A DNA stretch of 48,273 bases, taken from the NCBI GenBank assembly GCA_031264145.1, contig JAISEK010000082.1, positions 1-48,273 of the forward strand. The letters run 5' to 3'. The notes under the pieces are model-generated. The model saw nothing but the letters and a program-made list of their open reading frames with translations. It had not been told where the DNA came from and ran no database searches. The DNA comes from Deltaproteobacteria bacterium. Lineage in GTDB: Bacteria; Desulfobacterota; Desulfarculia; Adiutricales; Adiutricaceae. Positions 1 through 48,273 of the stretch are shown one piece after another; position 1 is the first letter of the stretch, and every line of letters starts with the position of its first letter. The translations under genes were made by a program, and so were the position numbers.

Positions 1-435
1 TTTATATTCAAGATTTAATGAAAAAATATCTTTATCAGCATTTTTTATTATGTTATATTGATATAAATGAACTTTTTTCTTTATAAAATCATCGTTTGCA
101 GAAATATAATCTGATTCAGTAAATTCTGGAGCAATACAAATACCTATTTTTTCATTCCATTTAATGTTACTAATTTTAATTACTTTATTTATTTCTAGTT
201 CAATCTTGTCTTTGTATAGTTCTATAATGCTTAAGTAGTGCATTACTTGCCCAACTGTATGTCTATCTCTTATTTTTTTTAATTCAATGACACAAGGAAC
301 ATTTTTATTGTTTATTGCAAATATGTCTATACGTATATCTCCGATAGGCAATTCGCTTTTACAATATTTTAATCCAAAAGACATCGCATTTACGATTAAA
401 TAATTATTTATATCTTTTTCTTTGATATTATCCAT
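1..435 (-). CDS. NucS/DUF91-like PD-(D/E)xK nuclease, 3' end cut by window edge
   Basis: The minus-strand frame opens at an ATG at 433-435 and runs through position 1 without a stop, giving 145 residues of an incomplete protein. Residues 31-40 read IGDIRIDIFA and residues 47-53 read PCVIELK, followed by a Gln in VGQVMHYL near residue 63. The spacing of Asp37, Glu51-x-Lys53 and Gln63 fits the PD-(D/E)xK core of NucS/DUF91-type or related restriction nucleases, which cut DNA. An upstream in-frame TGA bounds the gene; no strong ribosome binding site is visible and a TTG two codons upstream is an alternative start. The gene is strongly AT-rich compared with the neighbouring genes, which suggests acquisition. 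The specific subfamily is uncertain. Confidence 0.65.
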   Translation of the reverse strand, partial: MDNIKEKDINNYLIVNAMSFGLKYCKSELPIGDIRIDIFAINNKNVPCVIELKKIRDRHTVGQVMHYLSIIELYKDKIELEINKVIKISNIKWNEKIGICIAPEFTESDYISANDDFIKKKVHLYQYNIIKNADKDIFSLNLEYK

Positions 436-1392
436 TATCAATTTACTTGTAAAAGTTATTAGGTTATATGTTTTAGAAAATTTAAGTGGGCCTCATTGCG
501 ATGATTACGCAGAAAGCCTTGAATACCGGCACGACCTGTGGCGAACTACATTTCGCTCCTGTTGTGAGGGAAAAATTCGCATATGGGAAAACAAAAGGGC
601 ATTTTCCAGAACTGCCCTTTGGACAAGAAAGGGCCAATGCTGTTCCTTGTGTCAATTCTTTGTATCACGGTGTCAATCAATTTGCAAGAAAAATACCATG
701 ATAGACCTAGGGCAAAAGCGTCAAAATAATTAATAATTTAAAAAACGTCAAAAATACGCTGGTTTTGGCATACTCTTTGCTTTGGCCTGCCCCAGGAGTC
801 GATATTCCATTGGCGGGGCAACTTCTTGAGGTGGTAGCTCTAAGATCAGGGCGAAAGCGTCAGTATTTTTCACGCAGAGCCTTTTTCCGGGCATTTTTGG
901 CAACATAATTGTTTAATGCCTATCCCGACACATTCTCCGCCATCCCTTTGCCGGCTCCATCTCCTTTTGTTTTCGCGTCAGGATGGCGTGCTGCCAATCC
1001 AGGCATTTCTCAACAGCCACATGATGTACGCATAGGTGGGGTGTTTACAGCATTCCTGGCCAAAGCCCATATCATGTCAAGTCTTATCTGCCTGGCCAGG
1101 GAGAACCGCACGGGCTGGTTCTCTCGACTGGCTTTGTTTTTGTCCGCACCGTGGCTCATATCAAGAATATGGTCGAGTCCAGTATTTCCCAGACCGACAG
1201 GTCGATGATTTTCATCAAAATTGATGAATATGTAAAAACACCTATAAAACCTAAAAATGACCAGGCGTGTCACCTATTACCAAGGCTTAACTTTAGCGGA
1301 TCTCAAAATATGGTTTTTCCATCCTACTCAAAATTGGTGTAAAATGGAACCCGCCCTGGAGCCTGTCGGCGGAAGGCCAGGGACCCTGGCGG
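436..1392. other. Gene-poor stretch
   Basis: About 950 bases with no convincing gene. Short open frames exist on both strands (for example 909-1208 and 1010-1273), but none has a credible ribosome binding site, recognisable motif or sustained codon bias. A similar short string (GGGCAAAAGCGTCAAAAT near 710 and GGGCGAAAGCGTCAGTAT near 850) occurs twice. The stretch may hold decayed mobile DNA, but I could not identify any family. Confidence 0.4.
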
Positions 1393-1398
1393 TATAAT
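1393..1398 (+). promoter_or_regulatory. Possible -10 element upstream of the beta-helix gene
   Basis: A perfect TATAAT stands out in GC-rich sequence 140 bases ahead of the next gene. No good -35 lies 16-18 bases upstream, so this is a weak call. Confidence 0.25.
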
Positions 1399-1537
1399 CG
1401 GTGCCGGAAGGTCTTGGCGGTGGACGACAGGACGGCCGTGCCACGGGGTCCCTGGCGAGGGCCGTCCCACCAGGGAAGGCCAGGCCGGCGGCCTGGGAGC
1501 CCATTGGCCATAAAGGCCAGGGAGTTTTCTATACACC

Positions 1538-2341
1538 ATGGAATGTTTCAGCCCCTACCACTTCTTTTCCCGCGCCGTGGACACCCGCCTGGCTGGCCTT
1601 TTGGCCGCCACCGAGTGCGTCTGGGACCTCCTGCCTGCCATCGAAGAGGCCATCCGCCAGACCATCGAGCCCAACGTGGCCCAGATAGTCAAAAATGGCC
1701 CACTGGTCACCGAGCCGGTGGCCATCCATTCCGGCCAGGCGGTCACGAGGGTCTCCTTCCGTCTCGACGGCCCAGATGGCCGGTTCGTCTGCCACAAGGA
1801 CGGAGAGGAGCTAGCCGGCGCGGCCCTCATCCTGCCAGGGGCCTTCCTGGCCGACGAGCTCATTGAGATTGGCCCCGGTGCCCTGGTGGAGACAGGGGCC
1901 ATGATCAAGGGCCCGGCCATCATCGGCCCAGGGACCGAGGTCAGGCAGGCCGCCTACGTCCGGGGCTCGGTCCTGGCCGGGGAGGGCTGCGTCATCGGCC
2001 ACGCCACCGAGGCCAAGAACACCGTGATGCTCCCGGGGGCCAAGGCCGGCCACTTCGCCTACCTGGGGGACAGCGTCCTGGGGGCCGGGGTGAACCTGGG
2101 GGCCGGCACCAAGCTGGCCAACCTCAAGATGCTGGACAGCCCCTACCGCTTCGTGGCCGATGGCCAGACCAGGCTGGTCAACATCCGGAAGTTCGGGGCC
2201 ATCCTTGGGGACCGGGTCGAGACTGGCTGCAACAGCGTCACCAGCCCTGGGGTCCTGGTCGGCCCCGGCTCGAAGGTCCTCCCCAACGTGACCGTCAAGG
2301 CCGGCTTCTATCCCTCCCACAGCCTCATCAGGGACAAATAG
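1538..2341 (+). CDS. Left-handed beta-helix (hexapeptide repeat) nucleotidyltransferase-like protein
   Basis: A 267-residue protein. From about residue 95 to the end it shows imperfect hexapeptide repeats typical of a left-handed parallel beta-helix, such as IGPGALVETGAMIKGPAIIG, VLAGEGCVIGHATEAKN and VLVGPGSKVLPNVTVKAG. The repeats resemble the C-terminal half of GlmU-type UDP-GlcNAc or sugar-phosphate nucleotidyltransferases, in which the helix carries acyltransferase activity on a sugar nucleotide. No N-terminal Rossmann pyrophosphorylase domain (GxGTRM motif) is present, so this is a stand-alone beta-helix protein and the exact substrate cannot be named. The ATG at 1538 follows a GGGAG about a dozen bases upstream. 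The gene is GC-rich like the next one and is followed by its own spacer. Confidence 0.75.
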   Translation: MECFSPYHFFSRAVDTRLAGLLAATECVWDLLPAIEEAIRQTIEPNVAQIVKNGPLVTEPVAIHSGQAVTRVSFRLDGPDGRFVCHKDGEELAGAALILPGAFLADELIEIGPGALVETGAMIKGPAIIGPGTEVRQAAYVRGSVLAGEGCVIGHATEAKNTVMLPGAKAGHFAYLGDSVLGAGVNLGAGTKLANLKMLDSPYRFVADGQTRLVNIRKFGAILGDRVETGCNSVTSPGVLVGPGSKVLPNVTVKAGFYPSHSLIRDK

Positions 2342-2419
2342 GAGCCCTGCCCCCTAGGCTGGCGTCTCCATTGGGCTTTAGCCGCGCCTGGATATTCGAC
2401 TGCTGGGCCTGCCGGCCGT

Positions 2420-2448
2420 TTGCGGCCCGATGTCTTGTCGGGTATAAT
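2420..2448 (+). promoter_or_regulatory. Sigma-70-like promoter for the Type ISP-like gene
   Basis: TTGCGG at 2420-2425 and TATAAT at 2443-2448 are separated by 17 bases, about 210 bases ahead of the ATG at 2657. The -10 is a perfect match in otherwise GC-rich DNA. The 2342-2656 spacer holds no other gene I can support; the main frame can be extended upstream to 2420, but that extension is low-complexity and includes the promoter. Confidence 0.45.
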
Positions 2449-2656
2449 GCCGCATGGTCGCCCATTATCGGTCAATTGCGTCCCCGGAACGCCCTGGGCG
2501 CCGAGTTCGCCGGCCTCATGGCCTGCGGTGGCCCCGAAGGCCATGCCCGGCCAGGATCTTTTCGTCACGGAAGGGTCATCGGGGACCAGTATGTCCCCGG
2601 CCGAGCCAGGGCCATTCCCCCATCTGGCGCATCCCCTTCCTGGACCATATCCAGCC

Positions 2657-5600
2657 ATGAATTTCCTCGCGACACTGGACGACTATCGGTCCCGTCCCGG
2701 GCAGAGGCCGGCCTTCCCTGAGCTGGTGGCCGGCTTCCTGGCCTCCCATCCTGTCTACGACCAATTGTTCGTCCGTTCCTGGCCCCTGGACCGCTGCCCC
2801 ATGAGGGAGGCCCTGGGAGGGCCGGACGCCGGCGTCGACGTCGTCCTTGAGACCAAGGCGGGCCGGTTCTGGGCCGTCCACGCCAGGAGCGGGGTGGCCG
2901 GGGAGGCCGTGGGCCAGGGGGAGGTCCGGGCCTTCCTCGCCGCGACGGGCGCGCCCTTCCCGGACGGGGCCGGCGGGCGGGCCAGTTTTGAGGCCAGGCT
3001 CTGGCTCTCGGGCCCCGAGGCCTGGACCCCGGAGGCCGAGGATGTGGCCAGGAACCGGGGCGATCCCTTCCGGGCCGGCCCTTGGCCGGGCCTGGTGCCC
3101 TTCCTGCGTCTTGGCCCGGCCGAGTTGGAATCGGCCCCGGTCGACTGGGCCAGGCTCCGGGAGGGCCTGACCGGACCAGCGGCCAGGGTCCCCAGGAAGG
3201 AACTCCTGCCACACCAGGAAAAGGCCCTCTCGCGAGTCATGTCGCATCTCGCCCGCCAGGGCCGGGGACAGCTGCTCATGCCCGGCTGGACGGGCAAGGC
3301 CCTGGTGGCCCTGAGGGCGGCCGAGGGCCTTTTGCGGGGCCGGGGGCTGGCCATCTTCCTGGCCCCGTCCGCGGCCCTGGTCGGCCAGGCCCTTAGCGAG
3401 TGGGCGTCCGGGGCCAGGACGCCCTTCCAGCCGATCTGCGTCTGCCAGGCCGGGGAGCCGCCGGACCTGCCGGGGTCCGGGCTGCCCCTCCCGTCATCCG
3501 CCCAGGTCCCGGACATCATGGGGAGGCTCAGGGACGCGGCCAGGTTCTGGCCCGGGAGGCCGGTGGCCGTCTTCTCCTCCTTCGGGGCCCTGGACAGGCT
3601 GGCCGAGGCCCTGCGCCTGGCGGCCCTGGAGGCTGACCTCCTGGTCTGCGGCGAGGCCCACCTGGCGGGCCACGGCGGACCTGCCTGGCCTGGACTGGCC
3701 AGGATCCACGGGAACTCGTTCATGAGGGCGAAAAGGCGGCTTTACCTCTCGGCCACGCCCAAAATCTTCGGCGACCGCTCCAAGGGACGGGCCCAGGGGC
3801 ACGGCGTCCCGGTCTGCTCCATGGACGACGAGAGGCTCTTCGGTCCGGTCATCCACCGCCTGGGCCTCGGGGAGGCCGTAGGGGCGGGCCTGGCCTCGGA
3901 CTACCGGGTCCTGGTCCTGGCCGTCAGCAGGGCCGAGATACCCGACGGCGTGGTCGACTGGCTTCGCGGGGCCGGCCAGGCCACCGATCTCGACGAGGTC
4001 GCCCGTCTGGTGGCCGTCCTCCATGCCCTGTCCAAGGACGTGGCCCTCGAATCCGGCCTTCTCTCGTCGGCCGAGCCCGGGCCCATCTCCAGGTGCCTGG
4101 CCTTCTGCGGGAGCCAGGAGGAGGCCAGGGCGGCGGCGGCGGGCCTGGCCCTCATCCGGCAGGCCTGGCTCTCGGTCCTCCCCCCTGGGGCCGGCGCTGG
4201 CCTTGCGGCCGTGAGGGCCGAGCATTGCCTTGGCCTGGATGCCTGCCCCGGGTCACTGGACGACGTCGAGGGGGAGTGCCTGGTCCTCTGCCAGGCCGGC
4301 TGCCCCAACGGGGACCAGGCCCTCCCAGCCCCGGACGCGGTCATATTGTTGGCCGCCCCCCGCTCGGAGACGGAGGCCATCGCGGCGGTGGCCCCGGCCA
4401 TGCGCCCGGCCCCAGGCAAGGGGCGGGGCCACGTGGTCATCCCGGTGGTCCTCCCGCCCTACGTCCGGCCAGAGGAGGCCCTGGGCGGCTCGGGCAAGGC
4501 CTTCGAGCCGGTCTGGATGGTCCTTGACGCCCTGAGGGCCCTCGACGACCGCTTCGGGGCCACCATGAGCAAGACGCGCTTCGACGAGGTCAGGCCCTCA
4601 TGCGGGGGCTCCCTGGCCCTCGGCGCTCTCCCCGGGTCGTCCTGGGGCACCCCGGACGGCCAGGGGATCGGGGCCCTGCGCGAGGCCTTTTTCGCTCGTC
4701 TGGCCGACCGGACCGGCAGCCGCCAGAATCTCCTGCGGCTGTCCCGCAAGGCCGGTGCCCTGGCCGACGGCCTCGTCCGGGACATCCTGGCCCTGGCCAG
4801 GAAGGAGGGCCCCGGCCGAGATGAGTTCGCCGATTTCCTGGAAAACGTCAGGAAGACCCTCAACCCGGCCATAGCCCCGGCCGAGGCCGCCGAGCTACTG
4901 GCCCAGCACCTGGTCTCCAGGCCCGTCCTCGAGGCGCTGTTCGCCGACGGCCCGGGCCTGCGGGACGACCTCGCGGCCCAGGCGCTGGACCGGATGTCCG
5001 GGATCCTCCGGGCCCCAGGCCATGGGCGGTTTTCAGGGGCCCTGGTGGCCGGCGAGGTGGCCGGCCTGGACGACAGCCGGGCCAGGCGGCGGGCCCTGGG
5101 CGCCGTCTACGAGGACTTCCTCAGCAAGGCCTTCCCCAGGACCGCCGAGACGCTGGGCCCCGTCTTCACCCCGGAGGAGGTGGTCGATTTCGTCAACAGG
5201 TCGGCCGACCGGATCATGGAGAGGGAGTTCGGCCGGAGGCTGGCCGACCGGGACGTCCACATCCTGGACCCCTTCGCCGGGACCGGGACCTTCATCGCCC
5301 GGCTCATGGAGACGGGCCTCGTGGGCCGGGGAGAGGAGCTGGCCGAGAAGTACCGCTCCGGCCTCCATGCCAACGAGACGGTCCTCCTGGCCTACTACAT
5401 GGCGGGCCTCAACATCGGGACCTCCTTCCGGGCCCTGGGCGGGGACGCCGGGGAGGGCCCCTTCCCTGGCCTGTGCCTGGCCGACACCTTCCGCCTGGTC
5501 GACGAGCAGGCCGAGTTCAAGGAGGAGTTCCGGGGGGAGGAGCCGAGCAAGATCCGGAGGGAGATATTTCCCTGGAACTCCGCCAGGGTGGCCCGCCAGA

Positions 5601-7471
5601 TGGCCCTGCCCGTCTCGGTCATCCTCGGCACCCCGCCATTCCGCGTGGGCCAGAGGTCGGCCAACGCCAACGCCCAGAACATCATCTACACGAAGCTCCA
5701 CGCCGAGATTCTTCTGTCATACGCCCGCAGGTCCAGGGCGGAGGACAGGAGGTCCCTCTACGATTCCCACGTCAAGGCCATCCGCTGGGCCACCGACCGC
5801 CTCGATCCCAGAAGGGGCGGGCTGGTCGCCTTCGTCACCGACTCCGGCTGGCTTGGCGGGGCGGCCATGGACGGCCTCCGCAAGACCCTGGCCGAGGATT
5901 TCGACCGGATCTACGTCCTAGACCTGAGGGGCGGGGGGCGGGACGGGGGGCAGGGGCCAGGGCGGGAGGGCGACGGAATCCTCGGCCCGGGCAGCCGGAG
6001 GTCCGTGGCCATCGTCTTCCTCATAAGAAAGCCCCTGTCCGGCCGGAAGGTCCCCAGGCGGGCGGTGATCTTCTACCACGGGGTCGGGGACTTCCTCTCC
6101 CGGGAGGAGAAGCTGGGGCTCCTGGCCAGCCTGGGCGACGTCTTCGCTCCCGGCCTGGAGTGGGAGACCATAGAGCCGAGCCGGGATGGGGACTGGATAA
6201 ACAGGAGGGTACCCCTGTTCGAGAGGCTCATGGCCTTCGGGACCAGGGACCGCCAGGAGTACCGCTCGGTCTTTTCCGGCAACTTCTCCCCCGGCTTCCA
6301 GGCCTCCAGGGACGCCTGGTGCTACAACTCCTCGAGGCGGAGGCTCGAGGAGAACATGCGGGCCACCATCGGCTTCTACAACGAGAGCCTGGCCAAGTTC
6401 GAGGGCCTGCCCTTCAACGAGCGGAAGAAGGCCCACGTCCCGGTGGACAAGGCCAGGATCGGCTGGTCGGCCTCGCTCATGCGCCACTTCTTCATCGGCC
6501 GGAAGGCCGCGTTTGGCGGCGAAAACATATTCGTCTCGGTCTACAGGCCGTTCCTCAAGCGGCATCTGTACAACGACGGCATGTTCAACGGCGGCCGGAA
6601 TCCCATGTCCGGCTACTTCCCGACCCCCGGGCATGGGAACCTCGTCATCTGCGTCGGCGGCAGGGGAGGGGAGTTCTCGGCCCTGATGGTCGACGCCGTC
6701 CCTGACTGCCAGCTGCTGCCAGACTGCCGGTGCTTTCCCCTCTACCGCTACCAGGAGCACATGGGGGGCAGAAAATTCCTGCCGGGGCCCTGGGTCCTCC
6801 ATGACGACCGCTTCGCCAGGATGGAGACCGTCACCGGCTTCGCCCTGGAGGAGTTCCGGGCCGGGTACCGCCCCAGGCCAGGCCGGGACGGGAGCATCAC
6901 GTTCGCCCCGGCGATCAGGGCGGAGGACGTCTTCTTCTACGCCTACGGGATCCTCCACTCCGGGGACTACCGGCGGGCCTTCGCCGCCGATCTCGCCTAT
7001 GGCCTGCCCAGGCTGCCCCTGGTCGACGGGGCCGACGACTTCTGGGCCTTCTCCAGGGCCGGCCGGGCCCTGGCCGATCTTCACCTGAACTATGAGACCG
7101 TGGCCCCATTCCCGGGTGTCCGGGTGACGGGCCTGGAAACTGGCGACCTGTCCGTCGTCCGGATGGCCTTCGCCGGCGAGGGCGACAAATCGGCGGTGCG
7201 CCTGAACCCAAGCGTGACCATCTCCGGCATCCCACCGGACGCCTATGGCTACGCCCTAAACGGCAAGCCGGCCCTGGAGTGGGTCATGGACGGCTACCGG
7301 GCCACGACCGACGGGGAGACCGGACTGGCCAACGACCCCGACGACTGGGGCAGGGAGCAGGCAAGGCCAGGTTACGCCCTGGACCTGTTCAGACGGCTGA
7401 TAACGGTGAGCCTGGGGACGCTGGAGATTGTGGCGGGGCTGCCGAGGATCGACTTTCGTTTCCCCGTCTAG
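2657..7471 (+). CDS. Type ISP restriction-modification-like protein with degenerate catalytic motifs
   Basis: A 1604-residue protein, the usual size of single-chain Type ISP enzymes (LlaGI/LlaBIII type), which combine an Mrr-like nuclease, a superfamily 2 helicase, an N6-adenine methylase and a target-recognition domain. The ATG at 2657 begins MNFLATLDDYRS; the frame is open upstream to 2420, but that stretch does not look coding. Domain order is intact. Nuclease: Asp61, but HAR at 75-77 where QxK is expected. Helicase: motif I is GWTGKA (210-215) instead of GTGKT, motif II is GEAH (332-335) instead of DEAH, SATP (365-368) is kept, and motif VI reads AAVAPAMRP (576-584) instead of QxxGRxxR. 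Methylase: motif I DPFAGTGTF (871-879) is kept, but motif IV is TPPF (992-995) instead of NPPY. The C-terminal recognition region is well preserved (VTISGIPPDAYGYALNGK). The reading frame is unbroken. It is either a repurposed binding protein or a recently inactivated enzyme. Confidence 0.85.
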   Translation: MNFLATLDDYRSRPGQRPAFPELVAGFLASHPVYDQLFVRSWPLDRCPMREALGGPDAGVDVVLETKAGRFWAVHARSGVAGEAVGQGEVRAFLAATGAPFPDGAGGRASFEARLWLSGPEAWTPEAEDVARNRGDPFRAGPWPGLVPFLRLGPAELESAPVDWARLREGLTGPAARVPRKELLPHQEKALSRVMSHLARQGRGQLLMPGWTGKALVALRAAEGLLRGRGLAIFLAPSAALVGQALSEWASGARTPFQPICVCQAGEPPDLPGSGLPLPSSAQVPDIMGRLRDAARFWPGRPVAVFSSFGALDRLAEALRLAALEADLLVCGEAHLAGHGGPAWPGLARIHGNSFMRAKRRLYLSATPKIFGDRSKGRAQGHGVPVCSMDDERLFGPVIHRLGLGEAVGAGLASDYRVLVLAVSRAEIPDGVVDWLRGAGQATDLDEVARLVAVLHALSKDVALESGLLSSAEPGPISRCLAFCGSQEEARAAAAGLALIRQAWLSVLPPGAGAGLAAVRAEHCLGLDACPGSLDDVEGECLVLCQAGCPNGDQALPAPDAVILLAAPRSETEAIAAVAPAMRPAPGKGRGHVVIPVVLPPYVRPEEALGGSGKAFEPVWMVLDALRALDDRFGATMSKTRFDEVRPSCGGSLALGALPGSSWGTPDGQGIGALREAFFARLADRTGSRQNLLRLSRKAGALADGLVRDILALARKEGPGRDEFADFLENVRKTLNPAIAPAEAAELLAQHLVSRPVLEALFADGPGLRDDLAAQALDRMSGILRAPGHGRFSGALVAGEVAGLDDSRARRRALGAVYEDFLSKAFPRTAETLGPVFTPEEVVDFVNRSADRIMEREFGRRLADRDVHILDPFAGTGTFIARLMETGLVGRGEELAEKYRSGLHANETVLLAYYMAGLNIGTSFRALGGDAGEGPFPGLCLADTFRLVDEQAEFKEEFRGEEPSKIRREIFPWNSARVARQMALPVSVILGTPPFRVGQRSANANAQNIIYTKLHAEILLSYARRSRAEDRRSLYDSHVKAIRWATDRLDPRRGGLVAFVTDSGWLGGAAMDGLRKTLAEDFDRIYVLDLRGGGRDGGQGPGREGDGILGPGSRRSVAIVFLIRKPLSGRKVPRRAVIFYHGVGDFLSREEKLGLLASLGDVFAPGLEWETIEPSRDGDWINRRVPLFERLMAFGTRDRQEYRSVFSGNFSPGFQASRDAWCYNSSRRRLEENMRATIGFYNESLAKFEGLPFNERKKAHVPVDKARIGWSASLMRHFFIGRKAAFGGENIFVSVYRPFLKRHLYNDGMFNGGRNPMSGYFPTPGHGNLVICVGGRGGEFSALMVDAVPDCQLLPDCRCFPLYRYQEHMGGRKFLPGPWVLHDDRFARMETVTGFALEEFRAGYRPRPGRDGSITFAPAIRAEDVFFYAYGILHSGDYRRAFAADLAYGLPRLPLVDGADDFWAFSRAGRALADLHLNYETVAPFPGVRVTGLETGDLSVVRMAFAGEGDKSAVRLNPSVTISGIPPDAYGYALNGKPALEWVMDGYRATTDGETGLANDPDDWGREQARPGYALDLFRRLITVSLGTLEIVAGLPRIDFRFPV

Positions 7472-7655
7472 GAGCATTGGTGTTCAGTCAATAGGGAAAA
7501 GAGAGGTTCAAGGTGGAAGAAGAGCAGTTATAGGCCAAGACGACGAGGAGAAAAGCTCAATCACCGACGCAACTCTGCGGCAAGCGTGCATTCACGTGAA
7601 ATGAAAAGCCAACCACGACAGTCTTGCGTACAGCCCATATTTTATGAATGAGGGG

Positions 7656-7690
7656 TGATGCCGTCCGCTGGCATCATGAGTAGTTTTTTG
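7656..7690 (+). terminator. Possible Rho-independent terminator
   Basis: TGATGCC (7656-7662) and GGCATCA (7670-7676) form a perfect 7-bp stem with a 7-base loop. Seven bases later comes TTTTTT. It lies downstream of the Type ISP-like gene. The distance between stem and T-run is longer than ideal. The rest of the 7472-7765 spacer shows nothing recognisable. Confidence 0.4.
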
Positions 7691-7765
7691 AGATTTGCTC
7701 GCTCCTGGGACCACAAAGCACCGATGAGATGAAGTGATGGTCAGGAGGCGAATGCGCCCGCCTGT

Positions 7766-8652
7766 TTACAGCTTCAGGTCCAGACCGCTGGCTTTTTCCT
7801 CCAGCATCTTCTCGATGATGTCGGCGATGTAGCTGCCGGCCTCCACGGCCGGGGCGCCTTGTCGGTGAATGTTGGAGACCACGGTGCGGCGGGCCCCCGG
7901 CATGTCCAAGGTGGCCTTGTAGGCCAGGTAGGCGCTCATGCTCTCGGCGGTTATGAGGCCGGGCCGTTCGCCGATGAGGGCGCAGACCACTTCGGCGCCG
8001 GTGATTTCGCTAATCGCATCCTCGGTGCCCACCCGAGCGTACTGCACGAAGAACGGCGCGCAGGGCTTGACGTTGATGCGGGCCAGCCCTCCGGCGATGG
8101 CCTTGTAGGCGTCCATGGCGTTGGTGGTCACGGCCGTGGTCGAAAGGCCGTCGGCCACGTAGATCACCACCTTGTTGTCCGAGCCCACGTGGGCCTTGAT
8201 TTTCTTGGCTTCCTTGTCATCGAACTGGCGGCCGAGGTCGGGCCGGGTTAGATAGATGTCCTTGTTCTCGCACTTGGTCTTGAAGCGCTGGAGGCTGTGC
8301 TCCTTTATCCAGTCCTCGGAAACGTCGGTGAAGACCGCGTCCATGGCCACGGCGTGGTCAGCCCGAAAGCGCAGTAAGGTCTCGGTGAGGTAGCGCGGTC
8401 CGGCCCGCCAGACCGCAATGCGGGCCGGGGTGGTCTTGCGCATGCCCTTGAGGGCCTCGGGATTGTGGGGATTGGGCACCTTGATGACGTCCTGCAGATC
8501 CAAGGCCCCGAGGTCCGGGAGGCCCTCGGCGTTGCCGGAGGCATAGGCCGTCTTCCGCTTCCCGCCCGCTGCGGTGGCCGGGGCCGGAAGCTTGCCCCCA
8601 TTTCCGGCAAGATGGCCTTGATGGCTTCCTTCAGTTCGTGTTCCGTGGCCAT
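7766..8652 (-). pseudogene. eutC: Ethanolamine ammonia-lyase small subunit, frameshifted
   Basis: EutC pairs with EutB in the adenosylcobalamin-dependent lyase that splits ethanolamine into acetaldehyde and ammonia. The body of the protein is clear: LDLQDVIKVPNPHNPEALKG, RPDLGRQFDD, VIYVADGLSTTAV, LIGERPGLITAESMSAYLAY and the C-terminal IADIIEKMLEEKASG. The true N-terminus (MATEHELKEAIKAILPEMG, ATG at 8650-8652, preceded by AAGGGGGT) is in a different frame from the rest. The switch falls at CCCCC, 8595-8599 on the plus strand. One extra base there would restore a 295-residue protein, the normal EutC length. The cause may be mutation, slippage or a base-calling error. No eutB or microcompartment gene is in the window. 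Confidence 0.85.
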
Positions 8653-9133
8653 TGTCTACCCCCTTGGCATATCTGTACGGCTGCTGGCGATTGCCTCTGG
8701 CCCCAACGCCTGGCCGGCCGGCGGCGAACGTCTGCGGGACGCCAGGCGGCCTCGTTTTCGGATCGCCTGGGAGCCTGGCCACTATGCGTGGCAGCCGGGA
8801 TAACTGTCAGTGGCCTTGGCCAGGATTTCGGCAAGGTCCATGAAGGCGTGAATTTACCCTGACAGAATGGTTTTGGGAAACATGCGGCATCCTCAGTCAA
8901 TCAGCGGGATTCGAGGTCGATGCAAAACCCCCCCGTGACCCAGAATGACCTGTTTATGGTATCTATTGTCAGGGTTTTAAAACTGCGGAATTAAAAGAAT
9001 AGGGCTTTTATACTGGAGACCTGAATGATTTGCCAAATGTGCCAGCGATAGGCTTTGAGTACTTGCAAAAAGACATGGCAGATCTTTTAGGCATTGGGTA
9101 TATCTCAAAAATTTTACTGATTATTTCAACCGA
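8653..9133. other. Gene-poor stretch upstream of eutC
   Basis: No complete gene could be supported. On the minus strand a short frame beginning MDLAEILAKATDSY near 8843 stops after 19 codons and may be a remnant. From about 9089 the plus strand already reads as part of the transposase-like remnant that follows. A run of seven C residues occurs near 8929. Confidence 0.3.
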
Positions 9134-9385
9134 ATGCGCCCGTACATACCAAACTATTCCATGCTGACCTGCCTTGGTCTAAGAAATTCAAGCGATCTGG
9201 TTGAAAAGGCCAACGACCTGGTGATGGCCAAACGTCAGAAACATGATGTTATGGCTTGGTCAAAAGAAGGTTCAGTGGGGCTAGCCTCGGTCTCATCAGC
9301 CTGTCTTAATGGTGTGATTTAGTCGTGGACCAGGCATGCCATGATTCCGATGAGGCCAATTCCGATTCTGGCCACGGCAGTATAG
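9134..9385 (+). pseudogene. C-terminal remnant of a transposase-like gene (copy 1)
   Basis: The frame reads through RPYIPNYSMLTCLGL and KRQKHDVMAWSKEGSVG, then meets a TAG at about 9320. Past that stop, the same frame continues as SWTRHAMIPMRPIPILATAV to a TAG at 9383-9385. The second copy at 48134-48273 has GAG (Glu) where this copy has the early TAG, so this copy carries a nonsense mutation. The similarity continues about 35 bases past the gene end (GCACAGGTGGAA in both). A Trp-Ser-x-Glu-Gly string near the C-terminus and two dispersed copies suggest an insertion-sequence transposase, but I cannot name the family with confidence. Confidence 0.5.
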
Positions 9386-9432
9386 CCGCTGTTTTTATTT
9401 GCACAGGTGGAAAAAATCTGATACAAGGCATT

Positions 9433-9612
9433 ATGGATTTTATGTTTAGTTTCTCCAGGCTAGAAATAACGCTGACACGGGAAAGCCGCGACGTAACGGT
9501 CACCCGAATCAAGGAGGACAGCCTGATGCTCTTACAAAGCGTTTCAAATGGGCAAACGGTTTCTTTCGGTTCAGAGAACTGGCGTGTCATTAACGAATAC
9601 GTGCGAGATTAA
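9433..9612 (+). CDS. Small hypothetical protein ahead of the RyR ATPase gene
   Basis: A 59-residue frame beginning MDFMFSFSRLEITLTRESRD and ending SFGSENWRVINEYVRD. It contains a run of alternating hydrophobic and polar residues that looks like beta-strand protein, and it lies just upstream of and partly within the leader of the ATPase gene. The ATG at 9433 is preceded by AAGG only four bases away, so the start is uncertain; 9442 is an alternative. It could be a small member of the neighbouring cassette or the 3' end of a decayed gene. No family recognised. Confidence 0.3.
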   Translation: MDFMFSFSRLEITLTRESRDVTVTRIKEDSLMLLQSVSNGQTVSFGSENWRVINEYVRD

Positions 9613-9703
9613 CAGGCCTGTTGGAAGGGTGGAGAGATATATTCTGGAAAAACAACGTAATCTAAACACTGGCTCGTCTGTCAAAATGAGTGGAGGCGTC
9701 GAA

Positions 9704-12082
9704 ATGAGTTTTGATTTCGCTGTGGCCGGCAATGGCTGGACCAGAGATGTTTATTACACGAATAAAGGGGAATATGCTTCTTTCACCATGCCTGGAGGCG
9801 GGTTACTTGTCGCGCGGATATTGGCGGGGCAAGGTATTTCCATTGCGCCGGCGGAAGTCCCGCAGCCGGAGCAGATTGAGCATCTTTCCTTCGCCTGCTC
9901 GGGGGACGGGATTTTCTCTGTCGGAATCCATGCCGGCGTAACAAAGGGTAACCATTTCATCAAGGCGCAAGAGGCGGCTGTCCTGATCGTTTACGATGAA
10001 AGCGTCAGTGACTTTTCGCCACCGGAAAACGCTTCAATATTGTGGGCATGTGAAAATAAACTTCCCGATCAAAAACTGTTTGAGCCGGTAAAAGAGCGCT
10101 GTTTCCTGATGCTCTCCGCCGACGCTCTCCGTAATGCGGGGGCACTGATCAGCCGCCAGATATCGTGGGAGCGCACCGCTACCGACCTTGTCTGGCAGCT
10201 CAAAAACAATCCGAAATTCGACTTTCTTCGGGGCGTTCCTGATATACTCGTGATGTTTGCCGAAGACGGTGCGGTGCATGTCCGGCAGGATGCGGGCATA
10301 TGGAAAGTCATCCTTACGCTCACGCGCGGCGGGTTTGAGGACGAACTGCGAGAAAAAAGCGGCCGTGACATCCCTGATACGTGGGCTGTGTTGGTGGCGG
10401 GGGCCGCTACCTCATGGAAAGCGCGGATTGACAGCGCTACAAAGGGGAACTGCGAAATCCGCGTCAGCGATGTTTTAAGGCCGGCGGCAAAGCTTCTGGA
10501 ATCCGGCTACGTTCCTGAACTGATTGCGAGCGGAGATTTCAGCAAATGGCTGGAAATCGAGCCGGACAGCGGCACGCCTTTTGCCTATGTGGTTCCCATT
10601 TCAGCGAGCCAAGAAACCGCTGACCCCGATTTTTGGTGCATCAGCAATGCCTTCCAAGGAAGCAAGGTCTATGATATCGCCTGGAATTACGTGCTGGAGG
10701 GGGCCAAGGTTATCGACGGTATCCCGCGCTTTTCCTGCGGTGCCCTGACGACAGTTGACCGAAAGGAAATCGAGGCGTTTCAAAACATCCGCAACCTGAT
10801 TACCTCTTACGCGGCGGGAAACGCTTCCCGCCCCCTCTCGATCGCCGTGTTCGGCTCGCCCGGCAGCGGTAAATCCTTTGGCGTGACGCAGATTGCCAAA
10901 AACGTACTGCCCAATGTGGAGAAACTTGAATTCAACGTGTCCCAGTTCACTTCCGAAGACGATCTGGCGTCCGCTTTTCACCAGGTACGGGACGTGATTC
11001 TCTCGGGGAAACTTCCTTTGGTGTTTTTTGACGAGTTCGATTCCGACCGTGTCGGCAGGGCTCTGGGCTGGCTGAAAAACTTCCTGATGCCTATGCAGGA
11101 CGGAAAATTTAAGGACGCCTCCGGTGAGCATCCCGTTGGCAAATGCGTGATGGTTTTCGCGGGCGGAACGTCATCTACATTCGATGATTTTTGTCTGCCG
11201 ATGAATTCTGAGGACTCCGCCGTCGTTTCAGCGTTCAAAAATGTCAAGGGTCCAGACTTTGTGAGTCGCCTGCGGGGCATGATCGATGTGGTTGGGCCGA
11301 ACCGGGCGTCTGACACGGATCAGAACTTTCTGCTCCGCCGGGCGCTGTTGCTGCGCGGTTTATTGGAACGAAAGCTGGGCGTCAAAGCCGGTCGCCTGCC
11401 GATCAGCAAGGATGTGCTGCACGCCATGTTGAACGTGCCGAAATATAAGCATGGTGCGCGTTCCATGGAATCTATTTTAGATATGAGCCGCCTGGGCGGT
11501 GAGTCATGGGAACCCGCCTCGCTCCCCTTCCACTCTCAGCTTTCCCTGCATGTGGATGCGGACGCTTTTATCCGCCTGGTACTAAAAGAGGTGGTTCTCA
11601 GCGCCTACAATGAAACCCTGGCCAAAACTATCCACGAAGATTTTTTGGCCATGAACATACATAAGAACTATACGGAGAAACAGGCGGAGCGAAATTCGGA
11701 TTCTTCCTACGGTGAGGACTGGGACAGCCTGCCGGAAGAAATAAAGGATTCCAACCGTGCGCAAGCGCTCTCAATTCCGCAAAAGTTGCTGCTGGTGCGC
11801 TGCGGCTTCGACGCGGGCGATACGCCATACCAGACGCTGGAGGAATTCACCCCGGATGAGATATTGCTGTTGGCGCAGAACGAGCACATCCGCTGGATGG
11901 AGGAAACAACGCGGAACGGATGGGTATGCGGCCCGGTGAGGGATAACAACGCTAAAATCCATCCTTGTCTGGTAGAGTGGAATGTCTTGCCGCCGGAAGA
12001 GCAGCAAAAAGACATTGACGTCGCCAACAACATCATCCCGCTGCTCAAAAAGGCGGGGCTGCGCGTGTATCGGATGGTATAA
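9704..12082 (+). CDS. AAA+ ATPase with C-terminal RyR domain
   Basis: The ATG at 9704 is chosen because GGAGG lies seven bases upstream; the frame extends to 9548 without a better start. The protein has 792 residues. The N-terminal third contains glycine-rich MPGGGLLVARILAGQG and later ISWERTATDLVWQL, possibly a sugar-kinase-like fold (tentative). The ATPase follows: Walker A GSPGSGKS at 384-391, Walker B VFFDEFD at 440-446, then SRLRGMID as a possible arginine-finger region. The last 70 residues (NEHIRWMEETTRNGWVCG and KIHPCLVEW) match the RyR repeat first known from ryanodine receptors. In bacteria that domain occurs in conflict-type gene neighbourhoods and is proposed to bind nucleotide-derived ligands. 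A hairpin follows the stop. With the TIR gene downstream it may be the sensor or effector ATPase of an immune system (inference). Confidence 0.85.
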   Translation: MSFDFAVAGNGWTRDVYYTNKGEYASFTMPGGGLLVARILAGQGISIAPAEVPQPEQIEHLSFACSGDGIFSVGIHAGVTKGNHFIKAQEAAVLIVYDESVSDFSPPENASILWACENKLPDQKLFEPVKERCFLMLSADALRNAGALISRQISWERTATDLVWQLKNNPKFDFLRGVPDILVMFAEDGAVHVRQDAGIWKVILTLTRGGFEDELREKSGRDIPDTWAVLVAGAATSWKARIDSATKGNCEIRVSDVLRPAAKLLESGYVPELIASGDFSKWLEIEPDSGTPFAYVVPISASQETADPDFWCISNAFQGSKVYDIAWNYVLEGAKVIDGIPRFSCGALTTVDRKEIEAFQNIRNLITSYAAGNASRPLSIAVFGSPGSGKSFGVTQIAKNVLPNVEKLEFNVSQFTSEDDLASAFHQVRDVILSGKLPLVFFDEFDSDRVGRALGWLKNFLMPMQDGKFKDASGEHPVGKCVMVFAGGTSSTFDDFCLPMNSEDSAVVSAFKNVKGPDFVSRLRGMIDVVGPNRASDTDQNFLLRRALLLRGLLERKLGVKAGRLPISKDVLHAMLNVPKYKHGARSMESILDMSRLGGESWEPASLPFHSQLSLHVDADAFIRLVLKEVVLSAYNETLAKTIHEDFLAMNIHKNYTEKQAERNSDSSYGEDWDSLPEEIKDSNRAQALSIPQKLLLVRCGFDAGDTPYQTLEEFTPDEILLLAQNEHIRWMEETTRNGWVCGPVRDNNAKIHPCLVEWNVLPPEEQQKDIDVANNIIPLLKKAGLRVYRMV

Positions 12083-12089
12083 ACCGGCT

Positions 12090-12135
12090 CCTGTCACGGT
12101 TTTGGCAATGCCGGAACCGTGACACGGGTCTTTTT
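12090..12135 (+). terminator. Rho-independent terminator after the RyR ATPase gene
   Basis: TGTCACGGTT (12092-12101) pairs with AACCGTGACA (12115-12124) to make a 10-bp stem with a 13-base loop, and TTTTT follows at 12131-12135. It would partly or fully separate the ATPase transcript from the zinc-ribbon/TIR pair. Confidence 0.7.
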
Positions 12136-12230
12136 GAAGCCGAAAGGGCGCTATGCTGATTTCATAGGAATTGGTGGGCGTCGTTCTGTGTTGTAGTGGA
12201 ATTACACTTTTTAAAAAGGCAGGTAAAATT

Positions 12231-12644
12231 ATGGGACTGTTTGGTAAAATTATTGGGCTATTTAGGAAGAAGAAAATATCTAAAGTTGCGGAAATCGATC
12301 TTAAAATTATTGAAACAGTTTTTGATTCGATACAGGGACCTAGTTTGGGAGAAAAATATGATGAATTAATGAAACAGTCCATGCTAATGGATATGGAATT
12401 TAACGCTTCTGTTGTTGAGTGCAAAAAATGCGGAAACAAGTTCACAATGAACGATGGATGGCGACTATTTCGAGGCATGGCGAAGGAAAGCGTCATTAAA
12501 GATTCGGACTATAGAAATACGCTGATGTGCGGCGATTGTTTTTCCATTTTTGCGTATAGACACGATTACAAACATGTAAAAATCGAACTGACCCATGATA
12601 AGACCCATGAAAAGGAAAAACTTCTTCAGGAGAAATACCTGTGA
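12231..12644 (+). CDS. Small zinc-ribbon protein coupled to the TIR gene
   Basis: A 137-residue protein starting MGLFGKIIGLFRKKK, an amphipathic and basic N-terminus that might associate with membrane. The middle is helical. CKKC near residue 63 and CGDC near residue 101 form two CxxC knuckles about 35 residues apart, consistent with one zinc ribbon. The C-terminus is Lys/His/Glu-rich. The ATG at 12231 is preceded by a GGCAGG stretch; the open frame reaches back to 12171 but that part has no ribosome site. Its stop (12642-12644) overlaps the GTG start of the TIR gene, so the two are almost certainly co-translated. No named family was recognised. It may be an adaptor or regulator of the TIR protein. 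Confidence 0.7.
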   Translation: MGLFGKIIGLFRKKKISKVAEIDLKIIETVFDSIQGPSLGEKYDELMKQSMLMDMEFNASVVECKKCGNKFTMNDGWRLFRGMAKESVIKDSDYRNTLMCGDCFSIFAYRHDYKHVKIELTHDKTHEKEKLLQEKYL

Positions 12645-14575
12645 ACGTCATTCGCAAAGCGAAAGGCGACAGGCTGCGGAGACAGTCGCAGAGGATATTC
12701 TTATGCCTGGACGAGCGGAATATTTCCGACGCGGACAGCTTGATTGCTGACCGCTTGCTTCCTAACGTCCCATCCGCTGATTACATCGTTTCTTATCTGG
12801 AAGCACCGGCGGCGGATTTGGACATGGATTTGCTGCGCGAAGAGATAAAAGACACCAGCGTCATGGTTTTATGGGTGACGGAAGAATTGCTGGCTTCGCG
12901 GAAAGCCGCAGGCAAATGGCCGTCGGAATATCAATTTGCCAGGGAAATGTCCGTCCATATCATACCCTTTGTAAAAGACGTGGCCCTTTTCCCTGAATTT
13001 ACCCGGCTTTCGGGCGCAATACACGGCATCGGGCAGGCGGACGAGGATTTTCTGATCAAGTATTATAGTCAGTTGTCGTCCTATCAGTATACTGAGGACA
13101 CAGTGAAGACGATCCGTGACAAGGCGTTCACAGCCGAGATTTTCCTGAGTTATCGCAAAAAAAATATTCGCGAGGCCCGCGAGTTCATGCGGAAATTGCA
13201 CGACATCGAAGGGTTTGAAACGATTTCAATCTGGTACGACAATTTTCTCACCGCCGGTAGAAACTTCGACGACGAAATCAAGGAATCGATCAGGAAAAGC
13301 GATGCTTTTGTGCTTTTGGTGACCCCGGATCTTGCCACTGAGGGCAACTATGTGCAAACGACGGAGTATCCATTTGCGCTGGAAAACGGCAAGACCATCA
13401 TACCCGTCGAGGCTGCATCTACCGACCTGGCTCGTTTTGAAAGCTTGTATCCAGACGCACAGCGGGTCTTGCCCGTGGATGAAAAAGCCGCCTTGCGCGA
13501 CGCTTTTATAAAAAATCTGAAATTTGTTGTGTCCGGCGAACCCATGGGCTACGAGCGTGCGTATTTTCTGGGGCTTTCCTATTTGAACGGCTTCGGCGTG
13601 GAAAGGGATATCGGACGAGCCTTCCGTCTGCTGGAGACTGCCGCGGAGGGCGACGACGCCGCCGCGCTACACGCCTGCTTCCCGTTGTGTTTCCACTACG
13701 GTAACGGGTCAACGGGGTGCGCTGATTATAAAAAAGCGCTTTATTACCGCAAAAGGAGCGTTGACCTGTCAGAGCGGCTTTTGGGCGCGGAACACCGCGA
13801 TACCGCCGTGGCATACTACGACATGGCGAACCTGTGCGCTGGCGCGGGTGATTATGAACAGGCCGCCTTGTGGAGCGCAAAGGTGACAAGTGCATGCGAG
13901 AAAGCGTTCGGCCTGGAACACGAATACACCGCCGCGGCATATGCCCTCGCCGGGAGGGTTGCCATAGACAAGGGAGACTACGCAAAGTCGGTCGTCCCGT
14001 TGGAAAAGGCTTTAGCCATAAACGAAAAAGTGCTGGGCGATAACCATCAACAAGTCGCAGCCGCTTACGGTAACTTAGGGACGGCGTATATGTATATTGG
14101 CGATTTGGCCAAAGCGATGGAATACTCATGCAAGACGATGGCTATTTACGAAGATTTATATGGAAAAGGCGACAGCCGGACTGCAATGATATACCAGAAC
14201 ATCGGAGGAATCTACAATGAGTTGGGGGATTACTCCGCCGCAATGGAATGGCTGAACAAGGCTTTGACCAGCCAACAAAAAGCATTCATGTCGGATGAAC
14301 ACCGCGACTGCGCAGTCACATACAATACATTGGCCGTAGTCTATGCTAACATGAACCAAGATAAAAAAGCCATTGAAGCGGTCAAAAAGGCTTTGTCCAT
14401 CAACGTAAGAACATTGGGCATGAGCCACCCAGACACGATTGGCACGCAGCAAAGCATGTTGAACCTGAACGCCGCGATAGGAATCAAACGAAACCAAAAA
14501 ATCGCCGGATGGGCGCTGCTGGCATTTATAGTTTTGTTTGGGATTGCGGCGTATGTATTGTCAAAGGTATTGTAA
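12641..14575 (+). CDS. Tandem TIR domain protein with Sel1/TPR repeats and C-terminal membrane anchor
   Basis: A 644-residue protein starting at GTG 12641, with AGGAG 11 bases upstream and a four-base overlap with the previous gene. Residues 16-130 form a divergent TIR-like domain (IKDTSVMVLWVTEELL, Glu96 in SEYQFA, HIIPFV). Residues 164-295 form a clear TIR domain (AEIFLSYRKK, WYDNFLTAGRNFDDEIKESI, DAFVLLVTPDL, Glu242 in TTEYPFALENGKTIIPVE). The conserved Glu is the position used by NAD-cleaving TIRs. A Sel1-like unit (304-345) precedes kinesin-light-chain-type TPRs (about 365-610; LGAEHRDTAVAYYDMANL, LGDNHQQVAAAYGNLG). The protein ends in one hydrophobic helix, 622-644. TIR domains in bacterial immunity hydrolyse or cyclise NAD; the TPRs would sense a partner. 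Catalytic activity is inferred. Confidence 0.88.
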   Translation: MNVIRKAKGDRLRRQSQRIFLCLDERNISDADSLIADRLLPNVPSADYIVSYLEAPAADLDMDLLREEIKDTSVMVLWVTEELLASRKAAGKWPSEYQFAREMSVHIIPFVKDVALFPEFTRLSGAIHGIGQADEDFLIKYYSQLSSYQYTEDTVKTIRDKAFTAEIFLSYRKKNIREAREFMRKLHDIEGFETISIWYDNFLTAGRNFDDEIKESIRKSDAFVLLVTPDLATEGNYVQTTEYPFALENGKTIIPVEAASTDLARFESLYPDAQRVLPVDEKAALRDAFIKNLKFVVSGEPMGYERAYFLGLSYLNGFGVERDIGRAFRLLETAAEGDDAAALHACFPLCFHYGNGSTGCADYKKALYYRKRSVDLSERLLGAEHRDTAVAYYDMANLCAGAGDYEQAALWSAKVTSACEKAFGLEHEYTAAAYALAGRVAIDKGDYAKSVVPLEKALAINEKVLGDNHQQVAAAYGNLGTAYMYIGDLAKAMEYSCKTMAIYEDLYGKGDSRTAMIYQNIGGIYNELGDYSAAMEWLNKALTSQQKAFMSDEHRDCAVTYNTLAVVYANMNQDKKAIEAVKKALSINVRTLGMSHPDTIGTQQSMLNLNAAIGIKRNQKIAGWALLAFIVLFGIAAYVLSKVL

Positions 14576-14653
14576 CGCCGACATGCGAGATCTGAATTAT
14601 ACCCGGTACCACTCAACTCGGACAAACCACTCTCCAGCTTCTGCAAAAGAACC

Positions 14654-14698
14654 TGAACATAAAGCCCACCCTGGAAATCAGGGCGGGCTTTATGTTCA
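14654..14698. terminator. Bidirectional terminator between convergent units
   Basis: Two 20-base arms (14654-14673 and 14679-14698) pair with a single mismatch around a 5-base loop. The arm ends are T-rich or A-rich on both strands, so it can stop the TIR gene on plus and the antitoxin gene on minus. Confidence 0.8.
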
Positions 14699-14749
14699 AT
14701 GTCGTGGTCACCGTGTGTGGCCTTTGCGAGGACTTATGGCCGCTGACGG

Positions 14750-15124
14750 CTACAGAAACATCTGGTATGGGACTTTGAAGACAGCGCCAAGCTTTTTGGC
14801 CATTTCTTTACTGACTTCTCGTCGGCCATTTTCCAAATCAGACACCCTGTTTTGCTTGGTGCCTAAAAGCTCGGCCAGCTTTTCCTGAGTCAGGTCAAAC
14901 TTAAGCCTGAACCCTTCAATCAACATGCCGGGGGCCCTTTCGGGAAAAACTTCCGCGACGCTGAATACTTCATTGCCTTCATCATTGAGATCCCTGACCC
15001 GGTGTCCGGCGGTGTTCAAGGCGGCGGACACGGCTTCCCGTATCTTTAAAGCATCCTTGATGGGCACGGTCACGATAATTTCAGCTAATTCGCCTGTAGT
15101 CTGCATTTTCATGTGTGCCAACAT
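14750..15124 (-). CDS. HigA-type antitoxin with XRE helix-turn-helix
   Basis: A 124-residue protein. The N-terminal part (GELAEIIVTVPIKDALKIRE) is likely the toxin-binding or dimerisation segment. Residues 75-115 (FDLTQEKLAELLGTKQNRVS, DLENGRREVSKEMAKKL) form a Cro/C1-type helix-turn-helix that normally represses its own operon. The ATG at 15122-15124 is preceded by GGAG at the right distance; further in-frame ATGs occur at 15112 and 15106. It overlaps the end of the toxin frame, the toxin-first order typical of HigBA modules. The antitoxin frame is intact although its toxin partner is broken. Confidence 0.85.
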   Translation of the reverse strand: MLAHMKMQTTGELAEIIVTVPIKDALKIREAVSAALNTAGHRVRDLNDEGNEVFSVAEVFPERAPGMLIEGFRLKFDLTQEKLAELLGTKQNRVSDLENGRREVSKEMAKKLGAVFKVPYQMFL

Positions 15125-15429
15125 ATTTGATCTCCATAATCTGGACTTCAAAATCAACAACCTTCCAGACCACCACATATCGTGGTTTACCGTTGTTGAG
15201 ATGGCAATGCCGGAAATCTTGGTTTGGATTTTTATGTTGTTTGGAAATCCTGGTTTTTTCCCTTCCCACCCAGCTTGCCGTAATTGCGCCACTCAAGCTG
15301 CTCCGGCCATTCCAATTCCGCCGTCAAGACGGCCAAGAGTTTTCGCATGTCATCAGGCAATTTTTCTTTTTGCTTACGGGCCTGATTGGAAAATGTCACC
15401 CGCCAAGGCGAGTCTGGGCTTTCCTCCAT
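15081..15429 (-). pseudogene. RelE/HigB-type toxin disrupted by a 31-nt insertion
   Basis: HigB/RelE toxins are ribosome-dependent mRNA nucleases. The N-terminal part (SPWRVTFSNQARKQKEKLPD, WRNYGKLGGKGKNQDF) runs into a stop. The C-terminal part (RHCHLNNGKPRYVVVWKV, IMEIKYVGTHENADY) continues in another frame. GGAAATCTTGGTTT at 15212-15225 and GGAAATCCTGGTTT at 15243-15256 are near-identical direct repeats 31 bases apart. Removing exactly one 31-base period joins NQDF to RHCHL in frame and gives a normal 105-residue toxin. The gene starts at ATG 15427-15429 and overlaps the antitoxin gene. Confidence 0.82.
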
Positions 15430-15597
15430 TACTTATTCGTTTTTTTCTTCCTTGGCGGTCAAGTCTCGCCTCCACCTGAATCAATTATAACCATTCTGGT
15501 AATATTGCCAAGCGCCCGAGTGCCCGCCCAAATGATTCGAAAGTCTGTTATGGGGATAAACACTTATCCCCTACGCCTGTTTCCGGCCCCTGGTGGC

Positions 15598-18500
15598 CTA
15601 ATTGAGCATCTTCTTGGACTGGCCTGGCTCGGCCTCCTGGTCGGGGGGGCCGGCCAGGAGGCCGTTGATTATGTCCAGGGCCTGGTCGTACTCGACGTCC
15701 AGGAAACAGCCGTATATCTTGTCCAGGACGCTCTCGAGCCCCGGATCCGTCCCGCCGGTCCTGAGGCTGCCGAGGGTCAGGCCTATGGTGGCCGTGTCGA
15801 CCTCCTCGAAGGCCTTGCCCAGCTTACGGAGGCACTGGGCCACGTCCCGGTCGATCGCGGGGGCCTCGGGCGGTGGCGCGGCGGCTTCCAGGAATGACTT
15901 TACCTCCACCATGACCTGGGACAGGTACTCGAGGAACCTGGGCGTGTTGGCCGTGACGTAGGCCATGTTCTCCTGGCGGCCGGCCATCTCCAGTTCCTTG
16001 GCCAGATCCGAGAGCCCCTGGGCCCCGATGGTGGCCGTGGCCCCCTTGAGGGCGTGGACGTGGATGGCGTAACCCCTCAGGTCATCCCGCTCCAGGGCCT
16101 GGCCCAGGATGTCCCGGGCCTTCTCGGCGTCGGCCGCGAAGACCCGCAGGAGTCTCCTGTAGTTGTCTATCTTGCCGCCGCTCCGCGAGAGGCCGGCCGC
16201 GGTGTCGAGGTTGGCCGTCCGCCAGGGCGAGTCCCCGTCAGTGTCCCCCTGGTGGCCGGCGAGGGGCCCCGCCTGGACGGCCTGGCCGTTCCCCTGGCCA
16301 TCGTGCCCGTCCCCCGCCGCGCTCGGCCACCCGGCGGCCTGGGCGCTGACCTGCTTCTCCCTGGGGATCCAGGCCAGAAGTATCTCCTCAAGCTTGGAGC
16401 TGTCGATGGGCTTGGCCAGGAAATCGTTCAGGCCGTGGTCAAGGAACATCTCCTTCATGCCGTGGACGGCGTTGGCCGTCAGGGCGATCACCGGCAGGGT
16501 CAGGAAACGCTGGCCCTCCAGGGACCTGATCAGCCTGGTGGCCTCTATGCCGTCCAGGCCCGGCATCATGTGGTCCATGAAGACCAGGTCGTATTCATTG
16601 GCCTGGACCATCTCGACGGCCTCCCGGCCGCCCCGGCAGAGATCGATCTGGAGGCCGTAGCCCTCCATCAGCCCCTCGGCCACGATGAGGTTGGTCTCCA
16701 GGTCGTCCACCACCAGCACCCGGGCCTGGGGCATGGTGACGCCCGTCCCGCGGGCCGGGGCGTCCATGACGTCCAGCCCGGGGACGCCCGAGGAGCTGTT
16801 GAGGAAGTTGGCCAGGGTCAGGCAGTACACCGGGGTCGGGAGATAGCTGACCTTGCCGCTGCCAACGGGCTGGCTCTCCTTGACGGTCAGGCCCACCCAG
16901 GCCCCCTGGGCCAGCTCGGCTATGGTCTCGACGTGGGCCGGGTACTCGGCCGCCGGGAGGATCAGGTGGGTCCAGCCGCCCTGGGAGAGCTTGGACCTGA
17001 ATCGCTCGCCGGTCGAGACCAGATCGTTGGGGACCCCCAGGGCAGCGAGGCTCAGGGCGATGGAGCGTGAAATTGGGAGCCTTTCCTCATAGATGAGAAG
17101 ACTCATGGTCTCTGGCCTGACGACCGTGGCGATGGGTTCGGGGCTGACCACGACCTGCGGCAGGGTCATGGTGAAGACGCTGCCGTGGCCGTAGGAGCTG
17201 GTGACGTCGATCTGGCCGCCCATCAGCTCGCAGAGGCGCTTGGTGATGACCAGGCCAAGGCCGGTGCCCTCGACGTTCATGTTGGTGACCGGATCGAGGC
17301 GGACGAAGTCGTGGAAGAGCTTCTCGAGGTCCTGGCGCTTGATGCCGATCCCCGTGTCCTTGACGGCCAGGCGCAGCGTCAGGTTCAGGCCCTCGAGCTG
17401 CCCGGTTATCTCAAGGCAGATGCTGCCAAGCTTTGTGTACTTCACGCTGTTGGAGAGGAAATTCAGGAGGCACTGCCTGATCTTCAGGACGTCGCCGTAG
17501 AGGTTGTTGGGCAGGTTGGGGTCAAGATCGATCACCAGGACCGTCGACTCGTCGGTCAGCCGCACCCTGGTGATGTTGGTGACGTCGTCGATGAGGGAGG
17601 CCAGGGTGTACTTGTCGTTGATCAGGGCCATCCCCCCCGAGTCTATCTTGGAGAAGTCCAGGATGTCGTTTATTATCGACAGGAGGTTGCCGCTGGCCAG
17701 CTTTATGTTGCCGCAGTAGGCCAGGGCCCGGTGGGGCATCTGCTCGCCCAGGCGCAGGAGGAGCTCGCTCATGCCGATGATGGCGTTCATGGGGGTCCTG
17801 ATCTCGTGGCTGATGCGGGCCAGAAAGGAGGTTTTGTTCCGGCTTTCCGCCTCCAGCCTCCTCTTGGCCGAGTTCAGGCGCAGGATGGTGAAGCACAGGA
17901 GGAGCATGACCATGAGGCCGCAGGTCAGGAGGATGCCCAGGGAGATGCGGAGGCCCCGGTAGTAGGATGACGCGGGGACCACCAGGCCCAGGACCCAGCC
18001 GTTGTCCATCCTCTGCAGGGAAACGATCGAGTCGACCCCGTACGAGTTCATGAGCCTCGTCTGGGCGAACCGCTCCCCGGAGTCAATCAGGTCGGAGATC
18101 CGGGCGTACTGCCCATCGATGTTGTCGAAGTACAGGAACCTCTTCTTCTCGTCGGGATGGGAGAGGATGTAGCGGTACTCATTGACCAGGATCCCGAAGC
18201 TGCCCTCGCCCATGCTGAGGCCCATGGCGTAGTCGTTGAGGACGTCCAGGTCCAGATCCAGGGCCAGGACGCCGTGGTAGGTCCCGTCCCGGCCCGTGAC
18301 CTTCTGGGACAGGGAGATTATCATCTTGCCGGTGACGGAGTCCCGGTAGGGCATCGTGTATCTGGGCTCCTGGTTGTTCATCCCCGACTGGTACCATAGC
18401 CTGTTCTGAGGCACGAAATCTGCCGGGACGGCTTGGTTTTCGCTGTGGACGAACTTGTTGCCGATGTAGCCGTAGACGCTGCTCACCCCCCTGATGCCCG

Positions 18501-18846
18501 TCCCCTCGGCTGTCAGGGCGCGGTTGACCTCATTTATGTATTGGGAGAACTTGGAGGCCTCCAGCCCCGTCTGGTCGGTTATCAGCGAAAGGTCGGTGTC
18601 GTCCAGTATGTTGGCCAGGGACAGGCCAACCTGCCTGAAGGCGACCGTCGGCTCATCGAGGTACCAGGCGACCTCCAGGGAGGCCTTGTCGAGGTAGAGG
18701 GCCACCGACCTGGTGAGGTTGTCGGTTATGACGCGGTGGATGGCCCACCCGGACAGGAACATCATCAGGAAAAATGCGGCGCAAATATACAGTAGCTGCG
18801 TGATGTTTTCTTTGATGAGTGATTTGTAGCTGATTTTATTGGTCAT
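15598..18846 (-). CDS. Hybrid sensor histidine kinase (dCache-HisKA-HATPase-REC-Hpt)
   Basis: A 1082-residue inner-membrane kinase. TM1 is at about 15-37, TM2 at about 303-325, and between them lies a periplasmic sensor of about 260 residues resembling a double Cache domain (GKMIISLSQKVTGRDGTYHG, VLALDLDLDVL). The H-box is canonical, [14 protein letters not shown] with His347. The ATPase has the N-box LLNFLSNSVKYT, G1 DTGIGI and G2 GTGLGL. A receiver domain follows (VLVVDDLETNL, DLVFMDHMMPGLDG), then a low-complexity Gly/Gln linker and an Hpt domain with HALKGATATIG. It starts 51 bases after the BMP-type gene, so the binding protein probably delivers the signal to this kinase. Its output regulator may be the single-domain receiver at 23026. 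Confidence 0.92.
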   Translation of the reverse strand: MTNKISYKSLIKENITQLLYICAAFFLMMFLSGWAIHRVITDNLTRSVALYLDKASLEVAWYLDEPTVAFRQVGLSLANILDDTDLSLITDQTGLEASKFSQYINEVNRALTAEGTGIRGVSSVYGYIGNKFVHSENQAVPADFVPQNRLWYQSGMNNQEPRYTMPYRDSVTGKMIISLSQKVTGRDGTYHGVLALDLDLDVLNDYAMGLSMGEGSFGILVNEYRYILSHPDEKKRFLYFDNIDGQYARISDLIDSGERFAQTRLMNSYGVDSIVSLQRMDNGWVLGLVVPASSYYRGLRISLGILLTCGLMVMLLLCFTILRLNSAKRRLEAESRNKTSFLARISHEIRTPMNAIIGMSELLLRLGEQMPHRALAYCGNIKLASGNLLSIINDILDFSKIDSGGMALINDKYTLASLIDDVTNITRVRLTDESTVLVIDLDPNLPNNLYGDVLKIRQCLLNFLSNSVKYTKLGSICLEITGQLEGLNLTLRLAVKDTGIGIKRQDLEKLFHDFVRLDPVTNMNVEGTGLGLVITKRLCELMGGQIDVTSSYGHGSVFTMTLPQVVVSPEPIATVVRPETMSLLIYEERLPISRSIALSLAALGVPNDLVSTGERFRSKLSQGGWTHLILPAAEYPAHVETIAELAQGAWVGLTVKESQPVGSGKVSYLPTPVYCLTLANFLNSSSGVPGLDVMDAPARGTGVTMPQARVLVVDDLETNLIVAEGLMEGYGLQIDLCRGGREAVEMVQANEYDLVFMDHMMPGLDGIEATRLIRSLEGQRFLTLPVIALTANAVHGMKEMFLDHGLNDFLAKPIDSSKLEEILLAWIPREKQVSAQAAGWPSAAGDGHDGQGNGQAVQAGPLAGHQGDTDGDSPWRTANLDTAAGLSRSGGKIDNYRRLLRVFAADAEKARDILGQALERDDLRGYAIHVHALKGATATIGAQGLSDLAKELEMAGRQENMAYVTANTPRFLEYLSQVMVEVKSFLEAAAPPPEAPAIDRDVAQCLRKLGKAFEEVDTATIGLTLGSLRTGGTDPGLESVLDKIYGCFLDVEYDQALDIINGLLAGPPDQEAEPGQSKKMLN

Positions 18847-18897
18847 AATTTGACTTTAACGATAAAAGGCAAACGGTAGATTCAAAGTCGGCCGGGG

Positions 18898-20085
18898 CTA
18901 AAAATAGCCCTGGGGCCGGAGAAGCTCGATGTTCCTGTAGTACCAGTGGAGGCCGTCGATGAGGGTCTCGTCCGGCAGCGTGGTCCCTTCCCCGCCGACG
19001 ATGGTCCCCTCGTTCGTCTCTATGGGCCCGCCGAAGACGGAAAGCTGGCCGGAGGTTATCCGCCGGCTGGCGATCGCGACCATCTCCAGGGCCGCTGGGG
19101 AGTTGAGGCTGGAGTTTATGCCCGCCAGAGACACCAGCCCCGTCTCCAGGCCGGAGAAGTGGGGGCTGGCGGAGAAGGAGCCGTCCATGATGGTATCGAC
19201 CATGCGGTTGTAGTAGACCTCCCAGTTGGTCTGGACCGAGGCCAGGACCAGGTTCGGTGCCAGCGGGCCCATGTCGTAGCCGAAGCCTATGGCGAAGACC
19301 CCGTTCTTGGCCGCCTCCAGCAGGGCGTCGGCGGTGTTGGCGTGGTAGGCCATCACGTCGCTGCCGGCCCGTATGAGCTCGTCGGCCATGGCCGTCTCGG
19401 ACCCTGGGTCGGACCAGTTGTGGGTCACGCCCACGAGCACCCTGGCTCCGGGGTTGGCCAGGGACACGCCCATGGCAAAGCCGTCGAGGTCGCGGGTCAC
19501 CTCGCTGTTGCCGGAGTCCTTGGCCGCCACGTAGCCGATCAGGCCGGACTTCGTCCTGGCCCCGGCCAGGATCCCGGCCAGGAACCGGGCCTCGTACATG
19601 CGCCCGGCGTACCAGCTGCAGTTGGTCCCGTTGGAGGAGTTGCCGAAGGCGTTGGCCAACACGACCCAGGGGAAGTGGCCGGCCAGCTCCTCGCAGGGGT
19701 CGAGCTGGCTCCAGCTGGTGGAGAAGACGACGTTGGCCCCGTGGGCGATCAGGTCCCTGGTTGTGGCGTCGAAGGCCATCTGCCCGTAGTCCTGGACCCC
19801 GTACCTGACGTCAAGCTGGCTTTGCCTCAGGCGCAGACGCCGCAGGACGGTCCTGAGGCCCTGGATGTGGGCCTGGGAGTAGGGGTTGGTCCCGTCATCG
19901 GTGACGATGAGGCCAATCTTCAGGCGGCTGGCCTCCAACGGCATCCCGGGTCTCCATGAATCTGGCGGCGGGGGTCCCTGGCCCCTGGCCAGGATGAGGA
20001 TGGCCGCCGCCAGGATGGCCATGACTGCCAGTAGGGCGACATAGGTCAGCGGCCTCGCGCTGGCGTGCTGGCTGGGGAGGGACAT
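18898..20085 (-). CDS. Membrane-anchored BMP/PnrA-type periplasmic binding protein
   Basis: A 395-residue protein with an N-terminal hydrophobic segment at about 14-33 and no lipobox cysteine, so it is an uncleaved anchor or ordinary signal. The rest matches the Bmp/PnrA family of type I binding proteins that bind nucleosides or related ligands: LKIGLIVTDDGTNPYSQAHI, HGANVVFSTSWSQ, AGILAGARTKSGLIGYV, DVMAYHANTADALLEAAKNG and NLVLASVQTNWEVYYNRMVD. No ABC permease or ATPase genes are near; instead it sits directly upstream of a Cache-type hybrid kinase and downstream of another kinase. A role as ligand receptor for kinase signalling rather than uptake is the better inference. Confidence 0.87.
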   Translation of the reverse strand: MSLPSQHASARPLTYVALLAVMAILAAAILILARGQGPPPPDSWRPGMPLEASRLKIGLIVTDDGTNPYSQAHIQGLRTVLRRLRLRQSQLDVRYGVQDYGQMAFDATTRDLIAHGANVVFSTSWSQLDPCEELAGHFPWVVLANAFGNSSNGTNCSWYAGRMYEARFLAGILAGARTKSGLIGYVAAKDSGNSEVTRDLDGFAMGVSLANPGARVLVGVTHNWSDPGSETAMADELIRAGSDVMAYHANTADALLEAAKNGVFAIGFGYDMGPLAPNLVLASVQTNWEVYYNRMVDTIMDGSFSASPHFSGLETGLVSLAGINSSLNSPAALEMVAIASRRITSGQLSVFGGPIETNEGTIVGGEGTTLPDETLIDGLHWYYRNIELLRPQGYF

Positions 20086-20234
20086 GGCAACCGCTCCGCA
20101 TGGTCGGATGTAGCGTCCAAAACGGCCTCCTCCCTTTTCCCGCCCAAGACCTGGCCGTTTTTGGAAAAACCCGCCGATGGGCCGATGGCCAGGAATAGGG
20201 AACAGCTATGGACCAATGTTCGGGCAACAAGTTG

Positions 20235-20263
20235 ATTATATGTATCTGGATAATCTTGTTAAA
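20235..20263 (-). promoter_or_regulatory. Promoter candidate for the BMP-kinase transcription unit
   Basis: On the minus strand TTTAAC (20263-20258) and a perfect TATAAT (20240-20235) are 17 bases apart. They lie in the 316-base gap between the two kinase genes, 150 bases ahead of the binding-protein start. The gap otherwise holds only the terminator of the upstream kinase. Confidence 0.45.
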
Positions 20264-20373
20264 AAATTCTTGGGGCACGCTGGCCCGGCCGTCCTGGCAG
20301 GCAGACCAGGATGATCGGCCCCAGGGATCGCCCCACGCCCAGTCCTGTCAGGTCCATCATACCACAAACAGTG

Positions 20374-20395
20374 GAAAAATCCCCAATTTTTGGGG
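20374..20395 (-). terminator. Terminator after the degenerate hybrid kinase
   Basis: CCCCAA and TTGGGG (20381-20395) make a short perfect stem with a 3-base loop, followed on the minus strand by A-TTTTT. It lies just past the stop at 20402. Confidence 0.55.
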
Positions 20396-20401
20396 CCGGC
20401 C

Positions 20402-23002
20402 CTAGGAGGCCGGGCCCGGCCCGGGCCCGTCGGGAAGCCTTTTGAGGAAGGCGGCCAGGGGCTCGACCATCTGGCCCAGGGCCATGAGGAGGCTGCCGTG
20501 GTTTTCCTCGATGAACGTCCAGTCGGAGAGCCGCCCCGCCGACTCCAGCATGGCCGCCCTTTCAGAGATGGCCAGCGCCCCGATCGAGCGGGCGGCCATC
20601 TTCAGGACGTGTAGCTTTAGGGTGAGCAGCTGGCTGTCGCCATCGCTGATCATCTGGGGCAAGAGCCTCACTAGATCCTCGACGTCGCCGACGAATCCCC
20701 GCAGGGTTAGCACGTAGAGGTCATGGCGTCCGCCCAGCCGGACCAGGGCCTTGCCGACGTCCAGGCCTGGGATGTCGGGCAAGTCCAGCCTGGCCAGGGG
20801 ATCGCCACCGCCGGCGGGGGGGACCAGGCCGTCGTCCCAGCTTGGCCGGCACTTCTCCCGGGGTATCCACTTCAGGAGCAGGGCGTGGAGCTTGACGCTC
20901 TCGACCGGCTTGGGCAGATAGTCGTCCAGGCCGGCCTTGAGGAACTTCTCCTTGAGGCCGTCCACGGACTGGGCGGCCATGCCCACGATGGGCAGCCGAC
21001 CCTTGGCCCCAAGGGGCAATTCCCTGATCCTGGCCGCGGCCGCCAGGCCGTCCATGCCGGGCATGAAGCGGTCAATGAGCACCAGATCGTAGCTGTTTTC
21101 CCTGATCTTGGCCAAGGCCTCATCCCCGCCCCGGCAAAGGTCCACGGCCAGGCCGTAGGGCGCCAGGAGGCCCTCGGCCACGGCCAGGTTGGTGGGCCGA
21201 TCGTCCACCACCAGGACCCTGGCCGTGGGGGCGGTGAAGTCGGCCCAGGTCCTGGCCAGACCCTGGATCTCGGTCTCGTCGTGGCAGTTGTTCAGGAAGA
21301 AGGCCAGGGGCCTGGAATAGACCGGGGTGAACAGGTAGCGGACCCGGTCCAGGTTGAAGGGGGGGACGTCCTTGACCATCACGGCTATCCTGTCCCAGCT
21401 GAAGTGGCTGGAGAGGCCGGCGGCCAGGGCGTCGAAGGTGGGGACGGGGGCGATCACGTGGCTGAAGGCCCCCGGCTCGCCCTCCAGGGTCGGCAGGAGC
21501 TCCGCCTCCGGGACGAGCCGGTTCTTCACCCCCAGGGACTCCAGGGCGGCGACCAGGGAGGCGGCCATGGTCTGGCGGCGCTCGCTCAGGAGGACCCTCA
21601 GATCGGACGGGCGGTCGACCTTGGCCAGGGGGCCCTCCAGGGCGATGCCCTGGGGAAGGGTGACCATGAAAGTCGACCCCCGGCCAGGGATGCTGTCGGC
21701 CTTGATGGCCCCGCCCATCATCCGGCAGAGGCTGCCCGTGATGGCCAGGCCCAGCCAGGGTCCCTCGGATTGCCCATCCGGGCCGGCCCGCCCGCGGTCG
21801 TCGAGAAGATGCTCAAGATCCTGCCCGGCTATGCCCTGGCCGGTGTCCTCGACCGTCACGCTGAGCAGGATCCCCCCGCGGCGGTGCTCATGCCCGGCAA
21901 CGGAAAAGGTAATGCTCCCGCTCTCGGTGAACTTTACGGCGTTGGTCAGTAGGTTGAGGAGGATCTGCCTGAGCCTGGTGGGGTCACCGACAAGTTTGTC
22001 GGGGATGGCTGGGGACACCTCGGCCAGAAAGCGGACGGTCTTCTCCTGGAGCCGGGCGTTGATGACGGAGATGACGTCGTTTATGACCGTGGAGAGGGAG
22101 TAGGGGCCCTCTATGATGGCCAGCTTCTGGCTGTCTAGGTGGGAAAAGTCCAGGATGTCGTCGATCAGGGCCATGAGGTTGGCGCCGGAACGCCTTATCT
22201 GCCTGACGAAGGCCCTGGACTGCTGCGGGAGCCTCAGCGAGTGGCGCATCAGCAGGTCGCTCAGGCCCATTATGGCGTTTAGGGGGGCCCGTATTTCCTG
22301 GCTGATTCGGGCCAGGAAGACGGAGCGGCTGGTTATGGACGTCCTGAGCGACTCGTTGAGGCCCTGGCAGCGGCAAAGGAGGAGCAGGGGGGCCAGCCCC
22401 GCCAGGTTCACCAGGGCCAGGGCCAGGGCCAGGAAGGTCTTGTCCCCGGGCCCGGCCGGGGACGCCAGCTCGATGACCGCCAAGGCCATCACGTGGCCCT
22501 CCGGGCCAATGACCGGGGCGTAGGCCAGGATGGCCGGCTGGTGCTTTTGGATGCGGGGGGTGATGACTATTTCCCCCTCCCAGGCAGGAATTGCCCCTGG
22601 CTCGTTGGCGGCCTCCACCAAGGGCCGGGCCAGGCCGGGACCCATGGCCAGGGAATCGGAGGGGGGAATGTAGTCGGTCAGGTATTCTATCTGGCCATTG
22701 ACGACCCTGATAAAATAAATACAGTCTATATTATATTTTTTACTAAAATTTAATAGTTTATTTGTAAAAAAGACTGGATTTTCATTTGTATATTTAGAAT
22801 TAATTAATGTTGAAACTTCATTTTCAGATAATAAATACGATGAAGATAATGATAATAATTTAATTTTATCATTTTCTAGTTCATGGGTAATTCTATATAT
22901 TCTTATATAGTGACTATAAATTAAAATAGACAAAGAGATGGTCAAGACAGGACACAAAAAGAGGAAAACAGCTCTCGTCCTCGCTCTGTCGCTTAAAGCC
23001 AT
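20402..23002 (-). CDS. Hybrid histidine kinase lacking the phosphoacceptor histidine (pseudokinase-REC-Hpt)
   Basis: An 866-residue membrane protein: TM1 at about 11-33, a short extracytoplasmic region, TM2 at about 190-212, then HisKA, HATPase, REC and Hpt. The H-box reads ISQEIRAPLNAIMG, so residue 235 is Gln where the phosphorylated His should be. The G2 box GTGLGL is altered to GPWLGL, while N-box LLNLLTNAVKFT and G1 DTGQGI remain. The receiver keeps its acidic pocket and Asp (VLVVDDRPTNL, DLVLIDRFMPGMDG) and the Hpt keeps His798 (LHVLKMAARSIG). It may therefore act as a phosphorelay intermediate or allosteric partner rather than an autokinase. The first 100 codons are strongly AT-rich while the rest is GC-rich. 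It lies 23 bases after the single-domain regulator gene. Confidence 0.9.
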   Translation of the reverse strand: MALSDRARTRAVFLFLCPVLTISLSILIYSHYIRIYRITHELENDKIKLLSLSSSYLLSENEVSTLINSKYTNENPVFFTNKLLNFSKKYNIDCIYFIRVVNGQIEYLTDYIPPSDSLAMGPGLARPLVEAANEPGAIPAWEGEIVITPRIQKHQPAILAYAPVIGPEGHVMALAVIELASPAGPGDKTFLALALALVNLAGLAPLLLLCRCQGLNESLRTSITSRSVFLARISQEIRAPLNAIMGLSDLLMRHSLRLPQQSRAFVRQIRRSGANLMALIDDILDFSHLDSQKLAIIEGPYSLSTVINDVISVINARLQEKTVRFLAEVSPAIPDKLVGDPTRLRQILLNLLTNAVKFTESGSITFSVAGHEHRRGGILLSVTVEDTGQGIAGQDLEHLLDDRGRAGPDGQSEGPWLGLAITGSLCRMMGGAIKADSIPGRGSTFMVTLPQGIALEGPLAKVDRPSDLRVLLSERRQTMAASLVAALESLGVKNRLVPEAELLPTLEGEPGAFSHVIAPVPTFDALAAGLSSHFSWDRIAVMVKDVPPFNLDRVRYLFTPVYSRPLAFFLNNCHDETEIQGLARTWADFTAPTARVLVVDDRPTNLAVAEGLLAPYGLAVDLCRGGDEALAKIRENSYDLVLIDRFMPGMDGLAAAARIRELPLGAKGRLPIVGMAAQSVDGLKEKFLKAGLDDYLPKPVESVKLHALLLKWIPREKCRPSWDDGLVPPAGGGDPLARLDLPDIPGLDVGKALVRLGGRHDLYVLTLRGFVGDVEDLVRLLPQMISDGDSQLLTLKLHVLKMAARSIGALAISERAAMLESAGRLSDWTFIEENHGSLLMALGQMVEPLAAFLKRLPDGPGPGPAS

Positions 23003-23025
23003 GCTGCCAACCGCGCTGGTAAAGA

Positions 23026-23442
23026 CTAAGCCTGGGCACCGTGGCGCCTGATTCCAAGCCGGTACTCCGTCAGCTCGAGGTAGTTGCCGAGGCGCCTCAG
23101 CAGAAGGGTCCTGGAGAACGGCTTGGTTATGTAGTCCAGGGCCCCTAGCTCCAGGCCCGTGACCTCGCTCTCCGACTCGGCCGTGGCTGTCAGGAAGACG
23201 ACCGGGATGGATGAGAGGCCCTGGTCGGACTTCAGGCGCCTCATGGCCTCCAGGCCGTCCACCTGGGGCATCTCAACGTCCAGAAGTATCAGATCGGGCC
23301 TTATTTTGGCCAGGAGCTTGAACATTTTTTCGGCCGAGGTCGCCGGGATGACGTCGAAGTCGTCCATGAGGCTGTAGACGCAGGCATTGAGATTGGTAAC
23401 GTTGTCATCCACCACCATGATTCGTTTTTTTTGCGTATTCAT
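23026..23442 (-). CDS. Single-domain response regulator (CheY-like receiver)
   Basis: A 138-residue protein made of one receiver domain: IMVVDDNVTNLNACVYSL, the phospho-acceptor Asp55 in LILLDVEMPQVDG, the Thr in VVFLTATAE, and the Lys in DYITKPFSR. There is no output domain, so it would act by protein contact or as a phosphate shuttle. It is the first gene of a unit with the degenerate hybrid kinase, whose intact Hpt is a natural partner. The start at 23442 follows GCCAGGTG nine bases upstream. Confidence 0.9.
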   Translation of the reverse strand: MNTQKKRIMVVDDNVTNLNACVYSLMDDFDVIPATSAEKMFKLLAKIRPDLILLDVEMPQVDGLEAMRRLKSDQGLSSIPVVFLTATAESESEVTGLELGALDYITKPFSRTLLLRRLGNYLELTEYRLGIRRHGAQA

Positions 23443-23475
23443 CTAACACCTGGCTTATTTTAGTTAATAATTGCT

Positions 23476-23504
23476 GCTATAGAATAATATTTAATTAGAA
23501 TCAA
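23476..23504 (-). promoter_or_regulatory. Promoter candidate for the receiver-pseudokinase unit
   Basis: On the minus strand TTGATT (23504-23499) and TATAGC (23481-23476) are separated by exactly 17 bases in an AT-rich spacer, about 35 bases ahead of the start codon. The rest of the 23443-23771 gap shows no gene; it turns GC-rich after about 23580. Confidence 0.45.
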
Positions 23505-23771
23505 GAAATACTTATTCTATCAATTATTGATTATTTTATTATTATTTTTGGATAAACCACATGAAAGGCAGATTAGCGCAGGAAACAATGATCAAGAAAG
23601 AAAGGACACGGAGAGGAAGGCTGCGGGGCCCAGGCCCGCCGGCATGCGAACCGAGTCTCGCCCTGGCCATGTTTTCCAGGGCGATGGAAGAATTCTATAA
23701 TGTAATCGGAGGGGTTGTCAAGCCGCCGGAGGCTTCGGCGCCATGTCGGGCGTCCCGTCCCTCCCCCGGAT

Positions 23772-24407
23772 CTAGTCCAAGGGCGGCCGGTTCCTCCAGG
23801 CCCGGGTGGCCGCCCCGTGGCGGATATTCTCGGCCTCTTCCCTGTCCTGGAAATGGAACCGTTCACCGCCGTTCCCTAGGACCGCGGACACCGGGGTGTC
23901 CAGCCACTCGTCCCCGTCCCTGAACATCAGGAAATAGCGGCCCTCCTCGTCGATGGCCAGGCCCTCGAGGCGCTCCAGGAGGCACTTCTCGATAAGGGCC
24001 AGGGCCAGGGCCTCCTCCTGGCCAGGGTCCAGGTCGGGTCGGCTCTCGGCGATTTCCTCTAGGCGTGAGTCTACCTGGTCCAGGATCTCCTCCAGATACC
24101 ATTCCAGGCGAAAGACGCTTGATTCCTGGGACCTCTTGAACTCAAGGCCCAGGCCCAGGGCGAAGTCCCGCACGGCCTCCGTCCAGGCCTCGGGATCCTG
24201 TGGGCCGAAGTAGCGTTGACTGTCCATCTCGAAAGTGGGCCCGGCCGGCCGGACGGGGGCCGGTTCCGCCGCCGCCCCAGGCCCCGGCCTGGCCCGGGGG
24301 ACCATCGACTTGGGCCTTGGGCCCCCGTCCGGGCCGGTCCCCGTCCCTTGGGACCAGGCCTGCCCGGCAGCTAGGAGGGCCACCAGTAGAATCAAGGATG
24401 TCTTCAT
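23772..24407 (-). CDS. Exported hypothetical protein
   Basis: A 211-residue protein starting at ATG 24405-24407, which has GGGGAGG about seven bases upstream; the frame is open to 24539 but that extension lacks a ribosome site. The N-terminus MKTSLILLVALLAAGQAWSQ is a clear signal peptide with likely cleavage after AWS. A Pro/Gly/Arg-rich linker (about 20-60) leads to a helical acidic domain (FALGLGLEFKRSQESSVFRL, WYLEEILDQVDSRLEEIAES) and a short C-terminal domain with DEEGRYFLMFRDGDEWLDTP. No family was recognised. It is a single gene between two signalling units and faces away from the PAS kinase. Confidence 0.65.
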   Translation of the reverse strand: MKTSLILLVALLAAGQAWSQGTGTGPDGGPRPKSMVPRARPGPGAAAEPAPVRPAGPTFEMDSQRYFGPQDPEAWTEAVRDFALGLGLEFKRSQESSVFRLEWYLEEILDQVDSRLEEIAESRPDLDPGQEEALALALIEKCLLERLEGLAIDEEGRYFLMFRDGDEWLDTPVSAVLGNGGERFHFQDREEAENIRHGAATRAWRNRPPLD

Positions 24408-24963
24408 GCTAGCCTCCCCAGGGCCGAGGTATCCGGTGGTTGGCCAATGGCAGCCGTTCCGGACGGGCTGTGCGATTTCCCATGTCCATCCCGGTTCTGG
24501 TGATTGGATGAAGCGATGCCCATTTAAGAGCACCGGCAAAAGCCATAATAATCACTAACATTTACATATATAATAATATTTGATTTATAAACACTATAAT
24601 TTATTTCTAAATACATAGCATTTATTAGTATAAAAAAATCTATTCCTGCATCAAGTCAAGCTATTTGCCATAAATGCTTTTTTTGAACCCAATTATCGCT
24701 AATGGCATGGGGCTTGCCCGAGCGGAATCCATGACCTGCCCAGGCCGGGTTACTTGACTTTTTCGTTAAATTTAAATATCATAATTGGAATGATTAGGTT
24801 TGATTTTTTCCATTATCTTCTTCCAATTCTCGTCTTTATGGATGGTTATGGTCCTTATCGTCCCGGCCCTTACCCGGCGGCCCTGGCCCAGGTGTCCGCC
24901 TGGTGGCCTGGCAGGGTGCCCTGGCCTATCGCCATTCAGCCAATAATCATTTGAATTTCGTGT
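24408..24963. other. Intergenic region, partly AT-rich
   Basis: Divergent spacer between the exported protein and the PAS kinase gene. 24540-24660 and 24760-24830 are AT-rich and could carry promoters, but none reaches a clear -35/-10 match. No gene is supported. Confidence 0.3.
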
Positions 24964-27429
<2,466 letters not shown>

Positions 27430-27575
27430 AGGCCGCCCCAGGCCCGGCGAATGCCCCGCCGGGAATGCGGCCTGGGCCAGTCCCGTGCTAAAACTATCTG
27501 GCCCTGCCCTATGCCATGGTCGTCCAGCCCGCGTATATTATGGCCTTGTCGTGCCTGGCGGTTTTGTAAAATCTG

Positions 27576-27875
27576 CGCTGTTGGACGGGACACCAGGTAG
27601 CGCTCTACCATTACCGGTCCAGTGCCGGCGAGGAGGTTGACCTGGTGCTGGAGGACTGGTCCGGCCGGGTGGCCGCCGTGGAAGTGAAGCTGGCCGCCAG
27701 CGTCTATCCGCATGATCTCAAGGGCCTGGCCTCCCTGCGTGGCGTCCTGGGCGACAGTTTCGTCAGGGGGGCGGTCATTTACCTCGGACGCGAACCCATG
27801 GCCATGGGCGACCGGCTTTTCGCCGTGCCTCTTGGCGCTGTCTTTGCCGGAACTCCCCTGGGCTCGGTCCTTTAG
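27576..27875 (+). pseudogene. 3' remnant of a DUF4143-type AAA ATPase gene
   Basis: From about 27576 the frame reads TGHQVALYHYRSSAGEEVDL, then VAAVEVKLAASVYPHDLKGL, GDSFVRGAVIYLG and MGDRLFAVPLGAVF. This is the C-terminal PD-(D/E)xK-like domain of the DUF4143 group of ATPases, which normally follows an N-terminal AAA domain of some 300 residues. That N-terminal part is missing: upstream sequence to the PAS kinase stop has no matching frame. It is therefore a truncated relic. An internal ATG at 27645 could make a 76-residue peptide, but expression is doubtful. Confidence 0.6.
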
Positions 27876-27916
27876 CCCCGCCTCCTGTCGGCCCGATGCG
27901 CTCGAGGGCCTTTCGC

Positions 27917-28846
27917 TCAAGCCGAGTCGGCCTGGGTCCTCTTCTTGGCCAATATCAGGCCCCCCAGCTCGGAGGTGAGGACCCCAAGGATGATGATCAG
28001 CGCGCCCAGGGCCGCCTTGAGGCCCACCGCATCGCCCAGGATGAGCCAGGCCCCGACGGTGGCCGTGACCGGCTCGAACTGGAAGCAGAGCATGGCTTGG
28101 ATGGCGGTCGTGTACTTCTGGCAGGCCGTCTGGATGAAGACTATCCCTATCGAGGCCAGGATGGCGCAGTAGAGGAGGCCGGACACGAAGTGCCCGGAAA
28201 GCTCAAGGCCCTTGCCCAGGTCGGGGTGGATGGGGGGCAGGAGTCCAGACTCGAAGAGGACGAAGGTGACCAGGACCAGGGGAATGGCCCCGATGAACTG
28301 GAGGACCAGCATCCTGGAGGTCAGGAACGGTTCCTCGCTGCCCTCGGTGTAGATGTTCATGTAGATCATGTACAGGGCCCACAGGGGCACCGACAGGAAG
28401 GCGATGACGTCACCCGGGCGCAGGCCCTGGAAGGATGGATCCAGGAGAAGGTACAGACCTATGAGAGCCAGTATTATGCCGACAAGGTTATTCAGGCTTA
28501 TCCTTGTCCGGAAAAGAATGAATGACACCAAAGGAATGGCCGGCAGGGTCATGGCGGCGATGAACGCTGCCCTGGGCACCTCGGTGAAGTTGATGCTGTA
28601 GGTCTGCAGGAGGAAGCCGCCGCCCATGTAGAAGCCCAGGACGATGCCCCGCCTGGCCGTTGTCTTGGTAAGGCCCCTTAGGTGTCGGCGGAAGAGGGCC
28701 AGCGAGACCGCCAGGGCCAGACCGAAGCGGCACAGGAGGAACAGGGCCGGGGAGGAATGGTCAAGGCCCCAGCTGGTGAAGATGAAGGACATGCCCCAAA
28801 TGGCGGCGGCCAGGATGATGGCCAGATCTGCTTGCCAGGCTTTCAT
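27917..28846 (-). CDS. EamA-family (DMT superfamily) transporter
   Basis: A 309-residue integral membrane protein with about ten hydrophobic helices in two similar halves, as in the drug/metabolite transporter superfamily. Typical segments are IILAAAIWGMSFIFTSWGL and LALFLLCRFGLA-like strings in the first repeat, and EPVTATVGAWLILGDAVGLK in the second. The ATG at 28844-28846 has GGGAG upstream; the frame extends to 29020 but overlaps the hairpin there. Substrates in this family are often amino acids or small metabolites and cannot be told from sequence. A single gene. Confidence 0.88.
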   Translation of the reverse strand: MKAWQADLAIILAAAIWGMSFIFTSWGLDHSSPALFLLCRFGLALAVSLALFRRHLRGLTKTTARRGIVLGFYMGGGFLLQTYSINFTEVPRAAFIAAMTLPAIPLVSFILFRTRISLNNLVGIILALIGLYLLLDPSFQGLRPGDVIAFLSVPLWALYMIYMNIYTEGSEEPFLTSRMLVLQFIGAIPLVLVTFVLFESGLLPPIHPDLGKGLELSGHFVSGLLYCAILASIGIVFIQTACQKYTTAIQAMLCFQFEPVTATVGAWLILGDAVGLKAALGALIIILGVLTSELGGLILAKKRTQADSA

Positions 28847-28996
28847 TTGACAGCTCCCAAGCTGGGCCTCGTGGCCGCGGTATTGTCTCACTCCGAAATA
28901 TAGCACAAAATAATGGCGTTTTGAATCGGCTTCCCACTGGCCAGGCCCCCAGGCCGCCAGGGGCCTGGGGGCCATCGCGGAAGCGCTAGGCAGAAG

Positions 28997-29038
28997 AAAA
29001 GCCCCGGAGGACCTCATCATGGTCGCCCGGGGCTTTTT
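28997..29038. terminator. Strong hairpin terminator at the end of the hdrA-flx operon
   Basis: AAAAGCCCCGG (28997-29007) and CCGGGGCTTTT (29027-29037) make an 11-bp perfect stem with T-runs on both strands. It ends the minus-strand flx operon 33 bases beyond flxA. Confidence 0.8.
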
Positions 29039-29069
29039 GGCCGTCGGCGGGGAAGTCCAGGGCCCCTCC

Positions 29070-29909
29070 TCAATACTCCTTGGGCAGCCTGTTGAGCTGG
29101 GCCAGGGTGAAGACCGGGCCGTCCTTGCAGACGTACTCCGGCCCCACGTTGCAGCGGCCGCATATGCCCAGGCCGCACTTCATGCGGTTCTCCAGGCTCA
29201 TGATGATGTTCTCGTGCTGGTACCCGGCCTCCTCCAGGACGGGCTGGGTGAACTTGATCATGACCGGCGGGCCGCAGATGAGGGCCGAGGTGTTCTCCGG
29301 GGGCGGGCAGACCTCCTTGGTCACGGCCGGGACGAAGCCGACCTTGTAGCCCCAGTTGGGGACCTCGCGGTCGATGGTGACGAAGACGTCGATGTCGTCG
29401 CGCTTCTCCCAGGCCATCCACTCGTCCTTGTACAGGAGAAGGCCCGGGGACCTGGCCCCGTAGATGAAGGTGATCTTGCCGAAGTCGGGCCGCACCTTGG
29501 GCTGCAGGAGGTAGGTGATGGTCGAGCGCAGGGTGGTCACGGCAAAGCCGCCGGCGATGATGACGATGTTTCGGCCCTTGAGCTTGTCCAGGGGGTAGGG
29601 ATGGCCCAGGGGGCCGCGGATGCCCATGACGTCGCCGGCCTTCATGTTGTGCATGTAGCTGGAGACCTGGCCGACGCGGTTGACGGTGAAGAGGACGAAG
29701 CCCTTCTCCGAGGGCGAGGAGGCGATGCCGATGGGGATCTCGCCCTGGCCGGGCACTGACAGCTCGGCGAACTGGCCAGGCAGGTAGGCGAACTTCTCCT
29801 CGTCCTCGGGATTGAGGAACTCGAACTTGAATGTTCTGAGATTCTTGTCTTCGGTCTCGACCCGAATCTCAGCTATGCGGACCGGATAGGGGAGGTAGGG
29901 ATTGTTCAC
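29070..29909 (-). CDS. flxA: FlxA-like FAD/NAD(P)-binding oxidoreductase subunit
   Basis: A 279-residue protein of the HydG/PyrK-type ferredoxin reductase family. The N-terminal beta-barrel binds FAD (YLPGQFAELSVPGQGEIPIG). The NAD-binding Rossmann part has NIVIIAGGFAVTTLRSTI and SALICGPPVMIKF. The C-terminal 2Fe-2S motif is CGLGICGRCNVGPEYVCKDG. In the FlxABCD-HdrABC complex this subunit exchanges electrons with NAD(H). It is the last gene of the operon and starts 13 bases after flxB. Confidence 0.88.
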   Translation of the reverse strand: MNNPYLPYPVRIAEIRVETEDKNLRTFKFEFLNPEDEEKFAYLPGQFAELSVPGQGEIPIGIASSPSEKGFVLFTVNRVGQVSSYMHNMKAGDVMGIRGPLGHPYPLDKLKGRNIVIIAGGFAVTTLRSTITYLLQPKVRPDFGKITFIYGARSPGLLLYKDEWMAWEKRDDIDVFVTIDREVPNWGYKVGFVPAVTKEVCPPPENTSALICGPPVMIKFTQPVLEEAGYQHENIIMSLENRMKCGLGICGRCNVGPEYVCKDGPVFTLAQLNRLPKEY

Positions 29910-29922
29910 TGTTTCACCTTCT

Positions 29923-30963
29923 TCAAGCCTGGCTCGCGGCCGTCTGGGTCATTTTCAGGGCCACTGACCTGATGTCGATGTTGACCGGGCACATGGCCAC
30001 GCAGCGCCCACAGCCGGTGCAGCCCCTGACGCCGTCCTGCTTGAGGGGGATGTACTTCAGCTTGTGCATGAAGCGCTGCCTGACGCGCTCGGTCTTCGAT
30101 GGCCTGGGGTTGTGGCCCGTGCCGTGGACCGTAAAGAGCCAGCTCATGCAGGTGTCCCAGTTGCGCATCCTGACGCCGCCTTTCTCGCTGGTCTCGTCCT
30201 GGATGTCGAAGCAGTGGCAGGTGGGGCAGAAAAAGGTGCAGACCCCGCAGTTGAGGCAATTCTCGGCCGTGGCCAACCAATGGGGATCGTTGAAGAGGGC
30301 CATCAGATCGGCGTTGTCGATGCCCTTGTAGTCCGGGGGCACCCCCTGCGACTTGACGGCCTCGGCCTCCAGGCCCTTGATCGCGTCGGCCAGATTCGCC
30401 GTCTGGGCCCCAGAGGCCTTGACCAGCTCCTCGCCTTTCGGGGTCAGGGGCTTGAGCCCCAGATCCTTGCCCTGGCGGAAGGCCAGGACGTCCAGGCCGG
30501 CCTCCCCGAAGGGAGAACCGCCCATGGCGGCGCAGAAGCACTGGGGCGAGGGGTTGTCGCAGGCCAGGCCGACCAGGACGGCCTGGTCGATCTTGCCCTT
30601 CCAGTAGTTATCGGTGAAACGGTCGTTCTGGAAGACCTTGTTGGCAATGGAGAGTCCCTTGGCGTCGCAGGGCCTGATGCCGAAGACGGCCAGCGGCTCC
30701 CCCTTGTCGCCGAGGCTCTGGTAGACGAAGGCCTGGGGCTTTGAGGCGTCGTTGTGGAAGGCCATCAGGGCCTCGGTCTGGGGAAACAGTAGAGACTTCG
30801 GCGACATATGGGTGTTGCTGAAGTCCAGGTTGACCTTGTCCGGGGGAGTCTCCTCAAGCTTGCACTTGTCGCCCAGGCCCTGGGGGGTCAGGAGACGCCG
30901 CCCGGAGGCCAGGGACTTGAAGAAGTCCACCAGGGCGTTTTCTTTTACAATGTATTCCGACAT
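29923..30963 (-). CDS. flxB: FlxB-like 4Fe-4S electron-transfer subunit
   Basis: A 346-residue protein of the sulfhydrogenase-beta/HydB-type family. The ATG at 30961-30963 (MSEYIVKENALVDF) is preferred over 31005, which lies inside the previous gene. Two ferredoxin clusters are visible: CLNCGVCTFFCPTCHC and CTGCGRCVAMCPVNIDIR. It also has the family signature FGIRPCDAKGL in its N-terminal half. It would pass electrons between the FAD subunit and the HdrA core. The order flxC-flxB-flxA agrees with the Desulfovibrio flx operon. Confidence 0.85.
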   Translation of the reverse strand: MSEYIVKENALVDFFKSLASGRRLLTPQGLGDKCKLEETPPDKVNLDFSNTHMSPKSLLFPQTEALMAFHNDASKPQAFVYQSLGDKGEPLAVFGIRPCDAKGLSIANKVFQNDRFTDNYWKGKIDQAVLVGLACDNPSPQCFCAAMGGSPFGEAGLDVLAFRQGKDLGLKPLTPKGEELVKASGAQTANLADAIKGLEAEAVKSQGVPPDYKGIDNADLMALFNDPHWLATAENCLNCGVCTFFCPTCHCFDIQDETSEKGGVRMRNWDTCMSWLFTVHGTGHNPRPSKTERVRQRFMHKLKYIPLKQDGVRGCTGCGRCVAMCPVNIDIRSVALKMTQTAASQA

Positions 30964-30979
30964 CTTGTCCGTGGCCTTT

Positions 30980-31936
30980 CTATTTGATGAAGTCGGCGGC
31001 GTCATCGGTTTGGAACATGGTCAGGGGTGGCTTCTGATCCCAGCTCAGACCAGGCTCGTAGTTCCAATTGTTCTGGACCGTCAGTTCCATGACCCTGTTG
31101 AACTCCCGGACCTTGATGTTGACCGGGCAAGCCGTCTCGCAGGCGCCGCAGGAGGTGCAGCGGCCGGCGCAGTGGAGGCCACGGAGAAGGTGGAAGGTCA
31201 TGGTATCCATTGGGTCGGTGGACTTGCCGAGCCACTGCGGCCTGGTCTCGTCGACGAAGCAGACCGGGCAGTAGCACAGGGGGCAGGCATTGCGGCAGGC
31301 GTAGCAGCGCAGGCAGTCCTTGATGAGGTCCTTGAAGTAGCCCATGCGCTCGGCCGGGGTTTTGGCCAGGAGGGCCTTGATGTCGGCGAAATCGTCGGCC
31401 GCCGCCCCGTTGACCTCCTGTCCGACCAACTCGTTGGCCAGCTTGGGGGTGCGGTTGACGCAGGTCTTGCAGTTGCGCCGGAGCACCTCATCCTTCTTGA
31501 TGTCGGTCGAAAAACCCTGGCCCTTGACCGTGATGGAGTCGTCGGCCGTCTCCACCACCTCCCTGATGGGCCGGGCTTCCTTGGCCACGACGAGGTTAGT
31601 GTCGATCATGCCGGTGCAGGGCACGCCGATGATGTAGAGGTTGTCCTTGAGTATCTGGTTCTCGGTCACCTGGCCGATGGCGCTCCTGGCGTCGCAGCCC
31701 TTGGCCACCATGGCCACCTTGCCGGCGCGGCCGGGCAGGTAGTTGGCCAGGTTGATGCGGGCAAAGTTGCTCCAGACCAGCAGATCGCACTCATCGGCGG
31801 TACGGGCGAAGAAGGGCGACGTGGTCATGGGGATGGTGCCCTGGCGGTAGCCTATGACCACCTCCGCCTGGCCGCTGGCCAGAAGCTTCTTCGCGCTTTC
31901 CCTTATTTTGTTGGTGATGTCGGTAAGAGCAGGCAT
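30980..31936 (-). CDS. flxC: FlxC-like 4Fe-4S electron-transfer subunit
   Basis: A 318-residue protein with two 4Fe-4S motifs, CLRCYACRNACPLCYC and CTSCGACETACPVNI, and the pattern VAMVAKGCDARSAIGQV, shared with F420 hydrogenase beta-type and FlxC proteins. It also has an N-terminal region with AKKLLASGQAEVVIGYRQG. Its ATG begins one base after the stop of flxD, so the two are likely coupled. It relays electrons in a cytoplasmic complex. Confidence 0.85.
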   Translation of the reverse strand: MPALTDITNKIRESAKKLLASGQAEVVIGYRQGTIPMTTSPFFARTADECDLLVWSNFARINLANYLPGRAGKVAMVAKGCDARSAIGQVTENQILKDNLYIIGVPCTGMIDTNLVVAKEARPIREVVETADDSITVKGQGFSTDIKKDEVLRRNCKTCVNRTPKLANELVGQEVNGAAADDFADIKALLAKTPAERMGYFKDLIKDCLRCYACRNACPLCYCPVCFVDETRPQWLGKSTDPMDTMTFHLLRGLHCAGRCTSCGACETACPVNIKVREFNRVMELTVQNNWNYEPGLSWDQKPPLTMFQTDDAADFIK

Positions 31937-31937
31937 A

Positions 31938-32384
31938 TCAGGCCACCTCCGCCAAGCCCAGCTTTAAGTCTTCCTTGCGGAAGGTGGTGTTTGGACCGCA
32001 AGCCTTGACGTGCTCGACCACGTCCCTGGCCATGGCCTGGAACTTGTTCGCCTCGGCCGAGGAGATCCAGGAGAATCGCAGGCGGTCGGGCTCGACCCCG
32101 ATGCTTTCCAGAAGCTGGTGCATAAGGACGAACTTGCGTCGGGCGTGGTAATTGCCGGCGATATAGTGGCAGTCGCCAGGATGGCAGCCGCTGACCCAGA
32201 CGCCGTCGGCACCACGCTTGAAGGCCTCCATTATGAACTTGGGGTTGAGGCGCCCCGTGCAGGGCAGGCGGACCACCCTGAAGTTCGGCGGGTAATCCAG
32301 CCGGCTCACGCCGGCAAGATCGGCGGCCCCATAAGTGCACCAATTGCAGAAAAAGGCCACGATTCTTGGTTCAAAATCACTCAT
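31938..32384 (-). CDS. flxD: FlxD/MvhD-like hydrogenase iron-sulfur subunit
   Basis: A 148-residue MvhD-family protein. The ATG at 32382-32384 (MSDFEPRIVAFFCNWCTYGA) is preferred because GAGG lies seven bases upstream; a TTG at 32396 is the alternative. Cysteines sit in FFCNWCTYGAADLAG, VRLPCTGRLNP and VSGCHPGDCHYIAGN, the 2Fe-2S pattern of this family. It docks electron-input modules onto HdrA. A spacer of 116 bases with a GC-rich inverted repeat separates it from hdrA. Confidence 0.9.
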   Translation of the reverse strand: MSDFEPRIVAFFCNWCTYGAADLAGVSRLDYPPNFRVVRLPCTGRLNPKFIMEAFKRGADGVWVSGCHPGDCHYIAGNYHARRKFVLMHQLLESIGVEPDRLRFSWISSAEANKFQAMARDVVEHVKACGPNTTFRKEDLKLGLAEVA

Positions 32385-32500
32385 AGACAACCTCAATTCG
32401 TCCCGGGACTGTCAAATGCGAAAACCGGGGAACCTGATTTTGTATATATAGTTCCGCCCCTCGCCCGTCCCGTGGGGGGCGGGCGTTCTGGCAGGACGGA

Positions 32501-35500
32501 CTACAGAGCCGAGGCGATTTGGGCGAAAAGACCGGCGTTGGTGAAACCCCTCAGCGAGGGGGCGTCCGAGCGGCAGGACGAGGCGCAGTTGCCGCAGCCC
32601 TTGCACATGGCCTCGTTGACCACGCTCTTGCCCTTCTCATCGAGCGAGATGGCCGAGAAGGGGCAGACGGACACGCAGACCCCGCAGCCGGAGCACTTGG
32701 TCTGGTTGATTTCGGCCACTATGCCGCCCACGGTCATCTTGGGCTGCGTCAGGACGGTGACGGCCCTGGCCGCGGCCGCCTGGGCCTGGGCGATGACCTC
32801 GTCCATGGGCTTGGGGTAGTGGGCCAGGCCGGCCAGGAACATGCCGTCGGTGGCGAAATCGACGGGCCTGAGCTTCTGGTGGGCCTCGAAGAACCAGCCG
32901 TCCTCATCCAGGGGCACCTTGTACTTCATGGCCAGCTCGTTCTCCCGGCCTGAGACTATGGCCGCCGCCAGGACGACCAGATCCGGGTTTATGAGGAGCT
33001 TGCGGCCCGAGACGGGATCGAGAATCTGGACGGCGAGCTTCCCGCCGGACTCGGTGACCTTGGGCTTGTCGTCGATGGAGTAGCGGACGAAGATGACCCC
33101 CAGGCCGCGGGCCTCCTTGTAGAGGTCCTCCTTCTGGGCGTACGTCCTGATGTCCCGGTACAGGACGAAGATCCTGGCCTCCGGCTTCAGCTTCTTGAGC
33201 TCCACGGCCGCATGGACCGTGTGGGCGCAGCAGACCTTGGAGCAGTACATGCGGCCGGGCTCTCGGCTGCCGACGCACTGGATGAAGACGAAGGTGTTGG
33301 AGTCGATGGCCTTGGGGTCGTTGGCCTTCAGGAGCTCGTCGAGCTCAAGCTGGGTGACCACCTGGGGATTCTGGCCGTACAGGTACTCGGTGGGCTTGTA
33401 CTCCTTGGCCCCGGTGGCGATGATGGTCACGCCGTGCTTGACCTTGTCGCCGTTGGAAAGGGTCGTCTCGAAGTTGCCAACGTAGCCCTCGACCGAGTCG
33501 ACCTCGGCCTGGAGGGCCAGGCTGATGTTCGGGTCGTCGGCGATCTTGGCCTTGAGACCCTCGATATACTTGGCCACGTTCTCGCCCTTGACCGTGGACA
33601 GGATGCGGTTGGCCTGGCCGCCGATCTTGTCGTCCTTCTCGACGACCACCGACTTGAAGCCCTGGGAGGAGAGGCTCATGGCCGCGTTGAGGCCGGCCAC
33701 GCCGCCGCCGATGACCAGGGCCGTGGGGTCGACGTCGATGACGTTCTCCTTGAGGGGCACCAGCAGGGCGGCCTTGGCCACGGCCATCTCGGTCATGTCC
33801 ATGGCCTTGCGGGTGGCCTCGGCCGGGTTGTTGGCGTGGACCCAGGAGTCGTGGTTGCGGATGTTGGCCATCTCGTAGAGGTACTTGTTCAGGCCGGCCG
33901 CGGCCAGGGTTTCCTGGAACAGGGGCTCGTGGGTCCTGGGCGAACAGGCCGAGACGACGATGCGGTTGAGCCGGAATTCCTTTATCAGGCTGACGATCTT
34001 TTCCTGGCTGTCCTGGGAGCAGGCAAACATGGTGACGGCGGCGTACTCGACGAAGGGCAGCGTCTTGGCGAACTCGACCACCTTCTCAACGTCGATGACC
34101 GAGGCGATGTTGATGCCGCAGCGGCAGACGAAGACGCCGACTCGGGGCGGCTCGCCGGTGACGTCGACCGGGGCCGGGATGTTGATGACCTTGGTCAAGG
34201 TGCTCCTGGCCGGGGTCAGCTTGGAGGTGGCGGCTGCTGCTGCGGCCGAGGCCTCCATGACGGACGTGGGGATGTCCTTGGGACCGGTGTAGACACCGCA
34301 GGCGTAGAAGCCGGGCCGGGAGAGGGCCACGGGGGAGAAGGTCGAGGTCCTGGCGAAGTTGTAGCCGTCGGTCTGGATGCCCAGATTCGCGGACATTTCC
34401 TTGGTCTCAGGGGTGATGACCAGGCCATGGGACAGGACGGCCAGATCGAAGAACTCCTCGGCTGAGACCCCGCCGTCGGAGACGTAGCCGATCTTGACCC
34501 CGGCGGGCGGCTCGGGCTTAACGGTGTGGACGCGGCTGCGGACGAACTTGATGCCGGCGGCCTTGGCCTTCTCGTAGTAGCGCTCAAAGTCCTTGCCGAA
34601 CGTGCGGATGTCCATGTAGAAGATGGTCACGTCGAGCTTGCCGCCGGAGTGCTCCTTGGCGATCAGGGCCTCCTTGATGGCGTACATGCAACAGACCGAG
34701 CTGCAGTAGCCATTGTCGGCCCTGTTGATGTCGCGGGAGCCCACGCACTGGAGGAAGGCCATCTTGTGGGGATGCGCGCCGTCGCTGGGTCTCACGACCT
34801 CGCCCATGGTGGGGCCGGTGGCCCCGAGGTAGCGCTCGAACTCCAGCGCGGTGATGACGTCCTTGGTGTCGTAGCGGTAGGTCTCGAACTCGGAGGGCTT
34901 GAAGGGGGCGAAGCCTGGGGCCAGGACGACCGAGCCGACCTTGAAGGAGGCGTCCTCGGGCTTGTCGTCGTAGTTGATGGCGTCGGCCGGACAGACCTTC
35001 TTGCAGCTCCCGCACTTCTTCTTGGTCAGGTACATGCACTCGCTGGCGTCGATGCCGTATTTCAGGGGCACGGCCTGGGCGTACTGCACGTAGATGGCCT
35101 TGCGCTTGTCGAGGTTCTCGTTGTAGGCGTTGTCGACCTTCCGCGGACACTTCTTGGTGCACTCGCCGCAGGCGATGCACTTGGACATGTCGATGTAGCG
35201 GGGATTCTTGCGGACGTTGACGGTGAAGTTGCCCTCGGAGCCCGTGATGGAAAGAATGTCGGTCAGAGTTAGGAGCTCAATGTTGATGTGGCGCCCTACC
35301 TCGACCAACTTGGGCGAGATGATGCACATGGAACAGTCGTTGGTGGGGAAGGTCTTGTCCAATTGGGACATCCTGCCGCCTATGGCCAGCGATTTCTCGA
35401 CCATGTACACGTAATAACCGGCGTTGGCCAAATCCAGCGCGGCCTGCATTCCGGCCACGCCTCCTCCTGCGACCAGAACCGCGCCAACAACGTTGTGTGA

Positions 35501-35506
35501 CGCCAT
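32501..35506 (-). CDS. hdrA: Double-length HdrA-like flavoprotein
   Basis: A 1001-residue protein, longer than classical HdrA (about 650). It contains two FAD-binding Rossmann modules: GAVLVAGGGVAGMQAALDLA near residue 10 and ALVIGGGVAGLNAAMSLSSQ near residue 600. It also has ferredoxin-type clusters (CIACGECTKKCP, CGSCKKVCP, and C-terminal CSGCGVCVSVCP and CKGCGNCASSC) and HdrA-type Cys segments (FLQCVGSRDINR, QCVGSREPGRMYCSKVCC). HdrA flavins perform electron bifurcation. This double architecture is common in anaerobic Desulfobacterota. It is the first gene after a strong promoter and is followed by flxD; no hdrB or hdrC lies next to it. Confidence 0.92.
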   Translation of the reverse strand: MASHNVVGAVLVAGGGVAGMQAALDLANAGYYVYMVEKSLAIGGRMSQLDKTFPTNDCSMCIISPKLVEVGRHINIELLTLTDILSITGSEGNFTVNVRKNPRYIDMSKCIACGECTKKCPRKVDNAYNENLDKRKAIYVQYAQAVPLKYGIDASECMYLTKKKCGSCKKVCPADAINYDDKPEDASFKVGSVVLAPGFAPFKPSEFETYRYDTKDVITALEFERYLGATGPTMGEVVRPSDGAHPHKMAFLQCVGSRDINRADNGYCSSVCCMYAIKEALIAKEHSGGKLDVTIFYMDIRTFGKDFERYYEKAKAAGIKFVRSRVHTVKPEPPAGVKIGYVSDGGVSAEEFFDLAVLSHGLVITPETKEMSANLGIQTDGYNFARTSTFSPVALSRPGFYACGVYTGPKDIPTSVMEASAAAAAATSKLTPARSTLTKVINIPAPVDVTGEPPRVGVFVCRCGINIASVIDVEKVVEFAKTLPFVEYAAVTMFACSQDSQEKIVSLIKEFRLNRIVVSACSPRTHEPLFQETLAAAGLNKYLYEMANIRNHDSWVHANNPAEATRKAMDMTEMAVAKAALLVPLKENVIDVDPTALVIGGGVAGLNAAMSLSSQGFKSVVVEKDDKIGGQANRILSTVKGENVAKYIEGLKAKIADDPNISLALQAEVDSVEGYVGNFETTLSNGDKVKHGVTIIATGAKEYKPTEYLYGQNPQVVTQLELDELLKANDPKAIDSNTFVFIQCVGSREPGRMYCSKVCCAHTVHAAVELKKLKPEARIFVLYRDIRTYAQKEDLYKEARGLGVIFVRYSIDDKPKVTESGGKLAVQILDPVSGRKLLINPDLVVLAAAIVSGRENELAMKYKVPLDEDGWFFEAHQKLRPVDFATDGMFLAGLAHYPKPMDEVIAQAQAAAARAVTVLTQPKMTVGGIVAEINQTKCSGCGVCVSVCPFSAISLDEKGKSVVNEAMCKGCGNCASSCRSDAPSLRGFTNAGLFAQIASAL

Positions 35507-35624
35507 AACGACCTACCCCCTTAGCTTTACGGTTTCTTTTCCGTTATTAACGGGCTTTTTGACATACGCGGCCAGGAGCCTTTTTTTGACAAACAACCGC
35601 GCGACGCATTTTGCCGAATGTCCT

Positions 35625-35653
35625 ATTTTAGTTTTCGAGTCTCCGATTGTCAA
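35625..35653 (-). promoter_or_regulatory. Near-consensus sigma-70 promoter of the hdrA-flx operon
   Basis: On the minus strand a perfect TTGACA (35653-35648) is followed after exactly 17 bases by TAAAAT (35630-35625). The leader to the hdrA ATG is about 110 bases and ends in AAGGGGGTAGG as ribosome site. Confidence 0.7.
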
Positions 35654-36820
35654 GTGTAAACCCTGAAGAGGCGACAGAGACGCCAAACAGCCCAAAATAG
35701 GCTAAAACAGCCAAAAGCCATTTTTAGCAAGATAGCGTAAATAGTAATTTATTTCAAGACATCTTTTGTGTCCACCTTGGATTTGTAAAAAAATCCCTGC
35801 GCGTTTGGGGACCAGGGAATGACCTTGGTGGGTCAAGAAAATCATAAAAATAGTCGGGGCGGAAATAATGATTCCGTGGCTTATGACAGTCTGAGTAGAC
35901 CAAGGTCAGTGACAATCAGTTGTTGGCCACAAACAGAAAATAGCCTCGGAGATTTCCCTACACCAAAATCTGAGCGGTAAGCAAGGCAATCGCGGCAATG
36001 TTTCCGTTAAAGGCAAATGTTCTCATAGTAGGTGGCCATGTGCCATCTTTGGGACCATGGTGTCTGGGATGATAGGCCAAGGCCATCCTCCACACGGATC
36101 AGTTGCCACGGTGCTCTTCGCCTCCGATGGTATTTGAAAGACACTACATCTTAATTCGACTATATTGAAAATAACTTATTATTTTATATATATTAATAAA
36201 AAAGTTAAATATGATAGCAAAGACTATCTGAAAAGCGTTTCTGTTCTGTACAGGCCAGGGACAAAATTAGGCCAGCCAGTGAGATTCCTAAAGTGGACAG
36301 GCGAAATGATTTTCAAATGGAGACATGATGAGATTAGTTTAAATTATCACCAAAATTAATTAAACATTATTTTTATTATGTATAATGTCTAAATCTCTAG
36401 AAATCAACCTATAAACCAACGATGGACTGCCGCAGGACCAAACAGCCAACGCAGGGGAGACAGGTCGTCGTGGCGACCAAAGAAACATCTTGAAATGGTA
36501 TTGGCCATTCGCAGCCTGAAATCCACTGATCAAGCCGAGCCTGGCCCGCATCGACCCTAATGAATCCGGCCTGAACAGCCGAGGGCACGTATTTCCAGGA
36601 AGGCAAGAAGAGGGGATGCGTCATGGCAAACGCATCATGATGACAGATGGTCCAGGTTTGAACGATATCTTGATTTTGTGTCTGCCGGCACAGTGGAGAC
36701 ATAGAATGAAGGAAAAGCGTAATTATGGATATAACCATCCAAAAAAAGAACTATAGCAATAAAAATATGAGATTGATCCAGGGAGGCTTAGCGCGCGAGA
36801 TGGTAAAAAAAGTTATTGCA
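35654..36820. other. Long gene-poor region
   Basis: More than 1.1 kb without a gene I can support. It contains AT-rich blocks (36150-36380), a small repeat of AAACAGCC at about 35674 and 35692, and short frames such as 36409-36738 (minus) with no motif. Decayed mobile DNA is possible but not shown. Confidence 0.35.
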
Positions 36821-36833
36821 AATGATTCTCATT
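36821..36833 (+). promoter_or_regulatory. Fur-box-like operator
   Basis: AATGATTCTCATT is an inverted repeat (AATGA/TCATT) matching the core of classical Fur boxes (reverse TGAGAATCATT). It overlaps a -10-like GATAAT at 36837-36842, about 110 bases ahead of the AraC gene, a good place for iron-dependent repression. Confidence 0.6.
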
Positions 36834-36927
36834 TATGATAATCTTTTTCGGTCGCTTCGATTGCCCTGTTCAAGGCTTCCAGTTTTTCTAGGAGGCCGTG
36901 GCCAAATTACTTCACAAATATGTCTAG

Positions 36928-37938
36928 GTGCTGGTGTCGGAAATGGCTTCAAAAATCCTTGAGCCCGACCTTGTTGGTCCGCCTAGTCTTGATTTCGGGG
37001 TTGGTTTGGATAAAAAAAGTTGGCAATTTGATCTTGATACACCCCAAGGTTTGTCTTATCGCATGGAGACACTAAATCTTGATTCCGGTTTCCGATTTTA
37101 TTTAAGCGAAGTGAACTGTCCCAGTTCTTTTGACGTGGAAATCCTAAATCTTCCCGGATCCAGAGGTTTTGGTTTCTGTCTCTGTGGCGACATGTACGTT
37201 GAAGGTTATCCTAATTCTGACAATATCCTCATAAAATCTGGCCAAATGGCTATTTTTATCACTCCTCCATACGAAAAATACATTGAAAAACTCAACGAAT
37301 CAAAACTGGTCAGGATATCGGTGTCATGCCCCGATCGTCATTTGGGTTGCCTTGACGATTACAGCGATTGTGAATCAATATTTGCTGATACATTATTTTT
37401 TAACAATAATAATCCATTTTTAGATACTATTTACTTTCCAAATGGGGTAAACGAAATTTTAGGGGACATATTGAACTGTCACTATGTCGGGCCCATGCGC
37501 CGTCTCTTTCTGGAAGCCAAGGCCTTGGAGCTTTTAATCTGCTCGGTCCGCGAATTCTTCGGCCAACCCTCGGATACCGTCCGCAAGTCGGCCGCGGTCT
37601 GCCGGCGGGACGCCGACAAGGCCCATGAGGCGGCAGACCTGCTCATCAAGGATTTCTACTCCGTCCCTTCCATGGACGATCTCTCCAGGGCCGTGGGCAT
37701 GAGCCGCAGCAAGTTGAACCATGTCTTCAAGGAAGTCCACGGGACTACGCCCTTCGCCTTTTTGAGGAACCACCGTCTGGCCAAGGCCAGGGAATTGCTC
37801 CTTGAGGAACAGGTCAACGTGACCGAGGCTGCCCTGGCGGTGGGGTACTCCAGCCTAAGCCACTTCACCAAGGCCTTTGCCGGTCAGTTCAACTGCTGCC
37901 CGAGTGACTGCCGGAACCCCAGAGGCAGGGCCGGTTGA
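36928..37938 (+). CDS. PchR-like AraC-family regulator 1
   Basis: A 336-residue regulator starting at GTG 36928 (an in-frame ATG at 36943 is equally possible). The N-terminal 190 residues form a ligand-binding domain with FRFYLSEVNC and SRGFGFCLCGDMYVEG, as in PchR-type regulators that sense ferric siderophores. The C-terminal 100 residues are an AraC double helix-turn-helix (MDDLSRAVGMSRSKLNHVFK, EVHGTTPFAFLRNHRLAKA, VTEAALAVGYSSLSHFTKAF). The Fur-like box upstream fits iron control of a siderophore receptor activator. The gene is AT-rich up to about 37490 and GC-rich after, exactly at the domain transition. Confidence 0.87.
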   Translation: MLVSEMASKILEPDLVGPPSLDFGVGLDKKSWQFDLDTPQGLSYRMETLNLDSGFRFYLSEVNCPSSFDVEILNLPGSRGFGFCLCGDMYVEGYPNSDNILIKSGQMAIFITPPYEKYIEKLNESKLVRISVSCPDRHLGCLDDYSDCESIFADTLFFNNNNPFLDTIYFPNGVNEILGDILNCHYVGPMRRLFLEAKALELLICSVREFFGQPSDTVRKSAAVCRRDADKAHEAADLLIKDFYSVPSMDDLSRAVGMSRSKLNHVFKEVHGTTPFAFLRNHRLAKARELLLEEQVNVTEAALAVGYSSLSHFTKAFAGQFNCCPSDCRNPRGRAG

Positions 37939-38116
37939 AGGCTCGCTTGTCTGCCTGCCCCCTGGGTTGGCTTGGCAACCAAGTCCCGGCCTTCAGGACT
38001 TCACTCTTTCTCCATGGTCTACGTTTCTTTTTAAAATTAATGCTTATTTTGAGATGAGTCATATATTGATAGACTTTTAGAATATTTTTACTAATATAGA
38101 ATATGTTATAATATAT

Positions 38117-38134
38117 ATATTATCATGATAATAT
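38117..38134. promoter_or_regulatory. 18-bp perfect palindrome, possible operator
   Basis: ATATTATCATGATAATAT is perfectly palindromic and contains ATTATC and GATAAT hexamers as used by Fur, but in the reverse arrangement. It lies between the two AraC genes in AT-rich DNA and could simply be an AT-rich chance palindrome. Confidence 0.25.
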
Positions 38135-38218
38135 TTAATATATTATAAATATCAGCATAATTGAATAATATTTGCTTTTGGGACTACCGGCTTCTTTATC
38201 ATCCAGACGGAGACGGCC

Positions 38219-38352
38219 CAATGTCAACAACTTAAGAGATCCGCTGACTTCAGGCATTTTCAAAATTCCTGTCAATTCAAGATGTTAAGCAGGGAACCGA
38301 GACATGGGAATTGTGTGCTGTGGGCTATAATAGCTTTAAGTTGTTGACATTG
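38219..38352. mobile_element. MITE-like element, copy 1
   Basis: A 134-bp element bounded by perfect 17-bp terminal inverted repeats, CAATGTCAACAACTTAA on the left and its complement ending at 38352. A perfect 10-bp direct repeat GGAGACGGCC flanks it (38209-38218 and 38353-38362), a target duplication from insertion. It encodes nothing. A 9-10 bp duplication is in the range known for IS4/IS231-type transposases. It sits between the two AraC genes. Confidence 0.85.
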
Positions 38353-38512
38353 GGAGACGGCCTGATGGAGCACGATCGTTGATTCAGTGACGTGCCCGAG
38401 GCCTTCCGATAGGACCGACCGTCCACAGGATGGATACCTTGAGGCTAAATAAAATTCATAAATTTATCTCTATAGGTCTTCTTTTTTCGCCGATTCATCA
38501 AGAGGTGCGCCT

Positions 38513-39505
38513 ATGAGCCCAGAGCCAAGCCCAATGAATTCGGCCTCCACAGTGTTCTTCGATTTCTCCAAGTTCCAGGACGGCCAGCCGAGTGACGTTC
38601 GTCTGGGCAATCCGACAGGTTTCAATTCCAGAATCGAGACCCATGTCTTGGATTCAGGCTTCATATTCTGTCTGACCGATGTGCTGGCCGCCCAGCCCAT
38701 CGAGGTTGAATGCCGAAATCTTGTTGAGACCAGAGGCTTTGGCTTCAACTTGCGCGGCGATTTGCGGGTGGGGCCAGATGAGGGTCTTGCGGAGGGGACC
38801 TCGGTCAAGGTCGGACAAATGGCCGTCTTTTCCAGCCCTTTTCACGAATGCTATAGGAGCACCATACCGGCATCTCGAACCATCCGGGTCTCTATTTCCC
38901 ATTTCGGTTCGGCCTCAGAACAAAGGAACTCCGATTGCGGCAATATATTGTCAAAGACCGATATTTTTAAACCAGGGAAAACTTTCATCAATACCTATGA
39001 TTTTCCACCAGGCATCACCAGAATCTTGGAGGACATTCTTGGTTGTTCCTTCACCGGTTCCCTTCGGAGAATCTATATTGAGGCCAAGGCCTTGGAGCTG
39101 TTCATAGTCTCAGTCCAGCGATTCGTCCAGGACCCGTCCCAGTATTGTTGCCTGAACTCTGCCATGGGCCGCCGGGACGTGGAGAGGGCTCACGAGGCCG
39201 CTGGCTTGCTGGTAAAGGATTTTGACTCCGTGCCTTCCCTAAGCGAGCTTTCCAGGTCAGTGGGCATGAGCCGCTGCAAGCTGACCCAAGTCTTCAAGGA
39301 AGTCCATGGCGCAACGCCTTTCGCCTTTCTCAAGGAGCACCGTCTGGCGAAGGCCAGGGAAATGCTCCTGGAGGAACGCGTCAACGTGACCGAGGCCGCT
39401 CTGGCAGTGGGCTACTCCAGCCTGAGCCATTTCACCAAGGCCTTCACCCGTCAGTTTGATTGCCCTCCTAGCAAATACCGGAAAACCACCACAAAAAACG
39501 ACTGA
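38513..39505 (+). CDS. PchR-like AraC-family regulator 2
   Basis: A 330-residue paralogue of the previous regulator. The ATG at 38513 has AGAGGTG five bases upstream. The N-terminal sensing domain (FIFCLTDVLAAQPIEVECRN, TRGFGFNLRGDLRVG) is similar in layout to regulator 1 but diverged. The C-terminal helix-turn-helix pair (LSELSRSVGMSRCKLTQVFK, EVHGATPFAFLKEHRLAKA, VTEAALAVGYSSLSHFTKAF) is nearly the same, also at DNA level. Two regulators with almost the same DNA-reading surface but different sensors may read similar operators with different ligands. Confidence 0.87.
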   Translation: MSPEPSPMNSASTVFFDFSKFQDGQPSDVRLGNPTGFNSRIETHVLDSGFIFCLTDVLAAQPIEVECRNLVETRGFGFNLRGDLRVGPDEGLAEGTSVKVGQMAVFSSPFHECYRSTIPASRTIRVSISHFGSASEQRNSDCGNILSKTDIFKPGKTFINTYDFPPGITRILEDILGCSFTGSLRRIYIEAKALELFIVSVQRFVQDPSQYCCLNSAMGRRDVERAHEAAGLLVKDFDSVPSLSELSRSVGMSRCKLTQVFKEVHGATPFAFLKEHRLAKAREMLLEERVNVTEAALAVGYSSLSHFTKAFTRQFDCPPSKYRKTTTKND

Positions 39506-40333
<828 letters not shown>

Positions 40334-40377
40334 AGGTCTAACGCCAAAGTGCGCCTTGGTGTGAGGCCTTTTTTATG
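40334..40377 (+). terminator. Hairpin with T-run, end of a possible leader or small RNA
   Basis: AAGGTCTAACGCCAA pairs with TTGGTGTGAGGCCTT at 12-13 of 15 positions, including wobble, around an 8-base loop, and TTTTT follows directly. There is no coding gene upstream for 800 bases, so it should end an untranslated transcript or act as attenuator for the regulator gene at 40548. Confidence 0.6.
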
Positions 40378-40547
40378 TCGTCCCCTGGCCCCTGAAAGAG
40401 CATCAAGCAGGAATCAAGGGAAGAATCCGATCCTAGGGATGGGTGCCATTTCTGTCTTGGGCCGAAAATATCGGACCAGACGCCTTTACCAGAAATGGCT
40501 CATATTGGCCCGTGAACACATACTTACGTGAGGTGTGGAAGTTAGCC

Positions 40548-41300
40548 ATGAACGAAAACCAAGAGGCCAGGATACTTCTGGTCGATGATGCGGTACGGCT
40601 TAGGAGCAGGGTGGAGGATTTTCTGGAATCCCACAACTTTGCCGTCAAATCTCTTGCAGATGGCAGGGGAGCCAAAGAGGCCATCTCCGAATTCATGGCC
40701 GATCTGATGCTCCTGGACGTTATGATGCCTGGCCAGGATGGCTTCGATGTCCTCCGTTCCGTAAGGGAGAGTTCCGCCATCCCCATCATCATGCTGACCG
40801 CCTGCAACAACCGCGGTGATCGGGTCAAGGGCCTTGACTATGGGGCTGATGACTATTTGGGCAAACCATTTCACCTAAGCGAACTCCTGGCCAGAATCCG
40901 GGCCGTGCTCAGGCGTAGCCTTCCAAAAAGTTCATCTGAGATTACGCCAGGCACAATTCACGAGGAACTTATCAGCGGCCCCCTACGCCTTGACATCGGG
41001 AAACGACGCCTGACTTTAACCAGAAATGGCTCCGGGACTAAAAAGGATCTGACCAACCTAGAGTTCAGGCTTTTTTATCTCTTCATAAGTCGGGCTGGCC
41101 AGGTACTTTCACGTGACGAAATCCTAGATGAACTTTTTGAGAGCCGGGTGTCGGTGGATGGTCACAGTTTAAGGGTCTACATCAATAGGATCAGAAAAAT
41201 CCTTTCTGAACTAGGTCTAGATCCTAGAACCGTTTCCACTGTCTGGGGAGCGGGTTATCGTTGGGTTTCCGATGCGTCTAAAACTGAAGCTTTGGCATAA
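40548..41300 (+). CDS. OmpR/PhoB-family response regulator
   Basis: A 250-residue regulator. The ATG at 40548 (MNENQEARILLVDDAV) is preceded by GAGGTG; an earlier ATG at 40443 would add residues unlike any receiver. Receiver residues 8-120 include the acidic pair in LLVDDA, Asp57 in MLLDVMMPGQDG, Thr in IIMLTACN and Lys in DDYLGKPFH. The C-terminal winged helix (LTNLEFRLFYLFISRAGQVL, SRDEILDEL, VDGHSLRVYINRIRKIL, VWGAGYRW) is typical OmpR. It overlaps the next gene, its cognate kinase, by 29 bases. It lies between iron regulators and the TonB receptor, but targets cannot be read from sequence. Confidence 0.92.
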   Translation: MNENQEARILLVDDAVRLRSRVEDFLESHNFAVKSLADGRGAKEAISEFMADLMLLDVMMPGQDGFDVLRSVRESSAIPIIMLTACNNRGDRVKGLDYGADDYLGKPFHLSELLARIRAVLRRSLPKSSSEITPGTIHEELISGPLRLDIGKRRLTLTRNGSGTKKDLTNLEFRLFYLFISRAGQVLSRDEILDELFESRVSVDGHSLRVYINRIRKILSELGLDPRTVSTVWGAGYRWVSDASKTEALA

Positions 41301-42672
41301 AATATTTATATATAGTTTTATTACAATAATAATAAGTCAAATTATTACTATAGGTTGGTATTTAATTTCCTATGAACATGTATTTAGAGTTAAGTCTATG
41401 ACTAGATATTTGGAATCAGTTATAGTCAAAATCAAGGATTTACCTGACGATGACCTGGCCAAGTTCATAGATTTTTTTCATGTCAATGATAGGAGGGCAT
41501 GGCTTGAAGACGCAAGCGGCCGGGTAATTTTGGGTGAGCCATGGGCAGGCATGACCGCCATGGAGCGACGTCCGGAAAGACTGGAAAAACGCTTTGAAAT
41601 GGGTGAGGCGACAGTATTGGTACTCAAACAGCCCGAACCGGCCATTGTGGCCATGTTCGAGATCCAAAGGGATGGCAAGCCGGCCATTTTGTGTTTCAAC
41701 TGGCGTAGGGGGCCCCGGATCAACTATTTGCCGATCCTTGCGCAAGGGGCGATTGGACTTGTATGCCTAAGCTTCTTTTTGAGCCTTTGGACGGCGAGAA
41801 GGATATCTCGCCCTTTATCCGAGCTGAGGGACAAGGTGGTCAAAATTTACCAGGGTGACCTTGCTTTGAAGCTTAGCGAAAACGGCGAAGAGGAGGTAGC
41901 CGATGTCTCCAAGGCCATAAACGGGTTAACCGAGAATTTGTCTCTCCACATCGAGGGCATGAAGCAGCTGATGGCCAACATGAGCCACGAGATGCGTTCG
42001 ACCGTCACCAACATAGGCCTATCCCTGGAAATTACCGAAGAGGCATTTGAAAGCGTGCTTTCAATGCAGCCAGCTATACCGGAGAGGGAGAGGATTTTAC
42101 GAAATATCTCGCAAGCCAGGCTGGAGCTGGAGATCTTGGAAAACATGGTGGCTTCCGGGTTGCTTGGCGGCAAACTGGATCTAAGACACGAGATTCTTGA
42201 GTTCGATCCCTTGGATTTTTCCAGTCTTTGCCGCCAAGTAATCGACAGGCACTCCAATAGAGCGGCACATGGGGGGATCTCTCTTTCGGGCCAGGTGGAA
42301 CCTGGTCTTTGGATTATAGGTGACGAGATACTATTGGATCGTCTGCTAGCCAACATTTTAGACAATGCGATTAAATACACTTCATTTGGAGGACAGATAG
42401 AGTTGGCTTTGGTTTCAGGCCCGGATTTTCTTACAATAAGTTGCCTCAACACCCACCCACCGCTGACCGATGAGCAGCTTAAATGCCTATGTTTGCCATA
42501 TTATCGCGTCGAGCAGGGCCAAATCCAGGGTTCTGGTCTGGGGCTGTATCTGGCCAGGCGGATTACGGACCTTCACGGAGGCAAATTCACCGTGGAAAAC
42601 GACCAACAAGGTATTCTTTTCTCCATCTACCTGCCATTGCCGAATGAAAACCAGTTTCAATTGTCTTTATAA
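41272..42672 (+). CDS. HAMP-containing sensor histidine kinase
   Basis: A 466-residue membrane kinase: TM1 at about 9-33, a periplasmic domain at 34-155, TM2 at about 157-177, a HAMP at 178-230, MSHEMRSTVTNIGL with His239, N-box ILDNAIKYT and G2 GSGLGL. The G1 box is atypical (SCLNTHPPLTDEQL), with Asn in place of the usual Asp-x-Gly-x-Gly, somewhat like the CusS type of metal-sensing kinases. It forms a two-component pair with the overlapping regulator gene. The first 60 codons are AT-rich relative to the rest. A metal or envelope signal is plausible but unproven. Confidence 0.9.
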   Translation: MRLKLKLWHKIFIYSFITIIISQIITIGWYLISYEHVFRVKSMTRYLESVIVKIKDLPDDDLAKFIDFFHVNDRRAWLEDASGRVILGEPWAGMTAMERRPERLEKRFEMGEATVLVLKQPEPAIVAMFEIQRDGKPAILCFNWRRGPRINYLPILAQGAIGLVCLSFFLSLWTARRISRPLSELRDKVVKIYQGDLALKLSENGEEEVADVSKAINGLTENLSLHIEGMKQLMANMSHEMRSTVTNIGLSLEITEEAFESVLSMQPAIPERERILRNISQARLELEILENMVASGLLGGKLDLRHEILEFDPLDFSSLCRQVIDRHSNRAAHGGISLSGQVEPGLWIIGDEILLDRLLANILDNAIKYTSFGGQIELALVSGPDFLTISCLNTHPPLTDEQLKCLCLPYYRVEQGQIQGSGLGLYLARRITDLHGGKFTVENDQQGILFSIYLPLPNENQFQLSL

Positions 42673-42739
42673 TTTATTATATAAATATATTTAAATTATA
42701 AGATTACATTATTGTTTAATAGTAGTTATTACTATATAT

Positions 42740-42795
42740 AAATTAAAATCGCTATATTTTATTCAAATATGAATAAAATATAGCGATTTTAATTT
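42740..42795. terminator. 26-bp perfect inverted repeat, probable bidirectional terminator
   Basis: Positions 42740-42765 and 42770-42795 are exact reverse complements with a 4-base loop (AATA), including the string ATCGCTATATTTTATTC. It lies 68 bases after the kinase stop. Such long AT-rich hairpins can end transcription; no transposase is associated. Confidence 0.65.
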
Positions 42796-43034
42796 ATTGA
42801 TTCATTTAAATTTATGATTGAAAAATCCCCGGAGAGATTACTTTTAAGTAACCTATAAAATTAATGTAACATATTGAAAATATTGACTTTTTATAAAAAA
42901 TAACGTATAACCTTTTCGATAACGGCTTTTGATGGGAGGTTGACCAACCGATGCATTGTCGGGACTTGATTAGCCCATGCGGCGTCAGGCGACATATTTT
43001 GAGCTGAACAACAGCCAATTTTATGGGTCATCAT

Positions 43035-43169
43035 CAATGTCAACACCTATAGGTGCCTCGCCCTCAGATATGAAAAATAAATGGTATTCATTCATTGCCT
43101 ATTTACAGGGGAGAAAGAAGTTTGATTTTTTTTATTGGGTGCTGAAACAGCCTTAAATTTTTGACATTG
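43035..43169. mobile_element. MITE-like element, copy 3 (degenerate)
   Basis: Left end CAATGTCAACACCTATA and right end TTAAATTTTTGACATTG match the terminal repeats of the other copies, but with several changes. Interior blocks (TCAGATAT-GAAAA, GGTATTCATTC, TATTGGGTGCTGAAACAG) match copy 2. Flanks GGGTCATCAT and GAGCCATCTT agree at 7 of 10 positions, an eroded target duplication. It lies in the spacer ahead of the TonB receptor; the rest of 42796-43404 is AT-rich with no gene. Confidence 0.65.
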
Positions 43170-43404
43170 GAGCCATCTTTAGAGACTATTATTAGGAGTA
43201 ATTAAAAATATATTGATATTATTTTGCAGTTAAATATAAAAATATGTATAAATTATATAGTAAATTATTTATTTAAAATCAAACATAAAATTAATACAAT
43301 ATTTATATATAGTATTTAATATATTATATAGTATTAATTTTATATTTTCTCTCTTAATATCTAAAAAATAATTCATTGGCCTAGTTTTAATAGGCTAAAA
43401 CCAA

Positions 43405-43420
43405 TGTCAATTATTTGACA
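43405..43420. promoter_or_regulatory. Palindrome upstream of the TonB receptor gene
   Basis: TGTCAA-TTAT-TTGACA is a perfect inverted repeat; its right arm is also a consensus -35 hexamer. A second dyad, GTTTTA-AATAGGC-like-TAAAAC, lies immediately upstream at about 43384-43400. Either could be the operator of the AraC regulators. No good -10 fits the spacing before the ATG at 43449. Confidence 0.4.
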
Positions 43421-43448
43421 AAATCATGCATAAAGGAAGGTAATTTCA

Positions 43449-45548
43449 ATGAGTATGCTTAAGTTAAAATACCTTGGTCTCAATTTTTCTCGTTTAATGC
43501 TCATATACTTCGCAATTTCGTTCGTATTTTTTGACGTTCGAGCCGTCGCGCAAACCGACTCGGATGACTTTACGCTCCAGACGATATACGTAACGGAGAT
43601 CGAAGAGGCGGTCGAGGCGGAAGGATTCAAGCCTGTGGTGACGAGGACAGCAGGGCCGTGGGGAAAGGGTGAGATCGTCGATGCGCCTTACTCAATCAAC
43701 GTCATGTCGAGCGATCTGCTTAAGAATTCCGGGGTGAGCTCCTTTGACGAGATTGCGAAGATGAATCCTGTCATGCAGCTCGAATACCCAAACGCCTCCC
43801 CCAGGGCAACGGCCTTTTTCTTCATCAGAGGCTTCAGGCTAGGGCAGGCCAACGGCAGGATGCAGGACGGGATCCGTCGGCTTTTCTACGGCATTCCGAT
43901 GGAAGACAAGGAGAGGGTCGAGGTTCTCAGTGGATTGTCCGGATTTCTCTACGGCCCGGCCAATGTCGGGGGGACGGTGAATTTCGTCGTCAAAAGGCCA
44001 ACCCCCACGGCCTTCGGAACACTGTTGATGGGCGTCAAGGACAATGGCACTCCCTACGCCCATATCGACCTCGGCGGCCCCATCGACAGAGATGGCCGCT
44101 TCGGCTACAGGCTCAACGTGGCCGGCCGAAACGGCGGAATGGCTTACAGGGATCAAAAACAGCTCAGCTCAATGGTCAGCGGTGCCTTCGACTTCCATGT
44201 GACCGAGGATATCCTGTGGAGATTCGCCGGCAGCCATTACGTCAACAAAAACGACAACGCCCCGGCGGAATGGCGATTAGATCCGGGGAGCACAAGGCCA
44301 GCCGCGCCCAGTCCCAAAACAGATCTGGCCAGCGGGTCAAGGGACAAGAGGAAGCAAGATGATTTTTCGACCGATTTGAGCTGGAAAATTAATGATAATG
44401 TTTCAGTTAGAGCTGCGTTTTTATATTCAGATATGGATTTGTATTATCGAGATTATAAAGTCAATACAATTCAACCAGATGGATCTATAATATCAGGATA
44501 TAATGTTGATTTTAATAATCCAGATACCCCAGTAGAACAATATGGTGGATATCTATATATTGATTCAAATTTTTATACTGGTCCACTTAAACATCATTTA
44601 GTGACAGGTTTTAATATTGATTATTTACATTTACGAATGATTGATCCACCTTTTTCACATTATAACTTTCCTACATACACTAAAATACTTGACAATAAGA
44701 CAACAAATACTAATATTGTAATAGGTGATGAAATTAATTTTTTAGACAAATATAGGCTTTTATTAGGTGGTAATTTTGCTAAATATAAAGTAAAAGATAT
44801 ATTAAATAATAGAATAAATACAAAGAATATATTTACGCCAACTATAACTCTTGCATATAAGCCAATTGAAAAAATTACAATATATAGTACGTATATGGAA
44901 TCGCTTGAACCTGGTGTTTTTGTCTTAGGTCCAACATACACAAACAGTGGACAATATCTAGATGCATATGTCGGAAAACAATATGAAGTTGGATTTAAAG
45001 CTGATATAAATGATATGTTTATAACTTTAGCATTATTTAATATAAAAAAAGACTTAGTATATGATATTAGGAATCAAAATAATACCATTACACGTACTAA
45101 AGATGGTTTAGAAGTCCATAAAGGCATTGAGATGACTGCAACAGGAAAAATTATTGACAATTGGAGAATTTATGGTGGTTTTACTTATTTGAAAGCAAGA
45201 AATAAAAAAATGACTAATCCTAATCATGTTAATAAAATACCAGTAGACGTGGCTGAAAGCATGATCAAACTCTATACTGAATATGATTTTAATTTCATTA
45301 AAGGACTTACGATTAATGGTGGCGTATACCACACTGGCAAAATGTTTGGGGACGTGCCAAACACCGACAAAATTCCTTCGGTCACGCTTTTCGACCTGGG
45401 ACTCTCCTATCGCACCGAGGCACGGGGTTTGCCACTCCGATTCAACTTCATGGTGCAAAACGTGGCCGACAAGAACTACTGGCTAAGCAGCTATTACCTC
45501 GGCCAGCCTAGGACATTTCTGTTCACCGGCCAGGTTGATTTCCTTTGA
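43449..45548 (+). CDS. TonB-dependent siderophore-type outer-membrane receptor
   Basis: A 699-residue receptor. The ATG at 43449 follows GGAAGG. The signal peptide (about 1-35) ends in VRAVAQT. The TonB-box region and plug (about 40-190) include APYSINVMSSDLLKNSGVSS, FFIRGFRL and VEVLSGLSGFLYGPANVGG; then comes a 22-strand-type barrel ending NVADKNYWLSSYYLGQPRTF. It imports ferric siderophore or a similar large ligand using TonB energy; no tonB-exbBD is in the window. Base composition is unusual: about 44380-45320 (barrel middle) is strongly AT-rich, while both ends are GC-rich. That suggests a recombination mosaic in the ligand-contact region. Upstream palindromes may be regulator sites. Confidence 0.92.
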   Translation: MSMLKLKYLGLNFSRLMLIYFAISFVFFDVRAVAQTDSDDFTLQTIYVTEIEEAVEAEGFKPVVTRTAGPWGKGEIVDAPYSINVMSSDLLKNSGVSSFDEIAKMNPVMQLEYPNASPRATAFFFIRGFRLGQANGRMQDGIRRLFYGIPMEDKERVEVLSGLSGFLYGPANVGGTVNFVVKRPTPTAFGTLLMGVKDNGTPYAHIDLGGPIDRDGRFGYRLNVAGRNGGMAYRDQKQLSSMVSGAFDFHVTEDILWRFAGSHYVNKNDNAPAEWRLDPGSTRPAAPSPKTDLASGSRDKRKQDDFSTDLSWKINDNVSVRAAFLYSDMDLYYRDYKVNTIQPDGSIISGYNVDFNNPDTPVEQYGGYLYIDSNFYTGPLKHHLVTGFNIDYLHLRMIDPPFSHYNFPTYTKILDNKTTNTNIVIGDEINFLDKYRLLLGGNFAKYKVKDILNNRINTKNIFTPTITLAYKPIEKITIYSTYMESLEPGVFVLGPTYTNSGQYLDAYVGKQYEVGFKADINDMFITLALFNIKKDLVYDIRNQNNTITRTKDGLEVHKGIEMTATGKIIDNWRIYGGFTYLKARNKKMTNPNHVNKIPVDVAESMIKLYTEYDFNFIKGLTINGGVYHTGKMFGDVPNTDKIPSVTLFDLGLSYRTEARGLPLRFNFMVQNVADKNYWLSSYYLGQPRTFLFTGQVDFL

Positions 45549-45694
45549 ACAGGGTGCCGCGGCGAGCAATCACGACCTGTGGGGTTGACGGCTGCTTTGG
45601 CGTAAGAGTCCCGAAGTCCGACTCATTGGAGGCATCCCATTACTTCCAATTCCCGACGGGAGTCTTTAAAAACGCCGACCGGAGTGGCAGCCGG

Positions 45695-45837
45695 CAATGT
45701 CGACAACTTAAGGTGTCCCTATCAGATATAGAAAAGCGGTATTCGTCCCTGGCCCGCCAACTGAGGGGCAAGATGTCAGTTTTTTTGTACTGGGTACCGA
45801 GACAGGGTGCCGAGATTGACTTAAGTTGTTGGCATTG
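45695..45837. mobile_element. MITE-like element, copy 2
   Basis: A 143-bp element with ends CAATGTCGACAACTTAA and TTAAGTTGTTGGCATTG (15 of 17 complementary). A perfect 9-bp target duplication GGCAGCCGG flanks it (45686-45694 and 45838-45846). Internal blocks match copy 3, and the string ACCGAGACA matches copy 1. Non-coding. It lies between the TonB receptor and the anchored protein gene; the remaining 45549-46179 sequence has no supported gene. Confidence 0.85.
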
Positions 45838-46179
45838 GGCAGCCGGATCAAGGGACTATTGTCGCCTTCCTCAAAAAAGGTTTCAGGTCTTGCTGGCCGC
45901 CGCGGTGTTTTTTCAAGACTCGTCCTAAAGGGCAAACCATAGTCTTGGCCCTCCTGGTCCGAAACCCATTCTTTCTTTGTGGCTGGATCAGGTACTTTCG
46001 GCCAGGCGCTCAGCGCACTGGATTGATGGGGCATTTTGTGAGAACCAGAACAATTCCGCTGCGCCCTTGCTTCCGCTCTGTGCACCGGCTGGCTGGGCTT
46101 TGTTGGCCGGGACCATTTTTGCCTGCCGGAGGATATCGGAACTCTACGATGCGATGTCGGATACATGTCAGAGGTGACT

Positions 46180-47073
46180 ATGGCTGATATCGCGATGATT
46201 ATGACATTTCTGTTGACAACCATGTCTGTTCTCACCACAGCTGGCTGTCTCGGGGCTGATGACTCGATCCCGCGCTTTCTGGCCTGGGATACCTCCGCAA
46301 AGGAGCGACTACCAGACGGCCGGGTTCGTCAGGAATTCGTGCTCAGAGTCGGCCCGTTTTTCGGGGAAAACGAAGACAATGCGGCCAGCGCCGTGGCTTT
46401 CGAGAAAGTTGAGGTGATCGGCTTGGTTCAGCCGCCTTACGGCATAAGCCATGGCCAAGATGAAGCCTGGAGAGCCGTTTTGGATCCGGACGCCCCACGG
46501 GTAACCTTGGAAAGCGGTTCAGCGGCCAGGGTGACGCTCCTGGCCGAGGCAATCCTGGACGGAACGGTCTATTATGCCCAGACAACTGCCATTCTTGTCG
46601 GTTCGGGGGGAGGAGGCCTGACCGGTCCAGGTGAGCCGTCCGCTCCTGCCCCATGGCCTTTGTTCAGCCTAACCGGCCCGTCCAGTTATCCTCGTGCCGG
46701 GCAAGAGGTTCTTGTCGGTCTTGAAGGACCGTTCTGGGATTCTGTTCCGTCTAATCCAGAGCGGTCACCGGGTGCTTCAGGTGCTCACGAGATCTGGGCC
46801 ATGCAGTGGGAAAATGTGGCGCCTATAAGGCTTTATGGGCCGGTCTGTCGTTTTTTTCTGGATTTGGACTCGCAATTGGCTGAAAGAGGCTACTCGGCGG
46901 CCAAGAATGTTTATTTTTTCGTCAGATTGCCAGGTGGAGGGTCAGCCAGCCTGACGGAGACCGTCTACCGCTCGGACACAGCAGGGCGAAGCATGTCTGC
47001 CGGGACGGCCATCGTGGCCGTATTTCTGCTCCTGGGACATTTGACGGGACGTCGGATTGGGGTCTTGAGATGA
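46180..47073 (+). CDS. Exported anchored protein linked to the NapH-like gene
   Basis: A 297-residue protein. The ATG at 46180 has GAGGTG upstream; 46165 would add five residues. The N-terminus (MIMTFLLTTMSVLTTAGCLG) is a hydrophobic export signal with a lipobox-like TAGC, though the n-region lacks basic residues. The mature part is beta-rich (DGRVRQEFVLRVGPFFGE, GYSAAKNVYFFVRLPGG). A C-terminal hydrophobic helix (AGTAIVAVFLLLGHLTG) followed by Arg residues suggests a membrane anchor with an extracytoplasmic domain. No family was recognised. Its stop overlaps the next gene by four bases (ATGA), so it likely works with the polyferredoxin. Confidence 0.65.
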   Translation: MADIAMIMTFLLTTMSVLTTAGCLGADDSIPRFLAWDTSAKERLPDGRVRQEFVLRVGPFFGENEDNAASAVAFEKVEVIGLVQPPYGISHGQDEAWRAVLDPDAPRVTLESGSAARVTLLAEAILDGTVYYAQTTAILVGSGGGGLTGPGEPSAPAPWPLFSLTGPSSYPRAGQEVLVGLEGPFWDSVPSNPERSPGASGAHEIWAMQWENVAPIRLYGPVCRFFLDLDSQLAERGYSAAKNVYFFVRLPGGGSASLTETVYRSDTAGRSMSAGTAIVAVFLLLGHLTGRRIGVLR

Positions 47074-47984
47074 AGGTCAGGGTCCTGCGGGGCCTCATTC
47101 AGCATACTGCCCTGGTTTGGGCACTTATAGGCGGCCGTTTGTCCGCAGCCTCGACGGGACTGGTGTTCCCCTGTCTTTCCTGCAGTCTGGTTTCAGGTGG
47201 CTGCAGTGGCTGCTTTCTTCGGTTTCTCCAGGGTCTTGCGTCATTCGTCGCCGGACCGGTGTCCTTCCTAAGCCAGGAAGCATTGGGGTACCTCAAGTCG
47301 CTGTTATTACTGGCTGTGTTGGTTATTCCGCTTGGCAGGTGGTGGTGCGGCTGGCTCTGTCCTTTTGGGTTGGCACAGGACTGGTTTCGGGCCCTGGGGG
47401 CCATAGTGTGGTCTAGGCCCAGGAAACTTCCCGCCCGTGCCGTCCGGATCCTCTCGGCACTCCGATATCTTCTGCTGATCATAATTCTGGTCGTTCCAGC
47501 CTTGGTGGACCAGGGGTTGATACATCCAGATTTTTTCTTCGCCTACTGCCGGTTCTGCCCAGCCGGGACAGTCCTGACCATGTTGGCCGGCCAGGGAGGG
47601 CGTTTGTCCCTGAACGCCGCCAGCACGGTCTCAGGAGTCATGTCAGGGTTGTCCCTGGCCATGACTGGAACCGTGCTTGGTCTGACCCTGTCTATTTCCA
47701 GACCGTGGTGCAATGTCTGTCCCATGCCCCTTCTGTTCAGGGCCTTTCGGTGGAACGGTCTCATCGGTATGCGCCGCGAGCCGGAATTGTGCTCCCGCTG
47801 CGGAAAATGTCAGAAGGTCTGTCCAGTGGATGGGGCCTTGGACCTGGAGAAAAACAGGTTCAAAGGCTGTCTCGTCTGCGGCCGTTGCCTGGACAATTGC
47901 CCTGTCCCGGGCTGCCTCAAGCTCACCGCTGGCGGGCTTGCCATTTCAGAGAGTCACAGCCAAGGCACATCAGTGGCAGGTTGA
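47070..47984 (+). CDS. NapH/NosR-like membrane polyferredoxin
   Basis: A 304-residue inner-membrane protein with about five hydrophobic helices, the family motif CGWLCPFG, a second Cys motif CRFCPAG and CNVCPMP, and two C-terminal cytoplasmic 4Fe-4S ferredoxin motifs (CSRCGKCQKVCPVDGAL, CLVCGRCLDNCPVPGCL). Proteins of this group move electrons across the membrane, as in NapH and NosR. Coupled to an extracytoplasmic partner and next to a TonB receptor and siderophore-type regulators, it may supply electrons for reducing imported ferric ligand (inference). Start ATG 47070, overlapping the upstream stop. Confidence 0.87.
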   Translation: MKVRVLRGLIQHTALVWALIGGRLSAASTGLVFPCLSCSLVSGGCSGCFLRFLQGLASFVAGPVSFLSQEALGYLKSLLLLAVLVIPLGRWWCGWLCPFGLAQDWFRALGAIVWSRPRKLPARAVRILSALRYLLLIIILVVPALVDQGLIHPDFFFAYCRFCPAGTVLTMLAGQGGRLSLNAASTVSGVMSGLSLAMTGTVLGLTLSISRPWCNVCPMPLLFRAFRWNGLIGMRREPELCSRCGKCQKVCPVDGALDLEKNRFKGCLVCGRCLDNCPVPGCLKLTAGGLAISESHSQGTSVAG

Positions 47985-48133
47985 GATAGGGTAGAGGCTC
48001 AATCGTAGCCACTTTGATAATCAAATTAGCATGAATAATCAATTTAATCCTAATAAAATAGTGAATAAATCAGGCTTTTATATATAAAAATTAAGTTTTA
48101 TGGAACTTATTCCACCTGTGCAATTGGAAACAG

Positions 48134-48273
48134 CTAGGCTGCCCGATCCAGAACCGGAATTGGCCTGAATGGAATCGTGCCATTCCTGACCCACGACTCA
48201 ATCTCACCATTAAGACAGGTGGATGAGACCGAGGCTAGACCTGTCGAGCCTTCTTTTGACCAAGCCATCCCGT
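48134..48273 (-). pseudogene. C-terminal part of a transposase-like gene (copy 2), cut by window edge
   Basis: The minus-strand frame entering from the right edge reads GMAWSKEGSTGLASVSSTCL, NGEIESWVRNGTIPFRPIPV and ends at TAG (48136-48134). It matches copy 1 at 9251-9385 in protein and DNA, and similarity continues past the stop to about 48100. This copy has no internal stop in the visible part, so the full gene may be intact beyond the edge. Family not named with confidence. The spacer 47985-48099 is AT-rich without a gene. Confidence 0.5.

Follow-up and report, generated by a model that had tools for sequence, protein, structure and literature searches.

The window, the whole 48,273-nucleotide stretch that was analysed, carries on its forward strand a single open frame of 1604 codons (2657-7471), which lies in a block of genes that includes a eutC and two putative defence-related proteins. 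The sequence-only reading had described this frame as unbroken, and indeed it contains zero stops. The features considered here are the following.

2342-15597, no strand assigned: variable block comprising the window gene, a lone eutC, an AAA+RyR protein, a TIR-TPR protein and small ORFs (from sister-species comparison)
2657-7471, forward strand: Type ISP-derived protein with all five domains and replaced catalytic residues (from sequence, Pfam and PDB matches)
2708-3181, forward strand: Mrr-like nuclease domain, aa 18-175; Asp of GVD kept, Q75H (2879-2881), K77R (2885-2887)
3182-3811, forward strand: RecA lobe 1, aa 176-385; Walker A G211W and T215A, DEAH D332G
3812-4471, forward strand: RecA lobe 2, aa 386-605, the worst-degraded domain; motif V changed at 548-555, motif VI Q576A, G579A and R580P
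4472-5041, forward strand: linker and coupler, about aa 606-795, strongly diverged
5042-6271, forward strand: N6-adenine methyltransferase domain, aa 796-1205; DPFAGTGTF kept, N992T (5630-5632), F1109L (5981-5983), R1095 and R1114 kept
6272-7456, forward strand: target recognition domain (Type_ISP_C), aa 1206-1600, the best-kept domain

Genomic setting and domain architecture

The 13 kb block is flanked by hexapeptide-transferase and histidine-kinase genes, which adjoin or lie one small gene apart in three sister species. Conservation of the locus in the sister species was rejected, the block being absent there, and they have no orthologue of the window gene at this locus, which counts against the explanation that we favour below. 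The window gene thus sits at a variable location that carries defence-like cargo. At 9548-14575, the genes for the AAA+RyR-domain protein, a small ORF and the TIR-TPR protein (TIR_2) have a GC content of 51-54% amid host genes of 64-67%; the TIR protein gave a weak ThsB-like match in PADLOC, and the set is possibly an uncharacterised defence operon. The lone second eutC (7766-8782) is 78% identical to the eutC of a genome from another genus (G029) and 63-69% identical to those of its own genus, and beside it we found no eutB-sized ORF, no eutB remnant and no flanking direct repeat. No obvious Shine-Dalgarno or promoter-like site was seen upstream of the window gene, which also counts against the favoured explanation, although neighbouring host genes are likewise without a clear Shine-Dalgarno sequence. 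Because the genome is a 198-contig assembly and the window gene has a higher GC content than its flanks, we considered a chimaeric or foreign GC-rich sequence arising from metagenome assembly or binning. Such an artefact is, however, highly improbable: the gene sits within a 48 kb contig and adjoins host-type genes with orthologues in sister genomes, its codon-position GC (0.69/0.52/0.91, compared with about 0.50/0.35/0.4-0.8 in relatives) is even along its length, and chimaeric assembly does not give rise to scattered losses of motifs.

A single polypeptide combines the nuclease, SF2 ATPase, coupler, N6-methyltransferase and recognition domain, which Pfam detects in Type ISP order as Mrr_cat_2, ResIII, ISP_coupler, N6_Mtase and Type_ISP_C (PF18135, 5e-77), and PADLOC labels the protein a restriction-methyltransferase. 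The nearest solved structures in a PDB sequence search are the Type ISP restriction-modification enzymes LlaGI (5ffj, 5e-203) and LlaBIII (4xqk, 4e-202), which match all five domains of the window protein, in order and over the full length, and share with it Type_ISP_C, motif I and the base-flip arginines, whereas the window protein has its nuclease, ATPase and methyltransferase catalytic residues replaced and 28% of the family-invariant columns changed. The methyltransferase-recognition half also resembles the Type IIG enzyme DrdV (7lo5) in sequence and predicted fold, although this match is limited to the C-terminal half and the NPPY of DrdV is canonical. AlphaFold models built with homologues reached a pLDDT of 85 (aa 8-640) and 81 (aa 660-1604), both being closest to LlaBIII in the PDB; as modelled, the sequence is compatible with a Type ISP fold, the models leaning on the homologue alignment and not constituting proof of folding.

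Catalytic positions compared across Type ISP proteins

To keep the collection unbiased by catalytic state, Type ISP proteins were gathered with patterns drawn solely from the recognition domain, and a comparison set of 94 proteins from many phyla was scored at 27 nearly invariant catalytic positions. The window protein is replaced at 13 of the 27. Since 77 of the 94 homologues deviate nowhere, and six or more deviations are found in only three full-length proteins (the window protein with 13, L018 with 7 and L038 with 6), its losses exceed chance; the same scoring rules out catalytic loss as a common Type ISP state. Across the phylum, NPPY was found in 29 of 30 Type_ISP_C loci, the remaining one being a short ORF. 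Single replacements in otherwise intact Type ISP proteins were also observed, with a nuclease K changed to I in L042 and NPPY changed to NVPF in L011.

Alignment with LlaGI, LlaBIII and other Type ISP proteins bore out the earlier claim that the nuclease QxK, the Walker A Thr, the DEAH Asp, the motif VI Gln/Gly/Arg and the NPPY Asn are all replaced while SATP and DPFAGTGTF remain, and it added losses in motif V and at F1109. In the nuclease domain, QxK reads HxR (H75, R77) with the Asp retained, leaving the Mrr-type combination of D and QxK incomplete, and because this motif is lost, the protein is predicted to be unable to cut DNA. In the ATPase, Walker A CGTGKT reads GWTGKA (W211, A215), DEAH reads GEAH (G332), motif V R...EGVD reads G...GDQA (548-555) and motif VI QxxGRxxR reads AxxAPxxR (A576, A579, P580), so that SF2 motifs I, II, V and VI, on which ATP hydrolysis and translocation depend, all depart from consensus; RecA lobe 1 retains the Walker Lys and, in motif III (TAT), the second Thr. 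In LlaBIII, the motif V substitution R564A alone abolishes cleavage (PMC7049714), and the equivalent residue of the window protein is Gly. With the Walker A Thr, the DEAH Asp and motifs V and VI lost, the protein is predicted to be unable to hydrolyse ATP productively or to translocate.

In the methyltransferase, the SAM-binding motif I is intact, and R1095 and R1114, which correspond to the base-flip intercalating arginines R1119 and R1138 of LlaGI, are both kept. On the other hand, NPPY reads TPPF (T992, F995), which falls outside the motif IV pattern [DNS]PP[YFW]. In LlaGI, the flipped adenine is held in place by the catalytic Asn (N1018), with F1133 stacked on it (PMC4872093); these residues are Thr and Leu (1109), respectively, in the window protein. 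Adenine methylation is probably lost as well, because both the catalytic Asn and the base-contact Phe are gone. Also missing from the recognition domain are three lysines that are otherwise invariant, which counts against the explanation that we favour below. Because the catalytic features examined are absent, we describe it as a Type ISP-derived protein and not as a Type ISP restriction-modification enzyme.

Rates of change, base composition and simulated drift

The end branch of the window gene measures 2.55 in the tree, against a median of 0.44. Relative to the median, the end branch is 5.3-fold longer for the nuclease, 5.6 for RecA lobe 1, 8.4 for RecA lobe 2, 7.0 for the coupler, 4.6 for the methyltransferase and 3.5 for the recognition domain, and the conserved columns kept in these domains amount to 67, 60, 47, 50, 72 and 77%, respectively, compared with about 94% in homologues. 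The recognition part had been called well kept, and it is the best-preserved domain on both measures. The accompanying statement that only active-site residues were lost was mistaken: acceleration affects every domain (3.5-8.4 times the median), and otherwise conserved columns are changed throughout, at 40-53% in the RecA lobes and coupler, 33% in the nuclease domain and 23-28% in the methyltransferase and recognition domains. Family-invariant columns are kept at 82-85% in the methyltransferase and recognition domains versus 62% in the N half, where conserved columns are lost as readily as variable ones, so that constraint there appears to act on fold more than on identity. This N-half pattern looks like unconstrained drift and counts against the explanation that we favour.

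A decay gradient of this kind, with RecA lobe 2, the coupler and the nuclease worst affected and the methyltransferase and recognition domains best kept, would also arise if restriction had been lost first and an orphan methyltransferase, epigenetic or protective, had then stayed under selection, with the Asn lost recently or, less likely, with Thr still methylating, and with no new function acquired. A protein that was an orphan methyltransferase until recently is the main rival to our preferred reading, a genuine possibility that we nevertheless hold to be unlikely. It accounts for the intact frame without a new role and agrees with the intact motif I and with an NPPY changed by N to T and Y to F, the F being found also in a homologue (L020) that retains the Asn. 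However, position 1109 is Phe in 91 of 92 aligned homologues, the window protein being the sole one to have lost it, so that two residues of the adenine pocket are gone; the Asn has been lost independently in the pair L018/L038; and an orphan methyltransferase leaves an in-frame N half with a preserved core unexplained.

Base composition bears on a further alternative, that of a plain pseudogene decaying slowly under strongly GC-biased mutation, in which stops are hard to reach and the open frame is a matter of luck. At the lost invariant columns, minimal base changes run AT-to-GC in 81 cases and GC-to-AT in 11 (81/92), GC3 is 0.91, and GARP residues make up 41% of the protein, compared with 26-37% in neighbouring proteins and 25-34% in GC-rich plasmid Type ISP proteins. 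Because the replacements are mostly AT-to-GC and both GC3 and GARP content are raised, mutation bias under relaxed constraint can be said to have set the direction of change. High GC alone as the agent eroding the motifs was ruled out, as five plasmid Type ISP genes of 56-66% GC keep all of theirs. With a GC3 of 0.91, stop codons are rarely reached, and the earlier argument that random decay should bring stops first is correspondingly weaker for the window gene. In 40 runs of an unconstrained drift simulation at an equilibrium GC of 0.91, started from the family consensus and ended at an invariant-residue loss matching that of the window gene, drift nevertheless gave 5.8 stops on average and 84% hydrophobic core, as against zero stops and 94% core in the window gene; none of the 40 runs was free of stops and none had a core as good. 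For the N half alone, 2.0 stops were expected under drift, with a core of 78% simulated versus 91% observed. The simulation was run without indels, and adding them would strengthen the case against luck. Indels are to be expected among some 600 neutral changes, and the gene has zero frameshifts in 4.8 kb. Although the failure of the N half to spare conserved columns fits a plain pseudogene, the gene has neither the stops or frameshifts nor the loss of fold pattern that mark a decaying one, decayed copies in related genomes do carry stops and fragments, and L018 and L038 show this state too, although GC bias is no explanation for them. We judge a plain pseudogene to be quite unlikely.

Parallel copies and a possible role without catalysis

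A first scan of the genome contigs with the window protein as sole query gave no match. The host family comprises 37 genomes, presumably of termite or cockroach gut bacteria to judge from our reading of the isolate codes, and 29 of them have matches to the window protein. The window genome itself has a paralogue at C68 (L002), with about 42% identity to the window protein over the whole length; unlike the window protein, it has all 27 catalytic positions intact and an ordinary branch length. A second paralogue at C116 (43% identity) is cut by the contig start. As the closest long matches are 42-43% identical, none exceeding 43%, there were no relatives suited to a dN/dS estimate. An intact Type ISP gene is followed, about 4.5 kb further downstream, by split C-terminal recognition-domain fragments (L056, G000:C68:34543-35206), which could be debris or a recognition-domain reservoir.

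The two other full-length proteins with several losses, L018 (G014:C4:45878-50719; 7 of 27 positions) and L038 (G014:C82:10180-15048; 6 of 27), resemble the window protein in being open, without stops, and on long branches, and both have the NPPY Asn replaced by Thr; they differ from it in being AT-rich, in their set of losses and in their origin. They are sister to each other and apart from the window gene in the tree, and a single ancestral dead clade uniting all three was rejected (AU p 0.0015), so catalytic loss in this pair is independent of that in the window gene. The same drift calculation predicts 17-27 stops in L018 and L038, where none is seen, and for these AT-rich genes the argument that decay should bring stops first is strong. 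Their genome also carries a copy with intact motifs, present as an N-terminal piece (L213), and other copies in family genomes decay through stops and fragments. Of the original interpretation, enzymatic loss within an intact, fold-preserving frame is thus upheld by the drift simulations and by this pair, while the restriction of loss to active-site residues is not; the reuse that it suggested, as a DNA-binding regulator or decoy, is a hypothetical role, and the interpretation as a whole is partly supported.

From the protein sequence, the motif losses, the intact frame, the retained hydrophobic core and the stronger keeping of the methyltransferase-recognition half are established. With somewhat better than even confidence, we favour the explanation that the window protein is a folded Type ISP pseudoenzyme, kept mainly for its methyltransferase-recognition half and presumably binding DNA. 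Under this explanation, selection would have retained the protein because its recognition half can still bind DNA sites, though no cut follows, and it may act as a static binder that competes for those sites with other proteins, among them the active Type ISP paralogues in its cell. GC-driven drift under relaxed constraint would account for much of the amino-acid change in the rest of the protein. A DNA-targeting nuclease that has lost catalysis and kept binding has a tested regulatory function; that protein is unrelated, and its likeness to the window protein is one of analogy only. A literature search for inactive restriction homologues returned nothing relevant. More tentatively, and in our view doubtfully, dead full-length Type ISP proteins might form a recurrent class, with at least two origins in one family, selected as binders of DNA sites with a long footprint that would serve gene control or keep active Type ISP motors from colliding on host DNA.

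A decaying restriction gene would normally be expected to lose its reading frame. Here, three large Type ISP proteins that arose independently on two occasions have lost catalytic residues in several modules and kept frame and core. A full-length Type ISP call from a profile search may denote an enzymatically dead protein, which is a warning for annotation. If selection for a non-enzymatic role proves true, restriction proteins would be, like TnpB, a natural source of DNA binders free of catalysis.
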